A model generated the notes under the pieces. That model was not told the DNA's origin. It saw only the letters and a program-made list of their open reading frames with translations, and ran no database searches. The translations under genes were made by a program, and so were the position numbers. A stretch of 64,000 bases of DNA from an uncultured Eubacteriales bacterium (GTDB lineage Bacteria; Bacillota; Clostridia; Christensenellales; Aristaeellaceae). The DNA lies in NCBI GenBank assembly GCA_900315675.1, contig OMZY01000003.1, forward strand, positions 186,001 through 250,000. Direction: 5' to 3'. Below are positions 1 to 64,000 of this stretch, piece after piece (position 1 is the stretch's first letter; every line of letters begins with the position of its first letter).

Positions 1-21
1 AATGAAAGAGAGAAAGCCTGA
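1..21 (+). CDS. 3' end of an upstream gene (partial)
   Basis: Six in-frame codons (reading NEREKA) run into a TGA whose last base directly precedes the ATG of metH. Such stop-start abutment suggests the tail of a co-transcribed gene cut by the window edge. Nothing can be said about its function from six residues, and the frame could be chance. Confidence 0.3.
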   Translation, partial: NEREKA

Positions 22-2436
22 ATGAAACTGAAGGAATTGCTGCAAAAGGGCCCGTTCTTCCTGGACGGGGGCATGGGTACGCTGCTGCAGGCAAGAGGCC
101 TGAAACCGGGTGAGGCGCCGGAAAAATGGGGGATGTCCCATCCGGACGTGATCACCGAGATCCAGCGGAGCTATTATGAAGCGGGCAGCGATATGGTGCT
201 GACCAACACCTTCGGGGTGCATCCGCTGCGCTATAGCGTGGAAGAGTGCGGGGAAATGGTCCGGGCGGCCATTGCCTGCGCGGACAAAGCCCGGAAGGCC
301 ATAAGCGACGGGAAGGAGCGGTTCATTGCCCTGGACCTCGGCCCCTGCGGGAAACTGCTGAAGCCGCTGGGGAACCTGGACTTTGAGGAAGCGGTGCAGG
401 ACTTTGCGGAAGTGGTACGCTTCGGCGTAAAGTACGGAGCGGACTGCGTGTTCATTGAAACCATGAACGACAGCGCGGAAGCCCGGGCAGCCCTGCTGGC
501 CGCTAAGGAAAACAGCGACCTGCCGGTGATGGTTTCCTGTGCCTACGGCGCGGACGGCAAGCTGATGACCGGCGGCACGCCGGAATCGGTGGTGGCCATG
601 CTGGAAGGCCTGGGTGCGGACGCGGTGGGCGTTAACTGCTCCCTGGGACCGGACGCGCTGGCTCCGATTGTGGAACGGTATCTGGCGGCGGCATCGGTTC
701 CGGTGCTGATGAAGCCCAACGCCGGTCTGCCCCAGGAGCAGAACGGAAAGACGGTCTATAACGTGGGGCCGGAAGAATTCTCCGCCGATATTGTCCCGCT
801 GATCGAAAAGGGCCTGCGGATCATCGGCGGCTGCTGCGGCACGACGCCGGACTTTATCCGCACTGTGAAGAAAGCCGCGGAAGGAAAGATTCCTCCGGCC
901 ATCGAGCCGAAGAATCATACCGTTATCGCTTCGCGGGGACACACGGTTGAACTGGGAAAAGATCCGGTGATCATCGGCGAACGGATCAACCCCACGGGCA
1001 AGAAACGGCTGCGGAAAGCCCTGGAAGAGGGCGACATGGCCTATGTGCTGAACGAGGCCATTGTGCAGGAAGAGCACGGGGCTGAAGTACTGGACGTGAA
1101 CGTGGGTACGCCGGGCGTGGACGAACCGGCCCTGCTGGAACAGGCGGTGCAGGAGCTGCAGGCAGTGACAGACCTGCCGCTGCAGCTGGACACTTCCGAT
1201 CCGGAGGCGATGCGGCGGGCTCTGCGGGTATATAACGGCAAGGCCCTGATCAACTCCGTGAACGGCAAGCAGGAAGTTATGGACGCGATCTTCCCGCTGG
1301 TGAAGAAATACGGCGGGGCTGTGGTTGCCCTGACGCTGGACGAGGGCGGAATTCCCGGTACGGCGGAAGGCCGGCTGGCCATTGCCGAAAAGATCCTGAA
1401 GGAAGCTGCGAAGTACGGGATCCGCCCGAAGGATATCCTGTTCGATACCCTGACAATGACGGTGAGCACGGACGGAAACGCGGCCAGGGTGACCCTGGAC
1501 GCGCTGAAGATGATCCGGAAAAAGACCGGGTGCGGCACGGTGCTGGGCGTCAGCAACGTTTCCTTCGGCCTGCCGGTGAGGGAAGTGCTGGGCAGCGTCT
1601 TCCTGACGCTGGCGCTGGAGAGAGGACTGTCCGGCGCAATCATGAACCCGCTGAATGAGCGGATGATGGGCGCGATGATCAGTTTCCGGACCCTGACGGG
1701 CCGGGATGAAAACTGCGCAGCTTATATTCAGTATGCCAATGATCTGCCCACCATGCAGGCGGTAACGCCGGCGGCCGGCGCGGCGGGCGGCGCAAAGGAG
1801 ACCGAGGCAAAGGGTCTGCGCCGCGCGGTGGTGAAGGGACTTTGCAAGGAAGCAGCCAACCTGACCTGCAGCGCGCTGGAGGAAGGGCGGGACAGCCTGG
1901 ATCTGGTGAAGGAAGAGATTATTCCGGCACTGGACGAGGTGGGCCAGGGTTTTGAAACCAAGAAGATTTTCCTGCCCCAGCTGATGATGAGCGCGGAAGC
2001 CGCGGAGGCGGCCGTGGCGGAAATCAAGAAGATGGCGGGCAACCGGGACGCACAGGCCTCCAAGGGGACTGTGGTGCTGGCGACCGTGAAGGGCGATATC
2101 CACGATATCGGTAAGAACATTGTGAAGCTGCTGCTGGAGAACTACGGGTTCACGGTGGCAGACCTGGGCAAGGACGTGCCGCCGGAAACGGTGCTGGAGG
2201 CGGTGGAACGCCTGCACGCGCCGATCTGCGGCCTGAGCGCGCTGATGACCACCACGGTGCCGGCTATGGCGGAAACCGTGGCACTGGTCCATGAAAAGGC
2301 CCCCTGGTGCAAGGTGATGGTGGGCGGCGCCGTGCTGACCGAGGAGTATGCCCGGGAGATCGGCGCGGACGGCTACGGAAAGGACGCGATGGCGTCCGTA
2401 CGCCTGGCGGAGCGCTATATGCAGGAGCAGGCGTGA
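22..2436 (+). CDS. metH: Cobalamin-dependent methionine synthase, no reactivation domain
   Basis: Transfers methyl from methyltetrahydrofolate through cob(I)alamin to homocysteine, making methionine in the cytoplasm. The 804-residue protein has three of the four MetH modules. These are a homocysteine methyltransferase barrel (1 to about 290, zinc ligands in GVNCS near 205 and GGCCG at about 269-273), a pterin-binding barrel starting at VIIGERINPTGKK (about 315), and a cobalamin cap/Rossmann module whose DIHDIGKN motif near 691 carries the cobalt-ligating His. It stops at the end of the B12 domain. The C-terminal AdoMet reactivation domain of the roughly 1,230-residue E. coli enzyme is absent, so a separate activator encoded elsewhere is expected, as in many anaerobes. 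Start ATG abuts a preceding stop codon. Confidence 0.95.
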   Translation: MKLKELLQKGPFFLDGGMGTLLQARGLKPGEAPEKWGMSHPDVITEIQRSYYEAGSDMVLTNTFGVHPLRYSVEECGEMVRAAIACADKARKAISDGKERFIALDLGPCGKLLKPLGNLDFEEAVQDFAEVVRFGVKYGADCVFIETMNDSAEARAALLAAKENSDLPVMVSCAYGADGKLMTGGTPESVVAMLEGLGADAVGVNCSLGPDALAPIVERYLAAASVPVLMKPNAGLPQEQNGKTVYNVGPEEFSADIVPLIEKGLRIIGGCCGTTPDFIRTVKKAAEGKIPPAIEPKNHTVIASRGHTVELGKDPVIIGERINPTGKKRLRKALEEGDMAYVLNEAIVQEEHGAEVLDVNVGTPGVDEPALLEQAVQELQAVTDLPLQLDTSDPEAMRRALRVYNGKALINSVNGKQEVMDAIFPLVKKYGGAVVALTLDEGGIPGTAEGRLAIAEKILKEAAKYGIRPKDILFDTLTMTVSTDGNAARVTLDALKMIRKKTGCGTVLGVSNVSFGLPVREVLGSVFLTLALERGLSGAIMNPLNERMMGAMISFRTLTGRDENCAAYIQYANDLPTMQAVTPAAGAAGGAKETEAKGLRRAVVKGLCKEAANLTCSALEEGRDSLDLVKEEIIPALDEVGQGFETKKIFLPQLMMSAEAAEAAVAEIKKMAGNRDAQASKGTVVLATVKGDIHDIGKNIVKLLLENYGFTVADLGKDVPPETVLEAVERLHAPICGLSALMTTTVPAMAETVALVHEKAPWCKVMVGGAVLTEEYAREIGADGYGKDAMASVRLAERYMQEQA

Positions 2437-2459
2437 GCGACGGGAAGGAGGGATTCCGG

Positions 2460-3338
2460 ATGGAAAAACGGATATTCTGTCTCCTGTTGTGTTTGCTGCT
2501 GATTCCTTTCACAGCCGGAGCAGAGGAACCGGCAGGGTTCTTTGATAACATCGAGGCAGACGCTGTCGGCAGAATTGTCCGGCAGTATGATTCGCCGACC
2601 CTGAAATACGCGATCGAACGGTTTACTATGGCGGGAGAGAAGTGCTACCTGACCCGGATCTGGGTTCAGGACCCTGCCCGCCAGATCCGGAAAGCCACGG
2701 CGGAATGGAAAGAGGACATCCAGCGGCCCGGAAACATCGTGAAAAAGCTGCCGGAAGCAGTGCTGGCCATCAACGGCAGCGGGTTTGTCAGTCCCCAGTA
2801 CCCGGAGATTCCGGACAACTATCCGGGAATCAGCGAGGATTATTATTACACGCCGCTGGGCTCCCTGACGGTGACGGACGGGGAGGTTTTCCGTAACCTG
2901 GAGGGCGTGCCTTATTACGGCCTGACGCTGGACGCGGACGGGCTGCAGATGTATACCGGTGCGGAGAACGGAGAAGTGCTTGCAACGGAACCCAGCCAGA
3001 CCTGGTCTTTCTATGTAGGCTGTCCGATGCTGCGGAACAACGAGGACCTGCTGCCGGAGGAATGGAAGTTTGCGGACCGGAAGGCCTCCAGGACCATCAT
3101 CGGCCGGCTGGACCGGAACAACTACCTGATCCTCACGGTAACCAAATCCAGGGACAAGGGAATTTCCCTGCGCAGGGCGCAGCAGTTCTTCCTGGAAAAC
3201 TTCAACGCGGAATGGGTCTATAACCTGGACGGCGGGCAGAGCTACGCCCTGATGAGCAAAAAGCAGGGAAAGAAAAAAATAAACACCCTCGCGGGCGGAA
3301 CCGCGAAGGTGGCGGACGTGATGGGATTCACGGAATAA
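2460..3338 (+). CDS. Secreted phosphodiester glycosidase (NAGPA) family protein
   Basis: A 292-residue exported protein. It starts at the ATG at 2460, behind a GGAAGGAGGG ribosome-binding site; a longer in-frame reading would run through the metH 3' end. Residues 1-20 form a signal peptide (MEKRIFCLLLCLLLIPFTAG). The body has the family landmarks INGSGF, RTIIGRLD and NLDGGQSYAL, as in the domain of GlcNAc-1-phosphodiester alpha-N-acetylglucosaminidase (NAGPA, PF09992). Bacterial members are exported and thought to act on sugar phosphodiesters of the envelope; the substrate cannot be told here. It follows metH by 23 bp and may be co-transcribed, although no functional link is obvious. Confidence 0.8.
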   Translation: MEKRIFCLLLCLLLIPFTAGAEEPAGFFDNIEADAVGRIVRQYDSPTLKYAIERFTMAGEKCYLTRIWVQDPARQIRKATAEWKEDIQRPGNIVKKLPEAVLAINGSGFVSPQYPEIPDNYPGISEDYYYTPLGSLTVTDGEVFRNLEGVPYYGLTLDADGLQMYTGAENGEVLATEPSQTWSFYVGCPMLRNNEDLLPEEWKFADRKASRTIIGRLDRNNYLILTVTKSRDKGISLRRAQQFFLENFNAEWVYNLDGGQSYALMSKKQGKKKINTLAGGTAKVADVMGFTE

Positions 3339-3367
3339 GAATGCCAGTGTATTGCCCTGGCATTCTT
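3337..3367 (+). terminator. Hairpin after the NAGPA gene
   Basis: An 11-bp stem, AAGAATGCCAG paired with CTGGCATTCTT, begins at the stop codon. The following tract is only weakly T-rich, so it is a modest intrinsic terminator. Confidence 0.5.
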
Positions 3368-3382
3368 ATTCCGTAATGAAAT

Positions 3383-3474
3383 ATTGGCCTTCGGCCAATG
3401 TGAATTATTGTGCGATAAATCGCACAATATGAATTATCGGCCTTTGGCCGATATGAATTATTCGCTGCGCGAAT
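3383..3474. repeat. Hairpin array A (4 hairpins, ATGAATTAT spacer)
   Basis: Four consecutive perfect hairpins at 3383-3399, 3407-3428, 3436-3452 and 3460-3474. Their stem sequences all differ (ATTGGCC, ATTGTGCGA, ATCGGCC, ATTCGC), but each is self-complementary. They are separated by the same spacer type, (A/G)TGAATTAT. Loops are tiny (TTC, TAAA, TTT, TGC). The same architecture recurs at five other places in the window. Confidence 0.85.
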
Positions 3475-3526
3475 ATGTAAATTGGTTTCAACCTGAACAG
3501 AAACGAATCCTCGGTATCATGAATTA

Positions 3527-3560
3527 AATCGCGCACCTGAAAGATTTCAGGTGCGCGATT
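3527..3560 (-). terminator. Terminator of the DEAD-box helicase gene
   Basis: A strong stem, AATCGCGCACCTGAAA paired with TTTCAGGTGCGCGATT, sits directly downstream of the minus-strand helicase stop codon. It is followed on the minus strand by TTAATTC. Confidence 0.75.
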
Positions 3561-3562
3561 GA

Positions 3563-4948
3563 TTATCCGCGGCGTTTCTGGCGGTTGACTCTGCGGACCG
3601 GCCTTCCGGTGCCCCGGGAGGCGGGACGGGAATGAATCTGTCCGTCGCGGCCGATGGTCACCTTGCCGGTGGGACGGGAAGAGGCGGGTCGCGCGGGCCT
3701 GGCAGCGGGCTTTGCCGCAACAGCCGCTTGGCGGCGCTCCGCCAGCGCGTTGCCCTGCCGGTCCAGCCTGGCAGGCCGGGGTTCCCGGACCTTCGGCGGA
3801 GTGGGCGTGGTGACTTCCATGGGCCAGTCGCTTTCCTTCAGGGACAGGCGCTTGCCGATGAGCTTTTCCACCTGGTTCAGCTGCTTGACCTCGTCGATGC
3901 AGCAGAAGGAGATGGCCTTGCCGGTTCTGCCGGCGCGGCCGGTACGGCCGATCCGGTGAATATAGGCTTCCGGTTCCATGGGCATGTCATAGTTGAACAC
4001 ATGGCTGAGGCCGGCCACGTCTATGCCGCGGGCGGCAATGTCTGTGGCGACCAGCACCCGGCACTTGCCGCTGCGGAACAGGTTCAGGGCGGTCTGGCGG
4101 GCGTTCTGGCTCTTGTCCCCGTGAATACCGGCGGCTTCGATGCCTTTGCGCTTCAGGTCCCGGACAATCCGGTCCACCCCGTGCTTCGTGCGGGAGAAGA
4201 CCAGGGCGCTTTCCACCTCCGGGTCCTCCAGCAGCTGCGCGAGCAGGTGCTTTTTGTTGACCTTGTCCACGTAATACAGGCACTGGTCAATGGCGTCCAC
4301 GGTGGAAGTAACCGGATCCACCTTCACGTTCTCCGGATCGGTCAGCAGGTCCAGGGCCAGCTTTTCCACTTCCGGCGGCATGGTGGCGGAGAAGAGCAGC
4401 GTCTGCCGCTCCTCCGGCAGGGTGCGGACGATCTTGCGCACGTCGTGGATAAAGCCCATGTCCAGCATGCGGTCAGCTTCATCCAGCACGAAGATATCCA
4501 CCCAGTCCAGGCGAACCAGTCCCTGGCCCATCAGGTCCAGGAGCCGACCGGGACAGGCGATGACAATTTCCGCGCCCCGGTGGAGGGCTTCCACCTGGCC
4601 GCCCTGGCCGACGCCGCCGAAGATGACGGCGCTGTCCAGGCCTTCGCCCTTGCCGTAGAGCTGGAAGTTCTCCCAGGTCTGCATGGCCAGCTCCCGGGTG
4701 GGGGAGAGGATCAGGCAGCGGATTACCTTGGCGTTGTTCCGCCGCGGGGGAATCTCCTTCAGCCGCTGCAGGATGGGCAGGGCGAAAGCGGCGGTTTTGC
4801 CGGTGCCCGTCTGGGCGCAGCCCAGGACATCCTTTCCCTCCAGGACCAGCGGGATGGTGGCCTGCTGGATGGGGGTCGGGGTTTCATAACCGGTATCGCG
4901 GATGTTTTTCAGAAGGGAAGGGGATAAACCGAGATCTTTAAATTCCAT
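3563..4948 (-). CDS. DEAD-box ATP-dependent RNA helicase
   Basis: A 461-residue cytoplasmic helicase that remodels RNA, for example in mRNA decay, ribosome assembly or cold adaptation. All core motifs are present in order: Q-motif (TPIQQATIP), AQTGTGKT (Walker A), PTRELA, GG, CPGRLLD, DEAD (Walker B), SAT, FSRTKHG, ATDIAARGID and HRIGRTGR. After about residue 370 comes an Arg/Pro/Ala-rich basic tail, likely an RNA-binding extension, as in RhlE/CshA-like members. It lies 3 bp downstream of the ald stop codon on the same strand, so the two may share a transcript, with the ribosome-binding site inside the end of ald. The exact subfamily is not certain. Confidence 0.93.
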   Translation of the reverse strand: MEFKDLGLSPSLLKNIRDTGYETPTPIQQATIPLVLEGKDVLGCAQTGTGKTAAFALPILQRLKEIPPRRNNAKVIRCLILSPTRELAMQTWENFQLYGKGEGLDSAVIFGGVGQGGQVEALHRGAEIVIACPGRLLDLMGQGLVRLDWVDIFVLDEADRMLDMGFIHDVRKIVRTLPEERQTLLFSATMPPEVEKLALDLLTDPENVKVDPVTSTVDAIDQCLYYVDKVNKKHLLAQLLEDPEVESALVFSRTKHGVDRIVRDLKRKGIEAAGIHGDKSQNARQTALNLFRSGKCRVLVATDIAARGIDVAGLSHVFNYDMPMEPEAYIHRIGRTGRAGRTGKAISFCCIDEVKQLNQVEKLIGKRLSLKESDWPMEVTTPTPPKVREPRPARLDRQGNALAERRQAAVAAKPAARPARPASSRPTGKVTIGRDGQIHSRPASRGTGRPVRRVNRQKRRG

Positions 4949-4951
4949 ATA

Positions 4952-6064
4952 TCAGATGAGTTCCTGCAATTCTGTAAATTCATAGCCGTGGGCAGCCGCC
5001 ACGTTCCTGTTGGTCAGCTTCCCGGCATAGGTGTTGACGCCGGAGCGGATCACTTCGCTCTTCCGGCAGGCTTCTTCCAGGCCGGCGGCAGCGATCTCCA
5101 GGCCGTACTTCACGGTGGCGTTGGTCAGGGCGATGGTGCTGGTCCGCGGCACGGCGCCGGGCATGTTGCCGACGCAGTAGTGAACCACGCCGTCCAGCTT
5201 GTAAACCGGATCGTCATGGGTGGTGACATGGGAGGATTCGCCGCAGCCGCCCTGGTCGATGGCTACATCGACGAAGACCGCGCCGTCCTTCATTTCCTTC
5301 AGGTATTTCTGTTTGAACAGCTTCGGGGTGGAACCGCCGGGGATCAGCACGGAGCCGATGACCAGGTCCGCATCCTTCAGCACGCGCTCCACGTTGCTGT
5401 CGTTGGAAACCAGGGTCTGGATGTGGGCGCCGAACATGTTGTCCAGCTCCTCCAGCCGCTTCAGGCTGATATCCAGGATGGTGACGTTGGCGCCCATACC
5501 GACGGCGATCTTGCAGGCGTTCATACCCACGGTGCCGCCGCCGAGGATGACCACGTTGGCCTTGGGGGTGCCGGGCACGCCGGCCAGCAGGATGCCTTCA
5601 CCGCCGAACTTCTTTTCCAGGTACTTGGCGCCTTCCTGGATGGACAGGCGGCCGGCGATCTGGCTCATGGGAGCCAGCAGGGGCAGGGAGCGGTCCTTCT
5701 CCTGCAGGGTTTCATACGCCACGGCGTTGACCTTGCCCTTCAGCAGGGCATCGGTCTGCTGTTTGTCGGCAGCCAGGTGCAGATAGGTGTAAAGGATCAG
5801 GCCGTCCCGGAAGAGGGGATATTCGCATTCCAGCGGCTCCTTGACCTTGACCATCATATCCACCAGGTGCCACACATCCGCGGCGTTGTCGATCAGGGAA
5901 GCACCGGCGTCCACATATTCATTGTCGGTGAAGCCGGAACCGATGCCGGCACCCATTTCGATATACACATGATGTCCCGCGGCGATATAGGCGCGGACGT
6001 TGTCAGGGGTCAGGCCGACCCGGTATTCATTGTTCTTGATCTCTTTGACACAGCCGATCTTCAT
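4952..6064 (-). CDS. ald: Alanine dehydrogenase
   Basis: NAD-dependent oxidative deamination of L-alanine to pyruvate and ammonia, or the reverse reaction in ammonia assimilation. At 370 residues it is the normal length for the family. Visible features are the N-terminal MKIGCVKEIKNNEYRVGLTP, the substrate-binding Lys in VKVKEP, the catalytic His in YLHLAA, the NAD-binding GGGTVG, and the VDVAIDQGGCGESS segment with the conserved Asp. The start at 6064 is chosen because homology begins there and GGAAAGGAAG precedes it; the open frame runs further upstream without homology. The neighbours are a Nudix gene and a helicase, which give no pathway clue. Confidence 0.95.
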   Translation of the reverse strand: MKIGCVKEIKNNEYRVGLTPDNVRAYIAAGHHVYIEMGAGIGSGFTDNEYVDAGASLIDNAADVWHLVDMMVKVKEPLECEYPLFRDGLILYTYLHLAADKQQTDALLKGKVNAVAYETLQEKDRSLPLLAPMSQIAGRLSIQEGAKYLEKKFGGEGILLAGVPGTPKANVVILGGGTVGMNACKIAVGMGANVTILDISLKRLEELDNMFGAHIQTLVSNDSNVERVLKDADLVIGSVLIPGGSTPKLFKQKYLKEMKDGAVFVDVAIDQGGCGESSHVTTHDDPVYKLDGVVHYCVGNMPGAVPRTSTIALTNATVKYGLEIAAAGLEEACRKSEVIRSGVNTYAGKLTNRNVAAAHGYEFTELQELI

Positions 6065-6120
6065 TTTGCAGTCTTCCTTTCCATAGCGTCGAAAAGTTTT
6101 ATTGTTATGCCAATAAAATA

Positions 6121-6156
6121 ACAGAGCCGGAGAACAGGAACAAGTGACGGCTCTGT
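6121..6156. terminator. Terminator between the Nudix gene and ald
   Basis: ACAGAGCCG pairs with CGGCTCTGT around an 18-base loop, followed by T7 on the plus strand and TATTTTATT on the minus strand. On the minus strand it ends the Nudix transcript ahead of ald. Confidence 0.7.
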
Positions 6157-6179
6157 TTTTTTCCTGCACAGCTGAAGTT

Positions 6180-6746
6180 TTACAGTCCCAGGATCCGGGC
6201 AGCCTTGAGGACGCAGACCTGGGTTTTGGCGTCGGAGATCTTTCCGGACATGACGTCCTCCACCAGTTCGGAAAGGGGAATGGTGTACACGTCGAGGAAT
6301 TCATCCTCGTCCAGATCCTGCGTTCCCTTATGCAGTCCCCGGGCCATATACATGGTGATGTACTCGTCGCTGTAGGCGGGGGCAGGATGGAAATCGCCGA
6401 TCTCCGTCCACTCGTCCGCGGTGTAGCCGGTTTCCTCCCGCAGCTCCCGCCTGATGGCGGAAAGCCGGTCCTCGTCCGGTGCGTCCAGCTTGCCGGCGGG
6501 GATTTCCAGGATCACCTTATCCAGCGGATAACGGTACTGCCGCTCCATGATCACTTCGTTATTCTCGGTGATCGGGATCACGCAGACCGCGCCGATGTGG
6601 CGGATCACTTCCCGGACGGCGCTGCTGCCGTTGGAAAGGGTGACGGTGTCCCGCTTTACGTGGAGGACGATGCCGTTGAAGATGTCCTCGGAAGAAGCAG
6701 TCTTTTCAGAAAGGCGGGACCATTCGGTATCAGTGTTGAAATTCAT
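6180..6746 (-). CDS. Nudix hydrolase, ADP-ribose pyrophosphatase-like
   Basis: A 188-residue cytoplasmic hydrolase of nucleoside diphosphates linked to another moiety. The Nudix box is complete: GKLDAPDEDRLSAIRRELRE followed by ETGY, matching GX5EX7REUXEEXGU. A beta-rich N-terminal part, the box preceded by YRYPLDKVILEIPA, and the downstream PAPAYSDEYI match the ADP-ribose pyrophosphatase subgroup (NudF/YqkG). The actual substrate is an inference. The start is supported by the AGGAG upstream of the ATG at 6746. Confidence 0.88.
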   Translation of the reverse strand: MNFNTDTEWSRLSEKTASSEDIFNGIVLHVKRDTVTLSNGSSAVREVIRHIGAVCVIPITENNEVIMERQYRYPLDKVILEIPAGKLDAPDEDRLSAIRRELREETGYTADEWTEIGDFHPAPAYSDEYITMYMARGLHKGTQDLDEDEFLDVYTIPLSELVEDVMSGKISDAKTQVCVLKAARILGL

Positions 6747-7031
6747 AGGGCTCCTGTCCGGCTGCGGCCGGGGGTAGTACTGAAAACTTAAGAATTAAGA
6801 ATGAATAATGAATAATGGCGGAGGGATGGCTCCGCCATCCTTTGAATCAATGAATGCGTCCGCAACCTCAATCGATGCACTGCTCGCTTGGAGCGCTTCG
6901 CATTGCTTGTTTCGGTTGACTCATTCACCTCGTTTTCGCCTATGGCGAATGACCCACTGGGTCACCACTCGGATCGTTCCCCTTCGGACGTAGTAAGGGA
7001 CAGTGGACTTTGCCCAAATGCATAATATTGC

Positions 7032-7136
7032 GATCGCTGTTACCAAAGCCGCTTTGCGCCTTTGACAGCTGTAGCATGGGAGGCATTTGCCGTGCTGAAG
7101 CACGGATGCCTCCTCAACAATGCAGAATGCAGAATT
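7032..7136 (+). repeat. Structured interspersed element, copy 1
   Basis: Begins GATCGCTGTTACCA and ends CTCAACAATGCAGAAT. Inside are two stem-loops: a first with CAAAG/CTTTG closing into GCTGTAGCATGG, and a second with GGAGGCAT/ATGCCTCC enclosing CCGTGC/GCACGG. Copy 2 at 36234-36330 keeps the ends and the linker but has entirely different, still self-complementary, stems. Confidence 0.75.
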
Positions 7137-7236
7137 ATCCGCTGCGGCGGAGGGAGATTTCTCCACACGGCCTTCAGCCTTGGTCGAAATGACAGCTTTG
7201 CGCTATGAATAATCCATTGCGCTGCACATTCAAACT

Positions 7237-7268
7237 AATTCTGAATTCTGAATTCTGAATTCTGAATT
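7237..7268. repeat. 7-bp tandem repeat (AATTCTG)4
   Basis: Four perfect copies of AATTCTG plus AATT, in the 3' flank of alaS. This is the reverse complement of the AATTCAG repeats found elsewhere in the window. Confidence 0.9.
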
Positions 7269-7272
7269 ACTA

Positions 7273-9108
7273 TTACGCCTTCGGCGCGATGGTGGCCTTG
7301 ATGCGGCGGACGCCGGCGGAAGAGGATTCTTCCTTGCGGATCTTGAAGGAGCCCAGGTCGCCGGTGTTGGCAGCGTGGGGACCGCCGCAGATTTCGAAGG
7401 AATACTCGCCCATCTTGTAGGTCTTGACCTTCTCGCCGTACTTGCTCTCGAACAGGCCGATGGCGCCCTTTTCCTTGGCTTCCTGCACGGTCATCTCTTC
7501 CATGACCACCGGAACATGAGCGTCAATAGCGACGTTGACCAGGCGTTCCACTTCGGCGATTTCTTCGGGGGTCATCTTCCGGCTGAAGGAGAAGTCGAAG
7601 CGGAGGCGCTCGGTAGTGATGTTGGAGCCTTTCTGGGCAACCTCGTCGCCCAGGACCTTGCGCAGGGCAGCCTGCAGCAGGTGAGTTGCGGTGTGCAGCT
7701 TGGCGGTTTCTTCGTTCCGTTCGGTCAGACCACCCTTGGCGGCGCCTTCCTGCTTACTGATGGCCTGGTGCTCCTTGAATGCTTCGGCGAAGCCATTGGC
7801 GTCCACGGTAAGACCTTCCTCGGCAGCCAGTTCTTCGGTCAGTTCCAGCGGGAAACCGTAGGTGTCGTAGAGACGGAAGGCCTGCTTGCCGCTGATTTCG
7901 GTTTCCGGCTTGTAGGACGGATCCTTCTGGGCCATGAACTCATTCTTGCGGCGGATGCCAGTGATGCACTTGGTGAACTCCTTCATGCCGGTGGCCAGGG
8001 TCGCTTCGAAGCGGGCGGCCTCCTTCATGATTTCGTCCAGGATATAGTCTTTCTTTTCCACCAGCAGCGGATAAGCTTCATCGTAGATCTGCTCAATGAA
8101 GATCCGGCTGACCTCGGCCAGGACGGAGGATTCCAGACCCAGCTGGCGGGTGTAGCGGATCGCGCGGCGGAGCAGGCGGCGCAGGATGTAGCCGGCGCCC
8201 ACGTTGGAGGGCAGGATGCCCTTCACATCGCCGATCAGCATGGTGGAGGTGCGGATGTGGTCCGCGATGATGCGCATGGCCTTCTGGGCTTCCGGATCAT
8301 CATCGTAGCTCTTGCCGGACTTTTCTTCCAGGTGCTTGATAACCGGAATGAACAGGTCGGTCTTGTAACCGTCGGTCACGCCGTTCAGGAAGGCCAGCAT
8401 ACGGTCGAGGCCGAAGCCGGTATCCACGTTCTTGTTCGCCAGGGGAGAATAGCCGTCGGCGTTCTTGACGTACTGCATATACACGTCGTTGCCGATCTCG
8501 ACATACCGTCCGCAGCCGCAGGCCGGTCCGCAGTTCGGGCCGCAGGGCTTGTTGTGACGGGGATAGAACCACTCGTTGTCGGGACCGCAGGGAGTGCCGG
8601 TGGTGCCTTCCAGCTCCCACCAGTTATCGCTCTTGGGCAGGTAGAAGATATGCTCCGGCAGGATGCCGACCTTCTTCAGCAGGTCCGCGGTTTCATCATC
8701 CCGGGGAGCGGCGTCATTGCCTTCAAACACGGTGGAGCAGATTTCCTTGCTGTCCAGGCCGAAAACCTTGGTCAGCAGGTCATAGCTCCACTGGGTCTTT
8801 TCCTGCTTGAAATAATCGCCCAGGGACCAGTTGCCCATCATCTCAAAGAAGGTGAAGTGAGTGGGGTCGCCGACGCTTTCAATATCCACCGTACGGACGC
8901 AGCCCTGTACGTTGCACAGGCGCTTCTTTCCGGACGGATGCTCCTTGCCCAGCAGATAGGGCATCAGGGGCTGCATGCCGGCCACGTTGAACATGACGCC
9001 GGTGGTTCCGTCACCGATCAGCGAGACGGCTCCGATATTGATATGTCCCCGTTCCTCATAGAAACGGATCCAGGCATTTCTCAGTTCCTTGGACGTGATT
9101 CCTTTCAT
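7273..9108 (-). CDS. alaS: Alanyl-tRNA synthetase, short form without the C-Ala domain
   Basis: Charges tRNA-Ala. The 611-residue protein has the class II catalytic core (motif 1 region GAVSLIGDGTTGVMFNVAGMQ, then TFFEMMGNWSLGDYF), the tRNA-recognition helices (ILRRLLRRAIRYTRQLGLE) and the editing domain with HTATHLL and CGGPHAANTG (zinc-type H-x3-H plus C-x3-H). It ends right after the editing module (SSSAGVRRIKATI). The roughly 250-residue linker and DHHA1/C-Ala region of the usual 870-residue enzyme is missing, and the stop is clean with no remnant in the repeat-filled flank. The start at 9108 follows GGAGAG; the open frame upstream shows no homology and crosses the promoter. Confidence 0.93.
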   Translation of the reverse strand: MKGITSKELRNAWIRFYEERGHINIGAVSLIGDGTTGVMFNVAGMQPLMPYLLGKEHPSGKKRLCNVQGCVRTVDIESVGDPTHFTFFEMMGNWSLGDYFKQEKTQWSYDLLTKVFGLDSKEICSTVFEGNDAAPRDDETADLLKKVGILPEHIFYLPKSDNWWELEGTTGTPCGPDNEWFYPRHNKPCGPNCGPACGCGRYVEIGNDVYMQYVKNADGYSPLANKNVDTGFGLDRMLAFLNGVTDGYKTDLFIPVIKHLEEKSGKSYDDDPEAQKAMRIIADHIRTSTMLIGDVKGILPSNVGAGYILRRLLRRAIRYTRQLGLESSVLAEVSRIFIEQIYDEAYPLLVEKKDYILDEIMKEAARFEATLATGMKEFTKCITGIRRKNEFMAQKDPSYKPETEISGKQAFRLYDTYGFPLELTEELAAEEGLTVDANGFAEAFKEHQAISKQEGAAKGGLTERNEETAKLHTATHLLQAALRKVLGDEVAQKGSNITTERLRFDFSFSRKMTPEEIAEVERLVNVAIDAHVPVVMEEMTVQEAKEKGAIGLFESKYGEKVKTYKMGEYSFEICGGPHAANTGDLGSFKIRKEESSSAGVRRIKATIAPKA

Positions 9109-9210
9109 AACTCCCAACTCTCCTTTTGGTGATGAAGAATACAACCGTTTTCCCACACGGGCTGCAGCCGTTTCAGGCTTTCGCGCCGCGACGTGCGCGA
9201 TAACTTCAAT

Positions 9211-9239
9211 ATTATAGCAAACAGGGGATGGGTTTGCAA
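9211..9239 (-). promoter_or_regulatory. Sigma-A promoter of alaS
   Basis: Minus strand: -35 TTGCAA at 9234-9239, 17-bp spacer, -10 TATAAT at 9211-9216. This predicts a leader of about 95 nt with a GC-rich hairpin potential (CGCGCACGTCGCGGCGCG). Confidence 0.8.
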
Positions 9240-9274
9240 GGCTGCTTTTCCTGTGTTCTTTCGCTCGCAATCCG

Positions 9275-9302
9275 TTGACTTTCACCGGTTATGGCAGATA
9301 AT
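9275..9302 (+). promoter_or_regulatory. Sigma-A promoter of the aconitase gene
   Basis: -35 TTGACT at 9275-9280, 16-bp spacer, -10 GATAAT at 9297-9302. Divergent from the alaS promoter. It predicts a leader of about 80 nt that contains a tRNA-like fragment. Confidence 0.7.
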
Positions 9303-9324
9303 GGAATGGAACAACATCACAGTT

Positions 9325-9380
9325 GCGGATTAGCTCAGCAGGTTACCACCCAGAGTGCCGTGACTGGTTATTTTTTTCGG
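9325..9380 (+). other. tRNA-like fragment in the aconitase leader
   Basis: GCGGATTAGCTCAGCAGGTTA resembles the 5' acceptor strand plus D-arm of a tRNA, and GTGACTGGTTA farther on resembles a variable/T-arm start. There is no anticodon arm, full T-loop or 3' acceptor strand, so it is not a functional tRNA. CCAG/CTGG can also close a small hairpin followed by TTATTTTTTT. Confidence 0.3.
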
Positions 9381-9389
9381 AGGAATGGT

Positions 9390-11318
9390 ATGAATTTAAC
9401 TCAGAAGATTCTGAACGCCCATCTTGTCAGTGGAAAACCCGCGGCAGGCGAAGAGGTCTCCATCCGGATTGACCAGACCCTGACGCAGGACTCTACAGGC
9501 ACCATGGCTTACCTGCAGTTTGAGGCCATGGGCATCGGCCGGGTCAGAACCATGAAGAGCGTAGCCTATATTGACCACAACACCCTGCAGACCGGGTTTG
9601 AAAACGCGGATGACCATCAGTACATCCAGAGCGTGACCAAGAAGCACGGCATCTTCTGCTCCAAGCCCGGCAACGGCATCTGCCATCAGGTGCATCTGGA
9701 GCGCTTCGGCGTCCCGGGACTGACCCTGCTGGGCAGTGACAGCCACACCCCCACCGGCGGCGGCATCGGCATGCTGGCCATCGGCGCGGGCGGCCTGGAC
9801 GTGGCGGTGGCCATGGGCGGCGGCGCGTACTACCTGACCTACCCGAAGGTGGTGGGCATCCGCCTGAGCGGCAGCCTGCCCTACGGCGTGGCGGCGAAGG
9901 ATATCATCCTGGAGGTGCTCCGCCGGCTGACCGTAAAGGGCGGCGTGGGCAAGGTGATGGAATACATCGGCGAGGGCGTGAAAACCCTGACAGTGCCGGA
10001 GCGCGCCACCATCGCGAACATGGGCGCGGAACTGGGTGCCACCACCTCTGTCTTCCCTAGCGACGAAGTGACCCGCGCCTTCCTGAAGGCCCAGGGCCGG
10101 GAAGCGGATTTCCGGGAACTGAGTGCGGACGCGGACGCGGAATATGACGAGATCGTCGATATCGACCTGAACACCCTGGAGCCCCTGGTGGCCCAGCCCC
10201 ATATGCCGGATAACGTGGATACCGTGAAGAACATCGGCCCCATCAAGGTGGACCAGGTGTTTATCGGCAGCTGCACCAACTCCAGCTATCAGGATATGAT
10301 GCGCGTTGCCCGGATCCTGAAAGGCAAGACCGTGCATCCGGACGTGAGCCTGGTCATCGGCCCCGGATCCAAGCAGGTGCTGACCATGCTGGCCCGCAAC
10401 GGTGCGCTGGCGGACATGCTGGGCGCCGGCGCCCGGATCCTGGAGAGCGCCTGCGGCCCCTGCATCGGCATGGGCCAGAGCCCGAAGACCAACGCGGTTT
10501 CCGTGCGCACCAACAACCGGAACTTCTACGCCCGCAGCGGGACTGCCTCCGCGGGCATCTACCTGACCAGCTGTGAAACCGCGGCCGTCACCGCCCTGAC
10601 CGGCGTGCTGACGGATCCCCGGACGCTGGACCTGGACCTGACGGTGGAACAGCCGAAGCAGTTTGAAGTGAACGACAACCTGGTGATCCCGCCGGTGGCG
10701 GAAGGCCAGGAAGATACCGTGGACGTGGTCCGCGGCCCGAACATCAAGCCCTTCCCGCTGGGACACGACCTGGAGAACGAGGTCACGGGCAAGGTCCTGC
10801 TGAAGATGGAAGACAACATCACCACAGACCACATCATGCCCAGCAACGCGAAGCTGCTGCCCTTCCGCAGCAACATTCCGCACCTGGCTGATTTCTGCCT
10901 GACCCCTGTGGATGAAACCTTCCCGGCAAGAGCCAAGGAAGAAAAGGGCGGCATCCTGGTGGCCGGCGCCAACTACGGCCAGGGCTCCAGCCGCGAACAC
11001 GCCGCACTGGTGCCGCTGTACCTGGGCATCCGCGCCGTGGCAGCCAAGAGCTTCGCCCGGATTCACCAGGCGAACCTGATCAACAATGGCATCCTGCCCC
11101 TGACCTTCGCGGATGAGAAGGACTACGACCGGATCGACCAGGGCGACACCCTGAGCCTGCCGGGCGTCCGGGAAAAGATCGAGGCGGGCGAGGAGACCCT
11201 GGTGCTGAAGAACGAGACCAAGGGCGAAACCTACGCCGTGAAGATGCCGCTGACCGAGAGACAGAAGGGCATGATCCTCGCGGGCGGACTGATCAACTTT
11301 ATCAGATCCAACGCCTGA
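9390..11318 (+). CDS. acn: Aconitate hydratase
   Basis: Isomerises citrate and isocitrate through cis-aconitate using a [4Fe-4S] cluster. The 642-residue protein is the compact aconitase type. The N-terminal part has LTLLGSDSHTPTGGGIGMLAIGAGG. The cluster Cys lie in IGSCTNSSYQDM and in ESACGPCIGMGQ. The C-terminal swivel domain has NYGQGSSREHAALVPLYLG followed by KSFARIHQANLINNGILPL. A homoaconitase or LeuC-type role is less likely because both halves are in one chain. The start at 9390 follows CGGAGGAATGGT. No other TCA gene is adjacent; the product probably feeds glutamate synthesis in an anaerobe (inference). Confidence 0.93.
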   Translation: MNLTQKILNAHLVSGKPAAGEEVSIRIDQTLTQDSTGTMAYLQFEAMGIGRVRTMKSVAYIDHNTLQTGFENADDHQYIQSVTKKHGIFCSKPGNGICHQVHLERFGVPGLTLLGSDSHTPTGGGIGMLAIGAGGLDVAVAMGGGAYYLTYPKVVGIRLSGSLPYGVAAKDIILEVLRRLTVKGGVGKVMEYIGEGVKTLTVPERATIANMGAELGATTSVFPSDEVTRAFLKAQGREADFRELSADADAEYDEIVDIDLNTLEPLVAQPHMPDNVDTVKNIGPIKVDQVFIGSCTNSSYQDMMRVARILKGKTVHPDVSLVIGPGSKQVLTMLARNGALADMLGAGARILESACGPCIGMGQSPKTNAVSVRTNNRNFYARSGTASAGIYLTSCETAAVTALTGVLTDPRTLDLDLTVEQPKQFEVNDNLVIPPVAEGQEDTVDVVRGPNIKPFPLGHDLENEVTGKVLLKMEDNITTDHIMPSNAKLLPFRSNIPHLADFCLTPVDETFPARAKEEKGGILVAGANYGQGSSREHAALVPLYLGIRAVAAKSFARIHQANLINNGILPLTFADEKDYDRIDQGDTLSLPGVREKIEAGEETLVLKNETKGETYAVKMPLTERQKGMILAGGLINFIRSNA

Positions 11319-11333
11319 AATGTAAAATGAAAT

Positions 11334-11364
11334 ATGAGCCTGAAGGCATTGCCTTCAGGCTCAT
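11334..11364 (+). terminator. Terminator-like hairpin after the aconitase gene
   Basis: ATGAGCCTGAAGGCA pairs with TGCCTTCAGGCTCAT. There is no T-run, and it is also the first member of hairpin array B. Confidence 0.6.
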
Positions 11365-11371
11365 GTGATAT

Positions 11372-11449
11372 AAATGGCGGCATTATGCCGCCATTTGTGA
11401 TATATCTTGCTAAAGCGGGATGTGATATATTCGCCGCCCTGCGGCGAAT
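11372..11449. repeat. Hairpin array B (2 further hairpins, GTGATATAT spacer)
   Basis: Perfect hairpins at 11372-11396 (AAATGGCGGCA/TGCCGCCATTT) and 11429-11449 (ATTCGCCGC/GCGGCGAAT). Together with 11334-11364 they are joined by GTGATATA-type spacers, a variant of the ATGAATTAT spacer seen in the other arrays. Confidence 0.75.
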
Positions 11450-11456
11450 GTTATAG

Positions 11457-12764
11457 TTACTGAGGCTGGAGAAGCAGCATGACGTCGCTGTGGAATTCCT
11501 GGCCGTTGTGGGAAAATTCCGCTTTGCCGTGGTATTTCTCGGCGGAGGTCTGGATGGACTTCAGGCCGATGCCGCTGCCGCTGTGGCGGCGGGACAGGTA
11601 CTTGCCGTTCCGTTCCCGGACCTGGCCGCTGAAGCTGTTGGTCGCCACGATGTAGAGGCGGTTGTTCTGCACCAGGCCGGAAAGGAGCAGGCTGCGTTTT
11701 TCCGCGGGAATTTCCAGACAGGCCGTGACGGCGTTCTCCAGAATGTTTCCGATAATGGTGCACAGGTCCACGTCCGAAACGGAAATCTTCTGAGGAATAT
11801 CTATGCGGAAGGAAACCGGAATATCGTTTTCCTTTGCCTTGCCGGCGTAGTAGTTCAGCAGAGCGTTCAGGGCGGTGTTGGAACAGTACCGCCGGGTTTC
11901 CGGCACGGGAAGGGAGTCATAGTACTCATCAATATATTTGCCCAGCTGTTCGTAGTCTCCCTCATGGAAAAGGTTTTTCATGGTCCGGATGTGCTGGCGG
12001 AAGTCATGCCGGGTGCGGGCGAAGGATTCCATATACTGCTGCTGGGATTCAAACTGGCTTTCCTGCATTTCCAGTATCCTCATCTTCTCCCGGGTCCGGG
12101 CGGCATGCAGGACGCCCATAACGATCTGGTAATAGATGATGCAGAGCAGATTCCACAGGATGAGGAAGGAAAAAATGGAGAACAGGAAAGACCGGAAGAC
12201 GTTGTTTACAAACAGAGTCTCATATTTCAGGGGACGGATAAACAGGTTGCAGATGATCAGAACCGCGGAGAAGGGCAGGGTCATATACCAGATCTTTTGC
12301 AGTTTCAGCTGATCGATGAGCCGGCTTCCGTAACGATAGAAGGGGAAGGCCAGCAATCCCGCGGCTGCGGTGTTGATGCCCAGCTGGAGCAGGGCGGACC
12401 GCAGGGTGAGCACGCTTGCGCCGGAGGAGGGGTCAATGGACGCCTCAATGGCGCAGGTGAGGTTGCACAGAATCGCCATCAGGGCCGAGACAGACATGAA
12501 AACCGACAGGGACTTGCTGACGGGGCACCTGATAATCCACTGATAGACGGCGAAGAAAACCAGCAGCAGCGGGAACAGGACATAATTGATGTCCAGTTCG
12601 CAGCGGACGGTGACCAGGGCGGCCAGGGGAAACAGCACCGCGTCCAGCACCACCAGGAAGATGAGCGCTTTCCGCCGGCCGGGTTTCAGCTGATGGCACA
12701 TGGGCAGGAGGCACAGCACCTGGGCGGGCAGCAGCATCAGATAGGAGAGCAGGGCAGCGGTCAC
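11457..12764 (-). CDS. GHKL sensor histidine kinase (AgrC-like)
   Basis: A 435-residue membrane kinase. About six hydrophobic segments fill residues 1-205, followed by a coiled-coil stretch and a dimerisation/phosphoacceptor region with RTRHDFRQHIRTMKNL (phospho-accepting His in the RHDFRQH context). A GHKL ATPase domain follows with NTALNALLNYY, IIGNILENAVTACLE (N-box) and GSGIGLKSIQTSAEKYHG (G-box). This layout is typical of AgrC/ComD-type kinases that sense peptides or membrane signals. It overlaps the upstream response regulator by 4 bp (ATGA), so the pair is translationally coupled. Confidence 0.9.
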   Translation of the reverse strand: MTAALLSYLMLLPAQVLCLLPMCHQLKPGRRKALIFLVVLDAVLFPLAALVTVRCELDINYVLFPLLLVFFAVYQWIIRCPVSKSLSVFMSVSALMAILCNLTCAIEASIDPSSGASVLTLRSALLQLGINTAAAGLLAFPFYRYGSRLIDQLKLQKIWYMTLPFSAVLIICNLFIRPLKYETLFVNNVFRSFLFSIFSFLILWNLLCIIYYQIVMGVLHAARTREKMRILEMQESQFESQQQYMESFARTRHDFRQHIRTMKNLFHEGDYEQLGKYIDEYYDSLPVPETRRYCSNTALNALLNYYAGKAKENDIPVSFRIDIPQKISVSDVDLCTIIGNILENAVTACLEIPAEKRSLLLSGLVQNNRLYIVATNSFSGQVRERNGKYLSRRHSGSGIGLKSIQTSAEKYHGKAEFSHNGQEFHSDVMLLLQPQ

Positions 12765-13513
12765 GGGAACATTCCTCCTTCCGCCATGCTTTCGCGGCGA
12801 ATTCTGGAGAAAGTGTAATCCGTCCAGAGCTGCTCAATCCGGGTGCGGTTCCGGACACTGACGGGAAGCCGGAGATCCCCCTGGAGGCAGCAGGTATTGT
12901 CGGAAATATCGGTGATGTAATCCATGTTGACGATGACGCCGCGGAGCACCTGCAGGAAACGGCCGTCCTGCTCCAGCTGGGACCAGACGGAAGACAGGGT
13001 CATCCGTGCGCGGTACTGCCGTTTCTGCCGGCTGTGAATGACCAGGTAATTCCGGTCCGCTGTCAGGCAGACCAGGTCGCTGTAGGGCAGGCTGACATCC
13101 GTTTTGCCGGCGGTGAACCGGAGGGTGGGGCAGGCGTCCCGCAGACGCCTGCGAAGCAGCCGGTCCATGACCCGGAAAACCGCCTCGGGCCCTTCATCCT
13201 TATTGATATAGTCATAGACGTGCCAGTGAATGGCTTCGTTCTGGTGTTCCTTGCTGGTGGTCAGGAAGATCAGGCAGACATCCTCGTCTGTTTCCCGGAT
13301 TTTCGCGGCGGTTTCGATGCCGGAGATTCCGTTCATGAAAACATCCAGGAAAATGACGGAAAAGCGGTGGGCGGGAAGGGCTTCCAGAAGTTCTTCTCCG
13401 CCGGAATATGGATACAGTTCAAAATGAAGACCGTGAAGGTCAGCATATTCGGTTAATGCGTTCGACAGCTTTGCCAGTGCGTCCGGCCTGTCGTCAGTGA
13501 GCGCGATGTGCAT
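12761..13513 (-). CDS. LytTR-family response regulator
   Basis: A 250-residue DNA-binding response regulator. The receiver domain (1 to about 125) shows the acidic pair in LTDDRPD, the phospho-acceptor Asp in VIFLDVFMNGISGIE, Thr in LIFLTTS and Lys in YINKDEG. A C-terminal LytTR domain follows (about 145-245: VSLPYSDLVCLTADRNYLVIHS). The start at 13513 (MHIALTDD) is where receiver homology begins; upstream codons in frame lie in the promoter region. It is the first gene of the two-component operon. LytTR regulators bind paired direct repeats, and a matching pair lies just upstream at 13578-13605. Confidence 0.9.
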   Translation of the reverse strand: MHIALTDDRPDALAKLSNALTEYADLHGLHFELYPYSGGEELLEALPAHRFSVIFLDVFMNGISGIETAAKIRETDEDVCLIFLTTSKEHQNEAIHWHVYDYINKDEGPEAVFRVMDRLLRRRLRDACPTLRFTAGKTDVSLPYSDLVCLTADRNYLVIHSRQKRQYRARMTLSSVWSQLEQDGRFLQVLRGVIVNMDYITDISDNTCCLQGDLRLPVSVRNRTRIEQLWTDYTFSRIRRESMAEGGMFP

Positions 13514-13577
13514 TCGTTTCCCCCGTTCTAGTCGGCACATGGGAGATAGTATATCATTTGTTCCGGATTTTTTCCAC

Positions 13578-13605
13578 TCGTCCCATTTTTTTGCCTTTCG
13601 TCCCA
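13578..13605. promoter_or_regulatory. Candidate LytTR binding site (paired direct repeats)
   Basis: TCGTCCCA occurs at 13578-13585 and again at 13598-13605, a 20-bp repeat distance of about two helical turns. The pair ends 6 bp before the -35 box of the promoter for the small secreted proteins. AgrA/LytTR sites are direct repeats at about 21-bp spacing upstream of -35 boxes. Assignment to the adjacent regulator is inference. Confidence 0.5.
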
Positions 13606-13611
13606 CTTTTC

Positions 13612-13640
13612 TTGATTTCAACAAACGATTTCTGTATGAT
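13612..13640 (+). promoter_or_regulatory. Promoter of the small secreted protein genes
   Basis: -35 TTGATT at 13612-13617, 17-bp spacer, -10 TATGAT at 13635-13640. The predicted transcript starts near 13647. Confidence 0.75.
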
Positions 13641-13706
13641 TTTGACCGTTGTGTGAGCCTCCCGGCTCAAAAAAGGGATACCGTCCCAAAGGAAAGAGGA
13701 AACATA

Positions 13707-14204
13707 ATGAAAAAGCTGATTGTACTGATCCTGGCCCTGTGCCTGCTGTGCTCTGTCGCGTCTGCCGCAGACCTGAACTGGGCCGACGCGGAGGAAGCCG
13801 CTTCCCAGATCGCCGGTGAATTCAAAACTTTTGACGAAATCAGCGTGAAAATCTGGATCCCCGATGTGCTGAAGGCTGTCGACGCCGGTGAAAACCGTAT
13901 CGGTTACTTCATGACCGAAGACGAGAGCGCCGCGATCTCTGTTCAGTATGTGGATATGAACGGCATGAGCCTGGAAGAGTATGAAGCTGCTCTGAAGGAT
14001 GACGCTGATGTGTCCGAACTGGAATTCGGCACCGTGAACGGCCTGCCTGCCCTGAGTTACATGCTCAAGGAAAATGACACCGCCTGCATTGCGTTTACCA
14101 CCGAGATGGGTTACATCCTGGAAGTGGCTTGCGCTCCCATGTCCGACGAAGGCTTTGCCGGTGTTGTGGCGCTCGTGATCAGCTCCATCCAGGCTGCTGA
14201 ATAA
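13707..14204 (+). CDS. Small secreted protein, paralogue 1
   Basis: A 165-residue protein of unknown function. It has a clear signal peptide (MKKLIVLILALCLLCSVASA, SPase I-type AXA) and an acidic mature part. The mature part starts LNWADAEEAASQIAGEF and ends with an amphipathic helix (DEGFAGVVALVISSIQ). It is a paralogue of the next gene: INWSDVEEQASAIEGQF, LNGRAALSYEL and FAPMDDEGFAAVAQIMAAS there match equivalent segments here. The start at 13707 follows AAAGAGGA. The divergent two-component pair and the repeat pair at its promoter suggest it is a target of that system. I do not recognise the family. Confidence 0.8.
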   Translation: MKKLIVLILALCLLCSVASAADLNWADAEEAASQIAGEFKTFDEISVKIWIPDVLKAVDAGENRIGYFMTEDESAAISVQYVDMNGMSLEEYEAALKDDADVSELEFGTVNGLPALSYMLKENDTACIAFTTEMGYILEVACAPMSDEGFAGVVALVISSIQAAE

Positions 14205-14249
14205 TCAAAAAACGGGAAAGCATTCCCGAAAGAAAGAAGAGGATTACTC

Positions 14250-14777
14250 ATGAAGAAACTGCTTGCTCTGGTTATGTCCCTGTGCCTGCTGTGCGCCTGC
14301 TGCGCGTACGCTGAAGAAACCGTTGAAATCAACTGGTCCGACGTCGAAGAACAGGCTTCCGCCATCGAAGGCCAGTTCGCTCCCATCGCCGATCTGGGCG
14401 TGATGATGTTCATCCCCGCCGTTTTCGGCAGCGCTGAAGTGACCGAAGAGCAGAAGGCTGCCGGCGTGATCGCCCTGCTGACCACTGCCGACGGTGCCGG
14501 CCGCGTCTCCTTCACCTATCAGGATCTGGGCGGAATGGACAGCGAAGCCTATACGGCTGAACTGATCAAAGCCGGTGCCACTGATCTGGAGATCGTGACC
14601 CTGAACGGCCGTGCCGCTCTGTCCTATGAACTGGTGATTAACGATGTCAAGACCATGAATGTGGTGATCGACATTGATGAAACCAAGATCCTGACCGTCA
14701 GCTTCGCTCCCATGGACGACGAAGGGTTCGCTGCTGTGGCTCAGATCATGGCCGCTTCCCTCCAGAACGCTCAGTAA
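14250..14777 (+). CDS. Small secreted protein, paralogue 2
   Basis: A 175-residue exported protein with signal peptide MKKLLALVMSLCLLCACCAYA and an acidic, Met-rich mature domain. It shares the pattern NWxDxEExAS-IxGxF, a central YxDxxGM(D/S)xExY segment, an LNGxxALSYxL core and the ending DEGFAxVxxxxxxSxQ with paralogue 1, 45 bp upstream. It follows an AAGAAGAGG ribosome-binding site and ends before a strong terminator, so the two genes form one operon. The compact repeated domain could be a binding or decoy module; the function is unknown. Confidence 0.8.
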   Translation: MKKLLALVMSLCLLCACCAYAEETVEINWSDVEEQASAIEGQFAPIADLGVMMFIPAVFGSAEVTEEQKAAGVIALLTTADGAGRVSFTYQDLGGMDSEAYTAELIKAGATDLEIVTLNGRAALSYELVINDVKTMNVVIDIDETKILTVSFAPMDDEGFAAVAQIMAASLQNAQ

Positions 14778-14801
14778 TTACAGAAACATCAGTTTATCCT
14801 G

Positions 14802-14831
14802 CAGGATGCACCGTATATACGGTGCATCCTG
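14802..14831 (+). terminator. Terminator of the small secreted protein operon
   Basis: A nearly perfect palindrome, CAGGATGCACCGTAT paired with ATACGGTGCATCCTG, followed by TTTTC. Confidence 0.85.
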
Positions 14832-14837
14832 TTTTCA

Positions 14838-14866
14838 TTGCAAAGGAAGGGTAAAACCGGTATAAT
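14838..14866 (+). promoter_or_regulatory. Sigma-A promoter of the membrane protein/RsuA/RsmC operon
   Basis: -35 TTGCAA at 14838-14843, 17-bp spacer, -10 TATAAT at 14861-14866. The gene starts 33 bp further on, behind ACAGGAGGAAA. Confidence 0.85.
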
Positions 14867-14898
14867 ACACGCGTAAACACAGACAGGAGGAAACCTGC

Positions 14899-15720
14899 AT
14901 GAAGATTTCGCAAGCGTTGAAAGACGCTTTTCGGGTGTATACCGGACATTTCGGAGCAACGGTGAAGTTCCTGATCACGGAAGCCTGCATTACGCTGGCT
15001 GCCCTGACGCCGCTGCTGTTCCTGTCGGACAGCAGTCTGATGATGGGAGCTTTACTGGTCATTCCGTTCTGGATCCTGCTGGTTTTCTGGGCGCGGGTGA
15101 ACGCGGCTGCCGCCATGCGGGACGCGCTGGGAGACGGAAGCCTGTTCAGCTACCGGCTGATCGATCCTTCCGAATACGGAAGGAAGCTGGTTTTCGGTCT
15201 GAAGCGGATGATCATGCTGCTGTTCTGGAGTATCCCGCTGATTGCCTGCCTGGTGATCGCCAAGATTCATTACTCCGGGGATATGGATGGGTTTACCCTG
15301 CTGCGGGTGATTAAGGAATTCGGCGGCGGGGACCTGATGACAGGGATCATCTATATGGCCCTGATCTTCATCGCCGCCGTGCTCCTGGTGGCTTTCGGCT
15401 GCGCTTTCCACAGCGGGGACCGGCACGCGTTTGTCCGGAACAATCCGAAGCTGGTCAGGGGCCATCACGGGAAGATCGTCCTGTGCTGGATCTGTTCCCT
15501 GCTTACCATCCTGCCGATGATTATCGCGATTGCCGTGGTGATTGTCCGCTACCTGCCGGTACTGAAGGATCTGAACGGCGTGGTGATGAACACAGTCAGC
15601 CTGCCGTCCACCAAGGTCACCCTGATGATCCTCGCGGTCGGCGCGGTGCTGACCATTCCCTTCCTGCCGCTGCGGTCCCTGATTCCCGCGGCCTATGTGA
15701 ACGGACTGGAGAAGGAGTAA
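14899..15720 (+). CDS. Multi-pass membrane protein of unknown function
   Basis: A 273-residue integral membrane protein with about six hydrophobic segments (near 28-42, 48-72, 98-120, 150-172, 195-218 and 238-260). Basic short loops include RLIDPSEYGRKLVFGLKRM. It has some resemblance to poorly characterised membrane proteins such as the DUF975/YIP1-like group, but no diagnostic motif, so no function is assigned. It heads an operon with rsuA-like and rsmC-like genes (10-bp gap, then a 4-bp overlap). The linkage to RNA-modification genes may be only transcriptional. Confidence 0.75.
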   Translation: MKISQALKDAFRVYTGHFGATVKFLITEACITLAALTPLLFLSDSSLMMGALLVIPFWILLVFWARVNAAAAMRDALGDGSLFSYRLIDPSEYGRKLVFGLKRMIMLLFWSIPLIACLVIAKIHYSGDMDGFTLLRVIKEFGGGDLMTGIIYMALIFIAAVLLVAFGCAFHSGDRHAFVRNNPKLVRGHHGKIVLCWICSLLTILPMIIAIAVVIVRYLPVLKDLNGVVMNTVSLPSTKVTLMILAVGAVLTIPFLPLRSLIPAAYVNGLEKE

Positions 15721-15730
15721 TACCGGAATC

Positions 15731-16453
15731 ATGAAAATGAGGCTGGACCGCTGGCTGGCTACGCTTTCCGTCGGCAGCCGCAGTGAGGTAAAACAATGGA
15801 TCCGCGGCGGAAAGACCGCGGTGAACGGGCGGATCGTGCTGGATCCCGCCCTTTCTTTTGAGACGGAAAAGGACAGCCTGACGGTGAACGGCAGGCCGCT
15901 GGACGGACGGGTTGTCCGCCATGTGATGCTGCATAAGCCGGCGGGGCTGCTGACCGCGGCCCGGGACGCGAAGCAGCCGACCGTGATGGACCTGCTGCCC
16001 CCGGTTTACCGGAGCATCGGCTGTATGCCGGTGGGCAGGCTGGACAAAGACACCACCGGATTGCTGGTGCTGACCTGCGACGGGGAACTGAACCACCGCC
16101 TGCTGAGTCCCGGACGGCATGTGGACAAACGGTACAGGGCGCTGGTGGAGGGTGAACTGGAGGATAAGGACATTGAGACCTTTGCTTCCGGGATGGACCT
16201 GGGGGATTTTACCGCACAGCCGGCGAAGCTGACGATCCTGAGACCTTCCCTGGCGGAGGTGGTCATCTCCGAAGGAAAGTTCCACCAGGTGAAACGGATG
16301 TTTTCCGCAGTGGGACATGAAGTGCTGGAACTGCACCGCTGCGCCTTCGGCCCGCTGGAACTGGATCCGGAGCTGGCGGAGGGACAGTGGCGGGAGCTGA
16401 CGGAAGAGGAACTGAAAGCCCTACGGGAGGCCGCAGGCATGGGAGAAGCATGA
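15731..16453 (+). CDS. rsuA: RsuA/RluB-family rRNA pseudouridine synthase
   Basis: Converts a specific uridine of rRNA to pseudouridine. The 240-residue protein starts with an S4 RNA-binding domain (MRLDRWLATLSVGSRSEVKQWIRGGKTAVNG) and continues with the catalytic domain, in which MPVGRLDKDTTGLLVLT holds the catalytic Asp. FHQVKRMFSAVGHEVLELHR is the conserved C-terminal signature. Short length and sequence favour the RsuA branch (16S U516), but RluB/E-type specificity cannot be excluded. It overlaps the methyltransferase start by 4 bp. Confidence 0.9.
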   Translation: MKMRLDRWLATLSVGSRSEVKQWIRGGKTAVNGRIVLDPALSFETEKDSLTVNGRPLDGRVVRHVMLHKPAGLLTAARDAKQPTVMDLLPPVYRSIGCMPVGRLDKDTTGLLVLTCDGELNHRLLSPGRHVDKRYRALVEGELEDKDIETFASGMDLGDFTAQPAKLTILRPSLAEVVISEGKFHQVKRMFSAVGHEVLELHRCAFGPLELDPELAEGQWRELTEEELKALREAAGMGEA

Positions 16454-17076
16454 ACGATCATTATTACACCCGGGTACCTCAGAGCGAATCAAAACCGGTA
16501 GGGTGCGAATATATTTACCGGGGTATTTCGCTGAGCTTTCAGACGGACGCGGGGGTTTTTTCCAAAGGGGAAGTGGATACCGGCACCCGGCTGCTGCTGG
16601 AAGCGCTGCCGGAGGAAATGAAAGGCGATATCCTGGACCTGGGCTGCGGCTGGGGCGTGATTGGGATTTCCATCGCGCGGAAGTGGCCGGAAACCAAGGT
16701 GACCATGGCGGACGTGAATACGAGAGCCCTGGACCTGAGCCGGGAAAACGCGAAGCGGAACAAGGCTGAAGTCACCTGCGTGGAAAGCGACGGCATGGCC
16801 GCCGTGGCGGGCCGGACTTTTGACGCTGTTGTGACCAATCCGCCCATCCGGGCCGGGAAACAGGTGATCTACCAGATGTTTGCGGACGCGGCAAAGAGCC
16901 TGAAACCCGGCGGCGCGCTGTACCTGGTGATCCGGAAACAACAGGGGGCTGAAAGCTGTATGAAGTATCTGCAGACGCTCTACAGCAGCGTGGAAAAGCT
17001 GGATAAATCCGGCGGATTCTGGGTGCTGAAGGCGATGAACAATTCAGAATTCAGAATTCAGAATTCAGAATTATAA
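16450..17076 (+). CDS. RsmC-like class I methyltransferase with a repeat-derived C-terminal tail
   Basis: A 208-residue SAM-dependent methyltransferase related to RsmC/RlmG (guanine-N2 methylation of rRNA). It shows ILDLGCGWGVIGI (motif I), ADVNTRALDLSRENAKRN, VTNPPIRAG (NPP catalytic motif) and LKPGGALYLVIRKQQGAES. The start ATG at 16450 overlaps the rsuA stop. The family-like sequence ends at FWVLKAM. The last 12 residues (NNSEFRIQNSEL) are encoded by the AATTCAG tandem repeat, which also supplies the stop codon. The repeat has therefore entered or replaced the original 3' end. Confidence 0.88.
   Translation: MNDHYYTRVPQSESKPVGCEYIYRGISLSFQTDAGVFSKGEVDTGTRLLLEALPEEMKGDILDLGCGWGVIGISIARKWPETKVTMADVNTRALDLSRENAKRNKAEVTCVESDGMAAVAGRTFDAVVTNPPIRAGKQVIYQMFADAAKSLKPGGALYLVIRKQQGAESCMKYLQTLYSSVEKLDKSGGFWVLKAMNNSEFRIQNSEL
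17041..17072. repeat. 7-bp tandem repeat (AATTCAG)4 within the methyltransferase 3' end
   Basis: Four perfect AATTCAG units plus AATT, read in frame as part of the methyltransferase C-terminus. Confidence 0.9.
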
Positions 17077-17137
17077 TTACTTTATTCCACTGCGTTTTCT
17101 ATGCCGGAGTGAGTATAATAACAGACGACAATCAAAA

Positions 17138-17170
17138 ACAGCCGCCGGAGCATAACGCTCCGGCAGCTGT
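17138..17170 (-). terminator. Terminator of the sigma factor operon
   Basis: ACAGC/GCTGT outside GCCGGAGC/GCTCCGGC with a 5-base loop, followed on the minus strand by TTTTTGATTG. It lies 16 bp past the stop codon of the anti-sigma-like gene. Confidence 0.75.
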
Positions 17171-17186
17171 CTTGTTTCAGGACGGA

Positions 17187-18176
17187 TCAGCCATTGCCAG
17201 CCAGACCGGCATCATAAACAATATCTTCGATAACGCCTGTTTTCAGGTTGACGGTTACCCAGTACTGCCCATCTTTCTCTGTGAAATTATCACCCGAGAA
17301 AGTAGCTCCCTCTTTCTGCCAGAGGCAGAAGCAAAGATCAATCAGAGGTTCATCACCCTCGTATGACGCGTAAATCATATCCGGTTGATATTCAAGCTTG
17401 TCGGCCTGTTCTTTTGTCAGCGTATATTCCTGTATGATGGCTTCTTTTCCGACATCCGCGGCCTGTTCCACTGTGATCTTCCCACGGCTTTCAGCTTCTG
17501 CAATTTCCGCAAGGCGCTGCTTTTCATCTTCTTCCACTTCGGCCAGGGACTGCTCCCATTCCGCCTGATCCTCTTCTGTCCACTCCTCGTCGTCAATCTG
17601 TCCGTCTGCCAGGCGGGGATTGGGTGAGTAATCAGGGGTGGGGATGATTCCCAGTTCCATGAGCTGCTGCATTGCATTTCCATAATCATAGGAGATGGTG
17701 TGCAGCTGTTCGGGACCGTAGGCCTCAGCAGCCAGGCCGCCGGAAGTATCTTTGCCTTCATTGGACCAGTTTACCGTTGCTTTGGGCCCATCGACCATCA
17801 CAGTATATTCACCGATTCTGGATACGGGGCCAACATCTTTGGTAGTGCTGTAAACAACGGTGGTTGTTCCGTCTTCATTCTCTTTTACATCACGCCAGAA
17901 CAGACTGAGCAGATCCGGGGTGATACCATACTGGTCTTCCATCGCCTGGTTGGCGATGCGTGCTGCATCATATTTGGGGGAGAAGATCAGTCCGGCTGCC
18001 AGGGCGGTCACGCTCAGGCAGACAATCGCGGCGATCAGAATAAATGTAGTGGAAAACTTTTTCACAGGCTTTTCCTCCTCGTTGAGAGCGTGAAGCACCC
18101 TTTGGCGTTTCCGCTCATCCCATACGAGCCCGGAAAGGTTCTGGTCAACGAGCTCCTTAAATTCATTGTTCTTCAT
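17187..18176 (-). CDS. Membrane-anchored protein encoded with an ECF sigma factor (probable anti-sigma partner)
   Basis: A 329-residue single-pass protein: cytoplasmic N-terminus of about 40 residues (KELVDQNLSGLVWDERKRQRVLHALNEEE), one TM helix (about 42-62, TTFILIAAIVCLSVTALAAG), then an acidic extracytoplasmic region. That region contains a Glu-rich helical stretch near 195-235 and a C-terminal PepSY-like fold (GKITVEQAADVGKEAIIQEY; YWVTVNLKTGVIEDIVYD). The short helical N-terminus plus one TM and an outside sensor fits the layout of anti-sigma factors. It overlaps the sigma gene by 14 bp. The role is inferred from context. Confidence 0.7.
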   Translation of the reverse strand: MKNNEFKELVDQNLSGLVWDERKRQRVLHALNEEEKPVKKFSTTFILIAAIVCLSVTALAAGLIFSPKYDAARIANQAMEDQYGITPDLLSLFWRDVKENEDGTTTVVYSTTKDVGPVSRIGEYTVMVDGPKATVNWSNEGKDTSGGLAAEAYGPEQLHTISYDYGNAMQQLMELGIIPTPDYSPNPRLADGQIDDEEWTEEDQAEWEQSLAEVEEDEKQRLAEIAEAESRGKITVEQAADVGKEAIIQEYTLTKEQADKLEYQPDMIYASYEGDEPLIDLCFCLWQKEGATFSGDNFTEKDGQYWVTVNLKTGVIEDIVYDAGLAGNG

Positions 18177-18681
18177 TGTAATACCACTCCTTTAACCTGT
18201 CCCGCAAAAGTTCGTTTGCTTTGTTCAGTCGGGACCGGACCCGGCCGTCGGATAATCCCAGCGCGCTTGCGACTTCCTTCAGCTTGAGTCCTTCGTAATA
18301 CCGGAGAAGGATCACTTCCCGGTACTTTGCAGGCAGATGCATGACCTCGGCCAGTACCGTGTTATCCGGAAACGCAAAGTCAGCAGGCTGTTCGGGCAGC
18401 GTATCTATATCTGTTGACCGGCTGTGATGGCGAAACCAGACGGATTTCAGCATGTCACGGCTGACGTTGATTGCAATGGCTGTCAGCCATGTTTTTTCTG
18501 AACTCTCCCCGCGATAATTGTCTGAATGCCGGTATGCCCTGATGAATGTTTCCTGCACAGCGTCCTGCGCCAGATCCGCGTCTTTCAGATAGAGGGCGCA
18601 CATTCTCAATAGGCTGCTGCCGTACTGTTCCATCAGCCGCTCGATTTCAAAGCGGCTGCTTTCCTGAATTCCCTGGGACAC
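18163..18681 (-). CDS. ECF-type RNA polymerase sigma factor
   Basis: A 172-residue sigma-70 family factor with region 2 (IERLMEQYGSSLLRMCALYL, then KDADLAQDAVQETFIRAYRHSDNYRG) and region 4 (LPAKYREVILLRYYEGLKLK, then EVASALGLSDGRVRSRLNKA). The start is the GTG at 18681, placed 8 nt after AAAGGAG. A GTG 18 bases further upstream would lie at or before the transcript start predicted from the CGTCTAA -10 element. It probably directs a small envelope-stress or signalling regulon and its own operon. The partner gene downstream resembles a membrane anti-sigma. Confidence 0.92.
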   Translation of the reverse strand: MSQGIQESSRFEIERLMEQYGSSLLRMCALYLKDADLAQDAVQETFIRAYRHSDNYRGESSEKTWLTAIAINVSRDMLKSVWFRHHSRSTDIDTLPEQPADFAFPDNTVLAEVMHLPAKYREVILLRYYEGLKLKEVASALGLSDGRVRSRLNKANELLRDRLKEWYYNEEQ

Positions 18682-18702
18682 AGTACCAACTCCTTTCACC
18701 TA

Positions 18703-18730
18703 TTAGACGAGGCAGAAACAGAAAGCTGCA
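18703..18730 (-). promoter_or_regulatory. ECF-type autoregulatory promoter
   Basis: Minus strand: -35 TGCAGC at 18725-18730 and -10 CGTCTAA at 18703-18709, 15-bp spacer. This GCAAC/CGTCTAA-type pair is characteristic of promoters recognised by ECF sigma factors of Bacillota. A separate TATAAT lies upstream near 18760 and may give basal expression. Confidence 0.65.
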
Positions 18731-18834
18731 TTTTTTTGCAAGATTTTTTATACGGAATGCATTATACCCAACGAAACGGCCTGACAGAAGCTTCCTGAGT
18801 GGTTTGTATGTGTTCTTTTTTGGGAAAAGAAAAG

Positions 18835-18867
18835 AACCCGGATACCGCATTTTGCGGTATCCGGGTT
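18835..18867 (-). terminator. Terminator of clpB
   Basis: AACCCGGATACCGCA pairs with TGCGGTATCCGGGTT around a 3-base loop. On the minus strand it is followed by CTTTTCTTTTCC, so it terminates clpB. Confidence 0.85.
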
Positions 18868-18888
18868 GTTTATGCGACTGCCTGGGTG

Positions 18889-21486
18889 TTACACAATGAC
18901 GATTTCGCCGTTGGCGTCCAGATCCACGGTCAGCTCGGTGCCGGGAGCCACATCCGCGGCGATGACCTTGCGGGCAATGAGGGTTTCCACCTTGCTCTGC
19001 AGGTAACGCTTGAGGGGACGGGCGCCGAAGACGGGATCGAAGCCCCGGTCGATGACGGCGTTCAGGGCGGCGTCGGTCAGGGTGACCTTCAGCTGCTTAT
19101 CCTCCAGGCGGCGGTTCAGGTTTTTGATCATCAGGCCCACGATGGAACCGATCTCGTTCCGGGTCAGGGGCTTGTAGCAGACGATTTCGTCAATCCGGTT
19201 CAGGAACTCGGGACGGAAGCGGGTCTTCAGCAGACGATCCACCTGCTCCCGGGCTTCCGCGGTGATTTCACCGTCGGCAATGCCTTCGAGGATATATTCG
19301 CTGCCCAGGTTGCTGGTCATGATCAGGATAGTGTTCTTGAAGTCCACGGTACGGCCCTGGCTGTCGGTAATCCGGCCGTCATCCAGCACCTGCAGGAGAA
19401 CGTTGAACACATCCGGGTGAGCCTTTTCGACTTCATCAAACAAAACCACGCAGTAGGGATGGCGGCGGACGGCTTCGGTCAGCTGGCCGCCTTCGTCATA
19501 GCCCACATATCCGGGAGGCGCTCCGATGAGACGGGAGACGCTGAACTTCTCCATGTACTCGGACATATCGATCCGGACCATGTTTTTCTCATCGTCAAAG
19601 AGGGCCTGGGCCAGGGCTTTGGCCAGCTCGGTTTTACCGACGCCCGTGGGTCCCAGGAACAGGAAGGAACCGAGAGGACGGTTCGGATCCTGAATGCCCG
19701 CACGGGAACGCAGGATGGCTTCGGAGACCTTCTTCACGGCTTCATCCTGGCCGATGACCCGCTCGTGCAGGACGTCTTCCAGGTGCAGGAGCTTCTCCCG
19801 CTCGCCTTCCATCAGTTTGGAAACCGGGATACCGGTCCAGCGGCCGACGATCCGGGCGATTTCCTCTTCGGTGACCCGGTCACGCAGGAGGCTGTTTTCG
19901 CCCTTGCTTTCCTCGGCAATGGCTTCTTCCTTTTCCAGCTCCTGCTTCAGCTTCGGCAGTTCGCCGTACTTCAGCTCGGCGGCGCGGTTCAGGTCATAGG
20001 AACGCTCGGCCTGCTCGATCTCGGCGTTGACGCGTTCGATTTCCTCCCGCAGGGCGGTGACTTTGCCGATGGCGTTCTTTTCAGCTTCCCAGCGGGCTTT
20101 CATGGTGTTGAACTCATCCCGCTGCTCCGCCAGTTCCTTCTGGACTTCTTCCAGATGAGCGCGGGAAAGGGGATCGTCGTCCTTCTTCAGGGCGGCTTCC
20201 TCAATCTCCAGCTGCATGATGTGGCGGCGGATATCGTCCAGCTCTGTGGGCAGGGAATCGATTTCCGTACGGATCATGGCGCAGGCTTCGTCCACCAGGT
20301 CGATGGCCTTGTCGGGCAGGAACCGGTCGGTGATGTAGCGGTTGGAGAGAGTGGCGGCGGCGATCAGGGCATTGTCCTGGATCTTGACACCGTGGAAGAC
20401 TTCGTACCGTTCCTTCAGGCCGCGCAGGATGGCGATGGTATCCTCAACCGTAGGCTCGGAAACCATAACCGGCTGGAACCGACGCTCCAGGGCGGCGTCC
20501 TTCTCAATGTACTGACGGTACTCGTTAAGAGTGGTGGCACCGATACAGTGGAGCTCACCACGGGCCAGCATAGGCTTCAGGATGTTGCCGGCGTCCATGG
20601 CGCCGTCCGCCTTGCCGGCACCGACGATGGTGTGCAGCTCATCAATGAACAGGATGATGCGGCCGTCGCTCTTTTTGATTTCCGCCAGAACGGCCTTCAG
20701 CCGTTCCTCAAATTCACCCCGGAATTTGGCACCAGCAATCAGGGAACCCATATCCAGGGAGAAGACGGTTTTGTCCTTCAGACTGTCCGGCACGTCCCCG
20801 CGGACAATTCGCTGGGCCAGGCCTTCAGCGATGGCGGTTTTACCGACGCCGGGCTCACCGATCAGGACAGGGTTGTTCTTGGTTTTCCGGGACAGGATCC
20901 GGATGACGTTCCGGATTTCGCTGTCACGGCCGATGACCGGATCCAGCTTCTGCTTCCGGGCCAGGTCCACCAGATCGGAGCCGTACTTTTTCAGCGCGTC
21001 ATAGGTGTCTTCCGGAGTGTCGGAAGTGACGCGGGCGGCGCCGCGGACCTCGCTGAGGGCTTTGAGGAAGGCGTCATCCCGGTACCCCTGGGCTTTCAGC
21101 AGGCGCTTCACATTGGCGGAAGCCTTGGCGCACAGGCCCATCCAGACATGCTCCACGGAAAGATATTCGTCCTTCATGCGCTGGGCGATCTTTTCCGCTT
21201 CCACCAGGGCCTGTTCCACATCGTTGGCGATGTAGACCTTGCCAGGCTCCCGGCCGGAACCGGAGACGCGGGGCGTGCGGTCCAGGTTTTCCTTCAGGCC
21301 GCTGACAAACGCGGGTACGGAAATACCGCATTTGGTCAGAAGCTGGGGGATGAGTTCGCTCTCATCCTCGGTCAGGGCGAGCATCAGATGCTCCTGCTCC
21401 ACCTGCATATGCTGATATTCGATGGCAAGAGACTGGGCCCGCTGCAGGGCATTGACTGTCTTTTGCGTGAACTGATTCATATTCAT
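18889..21486 (-). CDS. clpB: ClpB protein disaggregase
   Basis: A hexameric AAA+ chaperone that rescues aggregated proteins with DnaK. The 865-residue protein is full length: an N-terminal Clp_N double repeat (1 to about 145), AAA1 with [16 protein letters not shown] and [13 protein letters not shown], the long coiled-coil M-domain (about 400-525, [18 protein letters not shown] onward) that distinguishes ClpB from ClpA/ClpC, and AAA2 with [36 protein letters not shown] and a C-terminal D2-small domain. The start at 21486 follows AAGGAGG with 9-nt spacing. The promoter carries a CtsR operator, so it should be heat- and protein-stress-induced. Confidence 0.97.
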
Positions 21487-21510
21487 AGAGCATACCTCCT
21501 TCGAAGGCTG

Positions 21511-21527
21511 TTTGACTAACTTTGACC
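21511..21527 (-). promoter_or_regulatory. CtsR operator of clpB
   Basis: Minus strand GGTCAAA-GTT-AGTCAAA, a match to the CtsR heptamer direct repeat (RGTCAAANANRGTCAAA) apart from one spacer base. It lies just downstream of the -10 box, over the predicted transcript start. No ctsR gene is in the window. Confidence 0.85.
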
Positions 21528-21536
21528 TTCAAGGAT

Positions 21537-21564
21537 ATTATACACCGTCCTTTGATGATGTCAA
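21537..21564 (-). promoter_or_regulatory. Sigma-A promoter of clpB
   Basis: Minus strand: -35 TTGACA at 21559-21564, 16-bp spacer, -10 TATAAT at 21537-21542. Confidence 0.88.
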
Positions 21565-21568
21565 GAAG

Positions 21569-21604
21569 AATTCATAATTCATAATTCAGAATTCAGAATT
21601 AATG
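21569..21604. repeat. AATTCATA/AATTCAG tandem repeat
   Basis: AATTCAT, AATTCAT, AATTCAG, AATTCAG, AATTAAT: degenerate copies of the 7-bp repeat upstream of clpB. A second run, GAATTAAGAATGCAGAATGCAGAATTAATG, follows at about 21761-21790. The stretch between them holds GGATTCCTCGACTACGCTCG followed by GAATGACAG (about 21679-21708), another repeat-like motif. No gene is visible in 21570-21915. Confidence 0.75.
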
Positions 21605-21917
21605 ACAAGTGAAAGCGATGGTGTTCCGATTACGGAGTTCAAATGTCTGCCAGGAGAGCCTTCGGCTTTAGCAAGGGATTCCTCGACTACGCTCGGAATG
21701 ACAGGCGGATATTCAGGCAGGAAGGAGAAGGGAATGGCATCGCATGGCGATGTCAAATGAAGAATTAAGAATGCAGAATGCAGAATTAATGATAAGTAAA
21801 CGCAGCGGCGTTCCGTATGGCGGGCAGAAAGATGACGGAGGCTTGGTGAATCTGACGATTGAGATGAGCATGGAAGAAATGAAGGGGTACAGACGTTGGA
21901 TTTTTGGATACCTGTTT

Positions 21918-21947
21918 TTGGACAAGCAAGGCGATCTATGGTAATAT
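21918..21947 (+). promoter_or_regulatory. Probable promoter of the PBP gene
   Basis: -35 TTGGAC at 21918-21923, 18-bp spacer, -10 TAATAT at 21942-21947. Confidence 0.5.
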
Positions 21948-22005
21948 AAAATGTCTTGGTTTAAGCTTTTCGCACCGGGACAAACGGACAGACCGGAGGG
22001 TAAGA

Positions 22006-24978
22006 ATGTTCGGTAAGAAGAAACGGGAAGAAGACAACTTCGAAGAATTCGAAGGTTATTCTTCCGATGAAGGATATGATCCCCGTTTTCCGGAGGACAG
22101 TGATCCGGACGGGTATGACGAAGCGGATTATTCCGAAGAACCCGGCTATGAGGAGTACGAGGAAACGTACGATAACGGGGAAGAAGTCTACGGTGAGGAA
22201 CCGTATGAAGAGGAAGCTTCCTGGGCGCAGGATGATGACGATGATGAGGATTACCCGGAGGAGAAACCGGAACCCCGCAGCATTTTCCGCCCGGAGACCC
22301 GGAAACCGAATTTTGTCATCAGTGTGCTGCTGAACACGATCAGGGTACTGATTGTGATTGTTGTGCTTGCCGGTGTGGCCGGACTGGGCGCGCTGGCGGG
22401 TATCGCCAAGGGCTATGTGGATACGGCGCCGGAGCTGAACCTGGTGGCGCTGGATACGCAGGCTCAGACTTCTTTTATCTATGATTGCAATGATAATCTG
22501 ATTACAGAATACAAAGGAACCGAAAACCGGGTACTGGTGTCGCTGGCGGCCATGCCCAAAATGCTTCGCAATGCCTTTATCGCGGTGGAGGACGCCCGCT
22601 TCTATTCCCACAACGGTGTGGACCTGAAGCGGATTGTGGGTGCGCTGGTATTCAACCTGACCTCTTCCTCCACACAGGGCGGTTCCACCATTACACAGCA
22701 GCTGATCAAAAACACCCTGCTTTCTTCGGAACAGAGCTATAAGCGGAAAATCCAGGAGGCTTACCTTGCCCTGCAGCTGGAGAACCGCTATACAAAGGAC
22801 CAGATCCTGGAGAGCTACCTGAACACGATCTTCCTGGGCGAAAACTATTACGGCGTCCAGGTCGCTGCCCAGGGATATTTCGGCAAAAACCTGGGTGACC
22901 TGAGCATCCGGGAATGCGCCATGCTGGCCGGTGCGACCAATAACCCCTATTACTACAATCCGCGGCGGAACCTGTATACCCGCAAGAGCGAGGATCGGGA
23001 TTACGCGGCGATTACCAACAACCGGACGAATTACGTGCTCCGGTGTATGTATGAAAACCAGTTTATCACCCGGGAACAGTATGAAGAAGCTCTGAATCCT
23101 GCCACGGCAAACGTGCTGCAGGAGGCACCGTCCACCGGAAACGGCATGTACAAGTATCCCCATTACGTGGAATATGCCGTGAAGGAAGTCGTGAACATCC
23201 TGCTGGAGATTAACGGGCTGGAGGATAATGCCACCAACCGCGCTGCCATGGAAAACAAATTCAGGACGGGCGGCTACCGGGTAAGACTGGCCATTGATCC
23301 CAATATCCAGGAGACGGTGGAAAGCACGCTGCAGAACTGGAGCAAGTATCCGTCCCTGCGGGATCCGTCAGACAAGGTGTTCCGGACAAAGAATTCCGAC
23401 GGAACCTATACCGAAACCATTCAGCCGCAGGCTGCCTGCGCAGTGCTGGATTACCGGACGGGTGAACTGAAAGCGATTGTGGGTTCCCGGAATGAGGTGA
23501 AGGCGAGGAAGACCCTGAACCGGGCGACGGACATGAAGATGCCGGTCGGTTCCTCCATCAAGCCGATCGCGGTTTACGCGCCGGCCCTGGAGCTGGGCGC
23601 CAGTCCCGCGTCCGTGGTATACAACATGCCGATACCCATTTCCGGATGGAAAGATTCCAAGGGCAATGATTCCTGGCCGAAGAACTACGGGGGCGGCGGC
23701 TATGTAGGCCCCGAAACCCTGCGGACGGCCATGGCAAAATCCCATAACACATCCGCGGCAGCTACCCTGATGTCCATGGTGGGTGTGGAACGCAGCGTGG
23801 ACTTCCTGCACAGGATGGGCATTGATGACGGGCATATCGATCCCACGCCCTTCGGCCTGAGCCTGGGCTCCTCCGGTATTACTCCGCTGCAGATGACGGT
23901 GGCCTTCGGCACATTGGCCAACGGCGGCGTGTACCAGGAACCGATCTCCGTACTGGGCATTTCCGATTCCGCCGGTCATGTGGTCTGGAACGGACATGAG
24001 CATCAGGACCGCCGTAAGGTGTTCTCGCCCAGCACGTCCTGGCTGATTGTGGATATGCTGAAGACCGCGGTGCAGAGCGGCACCGGTACCAGCGCGAAGA
24101 TCAGCGGGCAGATTGTGGGCGGTAAAACAGGTACCAACTCTGACCAGAAGGGCGTATTCTTCTCCGGCATGACCGGATATTACGCATCCGCCCTGTGGGT
24201 CGGTCATGACAACTATAAGGCGCTGTCCTCCAAGTCCACCGGTTCCGGCGCTGCCGCACCGCTGTGGCAGGCCTATATGAACAAGATTCATCAGGGCCTG
24301 GACAAGAAGGACATCCTGGAAGGCAATCCCTCCGATTACGGCCTGGTCAAGGTGACTACCTGTGCCGTCAGCGGGCAGCTGGCGACGGACGCCTGCCGGA
24401 ATGACGCAATGGGACACGAGGTGGTGACAGACTGGTGGGCGAAGGGAACCGAACCGACCGTGAACTGCCAGATGCATACCACCATGACGGTCTGCAGCGA
24501 AACAGGCATGCCGGCGTCTCCCTACTGCCCGAATCCTGTGACCCGCGGTGTGGTGACGATTCCCACAGGACATCCGCTGTATAACCTGATGGGCCAGTAT
24601 CAGTCGGTCATTGAGGAATACCTGGGACCGACGGCCGCAGCTAGCGGAACAGTCTGTACCATGCACAGCGAGTTCTATCAGCAGCCCGTGGATCCATTCG
24701 CCTATGGATATGACCAGGGCGGATACGACCAGGGCGGCTATGATCAGGGGAACTATAACCAGGGCGGCGCAAATGACCAGTCCTTCGCTGACGCCAGACA
24801 GGTGCTGACTGTGGCGGAGACCATGATGGCCAATATGGATCCGAACAGCGAGCAGTACCGCGCGGTGCAGAACGCGGCGGACTACCTGCGGATGCTGATC
24901 GGATCGGGCAGCGCGAACCAGTCCGACGTGATGGCTGCAATGCAGACCCTGACGCAGGCGCTGGGCGGCGTATATTAA
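22006..24978 (+). CDS. ponA: Class A penicillin-binding protein (PBP1A type)
   Basis: A bifunctional peptidoglycan synthase: glycosyltransferase plus transpeptidase. The 990-residue protein starts at the ATG after GGAGGGTAAGA. Residues 1-95 are an extremely acidic, Tyr/Asp/Glu-rich cytoplasmic tail, followed by one TM helix (about 103-128). The GT51 domain shows AVEDARFYSHNGVD and GGSTITQQLIKN. The transpeptidase domain has the SxxK motif in MPVGSSIKP, SxN in AKSHNTS and KTG in GGKTGTNSDQKG. The C-terminal region holds Cys-containing segments and a YDQGGYDQGGYDQG repeat near residue 905, then a helical end. The Gly/Gln repeat tail may interact with the wall (inference). Confidence 0.93.
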   Translation: MFGKKKREEDNFEEFEGYSSDEGYDPRFPEDSDPDGYDEADYSEEPGYEEYEETYDNGEEVYGEEPYEEEASWAQDDDDDEDYPEEKPEPRSIFRPETRKPNFVISVLLNTIRVLIVIVVLAGVAGLGALAGIAKGYVDTAPELNLVALDTQAQTSFIYDCNDNLITEYKGTENRVLVSLAAMPKMLRNAFIAVEDARFYSHNGVDLKRIVGALVFNLTSSSTQGGSTITQQLIKNTLLSSEQSYKRKIQEAYLALQLENRYTKDQILESYLNTIFLGENYYGVQVAAQGYFGKNLGDLSIRECAMLAGATNNPYYYNPRRNLYTRKSEDRDYAAITNNRTNYVLRCMYENQFITREQYEEALNPATANVLQEAPSTGNGMYKYPHYVEYAVKEVVNILLEINGLEDNATNRAAMENKFRTGGYRVRLAIDPNIQETVESTLQNWSKYPSLRDPSDKVFRTKNSDGTYTETIQPQAACAVLDYRTGELKAIVGSRNEVKARKTLNRATDMKMPVGSSIKPIAVYAPALELGASPASVVYNMPIPISGWKDSKGNDSWPKNYGGGGYVGPETLRTAMAKSHNTSAAATLMSMVGVERSVDFLHRMGIDDGHIDPTPFGLSLGSSGITPLQMTVAFGTLANGGVYQEPISVLGISDSAGHVVWNGHEHQDRRKVFSPSTSWLIVDMLKTAVQSGTGTSAKISGQIVGGKTGTNSDQKGVFFSGMTGYYASALWVGHDNYKALSSKSTGSGAAAPLWQAYMNKIHQGLDKKDILEGNPSDYGLVKVTTCAVSGQLATDACRNDAMGHEVVTDWWAKGTEPTVNCQMHTTMTVCSETGMPASPYCPNPVTRGVVTIPTGHPLYNLMGQYQSVIEEYLGPTAAASGTVCTMHSEFYQQPVDPFAYGYDQGGYDQGGYDQGNYNQGGANDQSFADARQVLTVAETMMANMDPNSEQYRAVQNAADYLRMLIGSGSANQSDVMAAMQTLTQALGGVY

Positions 24979-24980
24979 CC

Positions 24981-25014
24981 AATTCAGAATTCAGAATTAA
25001 GAATTCAGAATTAA
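24981..25014. repeat. AATTCAG/AATTAAG tandem repeat
   Basis: AATTCAG-AATTCAG-AATTAAG-AATTCAG-AATTAA immediately after the PBP stop codon. Confidence 0.85.
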
Positions 25015-25032
25015 ATGTTAATGCTTCATTCC

Positions 25033-25062
25033 TTGAAACAGTTTGTTGAAAAGAATGATAAT
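25033..25062 (+). promoter_or_regulatory. Probable promoter of the CvpA-like gene
   Basis: -35 TTGAAA at 25033-25038, 18-bp spacer, -10 GATAAT at 25057-25062. Confidence 0.5.
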
Positions 25063-25103
25063 AACAGAGAAATTATAAAGCCCGCGGGAGGAAAAGAAGA
25101 TAG

Positions 25104-25808
25104 ATGAACATTGTGGACATTGTGATCCTGGCGATCCTGGGACTGAGTATCCTGGTAGGCCTTTACAGGGGATTCATTTCCTCTGTGGCTTCTATGGGCG
25201 GATGCCTGCTTTCCCTGGGACTCAGCTTCTGGCTGAGCCCGAAGCTGGCGGGAGCCATCCAGAACAATCCGGACATCCTGCGGACGCTGGCTTCCTATAC
25301 TGACGCGGCAACCAAGCTGGGCGACCAGACGCTGGCCGGAAGCAGCGTCACATCGCTGACGGAAAGCGGTATTGCGGATATCCTGAACAAGGTGTCCCTG
25401 CCGGCTCCGCTGAACACCCTGCTGCAGAATAACCTGACGAACCAGGTTTACGGCACAGCCGCGGATGTGGGAACCTATGTTTCCCAGACGATTGTGGGTG
25501 CGATCCTGAACGTGATCTGCTTTGTGGTCTGCTTCCTGGCGCTGCTGCTGGTGATCCACTTTGTGATCAATTTCCTGAAGGTGGTTTTCAAGTTCCCGGT
25601 GCTCAAGCAGCTGAACTCCCTGGCGGGCGGCGCTTTCGGCCTGATCCGCGGCGCGCTGCTGTGCTTTGTGGCTTTCGCCCTGCTGCCCCTGGTCCAGACA
25701 CTGCTGCCGGTGGAAAACCTGAACCAGCTGGTGGAAGCCAGTGCGCTGGCACCATTGTTTAACAGCGGAAACCTGATCCTGGCGATTATGAATGGGAAGC
25801 TGTTCTGA
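25104..25808 (+). CDS. CvpA family membrane protein
   Basis: A 234-residue inner-membrane protein with an N-terminal MNIVDIVILAILGLSILVGL followed by YRGF, the hallmark start of the CvpA/colicin V production family. It has four hydrophobic segments (about 3-22, 27-46, 128-155 and 170-200). The family is linked to envelope homeostasis and, in some bacteria, toxin secretion; the biochemical role is not settled. The start at 25104 follows GGGAGGAAAAG. Confidence 0.82.
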   Translation: MNIVDIVILAILGLSILVGLYRGFISSVASMGGCLLSLGLSFWLSPKLAGAIQNNPDILRTLASYTDAATKLGDQTLAGSSVTSLTESGIADILNKVSLPAPLNTLLQNNLTNQVYGTAADVGTYVSQTIVGAILNVICFVVCFLALLLVIHFVINFLKVVFKFPVLKQLNSLAGGAFGLIRGALLCFVAFALLPLVQTLLPVENLNQLVEASALAPLFNSGNLILAIMNGKLF

Positions 25809-25830
25809 TTTTTCATAGAAAAATCAGAAC
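25802..25830 (+). terminator. Terminator of the CvpA-like gene
   Basis: GTTCTGATTTTTC pairs with GAAAAATCAGAAC and overlaps the stop codon. Confidence 0.65.
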
Positions 25831-25838
25831 AATGAATT

Positions 25839-25930
25839 ATTTGCCTTCGGCAAATGTGAATTATTCTGCGGCCTGGCCGCAGAATATGAATTATCGCTAT
25901 CGCGATATGAATTATGCGCCGAAGGCGCAT
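25839..25930. repeat. Hairpin array C (4 hairpins, ATGAATTAT spacer)
   Basis: Perfect hairpins at 25839-25855 (ATTTGCC), 25863-25885 (ATTCTGCGGCC), 25893-25906 (ATCGC) and 25914-25930 (ATGCGCC), joined by (G/A)TGAATTAT spacers. Loops are TTC, T or TG, TATC and GAA. Confidence 0.85.
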
Positions 25931-25949
25931 ATGACAGATACTGAAATAG

Positions 25950-25986
25950 AAAACCAGCGGTCTGCTTGATACAGATCGCTGGTTTT
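25950..25986 (-). terminator. Terminator of the sugar ABC ATPase gene
   Basis: AAAACCAGCG pairs with CGCTGGTTTT around a 17-base loop, downstream of the minus-strand ATPase gene. Confidence 0.65.
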
Positions 25987-26044
25987 GCGTTTGGGTATAA
26001 GCGGGAAGGGAAGAAAACCTCCTGCCTGAGTCTTATTGACGGCT

Positions 26045-27172
<1,128 letters not shown>

Positions 27173-27205
27173 ACTATAACTGCTCCTTCCGTTCGCCGGT
27201 ATTTC

Positions 27206-27238
27206 AATTCAGAATTCAGAATTAAGAATTCAGAATTA
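27206..27238. repeat. AATTCAG/AATTAAG tandem repeat
   Basis: AATTCAG-AATTCAG-AATTAAG-AATTCAG-AATTA in the gap between the sugar ATPase gene and the MalG-like permease gene. Confidence 0.85.
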
Positions 27239-27290
27239 GTGGTTGACTGCTTTTCATGACTCCATTTCTCAGAACTGCGACTAAAGGGAT

Positions 27291-28163
27291 TTAACCCTTT
27301 ACCGCACCACCCGTTACACCTTCCACATAGTACTTCTGTAAGAACAGGAACAGAAGGGTTACGGGAATGGCTACCAGAACGCCGCCTGCGCAGAACAGAG
27401 TGTAGTTATTGTTGATCTGGTCCGGCGTCAGCCAGTTATACAGACCAACCGCCACGTTCATACCGGCGGACGCGCCGAAGGAAATGTAACGGGCAAAGAC
27501 GTAGTCGCCCCAGGGACCCATGAATGCGGTCAGGACCGTATAGATCACGATGGGCTTGGACAGCGGCAAAATGATCTTTCTCAGCACCTGGAAACGGGTG
27601 GCACCGTCCACGCGGGCGGCTTCATCCAGGGATTTGGGGATGGTGTCAAAGAAGCCTTTGGATACGTAGTAGCCCATACCGGAAGAGGCAACATAGACCA
27701 GGATCAGACCGGGAACGGCGTTGGCCTGGGTCAGGCCAAGATCCTTCAGAACGCGGTACAGGATGATCATGGTCAGCATGCCGGGGAACATGCCCAGGAT
27801 GAGCATGAACCGCATCAGGGGCTTGCGCATCTTGAAACGGAAGCGGCTCAGGGTGTAGCTCATGCACAGCACGATAACGGTCTGCAGGAGCGCGGTAAAG
27901 ACGGAAATGATAAAGGTGTTCATGTACCAGCGGGGGAAGTCTGTGGCGAACAGCTTCTGGTAGTTGTCCAGGCCCCAGACCTTGGGCGCCACATAGCCCA
28001 CCTGCCAGGTGCTTTCCACCCGGAAGGACTGCAGCACAATACAGAAGAAAGGAATCAGCCAGATGATGCTGATGGCGATCAGCAAAATATAGATCAGCGT
28101 GTTCGCCAGCGTTCTGGAGGCCCGCAGTCCCATGTGACGTTTCATACTTGTTTCACTCATCAC
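27291..28163 (-). CDS. malG: Sugar ABC transporter permease, MalG-like
   Basis: A 290-residue inner-membrane subunit with six predicted TM helices. The EAA loop that docks the ATPase reads KSLDEAARVDGATRFQVLRK, followed by ILPLSKP. The C-terminus shows QKYYVEGVTGGAVKG, typical of MalG/GanQ. It pairs with the MalF-like subunit, whose gene overlaps it by 4 bp. CUT1 transporters import di- and oligosaccharides. Confidence 0.93.
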   Translation of the reverse strand: MMSETSMKRHMGLRASRTLANTLIYILLIAISIIWLIPFFCIVLQSFRVESTWQVGYVAPKVWGLDNYQKLFATDFPRWYMNTFIISVFTALLQTVIVLCMSYTLSRFRFKMRKPLMRFMLILGMFPGMLTMIILYRVLKDLGLTQANAVPGLILVYVASSGMGYYVSKGFFDTIPKSLDEAARVDGATRFQVLRKIILPLSKPIVIYTVLTAFMGPWGDYVFARYISFGASAGMNVAVGLYNWLTPDQINNNYTLFCAGGVLVAIPVTLLFLFLQKYYVEGVTGGAVKG

Positions 28164-29695
28164 TGGAAGTCCTCCTCATTCTTAATACTCGGCAGCACGT
28201 TATAGACGATCAGTGAAATCAGCGCCACCACCACGAAGACCATGATACCGACCACGGAAGCCAGGTAATACTTGGACTCGGGACCGGTGGTGATCTTGAA
28301 CAGCCAGGTGATCAGCAGGTCTGTATAACCCACCGAACCTGACGCGGAGGACGCGGCCGGATTCGTCGGCGCACCTCCCGTGAGGAAGAAGATGACGTTG
28401 AAGTTGTTCATATTGCCGGTAAAACTGGTCAGCAGATACGGCCCGGTAATGAACAGCATATAGGGAAGGGTGATCCGCGTGTACTGCTGCCAGGGGTTCG
28501 CTCCGTCAATCCGGGCGGATTCATACAGGTCCGCCGGGATATTCATCAGGATACCGGTGGCCATCAGCATCAGGTACGGAATACCGATCCAGATATTGAT
28601 AATGATAACGGAAACTCTCGCCCAGGTGGCGTCCTCCCAGAAGGGAAGGGCCTTGGTGATCCAGCCCAGGCTCATCAGGGCACCGTTGACGATGCCGTCC
28701 TTGGCGAACATTTTGGAAACATACAGCAGGGAAATAAACTGCGGAATAGCGATGGTCATGACCAGAATGGTCCGCCACAGCTTCTTTCCCTTGATGCCCT
28801 TCTTGTTAATGGCCATGGCCACAAACATACCCAGGAAGTAGTTGGTGAGGGTGGCGAAGAAGGCCCACATCAGCGTCCAGGACAGGATCTCGCCGAAGGT
28901 GGCGGCATAGCTCTGGGTGCCGCTGGCATTGGTCCAGTTCAGCATGGTGTTGAAGTTGTCCAGCCCCACCCAGTGGAACAGGTTGTTGATATAGCCGTCA
29001 TGGGCGCCGTCATAATTGGTGAAGGCGACAAGCACCATGAAGATAATCGGCAGGACGGTGAAGATGATGATGCCCGTGAGGGGCAGCGACAGCAGCGTCT
29101 TGTGGAAGGATTCGTCCACCATGGAACGCAGGTCTTCCTTCGAGCTCTTCAGCTTCTTGCCGGAGGCGAGGATCTTTTCCGCCATTTTGTTCTGACGGAT
29201 GTTGACCCGCCAGGTATAGATGAAGGCGATGATGAAGAAGATGGTCAGCACGCTGTACAGCAGGATCTGGAAGGAGTTGTCGTTGTACGTGTGTACATAC
29301 GCGTCATAGATCTCGTTGTATTCTTCCGTAGGTCCCACCTTGCCCAGAGAGGGCATCATGGACAGCCAATATCCGCCGGAAAGGACCATATATCCGATAA
29401 AGACAATCTCAAACAGCAGGAACAGCAGTCCCCGCAGGATCTGTCCCCTGGCCAGGCAGCCGAAGCCCATGACCAGGTAACTGAGTTTGGTTTTCCAGTC
29501 GCCGTGAACAAAGGTGGTGATAATATCCTTTGCTTCCCGGCCAACGGTGGTAACGCACAACTTCAGAAATTCCCAGATCCTCTGAAAAACCTGCAGCGTT
29601 GATTTGGGAATTTTGGCGAAGAAGCGTCCCAGCCGGTACCCGAGCCGCCGTCCTTTGGACAGCTTCAGGTATTCCAGGTCACTGAGCTGTGCCAT
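28160..29695 (-). CDS. malF: Sugar ABC transporter permease, MalF-like
   Basis: A 511-residue permease with about eight TM helices. Compared with ordinary roughly 300-residue CUT1 permeases it has an N-terminal extension of about 195 residues. That extension holds two hydrophobic segments (about 70-110) and a periplasm-side loop followed by LLYSVLTIFFIIAFIYTWRV, as in the long MalF/GanP branch. The core has GIIIFTVLPIIFMVLVAFTN and the EAA motif in DLYESARIDGANPWQQYTRI, followed by TLPYM. It is co-transcribed with the MalG-like gene (4-bp overlap) and follows the binding-protein gene across an attenuator-like hairpin. Confidence 0.92.
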   Translation of the reverse strand: MAQLSDLEYLKLSKGRRLGYRLGRFFAKIPKSTLQVFQRIWEFLKLCVTTVGREAKDIITTFVHGDWKTKLSYLVMGFGCLARGQILRGLLFLLFEIVFIGYMVLSGGYWLSMMPSLGKVGPTEEYNEIYDAYVHTYNDNSFQILLYSVLTIFFIIAFIYTWRVNIRQNKMAEKILASGKKLKSSKEDLRSMVDESFHKTLLSLPLTGIIIFTVLPIIFMVLVAFTNYDGAHDGYINNLFHWVGLDNFNTMLNWTNASGTQSYAATFGEILSWTLMWAFFATLTNYFLGMFVAMAINKKGIKGKKLWRTILVMTIAIPQFISLLYVSKMFAKDGIVNGALMSLGWITKALPFWEDATWARVSVIIINIWIGIPYLMLMATGILMNIPADLYESARIDGANPWQQYTRITLPYMLFITGPYLLTSFTGNMNNFNVIFFLTGGAPTNPAASSASGSVGYTDLLITWLFKITTGPESKYYLASVVGIMVFVVVALISLIVYNVLPSIKNEEDFQ

Positions 29696-29733
29696 ATCCG
29701 TGATCCACTCCTCTCCTGATGGGAAATCTGAAA

Positions 29734-29769
29734 TCGGCCGGAGCCGAAATGTTCTTCAGCTCCGGCCGA
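29734..29769 (-). terminator. Attenuator-like hairpin between the binding-protein and permease genes
   Basis: TCGGCCGGAGC pairs with GCTCCGGCCGA across a 14-base loop. There is no strong T-run, so it more likely moderates read-through, giving more binding protein than permease. Confidence 0.6.
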
Positions 29770-29803
29770 AAGGGTTCGAGTCAGATTCTGTTGATGGTTA
29801 TGA

Positions 29804-31327
29804 TCAGTTCTTCACGATGGTGATGGCTTCGCCGTCCCAGGTCACGGTGTAGTTGCCGGGTTCCGCGAAGACGATGTTGTTGTCGGGGTTGTCAGCGCCC
29901 AGATCCTTGATCAGTTCAGCGCCGGTGGTTACCTGAGCGAAGCCCTTGTCGGTGCCCCAGTCAGCGGGCTTGACGATACGGCCGCCCATGTAGTCGCTTT
30001 CCGGAACATCCAGGGTCAGGCTGCCGTCCTTCAGGTAGTAGGTGTCGTTTTCATCGGCGTTGTTCCAGCCGTTCCAGGCACCCACGAACAGCAGGGCGTT
30101 GGCGTCCAGCTTCAGGGATTCGTTGATCTTGTTCTCGTAGTTCACGAGGACCTGCTTGAGGCCTTCTTCATCCGTGGCGTCCTTGGCTTCGTCAGCGATG
30201 ACGTTGCCGATGTTCCACCAGGCACCGCTGATAGCCAGCTGAACCTGTCCGTATTCCTTCTGCGCATACACGGCAGCCAGGATCGGGTCGGCCTTCACAG
30301 CTTCGTCAGCCTGAGCTTCCAGGTTGGCGGGGCCCCAGCCGTTCTCGGCATGACGCTCGAGGGAGCATTCCTTGCCGGTCAGGTACTGGGCCAGCTTATT
30401 CAGAGCGGCGTTCTTCACAGCGTCTTCCTGCGGCTTGATGCCCATGAGCTTGAAGCCGAAGAAGCTGCCGATGTGGTAGTCATTGCCGTCCACATTGTAG
30501 GAAGGCAGGTCCGCAACGCCCAGGTTGTCGCCCAGGATCTGCTTGGCAGTGGTGGAACCCCAGGTACCGGAGACCACGATGGCGGAATTGCTTTCGAAGG
30601 AGGAAACTTCAGAGCTGTTGTTCCAGGCGTCGGAATCCAGCAGCTTCTTCATGCCCTTCAGGGCGACGAGGCCCTTGTCGCTGTTGAAGTTGTCCACAAC
30701 ACCCTTGGCATTGCCGTCGGCGTCCATGACCCAGGAAGAGGTGCAGCCGACATCGCCGAAGAAGAAGCCGGCGGAGTACCAGACGTTCTTCAGATCGAAG
30801 GAGAAGTACTTACCGGCCTTCTCGCAGTCTTCGATCAGCTTTTCGAGGGAGTCAACATCCTCATCCGGGATGACGCTCTTGTCGTAGTACATGAAGTAGC
30901 CGTTGTCCGCGGTCAGCGGATAGGCGTACATGGTGCCGTCAACCGTTACGGAAGCAACGGAGTCAGCGTCGTAATTCGCGGTGACGAATTCGGCAGCCTT
31001 GGTTCCCAGCTTGGCCAGGGCCTTGGCGGTCAGCAGACGGGACAGCTGGTCCTGCGCGAAGCAGTAGATGTCAGCGCCGGCTTCAACGTCCAGCACCATG
31101 CTGCTGGCGGCGTCGCCTTCACCCATCTTTTCGATGGTGTAGTTGAACTTGATGCCGTCTTCATTGGTTTCATTGAAGCGCTTGATCTGGGCTTCGGTCA
31201 GGTCTACGACAGCGTCAGCCACCCAGACCTTGATGTCGTATTCTCCGGCCAGGCTGGACGCGGAGGCGAAGGAAACCATGGAAAGCGCCAGAACGGCGGC
31301 CAGTACGATTGCGAGAATCTTTTTCAT
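29804..31327 (-). CDS. Extracellular sugar-binding protein with C-terminal extra domain
   Basis: A 507-residue secreted family 1 solute-binding protein (MalE/GanS-like), the first gene of the transporter operon. The signal peptide (1 to about 23, MKKILAIVLAAVLALSMVSF then ASA) ends in a SPase I site and has no lipobox Cys, unusual for a monoderm binding protein. The core (about 28-415) shows MYAYPLTADNGYFMYYDKS and IVVSGTWGST. After it comes an added small beta domain (about 415-507, LLFVGAWNGWNNADENDTYY onward) that resembles carbohydrate-binding modules beside starch- or glycan-binding proteins. Substrate: galacto- or malto-oligosaccharides, from the neighbouring GH53 and GH13 genes (inference). 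Confidence 0.9.
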   Translation of the reverse strand: MKKILAIVLAAVLALSMVSFASASSLAGEYDIKVWVADAVVDLTEAQIKRFNETNEDGIKFNYTIEKMGEGDAASSMVLDVEAGADIYCFAQDQLSRLLTAKALAKLGTKAAEFVTANYDADSVASVTVDGTMYAYPLTADNGYFMYYDKSVIPDEDVDSLEKLIEDCEKAGKYFSFDLKNVWYSAGFFFGDVGCTSSWVMDADGNAKGVVDNFNSDKGLVALKGMKKLLDSDAWNNSSEVSSFESNSAIVVSGTWGSTTAKQILGDNLGVADLPSYNVDGNDYHIGSFFGFKLMGIKPQEDAVKNAALNKLAQYLTGKECSLERHAENGWGPANLEAQADEAVKADPILAAVYAQKEYGQVQLAISGAWWNIGNVIADEAKDATDEEGLKQVLVNYENKINESLKLDANALLFVGAWNGWNNADENDTYYLKDGSLTLDVPESDYMGGRIVKPADWGTDKGFAQVTTGAELIKDLGADNPDNNIVFAEPGNYTVTWDGEAITIVKN

Positions 31328-31375
31328 GGGAGATCATCCTTTCGTTTTATATTTCTTCTTTCTTTGTCGGACGTC

Positions 31376-31414
31376 AAATTGTTCCAAATCGCCATGTGAC
31401 ATTTGGTACAATTT
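31376..31414. promoter_or_regulatory. Large inverted repeat in the binding-protein gene leader (operator candidate)
   Basis: AAATTGTTCCAAAT (31376-31389) and ATTTGGTACAATTT (31401-31414) match at 13 of 14 positions as inverted repeats with an 11-bp gap, downstream of the -10 box. This fits a repressor operator or an mRNA hairpin; no regulator gene lies beside it. Confidence 0.5.
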
Positions 31415-31436
31415 ATTCCGTTTCGACTGTGTGCTT

Positions 31437-31465
31437 ATTCTAAAGCAGAGTATTTATTTTGTCAA
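31437..31465 (-). promoter_or_regulatory. Sigma-A promoter of the sugar transporter operon
   Basis: Minus strand: -35 TTGACA at 31460-31465, 17-bp spacer, -10 TAGAAT at 31437-31442. The leader to the ATG at 31327 is about 100 nt. Confidence 0.85.
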
Positions 31466-31537
31466 CAGGAAATTTTCTGGAAGCCCTTATTTTACGTAAT
31501 TGGTATCGTTTCCGGAATTTTGAACCCCGGAGCCGTT

Positions 31538-33502
31538 TTACTGTAAGGAATTGAGGGTTGCGTCATCCAGTTTTCCCCAGGCTCCGTTGCCGGCTCCCTG
31601 ACACTTTACATAGACGCCGACGGTCACTTCGCTGCCCGCAGGATGATCAAATTCCGGAATGATTCCCTTGTTCCAGCTGTTCCATCCGGTAATGGGAATC
31701 TGCTCCGAACGGGCGACTTCCGCGCCGTCTACTTTGGCATAGGCGTAGATATCGGTGGCGCCGCAGTCCCCGCCCATGACGGAAATACTGAAGGTGAACC
31801 TGCCCTCCGGCAGATCCGGAAGCGTCTGCTCCAGGGTGAATTCCACGCTGTCCTGCGCGGCGCTCCAGAAATGCATATGCTTTGAACCGGTAAGGGAATC
31901 GGTTTTCTTATCCTCCACATACAGCTGATCCGCATTTTTGAGATCGGTGATGACCCAGCCTTCGCCGCCATCCTCAAAACTGTAATCCTTCAGGAAGTTG
32001 TATTTCACCATGGAAACGAAGCATCTGGCCTCCATGCCGCCGGCTTCCCCGGTGATGACATACTGATTGGGGCCGCTCTCATGCATTTTCCGGTCTTCCT
32101 CCTCCGTCAGGTTCCAGGTGACGGGCACCGCCTGGCGGCTGTTATCCGACATGACGGCGTTCACCGTCTCCGGGAGAACCAGGGGCATGTTGAGGTCACA
32201 GATCAGATCCGGCTCCTCCAGTGCGTCCGGAACGGGCGTGATCTCATTGCCGGTCCGCATGAGCCGGAAAACCTTCAGGGATTCCAGGACGTTTCCCTTC
32301 GCGTCAAAGAAAGCCTGGTTGTCCACGGCGCTGCCGCCGTAGTATTTGCCGGCATCCTTGGGATCATAGACGGAAGCGAAGCTGGAGGCCCAGCCGGAAC
32401 CGTACTTTTCCCAAAGCTCGTGATTTGCCTCCCAGCTGTCTGTGCCCACGGTGATCCAGGCGCCTTCCCAGTAGCAGACGCCGATGCCGGAGGGGGTACG
32501 GTTCACCACGGTATCTGTGATGTTCCGGATGCAGTTGGCCTGGCCCTGGACGGTGAAGGGATAGTCCTTGACAATGCCGCCGCCGTCACCGATGGTGTTG
32601 GAGGAAAAGTCGGTATCCTCCGCGGTAAAGGCGTAGGAGGTTTCCATGACCATGACCTTCTTGCCATAGGTTTCGGCGATCTCTGTCAGGATTGCGGAAA
32701 GGTTGTCCAGGGTGCCGTGCCAGTAAGGGTAATAGGAAGTGGCAAAAACATCATACTGAATCAGGCCGTACTGCTCGTAGTACGCCATCTTGGAGGCATA
32801 GGTCCGGTAGCTGTCCGGATTTTCCGGATTGGCAAAGTGCAGGGCGATCAGCGCGTCCGGATACACTTCCCGGACCGCCCGGGAACCGGCGTCCATCAGA
32901 TGGGCAATGTCCCGCCAGATTTTTTCCCCGCATAGGGCGCCGTTGGTCTCGTTACCCAGCTGGACCATTCCCACGTCCACCCCGGCGTCCTTCAGCTGCT
33001 TCATGCAGTCCAGGGTGTATTCATGCAGCCTGATTTCCTTTTCATCAATATCCAGGCCTTTCCAGGCGCGGGGCACCATCTGTTTGCCCGGATCGGCCCA
33101 GAAATCTGAATAGTGGAAATCCACCAGCAGCCTCATGCCGCAGGCGGTTGCGCGTTTCCCGATTTCCACGGCCGCGGCGATATCGCAGTTGCCGCCGCCG
33201 AAGCCGCGGCCCTCAGCGTCCCAGGGATCATTCCAGACGCGGACGCGGATATAGTTGATCCCGTTGTCCGCCAGCAGGCGGAACAGATCGGTTTCCTGTC
33301 CGTTAAAATCATAGTATTTTACGCCGCTGGCCTCCTCCGCCAGGACGCTGGAGATATCCATGCCGAAGATGAAATCCTCCGGCAGGTTTTCCACCTTCCG
33401 GACATAGAGGGAGCTTTCTGCCTCCTCCGCGCAGGCGGACAGGGGCAGCGGCGGAAGCAGGAGAAGCACCAGCAGGAGAATCATCAGCAGCCGACCGTTC
33501 AT
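31538..33502 (-). CDS. GH53 arabinogalactan endo-beta-1,4-galactanase
   Basis: Extracellular hydrolase of beta-1,4-galactan side chains of pectin. The 654-residue protein begins with a signal peptide that fits a lipobox (PLSAC, Cys23), so it may be a surface lipoprotein. The GH53 barrel spans about 42-400: FIFGMDISS, INYIRVRVWNDP, LLVDFHYSDFWADPGKQ, acid/base Glu184 in QLGNETNG and nucleophile Glu286 in VMVMETSYAF. A bacterial Ig-like linker (about 430-505) and a C-terminal beta-sandwich (about 508-654) follow. The latter resembles a CBM61-type galactan-binding module (SFEDGGEGW ... GWNSWNKGIIPEF). It lies 2 bp after a membrane-protein gene and convergent in purpose with the sugar importer. 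Confidence 0.92.
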   Translation of the reverse strand: MNGRLLMILLLVLLLLPPLPLSACAEEAESSLYVRKVENLPEDFIFGMDISSVLAEEASGVKYYDFNGQETDLFRLLADNGINYIRVRVWNDPWDAEGRGFGGGNCDIAAAVEIGKRATACGMRLLVDFHYSDFWADPGKQMVPRAWKGLDIDEKEIRLHEYTLDCMKQLKDAGVDVGMVQLGNETNGALCGEKIWRDIAHLMDAGSRAVREVYPDALIALHFANPENPDSYRTYASKMAYYEQYGLIQYDVFATSYYPYWHGTLDNLSAILTEIAETYGKKVMVMETSYAFTAEDTDFSSNTIGDGGGIVKDYPFTVQGQANCIRNITDTVVNRTPSGIGVCYWEGAWITVGTDSWEANHELWEKYGSGWASSFASVYDPKDAGKYYGGSAVDNQAFFDAKGNVLESLKVFRLMRTGNEITPVPDALEEPDLICDLNMPLVLPETVNAVMSDNSRQAVPVTWNLTEEEDRKMHESGPNQYVITGEAGGMEARCFVSMVKYNFLKDYSFEDGGEGWVITDLKNADQLYVEDKKTDSLTGSKHMHFWSAAQDSVEFTLEQTLPDLPEGRFTFSISVMGGDCGATDIYAYAKVDGAEVARSEQIPITGWNSWNKGIIPEFDHPAGSEVTVGVYVKCQGAGNGAWGKLDDATLNSLQ

Positions 33503-33504
33503 TG

Positions 33505-34524
33505 TTATTCCTCCTTTGTTTCCAGAGCCATCAGCACTTCGGCGCCCCGGCGGGCCAGGCCGTCCGAAAGGTGAGGGGAGTACGCGCCGATATACAGGCG
33601 GTAGGTTTCCCCGGGAGTATAAAGAATCCAGGAACCGGCAACGGATACAGCACCGCCGGGATCACACACCGTGAGGGCTTCCTCCCCGGGGGCAAACCAG
33701 TCGGCATACTGCTCTTTTTCGCTGTCCGGAACAATATAGAGATCCGCGGCGCGGAGTGCGTCGGAACCGAACATGGCATAGGAGAAGGGATGCACCTGCA
33801 CCATGCGGATGGGTTCCGGAAGCTCTTTTTCCAGCAGGGCGGCCAGCTGCGCCTCATTGCGGACTTCCCCGTCCACATAAAGGGTCAGTTTATGGGCCGG
33901 ATCGGTATCCGTGATCTGGTAAAACACAAAGCTGCCGAAGATGACGGCCACCAGCAGCCAGACGCCAAGCAGGGGAATGAGCTGTCCTATCTTCTTTATC
34001 CGGGCGGGGCGGCGGGAGGCGCCGCCTTCCGCGGAACCGGGCTCCAGGGTTTCCACCCCGGCAATATAGCTGTGAACCAACGCCAGGCGCACCAGGCTTC
34101 CGTCCCGGGGCAGCCGGGAAACCCAGCGCTCATCCAGGTTCAGGCGGGCAGGATCCCCCTCTCCGGAATCCAGCAGGACTTTGCGGATGCGGATGCTTTT
34201 CGGGATCTGGATGGAATCCCGGGTCAGGGTCAGGCGGCCGGTCCGGAACTCCTTTTCCCCTTTCTGCAGCATATCCAGATGACCGGACTGGGTCCGGGCT
34301 TCCTTCACGCCCAGCACATAGACGGTAATGCAGATCCAGCCCAGGAGGGCGGTGACGGCAAGGATCACGGCATGCATGGCCTGCGCGTTCTCCGTGCGCA
34401 CCAGCAGGCACAAGACAATGAAGATAATCAGCGTGAGGCAGACGAGGATCCGGAAAGCGGCAGTCAGCCGTTTTTCACGCGTTTTCCACGCGGACAGTTC
34501 TGTTTCGGTCAAAAACCATTCCAT
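33505..34524 (-). CDS. Two-TM membrane protein of unknown function
   Basis: A 339-residue protein. Start at 34524 (MEWFLTETELSAW), giving a short N-terminus. Two close hydrophobic segments near 20-65 form a hairpin, then comes a roughly 110-residue soluble part rich in basic and acidic residues. A third TM segment (about 183-205, IGQLIPLLGVWLLVAVIFGS) is followed by a roughly 130-residue extracytoplasmic domain (LYVDGEVRNEAQLAALLEKE onward). No known motif recognised. It is the first gene of an operon with the GH53 galactanase (2-bp gap), so it could help in the production, anchoring or sensing of that system. This is inference only. Confidence 0.7.
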   Translation of the reverse strand: MEWFLTETELSAWKTREKRLTAAFRILVCLTLIIFIVLCLLVRTENAQAMHAVILAVTALLGWICITVYVLGVKEARTQSGHLDMLQKGEKEFRTGRLTLTRDSIQIPKSIRIRKVLLDSGEGDPARLNLDERWVSRLPRDGSLVRLALVHSYIAGVETLEPGSAEGGASRRPARIKKIGQLIPLLGVWLLVAVIFGSFVFYQITDTDPAHKLTLYVDGEVRNEAQLAALLEKELPEPIRMVQVHPFSYAMFGSDALRAADLYIVPDSEKEQYADWFAPGEEALTVCDPGGAVSVAGSWILYTPGETYRLYIGAYSPHLSDGLARRGAEVLMALETKEE

Positions 34525-34560
34525 ATAAGCGGTACATCCTTTTTTTCCTTGTTTAACCGC

Positions 34561-34589
34561 AATATAGCATCTTTTCCTTTCCTTGACAA
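34561..34589 (-). promoter_or_regulatory. Promoter of the membrane protein-GH53 operon
   Basis: Minus strand: -35 TTGTCA at 34584-34589, 17-bp spacer, -10 TATATT at 34561-34566. The -35 box overlaps the -35 box of the divergent GH13 promoter. Confidence 0.7.
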
Positions 34590-34611
34590 CCGGTCTGCTT
34601 TGGTTCATGAT
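34583..34611 (+). promoter_or_regulatory. Promoter of the GH13 gene
   Basis: -35 TTGACA at 34583-34588, 17-bp spacer, weak -10 CATGAT at 34606-34611. It shares five bases of its -35 with the divergent promoter. Confidence 0.6.
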
Positions 34612-34644
34612 ACAGGAGAAAGCTGCGGAAAGAAGGGAATAACT

Positions 34645-36213
34645 GTGAAACGATTTGTCGTCCTGTTACTGGCGCTGGTACTGTTGAGCGGTGTTTCCGC
34701 CGCCGAAGAAAAGGGCCTGAATATGGAAAACAATCACCGGGTGTTTTATGAGATTTTTGTGGGTTCCTTCTCCGATTCAAACGGAGACGGAACCGGTGAC
34801 CTGCAGGGCATTATCAACCGGATGGATTACCTGAACGACGGGGATCCGCAGTCCGGGAAAAGCCTGGGAATAGAGGGAATCTGGCTGACGCCGGTTTTCC
34901 GCTCTCCTTCCTATCATAAATATGACGTGACGAATTACTATCAGATTGATCCCGCCTTCGGCACAGAAGAGGACCTGAAGGAACTGATCGCCCTGTGCCA
35001 TGAGCGGGACGTGAAGCTGATCCTGGATCTGCCGCTGAACCATACGGGCGAAAACAACGAGTGGTTCATCAATTTCCGGAACGCGCACCAGAACGGAGAT
35101 CCGGACGATCCTTTCTATAACTTCTATACCTGGATGCCTTCAGAGGCACCCGCGCCTGCCGGCAGGCGATTCCGGAATTTCGGCAGCCTCTCCCTGAAGG
35201 TGGAAGCCAATTTCTCCGACCAGATGCCGGAACTCAATTTTGACAACGAGCAGGTACGGCAGGCTGTGCTGGACGTGGCGGTCTACTGGCTGAATCTGGG
35301 GGTGGACGGCTTCCGGTTTGACGCCGCGAAATATCCCTATTACGGCGAGCATGACAGGAACGCGGAATTCTGGGAGTGGTACATGGCTGAGCTGAAGAAG
35401 ATCAACCCGGACATTTATACCGTGGCGGAGGTCTGGGACGGGGACGCCATCATTGACCGGTACCTGAAAGCCTTCAACTGTTTCCACTTTTCCACCGCCC
35501 TGGTGGAGGGACTGATCGCGGAAACCGCATTGGGCGGGGATGTGAACCGGTTTGCCCAGGCGACCCAGTCGTACCTGAAGGAGATCCATGACATCAATCC
35601 GGAAGCGATGAACATTCCCTTCATTGCCAACCACGATACCGACCGGGCGGCGGGTTTCCTGACCGTAGCCAGCGGCAGCATGCATATGGCCGCCAACCTG
35701 TATATCCTGATGCCCGGTTCGCCCTTCCTGTATTACGGCGAGGAGATCGGCCTGCGCGGTTCCCGGGGCGGAGCCAACACGGACGCCAACCGGCGCCTGG
35801 CCATGTGCTGGGGCGACGGGGATACGGTGGAGGATCCGGTGGGCAGCAATTACGACAAGTCCAAGTTCTCCTCGGTGGCGGACCGGGAAAAGAACAGCGC
35901 GTCCATCCTGTGGCATTACCGCAAGCTGATCGCGCTCCGGAAGGCCTATCCGGAGATTGCCCGGGGAGAGTTTACCGCCCTGAAGTTCAACAACACGAAG
36001 CTGGGCGGGTGGCTTTGCACCCTGGACGGCAGCACGGTGGGCGTATTCCACAACACAACGGAGAAGACGCTGAAGGTGGACCTGGCGGAGGCAACGGACC
36101 AGGCATTTACAGAGATCGCGGCGTCGCTGTCCGTGGATCCCTTTGAAGGGTTCGCGGAGCTGGACGGAACCGTGCTGACGCTGGGAGGACAGACGAGCGC
36201 GATATTGAAATAA
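34645..36213 (+). CDS. Secreted GH13 alpha-amylase-family enzyme
   Basis: Hydrolyses or transfers alpha-glucosidic bonds. The 522-residue protein starts at a GTG at 34645 behind AGAAGGG; the open frame extends far upstream across the promoter without homology. The signal peptide is VKRFVVLLLALVLLSGVSAA. Family landmarks: VFYEIFVGSFSDSNGDGTGD, LILDLPLNHTG (region I), GVDGFRFDAAKY (nucleophile Asp about 227), YTVAEVWDG (acid/base Glu about 261) and FIANHDTDRA (region IV). The NHTGENNEWF and YYGEEIGLRGSRG segments resemble neopullulanase/maltodextrin glucosidase-like or amylase subfamilies; the exact specificity is not assignable. Divergent from the galactanase operon. Confidence 0.92.
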   Translation: MKRFVVLLLALVLLSGVSAAEEKGLNMENNHRVFYEIFVGSFSDSNGDGTGDLQGIINRMDYLNDGDPQSGKSLGIEGIWLTPVFRSPSYHKYDVTNYYQIDPAFGTEEDLKELIALCHERDVKLILDLPLNHTGENNEWFINFRNAHQNGDPDDPFYNFYTWMPSEAPAPAGRRFRNFGSLSLKVEANFSDQMPELNFDNEQVRQAVLDVAVYWLNLGVDGFRFDAAKYPYYGEHDRNAEFWEWYMAELKKINPDIYTVAEVWDGDAIIDRYLKAFNCFHFSTALVEGLIAETALGGDVNRFAQATQSYLKEIHDINPEAMNIPFIANHDTDRAAGFLTVASGSMHMAANLYILMPGSPFLYYGEEIGLRGSRGGANTDANRRLAMCWGDGDTVEDPVGSNYDKSKFSSVADREKNSASILWHYRKLIALRKAYPEIARGEFTALKFNNTKLGGWLCTLDGSTVGVFHNTTEKTLKVDLAEATDQAFTEIAASLSVDPFEGFAELDGTVLTLGGQTSAILK

Positions 36214-36506
36214 TTAAGAATTCAGAATTCTGTGATCGCTGTTACCAGCGCTAAAGCGCTGACGGCTGTAACATGGCATCTGTTACCCAAATCAAAGATT
36301 TGGACAGATGCTCAACAATACAGAATTAATGGCTTTTAAACAGAAGGAGTTCCATATAAGTTGAGGATTTATCCCGGAGAAAGAATGTTCGCTTCGGCCA
36401 GAATAACAATATAATCATTATGAATTATGAATTATGAATTGTGAATTATGCATTATATATATCTGCGGGATACGTTCTGCAGATGTTTAACAAGGAGGAT
36501 ACATAC
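36212..36506. other. Repeat-rich intergenic region before the dipeptidase gene
   Basis: No gene seen. Contents in order: AATTAAG-AATTCAG-AATTC repeat (36212-36230), structured element copy 2 (36234-36330), a GGAGAAAGAATGTTCGCTTC then GGCCAGAATAAC motif related to the GGAATGACA motif elsewhere, and a (TTATGAA)n-type tandem repeat (about 36419-36452). The dipeptidase ribosome-binding site follows. Confidence 0.7.
36234..36330 (+). repeat. Structured interspersed element, copy 2
   Basis: Shares GATCGCTGTTACCA, the GCTGTA(A/G)CATGG linker and CTCAACAAT(A/G)CAGAAT with copy 1 at 7032-7136. Its stems are CAGCGC/GCGCTG, GCATCTGT/ACAGATGC and CAAATC/GATTTG, all different from copy 1 yet fully paired. 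Confidence 0.75.
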
Positions 36507-37970
36507 ATGCCCTGTACTACTGTGCTGGTGGGACGGAAGGCCAGCAATGACGGATCCACCATGATCGCCCGGACGGACGACGGACACTTTGACGTAAAGA
36601 AGCTGATCAAGGTGAATCCCAAGGATCAGCCGAAGAAGTATATCAGCAAAATATCCCATGTGGAGATTGAGCTTCCGGAAAACCCGCTGGGCTACACTTC
36701 CTGCCCCAGCGTGGACCCGAAGGACGGCGTCTGGGCCGCCACGGGCATCAACGAAGCCAACGTGGGTATGACGGCCACGGAGACCATCACCTCCAATCCC
36801 CGGGTGCTGGCGGCGGACCCGCCGGTGGAATACAAAAAGGCGAAGACCCGGAAGGAAAAGGACGTGCCCGGCGGCATCGGGGAAGAGGATATTGTGGTGC
36901 TGGTGCTGCCCTATATCCGCAGCGCCCGGGAGGGCGTGGAGCGGCTGGGCAAACTGCTGGAGGAGTACGGTACCTATGAGTCCAACGGCATCGCCTTCAA
37001 CGACGAGCATGAGGTCTGGTGGATGGAAACCATCGGCGGTCATCACTGGATGGCGCGGCGGATTCCGGAGGACAGCGTGGTGATCATGCCGAACCAGTTC
37101 GGCATGGACGGGTTTGACCTGAAGGACGCCTTCGGAAAGCAGGAAGCGAACCTGTGCTCCGCGGACCTGAAGGAGTTTATCCGGGACAATCATCTGGACC
37201 TGAACCAGGACGGAAAGTTCAATCCCCGGGATATCTTCGGCAGCCGCCGGGATATGGACCATATCTATAACACGCCACGGGCCTGGTTCATGGGCAGGTA
37301 CCTGACCCCGGAAAGCCATCGGTGGGACGGACCGGACGCTGAATTCACGCCGGAAAGCGACAATATCCCCTGGTGCCTGAAGCCGGACCGGAAGGTGGCG
37401 GCGGAGGACGTGAAATATATGCTGTCCGGGCATTACCAGGGAACGCCGTACGATCCCTATATCAACCGGGATACGGGAATGCGGGGCATGTACCGGTCCA
37501 TCGGCATCAACCGCACCGGCGTAACCAGCATCTGCCAGATCCGGCCGGACGTGCCGGATGCCATCAAAGGCATTGAATGGATCATCTTCGGTTCCACCAC
37601 CTTCGGCGCCGCCCTGCCGCTGTACACAAATGTGAGCCGGATCCCGGACTACCTGAGCAAGGTAACACTGGACACCTCCACGGAAAACTATTACTGGAGC
37701 AGCCGGCTGATCGGCGCCCTGGCGGATCCGTGGTACGCTTCCACGGTCCAGAATATTGAACGGTATGAGCTGACAGTGATGACAAAGGGTCGGACGCTGA
37801 TCCGGGAATATGACAGGAAGATGATCGAATCCGGCAACTTCTCCCTGACGGAGGAAGCCAACGGGAAGATCTGCGCCATGGCGAAGGAGGAAACCACAGC
37901 CACGCTGAACAAGATCCTGCTGACGGCCAGTGAGAAAATGAAGAACGGCTATAAGATGGCGGACAATTAA
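36507..37970 (+). CDS. pepD: C69-family dipeptidase
   Basis: A 487-residue Ntn-fold peptidase that cleaves dipeptides. The start MPCTTVLVGRKASNDGSTMI followed by ARTDD is the family signature. The Cys at position 3 is the expected N-terminal nucleophile after removal of the first residues. Further family parts: WAATGINEANVGMTATETI, YGTYESNGIAFNDEHEVWWM, followed by ETIGGHHWMARR, and DGKFNPRDIFGSRRDMDHIY. The start at 36507 follows AAGGAGG. No signal peptide, so it is cytoplasmic. It probably processes peptides brought in by transporters such as the Opp system further on (inference). Confidence 0.92.
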   Translation: MPCTTVLVGRKASNDGSTMIARTDDGHFDVKKLIKVNPKDQPKKYISKISHVEIELPENPLGYTSCPSVDPKDGVWAATGINEANVGMTATETITSNPRVLAADPPVEYKKAKTRKEKDVPGGIGEEDIVVLVLPYIRSAREGVERLGKLLEEYGTYESNGIAFNDEHEVWWMETIGGHHWMARRIPEDSVVIMPNQFGMDGFDLKDAFGKQEANLCSADLKEFIRDNHLDLNQDGKFNPRDIFGSRRDMDHIYNTPRAWFMGRYLTPESHRWDGPDAEFTPESDNIPWCLKPDRKVAAEDVKYMLSGHYQGTPYDPYINRDTGMRGMYRSIGINRTGVTSICQIRPDVPDAIKGIEWIIFGSTTFGAALPLYTNVSRIPDYLSKVTLDTSTENYYWSSRLIGALADPWYASTVQNIERYELTVMTKGRTLIREYDRKMIESGNFSLTEEANGKICAMAKEETTATLNKILLTASEKMKNGYKMADN

Positions 37971-37994
37971 TGCGGCTGGACAACCGAACAAACA

Positions 37995-38030
37995 AAGGGG
38001 ATGCCTCACTTCTTCGTGTGGCATCCCCTT
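37995..38030 (+). terminator. Terminator of the dipeptidase gene
   Basis: AAGGGGATGCC pairs with GGCATCCCCTT; weak T content follows. Confidence 0.75.
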
Positions 38031-38061
38031 ATGATTCTGTATCACTGATCCGGAAACACGG

Positions 38062-38170
38062 TTATTCCTTCCGGGACTGAATCGTATCCATGACTTTCTT
38101 TTCGTTGTAAGCAGCAAGGATTACAGCACCGAGTACACAGAAGAACCGGCGGACGCTTTGCGAAAGGTGC
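38062..38170 (-). pseudogene. Possible gene remnant at the island edge
   Basis: A minus-strand frame encodes about 35 residues ending VLGAVILAAYNEKKVMDTIQ then SRKE and a stop. It has a short hydrophobic segment preceded by LRFLHLSQSVRRFF. There is no start codon; an in-frame stop lies upstream. It reads like the C-terminus of a small membrane protein that has lost its front part, at the junction where base composition drops. Could be chance. Confidence 0.25.
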
Positions 38171-38249
38171 AGGAAGCGCAGGCTATTCCCTCATGCGTGC
38201 AAACCATGCAAATGCGACGTTCGTTTTTGCATTTTTAGTGTTTTGGCTT

Positions 38250-38278
38250 TGAACATGCGGGAGCAATTCTATATAATG
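38250..38278 (+). promoter_or_regulatory. Sigma-A promoter of the peptide-receptor gene
   Basis: -35 TTGAAC at 38250-38255, 17-bp spacer, -10 TATAAT at 38273-38278, with a leader of about 105 nt. The flanking DNA is AT-rich. Confidence 0.75.
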
Positions 38279-38389
38279 AAAATGTCTCATATTGATCATA
38301 GAAAACCGAAAATATATAAGACCAAAGAAATGACACTATACCACTGATCCCAATAATCCAAATACGCTTGAATGTGAAAGGAATCTGTT

Positions 38390-40285
38390 ATGGCAGTTAG
38401 AGACGCCGGATCTATTATTCGAGAACTCAGGCTAGCTACTGGTATGTCTCAGTGGGATTTCTGCGATGGCATATGTTCCGTTCAGACTCTTTCCAATATT
38501 GAAAATGGCAAACAAGCTATTTCTCCGATTGTTTTTCAAAGCCTGACAGAAAAATGCGGGGAAATGATTAATCCTTATCCTCAATTTGTCAGCCTTGATG
38601 ATTTTCAGTGTTATATGGCTGTGAGCAATGTGGATTTTTACATTGATTCCTGGCAGTTTTCTATTGCGCTGGACGAATTAAGAAAAATTGAAGAAAGTTA
38701 TTTTGCTGAAAATAAGCTGTATTATCAACAATGGTTGATGTATCATGCCTATATTTTGGAATTGTCCGGCCATGAAGATTATGCAGCCAGAAAGGAGTTG
38801 CTCCTTCATGCGCTCAGCATTACTGGCTGCGATGATATAAACAAGATTTCTCCAAAGCGGATGCTTCTTTCAGTGGAAACACGCCTTCTGATAATGCTTG
38901 GCGAAGTATGCATTTTGCAGAATGATCAGACGAACAGTTCTCGGATTCTAGCCATTGTGGAGAAACAGTTTCCCGTTTCAGAAAGAAATACGGGGGGACG
39001 TTTCCCGCATGGCGCTGTGGAGCTTTTGCGTCAGCATTATCTCTTGAATTTTGATCCACAAAAAGCATCTGTGGAAGGAGCGTATGAAGATTATCATAAC
39101 GCGGTCAACAGCTTTATTAGCGTACCGACATTACGTGCTTGTTTTGCTTATGCAGCAGCATTATATATCAATGGCCATTATGAAAAAGCTGAGGGAAAAG
39201 TTCGGCAGCTGAATGCAGGATCCAGTCTTTCCGGACCGGCTTATATCAATACCTGCTGCCAATTTCTGGACAAATGTGACGGTATCCCTGATGGCTTTAA
39301 AAAGCTGTTCATTAGAAGAAAAACAAAGAAGAATTATATGTTTCCCCAAAGACATGATCCCTCTTCCATGTCTAAAGGTGTTTATTCTTTCGAGGATGGA
39401 TTTGGCTTTGGTCTGGGAAATGTGATCAAGCATTTGCGTGAAAAACAGGGCCTGTCTCTTGATGAAACATGTGATGGCTTATGCAACCGTTCCGTCCTTT
39501 ATAAAATCGAAAAAGGCGATGTTGTGCCGCGATTGACATTGGCGGAGGCGATCATTCAAAGACTTGGAATCGTGACACGCATATTTGATTTTTACGGTTC
39601 ATCTGAAGAAAAAGAATACTACTCCTATAAGAGGAATCTTCTTTTTCTGACTACAAAGCGGAAAAAGGATGTTGCTGATACCCTAAACAATATCGAATCA
39701 CTGCATATGGCAAAAGATCCTTTGGTGCAGCAGTATGTGATGTTATGGAAAGCTGCTGCTCTGCTGCCAGAATGTGAAATGGAAAAAGAACTAAAAAAGG
39801 CCATCCAGCTCACGCAAAAGAATTATGCGCAGAACCGGTTGACCAAGAGAATGTCGTGGACAGAAATTAACATCGTGCAGCATATTTGTCATTGCCATTA
39901 CAGAAACAATCCGAACAAGGGAATCGCAGAGACAAGAGAACTTCTTTCAATGCTGACAAATTACAACTTTCCGGAAGAACAGTGCCGCTTTTATATTCCG
40001 GTACTGATGAACAATTTATCGTACTACTATTATACAAACAACACTTTTTCGGAACTGGATAAAATGAAAGAGCAATATGAAACCCCGCTAATGAGGTATT
40101 ATAGTGATTACAAAGTGCTGTATATGTTTACACACATCAGATCAATCATAAAACGCGGTTGGATGCTGCATAACCTGAAGGATGAAATTGACTTTGTGCG
40201 TCAGAATCTTCTCCTTATTGAGGAAAATGATTTAGCGGAAGAATTGACGAGTCTTTTAGCAGAATATCAGATTGATTTCATGTAA
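38390..40285 (+). CDS. Tandem HTH/TPR transcriptional regulator, RRNPP-type peptide receptor
   Basis: A 631-residue cytoplasmic regulator. It has two XRE-type HTH domains: residues 8-60 (IIRELRLATGMSQWDFCDGI then CSVQTLSNIENG) and 343-398 (VIKHLREKQGLSLDETCDGL then CNRSVLYKIEKG). Each is followed by a helical, TPR-like region (about 75-300 and 405-631). The two halves are recognisably related (shared CDG(I/L)C and ENG/EKG positions), so this is an internal duplication of an Rgg/PlcR-like receptor. It lies head-on to a 59-residue secreted-peptide gene, whose 3' end overlaps its own by 19 bp, and upstream of a RiPP operon. It is therefore the likely quorum-type regulator of that operon. Markedly AT-rich relative to the flanks. 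Confidence 0.85.
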   Translation: MAVRDAGSIIRELRLATGMSQWDFCDGICSVQTLSNIENGKQAISPIVFQSLTEKCGEMINPYPQFVSLDDFQCYMAVSNVDFYIDSWQFSIALDELRKIEESYFAENKLYYQQWLMYHAYILELSGHEDYAARKELLLHALSITGCDDINKISPKRMLLSVETRLLIMLGEVCILQNDQTNSSRILAIVEKQFPVSERNTGGRFPHGAVELLRQHYLLNFDPQKASVEGAYEDYHNAVNSFISVPTLRACFAYAAALYINGHYEKAEGKVRQLNAGSSLSGPAYINTCCQFLDKCDGIPDGFKKLFIRRKTKKNYMFPQRHDPSSMSKGVYSFEDGFGFGLGNVIKHLREKQGLSLDETCDGLCNRSVLYKIEKGDVVPRLTLAEAIIQRLGIVTRIFDFYGSSEEKEYYSYKRNLLFLTTKRKKDVADTLNNIESLHMAKDPLVQQYVMLWKAAALLPECEMEKELKKAIQLTQKNYAQNRLTKRMSWTEINIVQHICHCHYRNNPNKGIAETRELLSMLTNYNFPEEQCRFYIPVLMNNLSYYYYTNNTFSELDKMKEQYETPLMRYYSDYKVLYMFTHIRSIIKRGWMLHNLKDEIDFVRQNLLLIEENDLAEELTSLLAEYQIDFM

Positions 40286-40446
40286 TAAAAGCCAGCGTCG
40301 CCTCTCAATTCTTTACCTTGAGTGTAATCAGTTTCACCTTCTGCAACCAGTATTGAGTTGTCTAAAGGAGAAGAGTTTGACAAACTGCATACATAAGCAG
40401 AAAGAACCAGACCTAAAACAACTATCATAGCAATAATCTTTTTCAT
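40267..40446 (-). CDS. Small secreted peptide, candidate pheromone of the adjacent receptor
   Basis: 59 residues: signal-like N-terminus MKKIIAMIVVLGLVLSAYVC followed by a short tail whose end reads RGDAGFYYMKSI. A good ribosome-binding site (AAGGAGATGCTGGTT before the ATG) supports the start at 40446. Secreted pro-peptides convergent or adjacent to RRNPP receptors (Phr, PapR, NprX, SHP) usually release a C-terminal 5-9-mer that is re-imported by Opp. By analogy, the mature signal would come from the hydrophobic end (GFYYMKSI region). The Cys at 20 could alternatively act as a lipobox-like site (SAYVC does not fit well). Confidence 0.65.
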   Translation of the reverse strand: MKKIIAMIVVLGLVLSAYVCSLSNSSPLDNSILVAEGETDYTQGKELRGDAGFYYMKSI

Positions 40447-40574
40447 AACCAGCATCTCCTTAAAAACAATATAGTTTATGGGTAGTATTCTATTTTTTTT
40501 GTTTTTCGATGAGAATAATACTTTAAGAAACAAAATAGATGTCTATTACTCTCAAAGTGTTTCATGATAGTTGA

Positions 40575-40602
40575 TTGTTCAGCAACGTTATTTCGTTATG
40601 AT
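40575..40602 (+). promoter_or_regulatory. Probable promoter of the RiPP operon
   Basis: -35 TTGTTC at 40575-40580, 16-bp spacer, -10 TATGAT at 40597-40602. The spacer contains the inverted repeat AACG-TTATTT-CGTT, a candidate regulator site. Spacing and boxes are reasonable but not strong, as expected for an activated promoter. Confidence 0.45.
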
Positions 40603-40712
40603 TTAATTATAGTTTCGGCAGTCACGTGAAATAGATATTCAAGATGATTTGCTGAAATTAATACAAGAATGCACTGATATTCAAGTGCCATCTTAGAAAG
40701 GAGGACGTAAAT

Positions 40713-40832
40713 ATGTTGGAAAACATGAACAAGCAGGAAGAAGTTGAAGTCATCGAATATGACGAACTCGAGACCGAAGCGAGCTTCGAACTGCATTGCC
40801 TGTGCGGACTTTCCTCCGGATCAGGATCTTAA
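40713..40832 (+). CDS. RiPP precursor peptide
   Basis: 39 residues, preceded by a strong AAAGGAGG ribosome-binding site 8 nt before the ATG. The leader is highly acidic (MLENMNKQEEVEVIEYDELE), and the C-terminal part reads SFELHCLCGLSSGSGS. It thus presents a CLCG pair followed by a Ser/Gly-rich tail, residues typical of YcaO-modified (azoline or thioamide) and radical SAM-modified cores. It is the first gene of an operon with a SPASM radical SAM enzyme, a YcaO protein, an S41 peptidase and an ABC exporter, separated from them by a stem-loop. The leader/core boundary is not known; the segment after ELH is a guess. Confidence 0.8.
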   Translation: MLENMNKQEEVEVIEYDELETEASFELHCLCGLSSGSGS

Positions 40833-40841
40833 TCATTTGCA

Positions 40842-40881
40842 AAGGGACATTGCCCGTTGTGTGAGTTGGGCAATGTCCCTT
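40842..40881 (+). terminator. Stem-loop between the precursor and radical SAM genes (attenuator)
   Basis: A 14-bp perfect stem, AAGGGACATTGCCC/GGGCAATGTCCCTT, with a 12-base loop and no T-run. It fits a read-through/stability element giving excess precursor mRNA over enzyme mRNA. Confidence 0.7.
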
Positions 40882-40911
40882 GCATGAATTCAAAACAATG
40901 AGGCAAGTAAG

Positions 40912-42216
40912 ATGATTTATTACAGTGATCCACTATATACAATTATCCCAGATAAAGGTAAATATATCCTTTATTGTGGAAACTTGCGGAAAGCAATACG
41001 GCTTTCATATTCCAAAATGTATTTATATAAAACGATTGTTGAGAACCAGAACAAAATGTCATTGGACACAATGTTCGAATGTTATCAGATAGATCCAAAA
41101 GATTATGAAGACTTTACGGAACAGATGGTCCAGAAAAAAATCTTCTTTATCAGGAAAGAGGATTTCCAGAAAGAAGATTTTTGCCATCGGTATAATAAGC
41201 TCAGCTGCGATCAGGAATTAAGAGTTGCATATCTTCATGTGACGCAAAGATGCAATTTGAATTGTTATTATTGTTATAACAAAAAAAATATAAATTCAAG
41301 ACGTGAAGAGCTTAGCACGGAAGAATGGAAGAGTGCTATCGATAAACTGTACGGAAAAGGCGTGAGAACATTTGTTTTCACCGGAGGAGAACCCACATTG
41401 AGAACAGACCTGGAAGAAATACTGATGTCTGTTCCTGCAGATTGCAAGGTTAATGTTTTAACAAACGGAACATTGTTGAAAAATGAAGTTAAACGCATAT
41501 TTCGATATGCGAACGAAATAATAGTCAGCCTGGATTCCGCCATTGCTGAAAACAATGATCGAAATCGAGAGAATTCGGCTCATTACAATGTGTTTTCAAA
41601 TATCGATGGTTTGGATAAAGAACAAAAAAGAAAGCTGACCGTTCGTACGGTAATAACAAAATATAATGTAAATGATATCGAATCTCTGAGAGAACGGATG
41701 CGGGAGATGGGGGTACGATATGTTACGAGTGGATATCTTCCGAATTCTTCTAAGGAATGGGATGAGTTTATTCCGCCTCAGAATGAGTTTTCGAACGGAT
41801 CATCCAAACAAAAAATAGTCGAATGCGGAGCTGGAAAATCAGAGATTGCGATTGATTCCAACGGAGATATTTATCCCTGTCAAAGCTTAATAAAGCCGGG
41901 TTTCATTCTTGGAAATATCAAAAATGAAAACTGGTGGAGGCAGATGAGGGAAAAGGCAGAAACAGTCATACCGCAAAGGGATATTAACAGCATTGAAAAA
42001 TGCAGGGATTGCGTATACAAGTATTTTTGCGGAAATGGCTGCAAAGCTATTACTTTTAACCTATATCAACAGTTGGAACGATGCAACGATTTCTTCTGTG
42101 AGTTTTATAAACAAAAAGCGATTGCCGACATAAAAAACCTTTTTCAGAAGGAGAATTGTGATGTATCAGGGAGCGAAGGATCGGGAACCGATCGACACGA
42201 TACGGATCAGCACTGA
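40912..42216 (+). CDS. Radical SAM/SPASM peptide-modifying enzyme with N-terminal RRE-like domain
   Basis: A 434-residue peptide maturase. Residues 1-85 (PLYTIIPDKGKYILYCGNLR onward) have the size and pattern of a PqqD-like RiPP recognition element that would bind the precursor leader. The radical SAM core carries the [4Fe-4S] motif C114-x3-C118-x2-C121 (RCNLNCYYCY) and the GGEPTL SAM-binding segment. A SPASM domain (about 304-400) supplies Cys for auxiliary clusters: ECGAGKSEIAIDSNGDIYPC and CRDCVYKYFCGNGC. Such enzymes make sactionine, ranthionine, C-C or C-O crosslinks or epimers on RiPPs. The last 18 codons overlap the YcaO gene by 56 bp, which indicates coupled translation. Confidence 0.9.
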   Translation: MIYYSDPLYTIIPDKGKYILYCGNLRKAIRLSYSKMYLYKTIVENQNKMSLDTMFECYQIDPKDYEDFTEQMVQKKIFFIRKEDFQKEDFCHRYNKLSCDQELRVAYLHVTQRCNLNCYYCYNKKNINSRREELSTEEWKSAIDKLYGKGVRTFVFTGGEPTLRTDLEEILMSVPADCKVNVLTNGTLLKNEVKRIFRYANEIIVSLDSAIAENNDRNRENSAHYNVFSNIDGLDKEQKRKLTVRTVITKYNVNDIESLRERMREMGVRYVTSGYLPNSSKEWDEFIPPQNEFSNGSSKQKIVECGAGKSEIAIDSNGDIYPCQSLIKPGFILGNIKNENWWRQMREKAETVIPQRDINSIEKCRDCVYKYFCGNGCKAITFNLYQQLERCNDFFCEFYKQKAIADIKNLFQKENCDVSGSEGSGTDRHDTDQH

Positions 42217-43813
42217 ATATCTGCAAAGCAAAAAAATCTTCTTTATTGAAGAGTGGCATGAAAACAACAGTGGATTGTATTCTGTATCAGTTAAAATTCC
42301 AGGAACCGGGTTCTCGGTAAATGGAAAAGGGATTAACCGGGAATTAGCACTGGCAAGTGCACACGGGGAAATGCAGGAACGTTTATTGAACAAGGCTTTT
42401 TTCCGCATTAATAATGATACATTGTATTGGATGTCAAACTCATGCGAAAAATCGGAGATTCATGTTGAGCTGTTGCTTAAAAAAATCGGAGTATCCGAAT
42501 CAAAGATTGAAAATCTTACAAAACAAATCACCAAGAGCCTTGGAAAGACCAGAGCACTGAAGGATGATGTGTTTATTTCCTTTAGTGGAGATCAGATAAT
42601 AGTTCCGACTAAGGTTTCTGATTTCTTATATGGGACAAACGGAATGTGTGCCGGCAATTCCTATGAAGAAGCATTTACACAAGGCCTTTCCGAGATATTG
42701 GAGAGATATGTTGCAAGGAAGCTCTTTAGCGGAAAAGTATTAACGCCAGATTATAATTATAAAGAACTGGCAAAAGCCGAATACTTTGATATGCTGATCA
42801 ATAAACTTGAAAATATGGGCATATCTGTCTGCGTTAAGGATTTTTCTTTGGGTAAAGAAATCCCGGTACTTGGCGTTATATTTATCAATCAAAACAACCA
42901 GACATATTTTATGAAGATGGGTGCGCATCCGAATCTTAATATCGCATTGGAACGGTGTTTCACGGAATTTGCACAGGGAAGGTCAAATCAACAGATGAGC
43001 CATATGGTTCACATAGAAGACGTTTTTACGAGTGAGCACGATCAGCTACTGCGATATTTTACGGATGGAAACACTTCATTTCCAATTGAGTTGCTGAAGA
43101 ATCATGGTAAGAGTACGCTGAAATCAACAGATGCATCTGATAATAAAGGGTATTTTCAGCAATTAAAGAACCTGATCGAAGCATTGAATTATACGATTTA
43201 TTATCAAGATAATTCTTCAGAAGCCTTTCAGGCCTTCCGGATCATCATTCCGGGAATGAGCGAGATTGCATCACCGGAGGATATTCCCAAGGCACGGGGG
43301 ATGTTTGATGTAAACAAGCATATCAAATCCTTGTTTGAATCAAAATCTGTTTCTGTCAAAGAGCTGAACGCTTTAGCAGCCAGCCTTGAAAAGAGTAATG
43401 GATTAAACAAGGAACTCGGGTTGCATTATCCGGTTATTTCGGTCAAGTTAAATGGCAGACAGCTTCCAAAATTCAAAATGTTTGAATTCTTGAACTTGAT
43501 GTATCTTAGAAAAGGAGAAATTGAAGAATCCTACCACTTTATGATCAATCATATTAAACTCTGCAAACGCGATCCAGTATATCTATGCTTGATGATGATG
43601 GAGAAATTAATCCTGGATAAAAAAGTTTTGTCGCAAGATGTTGATTCGTTCGGGGGATATATTGGGGGAGTTTTTAAAAAGAATGTTCGCGATGCAGCTA
43701 TTAATCTTCTTTTCCATTCGGCGGATTTATTTGAAGTAAAATGGAATGTTGAAAATAATTACTTTTATCAGAATAGAAGGAGTTTATATATAAAGCTGTA
43801 TGGATATCAGTAA
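42161..43813 (+). CDS. YcaO-family peptide backbone-modifying enzyme
   Basis: A 550-residue protein. It starts at the ATG at 42161, 7 nt after AGAAGGAG; a GTG one codon earlier is too close to it. Three ATP/Mg-binding YcaO motifs are visible: ALASAHGEMQERLLN (about 63-77), GLSEILERYVA (about 174-184) and ALERCFTEFAQGR (about 260-272). YcaO proteins activate backbone amides with ATP to form azolines, thioamides, amidines or macroamidines. The usual partners (ThiF-like/C protein, TfuA) are absent in this cluster. The C-terminal half (about 400-550) is helical, tetratricopeptide-like (ALAASLEKSNGLNKELGL ... NLMYLRKGEIEESYHFMINH). It may replace a partner function; the reaction is undetermined. 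Confidence 0.85.
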   Translation: MYQGAKDREPIDTIRISTEYLQSKKIFFIEEWHENNSGLYSVSVKIPGTGFSVNGKGINRELALASAHGEMQERLLNKAFFRINNDTLYWMSNSCEKSEIHVELLLKKIGVSESKIENLTKQITKSLGKTRALKDDVFISFSGDQIIVPTKVSDFLYGTNGMCAGNSYEEAFTQGLSEILERYVARKLFSGKVLTPDYNYKELAKAEYFDMLINKLENMGISVCVKDFSLGKEIPVLGVIFINQNNQTYFMKMGAHPNLNIALERCFTEFAQGRSNQQMSHMVHIEDVFTSEHDQLLRYFTDGNTSFPIELLKNHGKSTLKSTDASDNKGYFQQLKNLIEALNYTIYYQDNSSEAFQAFRIIIPGMSEIASPEDIPKARGMFDVNKHIKSLFESKSVSVKELNALAASLEKSNGLNKELGLHYPVISVKLNGRQLPKFKMFEFLNLMYLRKGEIEESYHFMINHIKLCKRDPVYLCLMMMEKLILDKKVLSQDVDSFGGYIGGVFKKNVRDAAINLLFHSADLFEVKWNVENNYFYQNRRSLYIKLYGYQ

Positions 43814-44729
43814 TCTGGAACAGGTGATAAACCTTCTTGCAGACATGGAGAGCAATAACCCGGATGTTGAAAAACGACTGGCAGAGAGCATTGTAAATAC
43901 CATGTCAATTCCATATTTTCGTATGGAAAGTGATGAACGGATCATTGCTGATATTCTGGGCTTCGAAACCAGAAAGCTTGCAGATGATATCTACAGAGTA
44001 GAGAAAGTATTTGATCCTGGAATGGAAGAAATAGTACCCGGGGATCTTTTGATCGCTCCGCAAAAAATCCAGAAACGCCTGGACATAAAGGATATCCCTG
44101 CACAGGTTAAGCTTTGGGTCTTGAGAATAAGCAGCAGTGATGTTAAGTTATTTGAAAAGAAAGTCGAGGTGAATCTTCTGGCGGAGGAACGAAACGACAT
44201 ATGTAAAAAAGGCATGCAATATCTTAAAGTAGCGGATTTCACCTCGATTGATGAATCGAAAACAAAAATCAATCAAACGCTCATTCTGGACCTGCGGTTG
44301 AATCGAGGTGGTAGAATCGCTGAAATGATGACAGCATATGAGATGATCTTTGGCTCGAAGATGAGGATGTTTCAAAATAAAAAGGACAATTCCTTGAATT
44401 TCCGTGCAGATAGATCAGAACCTTTCAAAACGGTATATTTGATCGTGGACAGAATTACCTGCAGCAGTGCAGAAATATTCGCAGGCATAGCGCAAGAATA
44501 TGTAGATGCGATTCTTGTTGGAACGAAGATGTATGGAAAAGATATGATTTGCAAAAGAAAACAATTCGGAAGCTTTATCCTTCATGTTCCGGAAACAAAG
44601 TTTTATATCGGAAATAGAAGTGTAAAAGAGATCGAACCTGATTATCTGGTTGATAATATTTGTGAATATAATGCTGAAGAGATCTTAGACCTTTGTTACA
44701 GGTTGGATCACAGGGAGGAACAGAAATGA
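43800..44729 (+). CDS. S41-family (C-terminal processing type) peptidase
   Basis: A 309-residue Ser/Lys protease. The N-terminal 150 residues form a helical cap typical of S41 domain starts, with no obvious PDZ domain. LILDLRLNRGGRIAEMM is the conserved LDLRxNxGG segment, VDRITCSSAEIFAGIAQ holds the nucleophile Ser222, and GTKMYGKDMICKR holds the general base Lys247. The 25-residue Ser-Lys distance equals that of tail-specific proteases. No signal peptide, so it works in the cytoplasm, perhaps removing the leader or clearing unmodified precursor. It overlaps the YcaO gene by 14 bp and the ABC gene by 4 bp. The nearest purine-rich site (AGAAGGAG) is 17 nt upstream, unusually far. Confidence 0.85.
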   Translation: MDISNLEQVINLLADMESNNPDVEKRLAESIVNTMSIPYFRMESDERIIADILGFETRKLADDIYRVEKVFDPGMEEIVPGDLLIAPQKIQKRLDIKDIPAQVKLWVLRISSSDVKLFEKKVEVNLLAEERNDICKKGMQYLKVADFTSIDESKTKINQTLILDLRLNRGGRIAEMMTAYEMIFGSKMRMFQNKKDNSLNFRADRSEPFKTVYLIVDRITCSSAEIFAGIAQEYVDAILVGTKMYGKDMICKRKQFGSFILHVPETKFYIGNRSVKEIEPDYLVDNICEYNAEEILDLCYRLDHREEQK

Positions 44730-46282
44730 AAGAGTATAAGAAGTTCTTTGTGTTTATGCTGAGCATTGTGGTGGTATCAAGTCTCCTGAGCCTGATGCCG
44801 CCGATCTGCCTGCAGATCTGGGGGTCATCCGGAGATTCACTGGATGTTAAGCGGATTATCTGGATTATTGCTATTTTACTGATCACGAATGTCGTAAACA
44901 CGATTCTGGTACTCTATCGGGAAAACTACGCGAATAAGTTCAACAAAGAAAATGCCAGATCCTATCTGCGGAATTTCATGAACATGAAATACGACAGGAT
45001 CATCCAGGAAGGACCTTCCAACCTTCTCGAACGGATTATTACGGCGGTTACCGGCATATATGCATATATGACAGGCGGGTATATACAGATCTGGTCGTCG
45101 GTAATCATTGCGGCAGCGGCGATTGCACTCTTAAGTCAGGTCAGTCTGATTATTGCAGCAGCAATGCTTTTGTTCATTCCATTCATCTATTTCGGTTTCA
45201 AACTGATTAATAAGGAGCTTACCAAGCGGTCCATTGAGCTGCAGAAACAAACAGGCCTCGGCTTTCAGGAAATCATGAGTTATATTCAGGAACCGGATTA
45301 CTTCAAGCAGCTGCCGAGTACGGAGCCTGTGATCAAAAAGATGAATCCGGCTTTGGATAAAATCTATGACGCGATGGCAAGGATCAACAAGTTCGCGCAA
45401 ACATCATCGATTGCGCTGTCCAGCCTGGGAACCATTCTGCAGAATGTGATTATGCTGCTTATTGTATATTCTTTCCTGGAGGCTAAAACATCACCTTATC
45501 TTCTGATGATCGCAACCATCATTGTCCCGCTCTATTTTGAAGCGGTACAATCGATCACGCGGGCCAATATTAACAAGAAGGACTATGTCGCGGCGCTGAA
45601 TCTGGAAAAAATGCTGAAGGAAAACGGGGAAGAAACAGGCGGAACCGGGATGGATGCAGTATCGACCCTGACGATTGATGTCAACAAGATCGATCTGACG
45701 GATAAAATTCTTGATTTTGAAGCGCATGCTGAACTGCACAAGGGTGATATCGGACGGATTTACGGAAAGTCCGGTTGCGGGAAAAGTACCTTTGCGAAAG
45801 CCTTGCTGAAATTCCGCCAGATTGACGGGGTGAAGATTAACGGGATCAGCCTGTCGGATATTGATAATAAGGAATTGAGGAAAAACGTTGAATATGTTTC
45901 ACAAAACATTCCGATCATCAAGGGTTCTGTCAGAGATAACCTGTTGTTTGGAAAAGAGTATCTGGGCATTGAAGACGCGCAGCTGCAGAAGATATCACTG
46001 CTGTCTTCTGTGTTAAGCAACAAAACGCTGGATGATGAAATTCTGGAGGGCGGAGCCAATCTTTCGGGCGGTGAAAAGCAAAAGATCGCGATTGTTCGGG
46101 CACTTTTGTCCGACCCGGAGATTTTGATTCTGGATGAGGTGTGCAGCAACATAGACCGTCAGACTTCAGACGAGATCTATGATATGCTTAAGTCAGAGAA
46201 GGAACGACGGATTACGATTATCATCTCGCACGACGATCTTCCGGAAGATTTTGTTAATGTTGATATAACAAAAACCAATTGA
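44726..46282 (+). CDS. ABC exporter with fused membrane and ATPase domains
   Basis: A 518-residue half-transporter, probably working as a homodimer and exporting the mature peptide. The membrane domain (1 to about 300) has six hydrophobic segments, and the ATPase domain follows with GKSGCGKST (Walker A), YVSQNIPIIKGSVRDNL (Q-loop), NLSGGEKQKIAIVRALL (signature), ILILDEVCSNIDRQ (Walker B) and ISHDD (H-loop). It has no N-terminal C39 peptidase domain, so leader removal must be done by another enzyme. The start ATG at 44726 overlaps the peptidase stop by 4 bp. Base composition is closer to the host than the first island genes. Confidence 0.88.
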   Translation: MKEYKKFFVFMLSIVVVSSLLSLMPPICLQIWGSSGDSLDVKRIIWIIAILLITNVVNTILVLYRENYANKFNKENARSYLRNFMNMKYDRIIQEGPSNLLERIITAVTGIYAYMTGGYIQIWSSVIIAAAAIALLSQVSLIIAAAMLLFIPFIYFGFKLINKELTKRSIELQKQTGLGFQEIMSYIQEPDYFKQLPSTEPVIKKMNPALDKIYDAMARINKFAQTSSIALSSLGTILQNVIMLLIVYSFLEAKTSPYLLMIATIIVPLYFEAVQSITRANINKKDYVAALNLEKMLKENGEETGGTGMDAVSTLTIDVNKIDLTDKILDFEAHAELHKGDIGRIYGKSGCGKSTFAKALLKFRQIDGVKINGISLSDIDNKELRKNVEYVSQNIPIIKGSVRDNLLFGKEYLGIEDAQLQKISLLSSVLSNKTLDDEILEGGANLSGGEKQKIAIVRALLSDPEILILDEVCSNIDRQTSDEIYDMLKSEKERRITIIISHDDLPEDFVNVDITKTN

Positions 46283-46294
46283 CAATTAATGGAT

Positions 46295-46326
46295 AAAGGG
46301 CGGTCTCACATGTGAGGCCGCCCTTT
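46295..46326. terminator. Terminator at the end of the RiPP operon (bidirectional)
   Basis: AAAGGGCGGTCTCACA pairs with TGTGAGGCCGCCCTTT, apart from one mismatch, followed by GTTT. It also serves the convergent pmbA gene. Confidence 0.85.
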
Positions 46327-46342
46327 GTTTAAGCCTGGGTAA

Positions 46343-47635
46343 TCAGGCATTTTCCGCGCCGGTGACGGTGGCGCCGCTCAGGCGGGTCACGGCAGGAATC
46401 AGCACATTGTTATACTGGCGGGATTCTTTGGAGAAGCGCATGGTCTTTGCCAGTTCCGGGAAGCTGCCGGAAACGGAGCCGCCGCAGACGGGCGTGACTT
46501 TGCCGTTCTGATGCAGGTAGCCCAGGCGGATTTCGCCGGCGATATCGCCGGTGATGCTGTCCACGTTGAAGTCCGAGAACTCCACAACCTCCAGGAAGTC
46601 GCCGGAGCGCAGAGCCTCCGCGGATTCTGTGCCGCCGGAAACGGTGAAGTTGGAGGCGGAGAAGGAGGAATCCATGCCAAGGTACTGGCTGAACTGGCGG
46701 CCGCCCCAGTAGCTGACGACCTTGCCGTTTTCAACCAGGGCCAGGTCCCGGATGGGCGCGCCTTCGGGGTCGTAGGCCGCATTGCGGGAGGAATTGGGCA
46801 GCGTCCGGACAGCCTTTACCGTCATATTTTCCGGCGCGACCGCGTCGCCGACCTTCCAGTCAGACATGCCGCGGAACACCATGGAAGTGTTTGTCCGGTC
46901 CATGAAGTATTCATACAGCTGCAGGGCAGGATCGGTGGAGAAAACCACGTCCGCTTTCTGCAGCGCCGGGGTGGGTACAGTGACCAGACGGTCCCGGCCG
47001 CAGGTGAGCATTTCGGTCAGGTCACGGGTCAGCTGCTCCCGGTCGCAGGTTCCGGCCTTGAACATCCGGTACAGCTCAATCTCATGGCCGTCCTTCCGGG
47101 CGTTGGTCACCGCTTCCACCATGGAGGAAGGATAGGTAACGGTGACGTCAATGCCTTCACTGTTCAGGAAACGGCGGGTGATTTTGCTGGCGAAGATCTC
47201 ATAGCTGTTCAGGTCTTCCGTTTCGGTTTCCGGAACGGAGGCAAGGGTACGGATGAAATCGCCGCTGATGGCTTCCAGATCGATCTCTTCCGCCTGCTTT
47301 TCCGCTTCGGCCGCACAGGGCTTGTTCAGCGTGTAAGCCGGGTTGCGCACATAGGAAGCGTCGCTGCACAGACCTTCCACGGTGCGGCGCATTTCCGCCT
47401 CGGAGGCGTCCACGGGCACAGCGGCTTCCGCGGAACCGAGGCAGTCCTCAAACTTTTTGAACACCTTGACGTTGAAGGAACGGACATCCTTGGCCCGGTG
47501 CTGGTCCAGGCTGTGGCGGATGAAGTAAAACTCCCAGCCTTTTTCCTCCTGGTCTGTCACTTCCCAGGCGTCCGCTCCGGAGGTTTTCAGTACATTCAGC
47601 AGCGTATCCAGCGCCGCGTTCTTTTTCTCAGCCAT
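46343..47635 (-). CDS. pmbA: PmbA/TldE-like subunit of a TldD-type protease
   Basis: A 430-residue protein starting at MAEKKNAALD. It is a TldD/PmbA-family member without the metal-binding HExxxH, as expected of the TldE subunit. Conserved parts: SSMVEAVTNARKDGHEIELY and, in the C-terminal half, GGTESAEALRSGDFLEVVEF then SDFNVDSITGDIAGEIRLGY. It partners the TldD gene upstream (TAATG junction, 1-bp overlap). The TldD-TldE heterodimer degrades unfolded peptides and, in E. coli, trims the microcin B17 leader. Confidence 0.88.
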   Translation of the reverse strand: MAEKKNAALDTLLNVLKTSGADAWEVTDQEEKGWEFYFIRHSLDQHRAKDVRSFNVKVFKKFEDCLGSAEAAVPVDASEAEMRRTVEGLCSDASYVRNPAYTLNKPCAAEAEKQAEEIDLEAISGDFIRTLASVPETETEDLNSYEIFASKITRRFLNSEGIDVTVTYPSSMVEAVTNARKDGHEIELYRMFKAGTCDREQLTRDLTEMLTCGRDRLVTVPTPALQKADVVFSTDPALQLYEYFMDRTNTSMVFRGMSDWKVGDAVAPENMTVKAVRTLPNSSRNAAYDPEGAPIRDLALVENGKVVSYWGGRQFSQYLGMDSSFSASNFTVSGGTESAEALRSGDFLEVVEFSDFNVDSITGDIAGEIRLGYLHQNGKVTPVCGGSVSGSFPELAKTMRFSKESRQYNNVLIPAVTRLSGATVTGAENA

Positions 47636-49080
47636 TATCCCAGCCTCACTTTCGCTTTCAGATAGGGACCGCCGTCGGCCACCTTGACCCATTCCTTGTG
47701 GCCTTTACCGCAGGCGCCGGCGCCGAAGGACTCCCGGTCCGTGGAAGCCATGGAAACGGAACCCAGCAGGTCCGGCACATAACCGGTCATGACCAGCGGG
47801 GAGACCACCTTGCCGGTCAGCTTGCCGTCGATGATTTCATAGCCCCGGTCCAGAATGCACTGGATGCCCCAGTGCTTGGGATCCTCCATGCCGGACTGGA
47901 AGCCTTCCAGCAGGTAGCCCTTCTTAATGGAAGCAATCATTTCTGCCAGGGTGCTGGTGCCGGAATCAAACATGGTGTTGGTCATGCGGGTATAGACCTT
48001 GTGGGAGAAGCTTTCCCGCTTGCCGTTGCCGGTGGGCTTTACGCCCAGGCGCAGGGCGCTGAGGGCGTCGCAGATGCCGCCGCGCAGGATGCCCTTGTCA
48101 ATTTCCGTGACGTCCCCGGCGGGGGTGCCTTCATCGTCAAAGGCAAAGGAGGTGACGTCGTCAGCACACAGGGCGCCTTCATGCATGGTGACCATATCGG
48201 AGCCGACCCGCTTGCCGATATAATCGGCGCCCAGGGCGCGGCCCTTGACGAACATATCCATTTCCACGCCGTGGCCGAAGGCTTCATGGGCGATGAGGCC
48301 GGAAACCTCCGGGGAGGTGATGACTTCATATTCGCCGGGAACCACGCGCTCCGCGGAAATGAGGTCCTTCGAGATCCGGACAATTTCCGGAATCTTCTCT
48401 TCCATGGCGTCGAACAGTTCCGGGCCTTTCCGTCCGGAGAGGGAGGAATAGCCCATTTCCGTGCGATCCTCCCCGGCAACCAGGGCGGCGCACATTCCTT
48501 CACTGAAGGTGTAGGACTGGCGCAGATCCTGATGCTCCGTCAGGAACATCTTGCACACATGGGTGGAACCGGCGCGGACATGGAAGTCAATGATCTTCAG
48601 GCCCTTCTCCGTTCCGGCTTTCATACCCTTGTCGGAAACGGCGGAGAGTTTGTCCACCAGGGAGGCGATATCTTCCTCCTCCGGCAGGCGGCCGGTTTCC
48701 ATTTCAACGAAGACGGTGCGAGGCTCGTCCGGCAGGATGCCGGTCTCATAGGCCTTGACGCCCGCGGCGTTCAGCAGGCGCAGCTGCGCGTCCAGCTCCG
48801 CGGAGATGGTTTCAAAGGTTTCGGCGGCTCCGGCCGGATCAAAGCCTGTGAAAGCGGATTCGGCATAGAGGCCGTTTTTGTAAACGCGGACAACCGTACC
48901 GCGCTCGGTGGCCAGGGTTTTGCGGGAAACGGACTTGGCCCGCTGGGAAATGGAAACCGTAAATCCGACGGAGTCCGTGGACAGGACGGAGACATAATCA
49001 TACTTCCCGCGAAGCAGGGTGATCAGTTCCTTCAGTCCCGGAGCGATTCCGTTCAGATAAGAAGAAAAAGGTGCTTTCAT
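47635..49080 (-). CDS. tldD: TldD metallopeptidase subunit
   Basis: A 481-residue metallopeptidase subunit. The zinc motif HEAFGHGVEMD (HExxxH) and the family C-terminal part (SVSMASTDRESFGAGACGKG) are present, as is LPDEPRTVFVEMETG. The start at 49080 (MKAPFSSYL) follows AAAAGGAG; a longer frame reads through the promoter region. It forms an operon with pmbA. Base composition is that of the host genome, so it is not part of the AT-rich island, but its protein is the kind of peptidase that matures YcaO-type RiPPs. Confidence 0.9.
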   Translation of the reverse strand: MKAPFSSYLNGIAPGLKELITLLRGKYDYVSVLSTDSVGFTVSISQRAKSVSRKTLATERGTVVRVYKNGLYAESAFTGFDPAGAAETFETISAELDAQLRLLNAAGVKAYETGILPDEPRTVFVEMETGRLPEEEDIASLVDKLSAVSDKGMKAGTEKGLKIIDFHVRAGSTHVCKMFLTEHQDLRQSYTFSEGMCAALVAGEDRTEMGYSSLSGRKGPELFDAMEEKIPEIVRISKDLISAERVVPGEYEVITSPEVSGLIAHEAFGHGVEMDMFVKGRALGADYIGKRVGSDMVTMHEGALCADDVTSFAFDDEGTPAGDVTEIDKGILRGGICDALSALRLGVKPTGNGKRESFSHKVYTRMTNTMFDSGTSTLAEMIASIKKGYLLEGFQSGMEDPKHWGIQCILDRGYEIIDGKLTGKVVSPLVMTGYVPDLLGSVSMASTDRESFGAGACGKGHKEWVKVADGGPYLKAKVRLG

Positions 49081-49357
49081 AAAGGTACTCCTTTTCTCAA
49101 ATATTGCGACAAATGCATTGTACAAAGGGGTCAGCGGGAAGTCAAATTAAAATCAGTTAAAACGTTTGCATCCTGTAGACAGTATACAAAAGACAGTATC
49201 CGGAGGACAGAGAAAGCACAGATCATATAAAAGCGCAGAAGCCGTGCAACTGCTTGCAGCAGAAACTTCAGAGCCTTTGAAAACCTTGATTTTGCAATGG
49301 ATTGCAAAATCCCAATTTATGGTAGTTGTACGCCGGATGAAACACAAGGTGTGCGGA
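49081..49357. other. Intergenic region between tldD and the Opp operon
   Basis: No convincing gene. An open frame of about 80 codons at 49166-49408 has no ribosome-binding site and runs into the promoter of oppA. Nothing else recognised apart from short imperfect repeats (AGACAGTATACAAAAGACAGTAT). Confidence 0.5.
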
Positions 49358-49386
49358 TTGCAATTTATACAACGGTATGTTAGAAT
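49358..49386 (+). promoter_or_regulatory. Promoter of the Opp operon
   Basis: -35 TTGCAA at 49358-49363, 17-bp spacer, -10 TAGAAT at 49381-49386. The predicted leader is about 187 nt. Confidence 0.75.
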
Positions 49387-49392
49387 AATTCC

Positions 49393-49579
49393 ACGATTTT
49401 TGATCTAGAAGGGGAGTCTTGCCTGAGTGGCACCTTATACCACGGTTAAATTTGGGGAGAACCCCGTGCATACAAATTCATAGAGTAGGTTTATACCATT
49501 TTTTCGTGATGTGTCAGGTTATTCATCAGGGGCGAACCCTGATCGATAATATTTCAAAAAAAGAAAGGATAGATCCACA
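49393..49579 (+). promoter_or_regulatory. Long structured leader of the Opp operon
   Basis: Contains a CACGG-[GGGG-AGAA-CCCC]-GTG type stem-loop near 49440-49468 and an ATCAGGG-GCGAA-CCCTGAT hairpin near 49526-49545, just before the ribosome-binding site GAAAGGAT. No known riboswitch class recognised; it could be a regulatory or stability element. Confidence 0.4.
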
Positions 49580-51643
49580 ATGACCAAACTTGCCAAGATC
49601 CTGTCCCTGGTTCTGGCGCTGACCATGCTGTGCGGTGTGGCTTTCGCCGAAGAAGTCGTGTATGAACGCGGCGACGATGACGAAATCTACGACGCAGTAT
49701 TGGGCGATTTCACTGCCCTGATGGAAGCTGCTGAAGCTGCTGAAACCATCGATGAGCGGTTCATCCTTGAAGCCAAGGCTGAAGCTTATCTGCTGGACAG
49801 CGCTGTGATGATCCCCACCACGACCCAGGGCGGCGCCTATCAGATCGACCGCCGTGCCTATCGTACTGCTCCCTATGTTAACTGGGGAAATGACGATGAC
49901 CGCTGGGGCACCATCGTTCTGTGCAACGAACTCCTGAAGAAGGAAGACCGTGAAGTCCTGAAGGAAGCCTGGGCAAAGGCCGTTGCCGGCGAAGCCGAAT
50001 ACGACCCCAAGGCGCTCCTGACCGAAATGGGCTACACCTTCAACAAGGACTATAAGATCACTTTCCAGACTGCTCCTGTTACCCTGGACTGGCTGAACAC
50101 CTCCTCCCAGAGCGACACCGAAATCACGGTGCAGACTGTGGACGGCCTGGTGCAGTACAACAACCTGGGCGTTATGCAGCCCAAGCTGGCCAAGAGCTGG
50201 GACATCAGCGAAGACGGCCTGACCTATACCTTCCATCTCCGCGATGACGCGAAGTGGTACACCTCTGAGGGCACAGAGTATGCTCCCGTAACCGCGAAGG
50301 ACTTCGTGGCCGGCTTCCGTCACATGCTGGATGCCAAGGCCGGTCTGGAGTGGCTGGTTGACGGCGTCATCAAGGGCGCTACCGATTACTATGCCAAGGG
50401 CGGCGCCTGGGAAGACGTTGGCTACGAAGCTGCTGACGACAACACCCTGGTTATCACCCTGGAGAAACCCACTTCCTATTTCATGACCATGCTGACCTAC
50501 AGCTGCTTCCTGCCGATCTGCGAAGACTGGTATCTGAGCCACGGCGGTGTGTACGGCGGCGAAGAGTTTACGGCTGCTTCCGCTGATACCGCTACCTACA
50601 CCTTCGGCCAGAATACGGACGTGTCCTCCCAGGTTTACTGCGGACCGTTCCTGCTCCAGAAGCTGGTTACCGATTCCGAGATCGTTGTGAAGAAGAACGA
50701 GAACTACTACGATGCTGACAAGATCAACCTGGACAGCATCACCTGGATCTATGACAACGGTGAGAACCCCACCCAGTACTACAATGACACTGTCGCCGGC
50801 ACCTATGTTGCCTGCGCTCTGACTGAAGCTACCGGCACCCTGAAGCTGGCGAAGGAAGACGGCAACTTCGACAAGTATGCCTTCGTGACCGACACGACTT
50901 CCACCTCCTACTTCGGCGGCCTGAACATGAACCGCGGCACCTTCGCCCTGGCCAGCGGCGCCTGCGCCACCACGAAGACTGAACAGCAGAAGATCGACAC
51001 CCAGGTTGCTCTGTGGAACAAGAACTTCCGTAAGGCTGTGCAGCACGCTTTCGACAAGGGAACCTACAATGCGGTATCCCGCGGCGAAGAACTGAAGTAC
51101 GCTTCCCTGCGCAACATGTACACTCACCCCGAATTTGTGCAGCTGAGCGCGGACACCAAGGACGCGGACGGCAACGAATTCAAGGCCGGTACCCTGTACG
51201 GCGAGATCGTGCAGTTCTATCTTGACCAGATGGGCGCCAAGGTCAAGGTGGCTGACGCCTGCGACGGCTGGTTCCAGCCCGAAGCTGCCAAGGAATACCT
51301 GGCTGCAGCGAAGGAAGAACTGGGCGACACCGTGAGCTACCCGATCGTGATCGACGTTGTGTACTACGGCGCCAGCGCCGGCCAGACTGCTCAGGCTCAG
51401 GCCTACAAGCAGAAGGTCGAAGAGACGCTGGGTGCTGAAAACGTCGTGATCAGCCTGATCGAAGCGACCACTCCCGAAGACTTCTACGCCTGCGGCTATC
51501 GTGCCAGCAACGGCGAAGCCGGAAACTTCGATATGTTCTACGGCTCCGGCTGGGGTCCTGACTACGGCGATCCCAATACTTACCTGAACACCTTCCTGGG
51601 CGGCGGCGCCGGCTATATGACCAAGGTGATCGGTCTGTATTAA
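49580..51643 (+). CDS. oppA: Oligopeptide-binding protein (SBP family 5), apparently circularly permuted
   Basis: A 687-residue secreted peptide-binding protein with signal peptide MTKLAKILSLVLALTMLCGV then AFA, SPase I type (no typical lipobox). The family 5 core runs from about 155 (TLDWLNTSSQSDTEI; LAKSWDISEDGLTYTFHLRD) to the end (SGWGPDYGDPNTYLNTF). Two things are odd. The chain stops soon after that motif, where normal family members go on for about 100 residues to an EAxxLLxxAVxIP segment. That segment (IDERFILEAKAEAYLLDSAV then MIP) is found instead at residues 57-79, straight after the signal peptide. It looks like a circular permutant. First gene of the Opp operon. Confidence 0.9.
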   Translation: MTKLAKILSLVLALTMLCGVAFAEEVVYERGDDDEIYDAVLGDFTALMEAAEAAETIDERFILEAKAEAYLLDSAVMIPTTTQGGAYQIDRRAYRTAPYVNWGNDDDRWGTIVLCNELLKKEDREVLKEAWAKAVAGEAEYDPKALLTEMGYTFNKDYKITFQTAPVTLDWLNTSSQSDTEITVQTVDGLVQYNNLGVMQPKLAKSWDISEDGLTYTFHLRDDAKWYTSEGTEYAPVTAKDFVAGFRHMLDAKAGLEWLVDGVIKGATDYYAKGGAWEDVGYEAADDNTLVITLEKPTSYFMTMLTYSCFLPICEDWYLSHGGVYGGEEFTAASADTATYTFGQNTDVSSQVYCGPFLLQKLVTDSEIVVKKNENYYDADKINLDSITWIYDNGENPTQYYNDTVAGTYVACALTEATGTLKLAKEDGNFDKYAFVTDTTSTSYFGGLNMNRGTFALASGACATTKTEQQKIDTQVALWNKNFRKAVQHAFDKGTYNAVSRGEELKYASLRNMYTHPEFVQLSADTKDADGNEFKAGTLYGEIVQFYLDQMGAKVKVADACDGWFQPEAAKEYLAAAKEELGDTVSYPIVIDVVYYGASAGQTAQAQAYKQKVEETLGAENVVISLIEATTPEDFYACGYRASNGEAGNFDMFYGSGWGPDYGDPNTYLNTFLGGGAGYMTKVIGLY

Positions 51644-51687
51644 TTCCGGAATATCTGATCCAAGGCTGCCATTTCGGCAGAAGGGGA

Positions 51688-51715
51688 TGGGGAAGCGGCG
51701 TATGCCGCTTCCCCA
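51688..51715 (+). terminator. Attenuator-like hairpin between oppA and oppB
   Basis: TGGGGAAGCGGC pairs with GCCGCTTCCCCA around GTAT; CCTGTCCTTTTTCC follows. Likely a partial terminator giving excess binding protein. Confidence 0.75.
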
Positions 51716-51765
51716 CCTGTCCTTTTTCCGAAAAGGTATATTTTATTAAATAAGTTGGTGTATTC

Positions 51766-53349
51766 ATGAAAAAATACTTGGGAAAACGGATCCTGCTGTC
51801 CATCCTTTCCCTGATTATTGTGGTCGGAACGGTCATGCTGCTGGTATTTACCGTCATCAACCGCAATGTCATTTTCCAGATGGACGACACATGGAACAAA
51901 AAGAGCAATAATGACCGTATTTACTACGAATATACGATGTATTCGAAATACGGTTATCTTGACTTTACTGATTACTCAAACTTCCTGAAAAACAAGTATG
52001 AGCCTCTCTACGGCAGTGAATATACCAAGAATGCCGATTACAAGGCGGACAAGGCAGCGATCCAGGACGAGAATACGTACCTGGAGAATGCTTCTGTACA
52101 GGAATTTATTGCCCAGAATGAAGAAAAGGGTTTCAAAGCGACTTATGTGGCTCCGGCCCGAGCCAAGTCGGGCAAGGTCAAGACAGGCGGCAATGCCTAT
52201 CTGCTGGCCGTTCATGAAAAAAGCGTGTTTACACGCCTGTGGGATTATTTTACCCATCTGATTACTTTGGAAACAACGCGCGACGTCACCGATCCCGCAC
52301 TGACGGAACGCTATATCCGGTTGGAGAAAGATCCCTACAGCGGCTTCTATGCCCTGGTGGGTTCCGGCACAACCCATAAATACCTGCTGTATGTGGACGG
52401 GCGCTTCCCGTTCATCCACCAGAATTTCCTGCACCTGAACATCGGAACCTCCTATACCCGCTACCGCGGACAGGAGATCACGGACGTTATCCACCGCCCC
52501 GTAGGGGATCAGGTGAAACTCAAATCCCAGTATCCGGCCAAGCTGGGTACGGATGAGTATACGGAAACAGCTATCGATTTCCACAGCCTGACCTATAACT
52601 ACAATCCCCGTACCGCGTCTGAAGAAAAACAGTTCCCGGATCAGTATACGAATTATTCCTATAACTACGGTGGATTGTCCATGATTGAGAATTCCTTTGT
52701 CATGGGCCTGATTGCCACGCTGATTGCCTACCTGCTGGGCCTGCCGCTGGGCATCCTGATGTCCCGGTATAAGGATGGCCTGTTCGACAAGCTCGGCAAC
52801 GCCTATATTATCTTTATTATGGCTGTGCCGCCGCTGGCATACATTTTCCTGTTTGCCTCGGCCGGAACCAGCCTGCTGCATCTGCCCTACAAGTTTGCTA
52901 ACGCCCAGGTGAAGATTACGGCGTATGTCCTGCCTATTATTTCCATGGCGCTGCCGTCCATCGGCGGCCTGATGAAGTGGATGCGCCGCTATATGATTGA
53001 CCAGATGAACAGCGACTATGTGAAGTTCGCACGGGCTGAGGGACTGAGCGAGCGGGAAATCTACCGCAAGCACATTTCCCCCAACGCCATGATTTACCTG
53101 GTTCATGGCATCCCGGCCAACATCCTGGGCTGCCTGGTGGGCGCCATCGTTACGGAACGGGTATATTCCGTTCCCGGCGTCGGTAACCTGCTGACCACAG
53201 CCTTGGCCGGCCACGACAACGGCATTATTGTGGCCTGTACCCTGTTCTATACAACCTTGTCCCTGATTTCTGTCATCCTGGGTGACCTGCTGCTGGCGAA
53301 AAAAGACCCGCGGATCTCGCTCACTACCAGTAAAGGAGGTGGGCGGTAA
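51766..53349 (+). CDS. oppB: Oligopeptide ABC permease OppB-like, with long extracellular insertion
   Basis: A 527-residue permease. TM1 is in the first 32 residues (KRILLSILSLIIVVGTVMLL). Then comes a roughly 270-residue hydrophilic region (about 40-305, Tyr/Lys/Asp-rich), where ordinary OppB proteins of about 310 residues have a short loop. The standard C-terminal core follows: FVMGLIATLIAYLLGLPLGI, FARAEGLSEREIYRKHISPN (EAA loop) and VTERVYSVPGVGNLLTTAL. The insertion should face the outside and may contact the unusual binding protein. It overlaps oppC at a TAATG junction. Confidence 0.92.
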   Translation: MKKYLGKRILLSILSLIIVVGTVMLLVFTVINRNVIFQMDDTWNKKSNNDRIYYEYTMYSKYGYLDFTDYSNFLKNKYEPLYGSEYTKNADYKADKAAIQDENTYLENASVQEFIAQNEEKGFKATYVAPARAKSGKVKTGGNAYLLAVHEKSVFTRLWDYFTHLITLETTRDVTDPALTERYIRLEKDPYSGFYALVGSGTTHKYLLYVDGRFPFIHQNFLHLNIGTSYTRYRGQEITDVIHRPVGDQVKLKSQYPAKLGTDEYTETAIDFHSLTYNYNPRTASEEKQFPDQYTNYSYNYGGLSMIENSFVMGLIATLIAYLLGLPLGILMSRYKDGLFDKLGNAYIIFIMAVPPLAYIFLFASAGTSLLHLPYKFANAQVKITAYVLPIISMALPSIGGLMKWMRRYMIDQMNSDYVKFARAEGLSEREIYRKHISPNAMIYLVHGIPANILGCLVGAIVTERVYSVPGVGNLLTTALAGHDNGIIVACTLFYTTLSLISVILGDLLLAKKDPRISLTTSKGGGR

Positions 53350-54311
53350 TGTCTGAGAACATCAAGACTGTCCAGAACGACTTTGATTTTATCGATATTA
53401 ATTCGATCCAGGCGGAAAAAATCACCGCGCCGCGCTATTCCTACTGGGCAAGCGTATTCCGGGTTTTCTTCAAGAAAAAGATCAACATTCTCCTGATTCT
53501 TCTGTTTGTCCTGCTGATTGCGTGCAGTTTTATCATTCCGGCTATCATACCGTATAATTCCTACGAAAATGTAACGGACGCAAAAACCTACAACCTGACG
53601 CCCGGTGCCGCCATGGAGTATTTCGGCGGAGGCTTTAACCTGAAGTGGATCCTTGGTACCGGCGGACAGGGAAACAGCATTTTTGCCGGCATCTGGGCTT
53701 CTGCCCGCACGAGTCTGCTGCTGGCCGTGATCTGCGCGGCCATCAACATGACAGTCGGTATTGTTGTCGGCGCAATCTGGGGTTACAGCAAACGGCTGGA
53801 CCAGATCCTGCTGATGCTTTACAACACTATTGCCAATGTTCCATATATCCTGCTGATTTCCGTACTGGTGTACATTATCGGTTCCGGTTTCTGGAGCTTT
53901 GTGTTCGCCCTGACGGTGACCGGCTGGCTGAGTATTGCCTACTTCTTCCGGACACAGGTTATGATTATCCGCGACCGGGAGTATTCGCTGGCTTCCCGCT
54001 GCCTGGGCACTCCGATTAACCGGATGATCAGCAAGAACATGCTGCCCTTCCTGACCAGCGTCATCGTGACCTTCCTGGCCACTGAGCTGCCCAGCTACAT
54101 CAGCATGGAAGTTTTCCTGAGCTACATCGGTATCGGCCTGAGTGCGGAAGTGCCTTCCCTGGGCAAGATGATCCAGGAAGCACAGGGTGTATTCATGAAT
54201 TACTGGTGGGAATTCTGGCCGCCCGTAATCATTGCCGCTGCCATTACCATCATCCTGTATGTTCTGGGTCAGAACCTGGCAGACGCCACGGATCCCAGGA
54301 CCCATATGTAA
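53349..54311 (+). CDS. oppC: Oligopeptide ABC permease OppC-like
   Basis: A 320-residue permease with a cytoplasmic N-terminus (about 1-50), TM1 (about 54-76: INILLILLFVLLIACSFIIP), and a typical OppC core. The core includes RTSLLLAVICAAINMTVGIV, the EAA-type loop YSLASRCLGTPINRMISKNM, and a C-terminal FLSYIGIGLSAEVPSLGKMI. Normal family length. It shares a stop-start base with oppB and is followed 16 bp later by oppD. Confidence 0.93.
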   Translation: MSENIKTVQNDFDFIDINSIQAEKITAPRYSYWASVFRVFFKKKINILLILLFVLLIACSFIIPAIIPYNSYENVTDAKTYNLTPGAAMEYFGGGFNLKWILGTGGQGNSIFAGIWASARTSLLLAVICAAINMTVGIVVGAIWGYSKRLDQILLMLYNTIANVPYILLISVLVYIIGSGFWSFVFALTVTGWLSIAYFFRTQVMIIRDREYSLASRCLGTPINRMISKNMLPFLTSVIVTFLATELPSYISMEVFLSYIGIGLSAEVPSLGKMIQEAQGVFMNYWWEFWPPVIIAAAITIILYVLGQNLADATDPRTHM

Positions 54312-54327
54312 GGAGGGAGGAAAAGAA

Positions 54328-56133
54328 ATGGCAAACGAAAACAGAAAAGTCCTCCTTTCCCTGAAGGATGTTACAGTCAAATTCAACGTCCGCGGCCGGA
54401 TCCTGACCGCAATCCGCAACGTATCCCTGGATATCTTTGAAAATGAATCCATCGCCATCGTCGGCGAGTCCGGCTCCGGTAAATCCGTGCTGACCAAGAC
54501 GTTCGCCGGTATGCTGGAAACCAACGGATTTATTCCGGAAGGCAGCATCATTTTTGCGGATGACGAGCTGTCCGATACCCGGGTAAAGCTGACGCCGAAG
54601 AACCGCCAGCTGGTGAAACGTGTGACCGGTATGCTGAACAAGGCTTCAGTACTGGAACGCGGTTCTGCCGAGTATCTGCAGATTCTGGCCAAAGAGCAGG
54701 AAATCAGGCATCAAAAAGGCCTGAACACCGAAGAAGAAGAGAAGTACATAGCCGAACGCAAGGTACTGAAGGACGCTGCGATAGATACCCGGAACTATAT
54801 CCAGACGCTTGACAGACATGCCAAGGCGGATCAGGCGGAAATCGCTGCCTGCGAGAAAAAACTGGCTGAGATCGAAGCAAAACGCAAGGCGCTGGAAGCT
54901 AAACGGGATCAGATTATGAAATCCCGCGGAAATGAATATGCGGGAAGCGCCGAAGCCGCAGAAGACGCCAAAGCCCTGGAAAACCTGAAGGTACTCCGTC
55001 AAAAAAAGATCGAAACGCCTGATCAGGAAGGGAATCCGTATGGACTGAAGGATGAGGTAATCGAGCGCAACAAGATCCTGGCTTATGAAACGCTGCTGTC
55101 TATCGGCCGGTATCCGCTTTATTCACAGCTTCAGTTCATTCCAAAACTGCACAAGGCATTCCGGGACGCTATGAAAGCCGGGGAGGACCTGCGCGATACA
55201 GGCGTATTGAACCGGATTTTCCAGACCTGCGCGTTCTATGTGCAATACCGGTCTGTGGATGAGGAAAAGAATGAAGTGGTGGGCTACGCGATTATCGACT
55301 GCGCCCACGTAAAATATACCAAAGACTGGCAGCAGATCCGCGGATGCCGGATTGCTACGGTATTCCAGGATCCTATGACCAGTCTGAATCCGGTTATCAC
55401 GATTGGTAAGCAGATCATGACGGTGGTGCTGAAGCACCAGAAGTGTTCACAGGAAGAAGCGAAGAAACGTACGCTGGACATCATGGCGAAGGTGGGCATT
55501 CCTGAGCCTGAAAAGCGTTTTGACGATTATCCCTTCCAGTATTCCGGCGGTATGCGGCAGCGTATTGTTATCGCAATCGCCCTGAGCTGCCAGCCGAAGA
55601 TCCTGATCTGCGACGAGCCGACCACGGCTCTGGACGTGACGATTCAGGCTCAGATCCTTCAGTTGATCAAGGATCTGCAGCGTGACCTGGGATTCACCAC
55701 GGTTTATATTACCCACGACCTCGGCGTTGTGGCCAACGTGGCGGAACGCGTGGCTGTGCTGTACGCCGGACAGATTGTTGAGCTGGGTACGGTGGAGGAC
55801 ATTTTCTATGATCCGAAGCATCCCTATACCTGGGCGCTGCTGTCCTCCCTGCCGCAGCTGACCGAACGGGGAACAGACCTGTTCTCCATTCCCGGCACGC
55901 CGCCGTCCCTGTACAACAAGATCACCGGCGACGCGTTTGCGCCGCGGAACCAGTACGCGATGGCAATCGACCTGAAGGAAGAACCGCCCATGTTCCAGGT
56001 CAGCGATACCCATTATGCCAAGACCTGGCTGCTGGATCCCCGGGCACCGAAAACCGAAGCACCGAAGAATATCCAGAACCTGCATGAGAAAATGGTTCAG
56101 ATCTACGGTGATTCCGAAGGCGAGGGAGAGTAA
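54328..56133 (+). CDS. oppD: Oligopeptide ABC ATPase OppD-like, with large insertion
   Basis: A 601-residue ATPase. It has Walker A at 47-54 (GESGSGKS), Q-loop at about 345-350 ([12 protein letters not shown]), signature 405-412 (YSGGMRQR), Walker B about 424-429 (KILICDE) and the H-loop in [10 protein letters not shown]. The C-terminal OppD/DppD oligopeptide domain ends [20 protein letters not shown]. Between Walker A and Q-loop there are about 290 residues where relatives have about 50. The extra roughly 240 (about 85-335) include a Glu/Lys/Ala-rich coiled coil ([20 protein letters not shown]) and a helical domain. The start at 54328 follows AAGGAGGGAGG. Confidence 0.92.
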
Positions 56134-56136
56134 GCA

Positions 56137-57078
56137 ATGGACAATCAGAACAACAGGGAAGTACTGCTTTCCGTCCAGAACCTGGACGTAGTATTTCACC
56201 AGGGAAAGAACAGCTTCAAGGCTGTAAGCGATGTCAGCTTTGACATCTACAAGGGTGAGACTCTCTCGCTGGTGGGCGAATCCGGTTCCGGTAAAACCAC
56301 CATCGGCCGGGCCATTGTGCGGATCAATCCCTGCAGCAACGGAGCTATATATTTCAAGGGAAAAAAGATTTCCGGGAAACTGAGCCGGAAGGATGACCGG
56401 GAAGTGATCCGCAAGATCCAGATGGTTTTCCAGGATCCGGCGGCTTCCCTGAATGAGCGTGCAACGATCGAATATATTATTTCCGAGGGCCTGTACAACT
56501 TCCATCTGTATGAGAATGACCGTGACCGGATGCAGAAGGTGGAAAAGGCAATCAATGATGTCGGCCTGCTGCCCGAACACCTGACACGGTATCCCCACGA
56601 GTTTTCCGGCGGACAGCGGCAGCGCGTCGGACTGGCACGTTCCATCGTTATGGAGCCGGAACTGATTGTGGCGGATGAACCGATCTCTGCACTGGATGTG
56701 TCCATCCGCGCACAGGTACTGAACCTGCTGAAAAAATTCCAGCAGGAACGCGGACTGACTTATCTGTTCATCGCGCATGACCTGTCCATTGTCCGGTTTA
56801 TTTCCGACCGTATTGTTGTTATCTACAAGGGACGGATTATGGAGGTTGCGGAGACTGAAGAACTGTTTGCCTATCCGCTGCATCCCTATACCCGTTCGCT
56901 GATGAGCGCTATTCCGATTCCGGATCCGATTCTGGAAAAGAAGAAGAAGCTCTTTGTGTATGAGCCGAAGGAATACGGCGAAAGCGATCATCCGGAACTG
57001 GTGGATTTGGGCAACGGACACTGGCTGTACGGAACGGCCGAAGAAATTGAAGAAGCGAGACATAAACGCTTCGACTGA
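56137..57078 (+). CDS. oppF: Oligopeptide ABC ATPase OppF-like
   Basis: A 313-residue ATPase of ordinary size. It shows Walker [11 protein letters not shown]-loop [20 protein letters not shown], signature [14 protein letters not shown], Walker [14 protein letters not shown] and FIAHDLSIV, with the C-terminal OppF-like extension ([18 protein letters not shown]). It is the second nucleotide-binding subunit of the importer, starting 3 bp after oppD ends. Confidence 0.94.
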
Positions 57079-57098
57079 GAACGGGAAGGAAGTAATAC

Positions 57099-58250
57099 AT
57101 GTTCCGGAATCCCAAGATTGTGATCCGACTGATCCTGTTTATCCTGGCCTTTGCGCTGGCAGTGTTTTCTTTCACCTATGGCGTGAAGCAGATCGGACAC
57201 AGGGAACCCGGCTGGCAGACCATTGAGGTGGACGCGCAGAAAGGACATGTGACCTATACCGGAGGACTGACCTTTATGTACTGGGCGGAAGGCAGCGACG
57301 CTGCGATCCGCGAACTGAGCGATAACGTCAAAAAGGTGTACAGCGATTCCCTTTATCGGAATGTGGAACTGCTGGACGCACGCAATCCCTATGAGGAATC
57401 AGTCAACCTGGCCTCCCTGAATGAAAGGGAAGGCCAGGTTGTTACTGTTTCTGAAAGGCTGGGGAAGGTGCTGAAAGAGGCACTGAATCAAACCAGAGAA
57501 AACGCCGGATACAGCGTATTTGCCGGAGCGCTGTGGAACGAATGGCAGACGCTGCTGTACCTGGACGAACCGCAATCCTTTGATCCGGCGGTAAACGAAG
57601 AACAGGCGGCAAAAATCCGGAAACTGGTTGAGCTGATCAACGCTCCCGATACTTTTTCACTGGAAATTACAGAGAAAGGGTCGGAAACAGAGGTTTGTTT
57701 CAGGACATCTCCTGAATACCGACAGGTTATGGAGGAACTGGAAATAACAGCGCCTGCGCTGGACCTTGGCGTTATGCGGGACGCGGTGCTGATGGATCTG
57801 GTGGCGGAGGATCTCTGCGCCGCCGGTTATACAGAAGGCGTGCTTTACAGCAAAACCGGACTGGCGGTGCTGTGCGGAAAGGGCAGAACGCTGACTGTTT
57901 TCCCTGAGGAGGATGAACGGCCGGAAACGTCCCTGACAGTAACCGGACCGGCAGTTACTCTGCGCTTCAGCGCATCGGAACCCGGAACTGACAATTATGG
58001 CGCCTATGAAGCCGCCGGAATGAAAAGACACGCGTTTTTTGACACAAGGACCGGGGATTTTCATAACCGGATCGAAGACGCGGTGATTGCCGGGGAAGGG
58101 ATTTCTGCCAGGGAGACGGTACGGCAGATGCTGCTGCTGAACTGCGCTGAAGATCCGGAAACTGTCAGCTGGCCGGATTCGATGAGAGGCATCTGGACTT
58201 TACAGGGTGACGCCGCCGGGACTGTTTATGCAGGCGGGGAAAAAGACTAA
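57099..58250 (+). CDS. Membrane-anchored protein resembling a degenerate ApbE (FMN transferase) fold
   Basis: A 383-residue protein with an N-terminal TM helix (about 9-27: IRLILFILAFALAVFSFTYG) and an external body. The order of segments follows ApbE: a start like GLTFMYWAEGSDAAIRELSD; a VNLASLNEREGQVVTVSERL part; a helix, ALNQTRENAGYSVFAGALWN, then EWQ like the TDGAFDPTVGPLxxLW region; LDLGVMRDAVLMDLVAEDLC then AAG like DLGGIAKGYAxDxxxxxLxxxG; and HAFFDTRTGDFH like HIIDPxTGxP. The KG of the FAD-contact segment is changed to DA, so catalysis is doubtful. It is the last gene of the Opp operon (20-bp gap). Function unknown. Confidence 0.65.
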   Translation: MFRNPKIVIRLILFILAFALAVFSFTYGVKQIGHREPGWQTIEVDAQKGHVTYTGGLTFMYWAEGSDAAIRELSDNVKKVYSDSLYRNVELLDARNPYEESVNLASLNEREGQVVTVSERLGKVLKEALNQTRENAGYSVFAGALWNEWQTLLYLDEPQSFDPAVNEEQAAKIRKLVELINAPDTFSLEITEKGSETEVCFRTSPEYRQVMEELEITAPALDLGVMRDAVLMDLVAEDLCAAGYTEGVLYSKTGLAVLCGKGRTLTVFPEEDERPETSLTVTGPAVTLRFSASEPGTDNYGAYEAAGMKRHAFFDTRTGDFHNRIEDAVIAGEGISARETVRQMLLLNCAEDPETVSWPDSMRGIWTLQGDAAGTVYAGGEKD

Positions 58251-58294
58251 AAAAGGCTCATCGTCGCAGCGGTGACAATGAACAATGGCGAAGG

Positions 58295-58327
58295 AAACGG
58301 TTTCCGAAAGGAAACCGTTTTTTTGAT
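58295..58327 (+). terminator. Terminator of the Opp operon
   Basis: AAACGGTTTCC pairs with GGAAACCGTTT around GAAA, followed by a run of Ts. Confidence 0.9.
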
Positions 58328-58418
58328 TTGTGCGGCTTTCAGCAGATTGGGGGATGATACCCGGATGACGGGTAATACCAGGAGGCAGAATTTTTACAAG
58401 TGTAAAGGAAAAAAGATA

Positions 58419-58448
58419 TTGACTTTGCTGAGGCGGTTATGATATATT
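58419..58448 (+). promoter_or_regulatory. Probable promoter of the ABC-2 exporter operon
   Basis: -35 TTGACT at 58419-58424 and -10 TATATT at 58443-58448 (18-bp spacer; GATATA at 16 bp is an alternative). Confidence 0.55.
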
Positions 58449-58556
58449 CCTGCTCACCGTCGTATTGATAATTCAGGATTCATACAAGAATTCAGGATAA
58501 TCCGCTGCGAAATAATGCCCGATGAGATACGGGATAAAAAAGCCGGAGGATTTGTC

Positions 58557-59366
58557 ATGAGCTATATTTTTGTCGACCATCTTTGTAAGTCTTTTGTTGT
58601 CCGCAAAAAGCGTGAGAAGGGTGCTTTGCTGCGGGAAAAAGAGACCGTGCACGCGCTGAAGGATGTCTCCTTTGAGATCGAAAAAGGAGAGCTGGTGGGC
58701 TATATCGGGCCGAACGGAGCGGGGAAGTCCACCACGGTCAAGATCCTGTCCGGCATCCTGGTGCCGGACAGCGGGACAGTGCGCGTCGGCGGCAGGACGC
58801 CCTGGGAAAACCGGAAGGAGCATGTGAGCCACATCGGGGTAGTATTCGGCCAGCGGACCCAGCTGTGGTGGGACGTGCCGCTGCTGGACAGCTATTCCCT
58901 GCTGAAGGACATCTACAGGGTGCCGGAGGAAAAGTACCGCAAGCGGCTGGATGAACTGACGGAGGCGCTGCAGCTGGGTGACCTGCTGCGGACGCCGCTG
59001 CGGCTGCTGAGCCTGGGACAGCGCATGCGGGCGGAGCTTTGCGGCAGCCTGCTGCACAGTCCGGAGCTGCTGTTCCTGGATGAGCCGACCATCGGTCTGG
59101 ACGCGGTGAGCAAGCTGTCCCTGCGGGACTTCCTGCTGTGGGAGAACAAGGAACGGGGAACTACAATCCTGCTGACAACCCATGACATGGAGGATATTGC
59201 GGCCCTATGTTCCCGGGTGATGGTCATCGGCCACGGCAGCAAGCTGTATGACGGCGGACTGCAGGAGATGATCTCGAAATACGATGAAAAGCGAACCATG
59301 CAGGTGGAGGAACATCAGAATATCGACCTGGTAATCGCGGCGATGTACAGGGATCTTGGCCTTTGA
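58557..59366 (+). CDS. ABC-2 exporter ATPase subunit
   Basis: A 269-residue ATPase with Walker A GPNGAGKSTT, the Q-loop region GVVFGQRTQLWWDVPLLDSY (the GQRxQLWWD signature of the DUF990/ViologenR-type exporter ATPases), LLSLGQRMRAELCGSLLHSP (signature) and LLFLDEPTIGLD (Walker B). The start at 58557 follows CCGGAGGA. It is encoded with two ABC-2-type permeases, separated from them by hairpin array D. The substrate is unknown; related systems export drugs or lipids. Confidence 0.9.
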   Translation: MSYIFVDHLCKSFVVRKKREKGALLREKETVHALKDVSFEIEKGELVGYIGPNGAGKSTTVKILSGILVPDSGTVRVGGRTPWENRKEHVSHIGVVFGQRTQLWWDVPLLDSYSLLKDIYRVPEEKYRKRLDELTEALQLGDLLRTPLRLLSLGQRMRAELCGSLLHSPELLFLDEPTIGLDAVSKLSLRDFLLWENKERGTTILLTTHDMEDIAALCSRVMVIGHGSKLYDGGLQEMISKYDEKRTMQVEEHQNIDLVIAAMYRDLGL

Positions 59367-59383
59367 TAAAAGGCCAAGATCCC
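59350..59383 (+). terminator. Perfect 15-bp hairpin overlapping the ATPase stop codon
   Basis: GGGATCTTGGCCTTT and AAAGGCCAAGATCCC pair perfectly around GATA, with the TGA inside the loop region. No T-run; it probably limits read-through or protects the mRNA. Confidence 0.65.
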
Positions 59384-59391
59384 AATGAATT

Positions 59392-59481
59392 ATCAGCCTG
59401 CGGCTGATATGAATTATTTTCCTTCGGAAAATATGAATTGTTCGTCTGTGACGAACATGAATTATCCGGCTGACGCCGGAT
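59392..59481. repeat. Hairpin array D (4 hairpins inside the exporter operon)
   Basis: Perfect hairpins at 59392-59408 (ATCAGCC), 59416-59432 (ATTTTCC), 59440-59456 (GTTCGTC) and 59464-59481 (ATCCGGC), joined by ATGAATTAT/ATGAATTG spacers, between the ATPase and the first permease genes. Confidence 0.85.
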
Positions 59482-59498
59482 GTGATTAAGAGGTTGAG

Positions 59499-60290
59499 AT
59501 GAAAGCATATTATTCGATATTCCGGATGAGACGGAGAATGGAGACGCAGTACCGGGGCGCGGTGCTGGGCGGACTGATCTGCCAGACATTCTTCGGACTG
59601 GTGCTGGTAGCGATCTACCGGGCGATGTATGCGGGAAAGCCGCAGGACATGCCGCTGAGCAATATCACTACCTATGTATGGCTGCAGCAGGCATTTTTCC
59701 GGATGCTGCTGAGCACGGACACAGACCTGCTGGACAGGATCCGGACAGGGGCAATTGCCTATGACCTGTGCCGGCCGCTGCACCTGTACGGCTATTACTA
59801 TTCCCGGGTGCTGGCAATGAAGATGACCGGGAGCATCCTGCGGGCCCTGCCGATGCTGGTGATCGCGGCGTTGCTGCCGGCGGGATGGGGACTTGCCCTG
59901 CCGGCTTCTGTACCGGCACTGCTGGCTGCGCTGGCAGCCCTGATCCTGGGCATGTTCTGTATCTGTGCCCTGGAAAATGTCACGATGGGACTGACGATGC
60001 GCACGCTGGATCCCCGGGGCGTGCAGGCCCTGCTGAACCTGCTGCTGATGACGTTCAGCGGAAATATCCTGCCGCTGACGCTGTTTCCGGACAGCTGGCA
60101 GAAGGTGATCACCGTGCTGCCCTATGCCCAGATGCTGGATGCGCCGATCCGGCTGTATAACGGAGAGTATCCGCTGGGACAGGCGCCGGTGGTGATGATG
60201 ACCCAGCTCTGCTGGACGGTGCTGCTGGTGGCGGGCGGATGCCTGCTGTGGCGCGCGAACCAGAAGAAAATGATTGTGCAGGGAGGCTGA
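59499..60290 (+). CDS. ABC-2 family permease, first subunit
   Basis: A 263-residue membrane protein with about six hydrophobic segments: a start like MKAYYSIFRMRRRMETQYRG, then GLICQTFFGLVLVAIYRAMY. Conserved family-type parts are AYDLCRPLHLYGYYYSRVLA and TFSGNILPLTLFPDSWQKVI, followed by TVLPYAQML. It matches the ABC-2 (DUF990-like) exporters that have two unequal permeases. The start at 59499 follows AAGAGGTTGAG. It overlaps no other gene and is followed by the second permease at +4 bp. Confidence 0.85.
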   Translation: MKAYYSIFRMRRRMETQYRGAVLGGLICQTFFGLVLVAIYRAMYAGKPQDMPLSNITTYVWLQQAFFRMLLSTDTDLLDRIRTGAIAYDLCRPLHLYGYYYSRVLAMKMTGSILRALPMLVIAALLPAGWGLALPASVPALLAALAALILGMFCICALENVTMGLTMRTLDPRGVQALLNLLLMTFSGNILPLTLFPDSWQKVITVLPYAQMLDAPIRLYNGEYPLGQAPVVMMTQLCWTVLLVAGGCLLWRANQKKMIVQGG

Positions 60291-60294
60291 GAAG

Positions 60295-61095
60295 ATGAAT
60301 ACCCTTCGTTTGTACTGCCGGTCCATGGCCATGCTGATCAAAAGCCAGCTGCAGTATCCGCTTTCCTTCCTGATGCAGACCCTGGCACAGCTGGTAATGG
60401 AAGGCGGCGAACTGTTGGCGGTGATCCTGCTGATTGACCGGTTTGACCGGGTGAACCAGTGGGGTCCCGGAGACCTGTATTTCTTTTTCGGGCTGATGTC
60501 GGTTTCCTTTTACCTGACAGAGATTTTCGGACGGGGCCTGACAGGCAATTTCCCGTCCATGGTGCGGAACGGGCAGCTGGATACGCTGATGCTGCGTCCC
60601 AGGGGGATCCTGACCCAGGTGCTGTGCAGCGGGGCGGATCCGCGGCGGATTGCCTGCATTGCGGTGGGTACCGTGAGCCTGGTCATGGGCAGCCGGATTT
60701 CCGAAATTGCCTGGTCGCCGCTGAAAGTGCTGATGATGGCGGAATCGATTTTCTTCAGCTTCTGGCTGATCCTGGGGCTTTTCATGGTGGAGGCGATCCT
60801 GACGATCCACAGCGTGAAGTCCATTGAGCTGGCAAATACCCTCACCTACGGCGGGCGCAGCGCCTGCGAGTATCCCAGCGATATCTATCCCCGGCCGCTG
60901 AGGATCCTGTTCACGGTGGTGGCGCCCTTTGCACTGGTAATGCATGTGCCCGCTTCCATTATTCTGGACAAGCCGCTGTTCGGCTGGCCGGTATGGACCG
61001 GGTTTGTGACGCCCCTGGCGGGGCTGGTGCTGTTCGGCGTGATGTACATGCTGTTCAGGATGGCGATGAAGTACTACAGATCAACGGGAAGCTGA
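60295..61095 (+). CDS. ABC-2 family permease, second subunit (DUF990)
   Basis: A 266-residue permease with six hydrophobic segments. MNTLRLYCRSMAMLIKSQLQ, then YPLSFLMQTLAQLV, and the later PSMVRNGQLDTLMLRPRGIL then TQVL are typical of the DUF990 partner (the FDxxLLRPLG-type segment). The end (LAGLVLFGVMYMLFRMAMKY) is the last TM helix. The start at 60295 follows GGGAGGCTGAGAAG; five further upstream codons in frame lack a ribosome-binding site. It completes a two-permease exporter. Confidence 0.87.
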   Translation: MNTLRLYCRSMAMLIKSQLQYPLSFLMQTLAQLVMEGGELLAVILLIDRFDRVNQWGPGDLYFFFGLMSVSFYLTEIFGRGLTGNFPSMVRNGQLDTLMLRPRGILTQVLCSGADPRRIACIAVGTVSLVMGSRISEIAWSPLKVLMMAESIFFSFWLILGLFMVEAILTIHSVKSIELANTLTYGGRSACEYPSDIYPRPLRILFTVVAPFALVMHVPASIILDKPLFGWPVWTGFVTPLAGLVLFGVMYMLFRMAMKYYRSTGS

Positions 61096-61096
61096 T

Positions 61097-61129
61097 CACA
61101 GAATACAGACAGGCCGTCTGTATTCTGTG
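61097..61129 (+). terminator. Terminator-like hairpin of the exporter operon
   Basis: CACAGAATACAGAC pairs with GTCTGTATTCTGTG around AGGCC, right after the stop codon. Confidence 0.65.
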
Positions 61130-61138
61130 AAATGAATT

Positions 61139-61250
61139 ATTTGCCCTTTGGGGCAAATGTGAAATTTAAAGCGGTTGTACGGTATACAACCGCTTTAAGT
61201 GAATTATCAGGCTTATAGCCTGATATGAATTTTTCGCCCTTCGGGCGAAA
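61139..61250. repeat. Hairpin array E (4 hairpins)
   Basis: Perfect hairpins at 61139-61158 (ATTTGCCC), 61166-61198 (TTAAAGCGGTTGTA), 61206-61224 (ATCAGGC) and 61232-61250 (TTTCGCCC), separated by GTGAA(A/T)T-type spacers. Confidence 0.85.
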
Positions 61251-61353
61251 GTGATGATTACTGCTGAACCGAAGACAGAAGCATGAAACAGGAGAAGGCC
61301 CTGACTGCCTTGTCCAGGTGGATATCCGGCGGAATGGACACGGTAAAAATGAG

Positions 61354-61382
61354 TTGCCAGAGAAGGCAAAAAACAGTATAAT
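61354..61382 (+). promoter_or_regulatory. Sigma-A promoter of frr
   Basis: -35 TTGCCA at 61354-61359, 17-bp spacer, -10 TATAAT at 61377-61382. The frr start is 43 bp downstream. Confidence 0.82.
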
Positions 61383-61424
61383 ATTCGCAGACATTTTCTG
61401 ATACTGAAACGAGGAGGAAAACCC

Positions 61425-61982
61425 ATGCTTCAGGACGTTATAAATACTGCAAAAGAGAAAATGAAGAAATCCTGCGAGGTGTATGAGCGGGAAATGATGA
61501 GCCTGCGTGCCGGCCGCGCGAATCCGCAGCTGCTGGACAGGATCATGGTGGATTACTACGGAACGCTGACTCCCATTAACCAGATCGGCAACATCTCCTC
61601 TCCGGAACCCCGGCTGCTGGTGATTGCTCCCTGGGAAGCCAAGATGATTCCCCAGGTGGAGAAAGCCATCCAGAAGAGCGACCTGGGACTGAATCCTTCC
61701 AATGACGGCAAGCTGATCCGCCTGGTGTTCCCGGAACTGAACGAGGAACGCCGCAAGGATCTGACCAAGGTTGCGTCCAAGGGTGCTGAAGAAACCAAGG
61801 TGGCGATCCGCTCCATCCGCCGCGACGCGATTGAGCAGATCAAGAAGCTGAAGAAGAACAGCGAGATCACCGAAGACGATCAGCGGGACGCCGAAGAAGA
61901 TATGCAGAAGCTGACTGACAAGGCGGTCAAGGAAGTAGACGAGATCTACGCGAAGAAAGAAAAGGAAATCATGGAAGTCTGA
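61425..61982 (+). CDS. frr: Ribosome recycling factor
   Basis: Splits post-termination ribosomes with EF-G. The 185-residue protein has the family start (AKEKMKKSCEVYEREMMSLR then AGRANPQLLD), the YYGTLTPINQIGNIS segment and the C-terminal triple-helix domain (AIRSIRRDAIEQIKKLKKNS; ADKAVKEVDEIYAKKEKEIM-like end). Normal length. The start at 61425 follows GAGGAGG. It has its own promoter, and uppS, cdsA and dxr follow, a common order in Bacillota; pyrH and tsf are not next to it here. Confidence 0.97.
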   Translation: MLQDVINTAKEKMKKSCEVYEREMMSLRAGRANPQLLDRIMVDYYGTLTPINQIGNISSPEPRLLVIAPWEAKMIPQVEKAIQKSDLGLNPSNDGKLIRLVFPELNEERRKDLTKVASKGAEETKVAIRSIRRDAIEQIKKLKKNSEITEDDQRDAEEDMQKLTDKAVKEVDEIYAKKEKEIMEV

Positions 61983-62048
61983 CGCCGAAGCGGGTCATGC
62001 GCGCACCGCTGAAGCAGGCGGTTCTCTTACTGCGCACGATATTGAGTC

Positions 62049-62072
62049 AAAACCCGCCGTAAGGCGGGTTTT
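62049..62072 (+). terminator. Hairpin with T-tract between frr and uppS
   Basis: AAAACCCGCC pairs with GGCGGGTTTT around GTAA. Read-through to uppS, 26 bp further on, seems likely, so a partial terminator. Confidence 0.8.
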
Positions 62073-62097
62073 GGCAGTATTACGGAAAGGAAAAAGC

Positions 62098-62859
62098 ATG
62101 AAGCTGAAGACGGCATGGTCCCTGGCGCTGAAGAAGCCGCCGCGGACATCGGATGAGTTTGAAAAGCTGCCGAAACATGTGGCCATCATCATGGACGGCA
62201 ACGGCCGCTGGGCCAAGAAGCATAAGCTGAACGTATCCCGGGGACACCGGCAGGGGACGGAAACCCTGCGGGAGATCATCCGCCATACGGATGACCTGGG
62301 GATCGGCGCGCTGAGCCTGTATGCCTTTTCCACGGAGAACTGGAACCGGTCGGAAGAGGAAGTGGCTGCGCTGATGCAGCTGATCCTGGACTTTTTCGCC
62401 TCCGAGATTGACGAACTGGACGCGAAGAACGTACGGATCCTGATTCTCGGCGACAAGAGCAGGCTGCCGCAGCAACAGCGGGAAACGCTGATTGAAGCAG
62501 AAAACCGGACCCGGAAGAACACGGGACTGAGGCTGAACATTGCCGTGAACTACGGCGGCCGGGCGGAACTGGTGATGGCTGCCAGGGAAATTGCCACGCT
62601 GGTGCGGAACGGCGCCATCAAGGAAGAGGAAATAACGGAGCAGACGATTGCCGATCATCTGTATACCCGGGGACAGCCGGACGTGGATCTGCTGATCCGC
62701 ACCAGCGGGGAACAGCGGCTCAGCAACTTTATGCTGTACCAGAACGCATATTCGGAGTTCGTTTTCCCGACGGTGCTGTGGCCGGACTTTACGGTGCATG
62801 ACTATGACCAGGCGCTGGACGCGTTCGCGCACCGGAACAGACGGTTCGGAGGAAGATAA
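62098..62859 (+). CDS. uppS: Isoprenyl (undecaprenyl) diphosphate synthase
   Basis: cis-Prenyltransferase making the C55 lipid carrier for cell-wall synthesis. The 253-residue protein has HVAIIMDGNGRWAKK (catalytic Asp), RGHRQGTETLREIIR, SLYAFSTENWNRS and, at the end, PDVDLLIRTSGEQRLSNFML then YQNAYSEF. The start at 62098 follows ACGGAAAGG. It is followed by cdsA, and the envelope-lipid operon fits the function. Confidence 0.96.
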   Translation: MKLKTAWSLALKKPPRTSDEFEKLPKHVAIIMDGNGRWAKKHKLNVSRGHRQGTETLREIIRHTDDLGIGALSLYAFSTENWNRSEEEVAALMQLILDFFASEIDELDAKNVRILILGDKSRLPQQQRETLIEAENRTRKNTGLRLNIAVNYGGRAELVMAAREIATLVRNGAIKEEEITEQTIADHLYTRGQPDVDLLIRTSGEQRLSNFMLYQNAYSEFVFPTVLWPDFTVHDYDQALDAFAHRNRRFGGR

Positions 62860-62871
62860 AAGCAGGAACTG

Positions 62872-62894
62872 AATCAGGGGATTCTTTCCTGATT
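62872..62894 (+). terminator. Small hairpin after uppS
   Basis: AATCAGG pairs with CCTGATT around a 9-base loop, followed by TTAATG. Confidence 0.5.
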
Positions 62895-62904
62895 TTAATG
62901 AAAT

Positions 62905-62967
62905 ATCGCTTCGTGATGTGCTATATTTGCCTTCGGTAAATGTGAAATGTTTGCCTGCGGCGAACAT
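62905..62967. repeat. Hairpin array F (3 hairpins, each with one G-U-type change)
   Basis: ATCGC/GTGAT (62905-62917), ATTTGCC/GGTAAAT (62925-62941) and ATGTTTGCC/GGCGAACAT (62947-62967). Each stem departs from perfect complementarity at a single position, and in every case the change leaves a G-T (G-U in RNA) pair. Spacer GTG(C/A)TATA- and GTGAAATG-like. Confidence 0.8.
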
Positions 62968-63007
62968 GATGAATGAAAGTATATTGCATACAGGAGACAT
63001 ACGAAGG

Positions 63008-63826
63008 ATGAAACAACGGTTTATAACTGGTCTGATGCTGACGGCCTTTCTGGCGATTAACCTGTGGCTGCCGAACTGGTGCATGGCGCTGGCGACACTG
63101 ATCTGCATCTGCTTTGCGGTGTGGGAAGAATATCACGCGCTGGTGACCGCAGGGCATAAGGTGGTTACCTGGCCGACCTGGGTGATCCTGGGCGCCTCGA
63201 TGCCGCTGACCTGGCTGTTCGGCGTGAAGGTGATTGTACCGCTGCTGGCCGTGGCGCTGTTTACGATGATTGCTGAAATCCTGTTCCGGAAGGAGCCGGA
63301 ACTGACGGACCTGAGCATGAGCGCGCTGCCGCTGCTGACGGTGGCGCTGCCCGGACTGAGCCTGGTGGCCCTGAGTATGATTCCGGACCAGAAGGCGGTG
63401 GAGGTTGTGCTGCTGTGCCTGACTTTCGCGGTACCGCTGATGGGAGACGTGATGGCGCTGTTTGTGGGCAGTGCGATCGGCGGACCGAAGCTCTGTCCGC
63501 CTGTCAGCCCGAAGAAGACCATTGCCGGCAGCATCGGCGGCCTGGCGGGCAGCGTGATGGCGGCCATGATCGTGTACGGTCTGAGCGTGGCGATCTGCGA
63601 CGCGCCGACCCTGGCGAAGCTGCCTGTCTGGTGGCATTACCTGATCCTGGGCTTTGTGGGCGGCATTGCCGGACAGATCGGCGACCTGTTTGCCAGCCTG
63701 GTGAAACGTCACAGCGGTATCAAGGACTTTTCCAACCTGTTCCCGGGACACGGCGGAATGCTGGACCGGCTGGACAGCGTGCTGTTTATGGCAGTGCTTA
63801 TGTATTGTTATTTGATGTTCAAATAA
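63008..63826 (+). CDS. cdsA: Phosphatidate cytidylyltransferase
   Basis: Makes CDP-diacylglycerol from phosphatidate and CTP at the membrane. The 272-residue protein has about seven TM helices and the family C-terminal signature GIKDFSNLFPGHGGMLDRLD then S. The SPKKTIAGSIGGLAGS segment is the conserved catalytic loop. The start at 63008 (MKQRFITGL) follows CAGGAGACATACGAAGG. It lies between uppS and dxr, in the usual order. Confidence 0.95.
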   Translation: MKQRFITGLMLTAFLAINLWLPNWCMALATLICICFAVWEEYHALVTAGHKVVTWPTWVILGASMPLTWLFGVKVIVPLLAVALFTMIAEILFRKEPELTDLSMSALPLLTVALPGLSLVALSMIPDQKAVEVVLLCLTFAVPLMGDVMALFVGSAIGGPKLCPPVSPKKTIAGSIGGLAGSVMAAMIVYGLSVAICDAPTLAKLPVWWHYLILGFVGGIAGQIGDLFASLVKRHSGIKDFSNLFPGHGGMLDRLDSVLFMAVLMYCYLMFK

Positions 63827-63830
63827 CAAT

Positions 63831-63875
63831 ACATAATGAAGAATGAAGAATGAAAAATGAAGAATGATAGTTACT
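63831..63875. repeat. Degenerate 7-bp repeat (AATGAAG type)
   Basis: CATAATGAAGAATGAAGAATGAAAAATGAAGAATGA-type tandem repeats between cdsA and dxr. Confidence 0.6.
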
Positions 63876-63918
63876 GAACACCGCCAGAATTGAGAATGAT
63901 GAGAAGAAAGGCAGTATG

Positions 63919-64000
63919 ATGAGAAGTATTGCTATTCTGGGATCGACGGGGTCGATCGGAACGCAGGCTTTGGATATTTGCCGGCGGCATCCGGACCGGT
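63919..64000 (+). CDS. dxr: 1-deoxy-D-xylulose 5-phosphate reductoisomerase (5' part only)
   Basis: The first 27 codons read [20 protein letters not shown] then CRRHPDR, the NADPH-binding start of DXR ([11 protein letters not shown]), second step of the MEP isoprenoid pathway. The gene runs off the window. The start at 63919 is 7 nt after AAAGG; the ATG at 63916 is a close alternative. Confidence 0.92.

Follow-up and report, generated by a model that had tools for sequence, protein, structure and literature searches.

Gene content and acquisition of the island

The window, meaning the whole 64,000-nucleotide stretch of DNA analyzed, comes from an anaerobic member of the Clostridia and contains an island (38380-46290) with a GC content of 0.397 compared to 0.564 in the rest of the window, confirming the strong AT shift against the flanks noted in a preliminary description. 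The island encodes seven proteins, five of them in one co-directional block (Table 1). That description had claimed a single RiPP operon, and on recomputation the genes lie at the claimed positions with exactly the claimed overlaps of 56 bp (radical SAM [rSAM]/YcaO), 14 bp (YcaO/S41), and 4 bp (S41/ABC). About 18 C-terminal residues of the rSAM enzyme fall within its overlap with the YcaO gene, for which an alternative GTG start is possible one codon upstream.

The 11-bp repeat bounding the island occurs in the window as two + strand copies and no − strand copies, and a word as long was common to both flanks in 2 of 300 flank shuffles. A second species carries a copy of the island with one base changed, next to a right flank that is ~80% identical. 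Because the island is near-identical while this flank is not, we consider it to be recently transferred, as its earlier reading as an acquired block had anticipated. An Rfam search returned no matches, and a promoter scan stayed at chance level (23 vs. 22.2).

Table 1. Features of the island and its boundaries
Feature	Position	Strand	Basis
11-bp direct repeat bounding island, left copy	37962..37972	+	Repeat search of window
Regulator, double-length, PlcR/RRNPP-like, two HTH-containing halves	38390..40285	+	631 aa; HTH_3, self-alignment, PlcR match
Small secreted peptide gene, candidate signal	40267..40446	-	59 aa; RBS, hydrophobic N-terminus; putative role
Divergent intergenic region separating the peptide gene from the precursor operon, candidate operator	40447..40712	.	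Short direct and inverted repeats
39-aa precursor peptide with a core ending in HCLCGLSSGSGS	40713..40832	+	AGGAGG RBS; CxCG conservation
Stem-loop immediately 3' of precursor gene	40838..40884	+	z vs. dinucleotide shuffles; counterparts in relatives
Radical SAM/SPASM peptide maturase, RRE-like N-terminal part	40912..42216	+	Pfam, NCBIfam, alignment, structure comparison
YcaO, E. coli YcaO-like, ATP-binding motifs intact	42161..43813	+	Pfam, NCBIfam, solved-structure match
S41-family peptidase, likely leader peptidase, without obvious signal sequence	43800..44729	+	Pfam; putative role
ABC exporter (membrane domain and ATPase), without C39 peptidase match	44726..46282	+	Pfam, NCBIfam
11-bp direct repeat bounding island, right copy	46281..46291	+	Repeat search of window

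A double-length regulator and a convergent peptide

HTH_3 was found twice in the regulator (Pfam, 1.2e-14), and its halves align with each other at 24.6% over 114 aa (5e-9). PlcR was its only sequence match of solved structure (E 0.0012). Over its full length, it aligns at 28% (1e-52) with the regulator of a related cluster, L092, which itself gives a weak RNPP_C match (0.062). The regulator of streptosactin is a single-length Rgg.

The convergent small gene looks real, with AAGGAG 9 nt upstream of its ATG and a hydrophobic N-terminus in the product, which has a single sub-threshold Pfam match and no NCBIfam matches. RRNPP regulators combine an HTH and TPR-like repeats with a cognate secreted peptide. 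The earlier proposal of an RRNPP-type receptor paired with a convergent secreted peptide is supported to the extent that a PlcR-like double-HTH regulator adjoins this gene. At L092, no comparable secreted peptide was seen beside the regulator, by eye, among ORFs of at least 20 aa in 4300-6990. Under the quorum control suggested earlier, the regulator in the window would probably sense the peptide and turn on the divergent operon.

The precursor family and its stem-loop

The window rSAM enzyme falls in a clade of 10 members, each with a cluster that includes a CxCG precursor as well as an exporter. In all 10 clusters, a stop-to-stop frame ahead of the rSAM gene encodes CxCG, a pattern that arose in no more than 11 of 500 mononucleotide shuffles for each; a short Cys-containing precursor beside its maturase is a sactipeptide-type trait. 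We regard this precursor family as one of CxCG, often CxCxCG with a glycine-rich tail, that is remotely StsA-like. Some members are weak matches to the StsA sactipeptide model (L084, 6.7e-6), and the window precursor, with just two cysteines, scored 13.4 bits (E 0.078) against the StsA-related model NF045559, not reaching its cut-off of 75. The argument from a common C-L-C-G-L motif counts two sequences, one of them doubtful, because the precursor-like frame of L047 has no start and a TGA before SGSG.

The stem-loop behind the precursor gene gave z scores of −4.67 and −5.0 vs. dinucleotide shuffles, and stem-loops occur in the same place in relatives. Across nine of the 10 clusters (all but L089, whose gap is 15 nt), the whole gap gave z scores of −3.9 to −6.8 in eight and −1.53 in L047 (14 of 200 shuffles as low), where 95 nt of the gap gave −4.91. 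A terminator scan did not list the window stem-loop, whose loop exceeds the scan's allowed length. The structure probably lifts the precursor level above that of the enzymes.

The predicted modifying, processing, and export proteins

The maturase matches Radical_SAM (2.9e-20) and SPASM (1e-6) in Pfam and contains both CxxxCxxC and SPASM-type cysteines; C114, C118, and C121 together with C305, C323, C364, C367, C373, C377, and C396 are invariant in a six-row alignment. Its best NCBIfam match is StsB at 120.9 bits, below the cut-off of 625. Profile, Foldseek, and VIA-align comparisons all ranked first the sactipeptide-maturase structure 5wgg/5why, which is CteB (excerpts of PMC11002830). The RRE-like N-terminus proposed earlier has indirect support only: the structure model aligns with 5why_B over residues 1 to 403 and with TigE over 1 to 410, but its pLDDT is 34-62 in the first 100 residues, and an hhalign comparison of this part with one PqqD-like protein was negative (probability 0.5%).

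The YcaO protein (Pfam, 6.7e-41; low-confidence predicted structure, pLDDT 38) has E. coli YcaO as its nearest solved relative (4q84, 2.4e-32; ~29% identical). It scored 189.9 bits against the E. coli equivalog NF040716, far below the cut-off of 700, with residues 143-528 on 160-547 of 571, and 48.8 bits against the SagD-type model. YcaO ATP motifs have the forms SxxxExxER, QxxxExxER, and RxxTExxQ, and all are intact here (SAHGEMQER; QGLSEILER; R266, T269, E270, and Q273). For the third motif, an automated search gave a different match, in the N-terminal part. No C-terminal Cys cluster is present. TfuA, whose position next to YcaO marks TfuA-dependent thioamidated RiPPs, had no match in the genome (95.66% complete), and the SagB and E1/Ocin-ThiF-like partner domains of TOMMs (linear azol[in]es) are absent among the seven island proteins (Pfam).

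The remaining proteins match Peptidase_S41 (3.9e-18; Ser and Lys regions common to the window and L047) and ABC_tran (1.1e-23); the exporter gave no Pfam match to a C39 peptidase domain.

Distribution of YcaO among related clusters

L047, from another order of the class, has the same five-gene order of precursor, rSAM, YcaO, S41, and ABC, so the arrangement in the window is beyond chance. YcaO is present in 2 of the 10 clade clusters and was not seen in the other 8. S41 is present in 5 (4 relatives of the window) and was not found in L084, L085, L087, L088, or L089 by tblastn at 0.01, a search that could miss a divergent S41; L084 has one 54-residue match at 0.005, distant from its cluster. 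A YcaO gene beyond the S41 gene of L086 is possible because that contig ends 73 bases past it. Among the matches listed, the closest relative of the window is L092 (Lachnospiraceae, 40%), which lacks YcaO.

Among the best 80 rSAM loci in genome contigs, only L092 was of this family (8e-87; next 3e-23), and none of the best 80 listed loci matched the window YcaO at 1e-8 within the fetched stretches, many of which ended at contig ends. At 1e-45, rSAM matches were found in 10 of 249 genomes in the order of G214, including L090 and L091, which fall outside the clade and in which no CxCG frame was seen, and in 2 of 378 phylum genomes, the second being L204. The L204 rSAM also lies outside the clade, and neither the YcaO nor the S41 of the window has a match at 1e-3 in the listed stretch. 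At 1e-50, 2 of 381 class genomes matched, both already known. In viral contigs, single-protein scans with rSAM and YcaO confirmed no relatives; alignment scans gave eight remote rSAM loci and nine remote YcaO loci. A plasmid tblastn with YcaO gave 25 records, all below 60% identity and 8 from Escherichia.

The preliminary description proposed that the two enzymes act together and that their homologs should co-occur. The second syntenic locus, L047, supports this, but with YcaO in 2 of 10 members and the rSAM gene in its own conserved surroundings (precursor, exporter, and often S41), the enzymes are not constant partners. This goes part of the way towards what that description had named as a refutation, namely separately conserved clusters for the two genes. 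The rSAM genes of the two YcaO-bearing clusters are not sisters (p-AU 0.0009, in a tree where long branches meet, L090 with L144), and the nearest listed relative of the window lacks YcaO; from this we take YcaO to be a module that a sactipeptide-type pathway either acquired or has lost more than once. Both clusters might instead descend from one YcaO-bearing ancestor, the other eight having lost the gene. The shared position of YcaO fits this history, and the YcaO tree, in which the window and L047 proteins are long rows, does not reject them as one clade (p-AU 0.232). However, given the separate placement of the rSAM genes, a sister (L092) without YcaO, and the fewer changes required by two gains than by one gain and several losses, we consider it unlikely.

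Comparison with known systems

From the shared name, we assume the StsA of an actinomycete sactipeptide to be that of the NCBIfam model. Like the StsA/StsB systems (NF045558, NF045559, and NF045574), the island has a short Cys/Gly-rich precursor and a SPASM rSAM maturase, although all scores of the island and its relatives are under the curated cut-offs. It differs in having S41 and YcaO, and an RRE-like part fused to the rSAM rather than StsC, the discrete RRE protein of that actinomycete sactipeptide (excerpt of PMC12710340). Streptosactin (GggA/GggB, S. thermophilus) is likewise a sactipeptide made by an rSAM enzyme, with a protease present and regulation of the RRNPP type; a review gives its rings as Cys25-Ser28 and Cys31-Gly34, and the excerpts of PMC8172795 and PMC13361665 do not mention a YcaO. 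CteB forms an S-Cgamma link from Cys to Thr (excerpt of PMC11002830), and its precursor differs from that in the window.

Although the preliminary description knew of no well-characterised RiPP class with this composition, the Itf cluster of Bacteroides thetaiotaomicron combines an exporter with the rSAM ItfD and the YcaO ItfB, which modify one precursor (excerpts of PMC11002830 and PMC10352776); modification of the same precursor is shown in Itf, whereas the island is known from synteny. Itf differs in its C39 exporter and in its C-terminal Ile-Thr-Phe, C-C crosslink, and amidine, and its YcaO is, by description, fused to an Fe-S recognition domain (excerpt of PMC11002830). The island is therefore a variation on an existing precedent, and new as a variant only, because Itf already pairs rSAM and YcaO on one peptide. 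Among the titles and abstract openings surveyed, none refers to a YcaO within an StsA-like cluster.

Proposed pathway and alternatives

With slightly better than even confidence, we read the island as a mobile, CxCG-precursor, sactipeptide-type RiPP operon in which the rSAM enzyme crosslinks the core, YcaO modifies the same core, and the S41 and ABC proteins finish the product. The product chemistry is inferred. The rSAM enzyme would use its RRE-like N-terminus to bind the leader and, given enzyme and precursor kinship, would link Cys sulfurs to downstream core Ser or Gly; in sactipeptides, the characteristic bond runs from a Cys sulfur to an alpha-carbon. In this variant, the YcaO gene sits between the rSAM and S41 genes, and its product would use ATP to activate a backbone amide, so that the peptide may combine cysteine crosslinks with a YcaO backbone change. 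From their domains, the S41 peptidase would cut off the leader and the ABC protein, lacking a peptidase, would export the product.

E. coli YcaO thioamidates the ribosomal protein uL16, where this chemistry has so far been shown (excerpt of PMC13063428). It shares the ATP motifs and lack of TfuA with the window YcaO, but acts on a folded ribosomal protein, whereas the window gene lies in a RiPP operon. By this likeness, the window enzyme would most likely form a thioamide without TfuA, the choice of amide and nucleophile being weakly indicated. A fuller scenario, which we offer tentatively and as unlikely to hold in full, is that an E. coli YcaO-type enzyme was recruited, perhaps twice, into a CxCG sactipeptide-type pathway controlled by a covalently duplicated PlcR-like receptor, thioamidates an amide in or beside C-L-C-G-L to give a thioether and thioamide peptide, and belongs to a compact island spread among Clostridia.

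In the same operon, YcaO could instead form an amidine, like ItfB, or alter the C-terminal backbone in some other way. This would fit the absence of TfuA and SagB/ThiF-like domains, and Itf is the sole case in the literature surveyed in which an rSAM enzyme and a YcaO are shown to modify one peptide (excerpts of PMC11002830 and PMC10352776). Still, we find it improbable, as the window YcaO is nearest to E. coli YcaO and lacks a C-terminal Cys cluster, whereas ItfB is reported as a fusion with an Fe-S recognition domain. Azolines from core Cys or Ser, with the RRE-like part of the rSAM standing in for the missing partner, are similarly improbable: suitable residues, intact ATP motifs, and possibly that RRE-like part are available, but the partner and dehydrogenase domains are absent among the island proteins, the SagD-type score is low, and use of Cys would compete with crosslinking. 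Finally, YcaO could be a passenger that has nothing to do with the peptide and modifies a host protein, uL16 for example, given the E. coli target (excerpt of PMC13063428) and the eight clusters in which YcaO was not seen, but its 56- and 14-bp overlaps, its identical position in another order, and the rSAM ORF adjoining YcaO in each of nine further genomes of the family where YcaO matched at 1e-10 make this the least probable alternative.

Taken as a sactipeptide-type operon, the island outlines a scattered clostridial CxCG precursor family with one rSAM clade. The pairs with and without YcaO (window vs. L092 and L047 vs. L083) are natural contrasts from which the contribution of YcaO could be read by mass spectrometry. 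If true, the proposal would connect E. coli YcaO-type chemistry, so far on uL16 (excerpt of PMC13063428), to peptide natural products, and the family would offer a case of a modifying enzyme as a removable module in a RiPP pathway.

Gene content and mobility of the island

The strong AT shift and operon overlaps of 56, 14 and 4 bp in the preliminary description were borne out: GC content is 0.397 in the seven-gene island vs. 0.564 in the remaining window, and the overlaps proved exact on recomputation. Pfam identified a Radical_SAM and SPASM protein, a YcaO, an S41 peptidase, an ABC transporter, and a regulator with two HTH_3 stretches, and good ribosome-binding sites accompany the precursor, YcaO, ABC, and convergent small genes.

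Among 45 genus genomes searched, the YcaO was found at full identity in two, the window's own and that of a second species, G022. Between them, 1 of 7,990 bases differs (38351-46340); the change is synonymous and falls within the precursor gene. Right-flank identity is 66-92% (250-base bins); the left flank is mostly 91-100% identical as far as 34000 (one bin at 72%) and 85-90% beyond, so the exchange may have extended leftward past the island. At an empty site in G001, of the same genus, the aligned ends of two flanking genes lie 72 bases apart. The direct repeats bounding the island (match reached in 2/300 shuffles) also occur in G022 and are absent at the loci of four relatives checked. No recombinase was detected by Pfam among the seven island proteins. 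From these sequence comparisons, we read the island as a compact unit that was probably transferred recently.

A clade of related clusters

Querying 391 class genomes with the YcaO yielded G214, from another order, with the same gene order (radical SAM, YcaO, S41, ABC). Identity to the window is 36% for the radical SAM enzyme (over the BLAST match), 29% for YcaO, and 33% for ABC; its S41 peptidase has 253 aa. A profile of both radical SAM enzymes matched 10 of 249 genomes of that order at 1e-45, and eight of these loci form one clade (95/95, 14-row tree) with the window and L092, a Lachnospiraceae MAG contig whose enzyme is 40% identical to the window's. By BLAST or Pfam, the 10 clade clusters all carry the exporter, five carry S41 (window, L047 of G214, L083, L086, L092), and two each carry YcaO (window, L047) and the regulator (window, L092).

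All 10 also have a CxCG frame upstream of the radical SAM gene, a feature seen in at most 11/500 mononucleotide shuffles per upstream region. Six precursors read CxCxCG (L047, L083, L084, L086, L089, L092) and three are close variants (L085, L087, L088); the window's reads HCLCG, its first Cys lost. Glycine-rich tails follow (e.g., CACDCGIFRGGGSG, CACECGIASGSGAGSG, CSCGCGGAGAGEGA). When precursors from seven relatives were scanned with the NCBIfam sactipeptide precursor model StsA, three gave weak matches under the cut-off (best 6.7e-6) and four gave none. Where tested, the precursor gene is followed by a stem-loop: z is -3.9 to -6.8 in eight of nine gaps and, in L047, -4.9 over part of the gap only. 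CLCGL occurs in both YcaO-bearing precursors vs. none of the eight others, with n = 2 and a doubtful L047 frame: its lack of a start and its in-frame TGA suggest a gene that may be broken or misassembled.

Features of the island and related loci
Feature	Locus	Position	Strand	Description
Double-length regulator	window	38390-40285		PlcR/RRNPP-like, two HTH domains
Double-length regulator	L092	4585-6420		PlcR/RRNPP-like, two HTH domains
Small gene	window		-	59-aa peptide, hydrophobic N-terminus; tail to tail with regulator, divergent from operon
11-bp direct repeat	window	37962-37972 and 46281-46291		GACAATTAATG; only two copies in window; bound island
Precursor-like frame	L047	5760-5930	-	...ACQCLCGLQA, TGA, SGSGGGGGS; no in-frame start codon
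Different cluster	L017	2-6350		Single-length HTH regulator, YcaO, radical SAM, PqqD-like protein, ABC transporter

The window regulator is a fused duplicate, its own halves aligning with each other (5e-9); PlcR (0.0012) is its sole solved-structure match at 0.1. The double-length regulators look as if each were a covalent dimer.

History and likely chemistry of YcaO

The sister of the window's radical SAM enzyme is L092 (100/99), whose cluster lacks YcaO, and L047 is placed elsewhere. Constraining window and L047 together was rejected for the radical SAM enzymes (p-AU 0.0009) but not for the YcaOs (p-AU 0.232). YcaO must therefore have entered these clusters on two occasions or been lost on several. 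The window enzyme's C-terminus is at least 10 residues longer than in five aligned relatives and reaches into the YcaO gene, as an insertion of YcaO downstream would predict.

The window YcaO, with complete ATP motifs, scores 189.9 bits with the NCBIfam E. coli YcaO model vs. 48.8 with the SagD azoline type; among solved structures, just two relatives were found at 0.01, E. coli YcaO and MJ1094. Passages of PMC13063428 describe uL16 as thioamidated by E. coli YcaO, in an organism without TfuA; TfuA was likewise not found in a search of the window's genome. A thioamide is our best guess, while an amidine or azoline may be the product instead. Many clostridial YcaOs of this type carry a C-terminal CxxC...C, often CxxCxxCx5C, possibly a metal site; this four-Cys motif is absent from the window YcaO.

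YcaO matched in 11 of 300 family genomes at 1e-10, and a radical SAM ORF adjoins it in all nine besides the window's and G022 (L016, L017, L048-L055), so this pairing is ordinary in these bacteria. At L016, L043, and L048-L055, E. coli-type YcaOs adjoin one or several radical SAM genes, with ABC transporters in several; L043 has nif11-like small ORFs (by eye), and L049-L052 and L054 have two YcaOs each. L017, in G001, encodes a 634-aa YcaO with the four-Cys motif and a PqqD-like protein (Pfam 8.8e-12). The uncommon part is YcaO combined with a CxCG sactipeptide-type radical SAM enzyme.

Rgg-controlled radical SAM peptides, streptosactin among others, are already described in parts of PMC13361665 and PMC8172795, as is Itf of Bacteroides, one radical SAM and YcaO pair with shown chemistry, in parts of PMC10352776 and PMC11002830. 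What the island adds is therefore a variant on these themes: a putative clostridial family of sactipeptide type, StsA-like, in which a minority of sampled clusters include a YcaO module.
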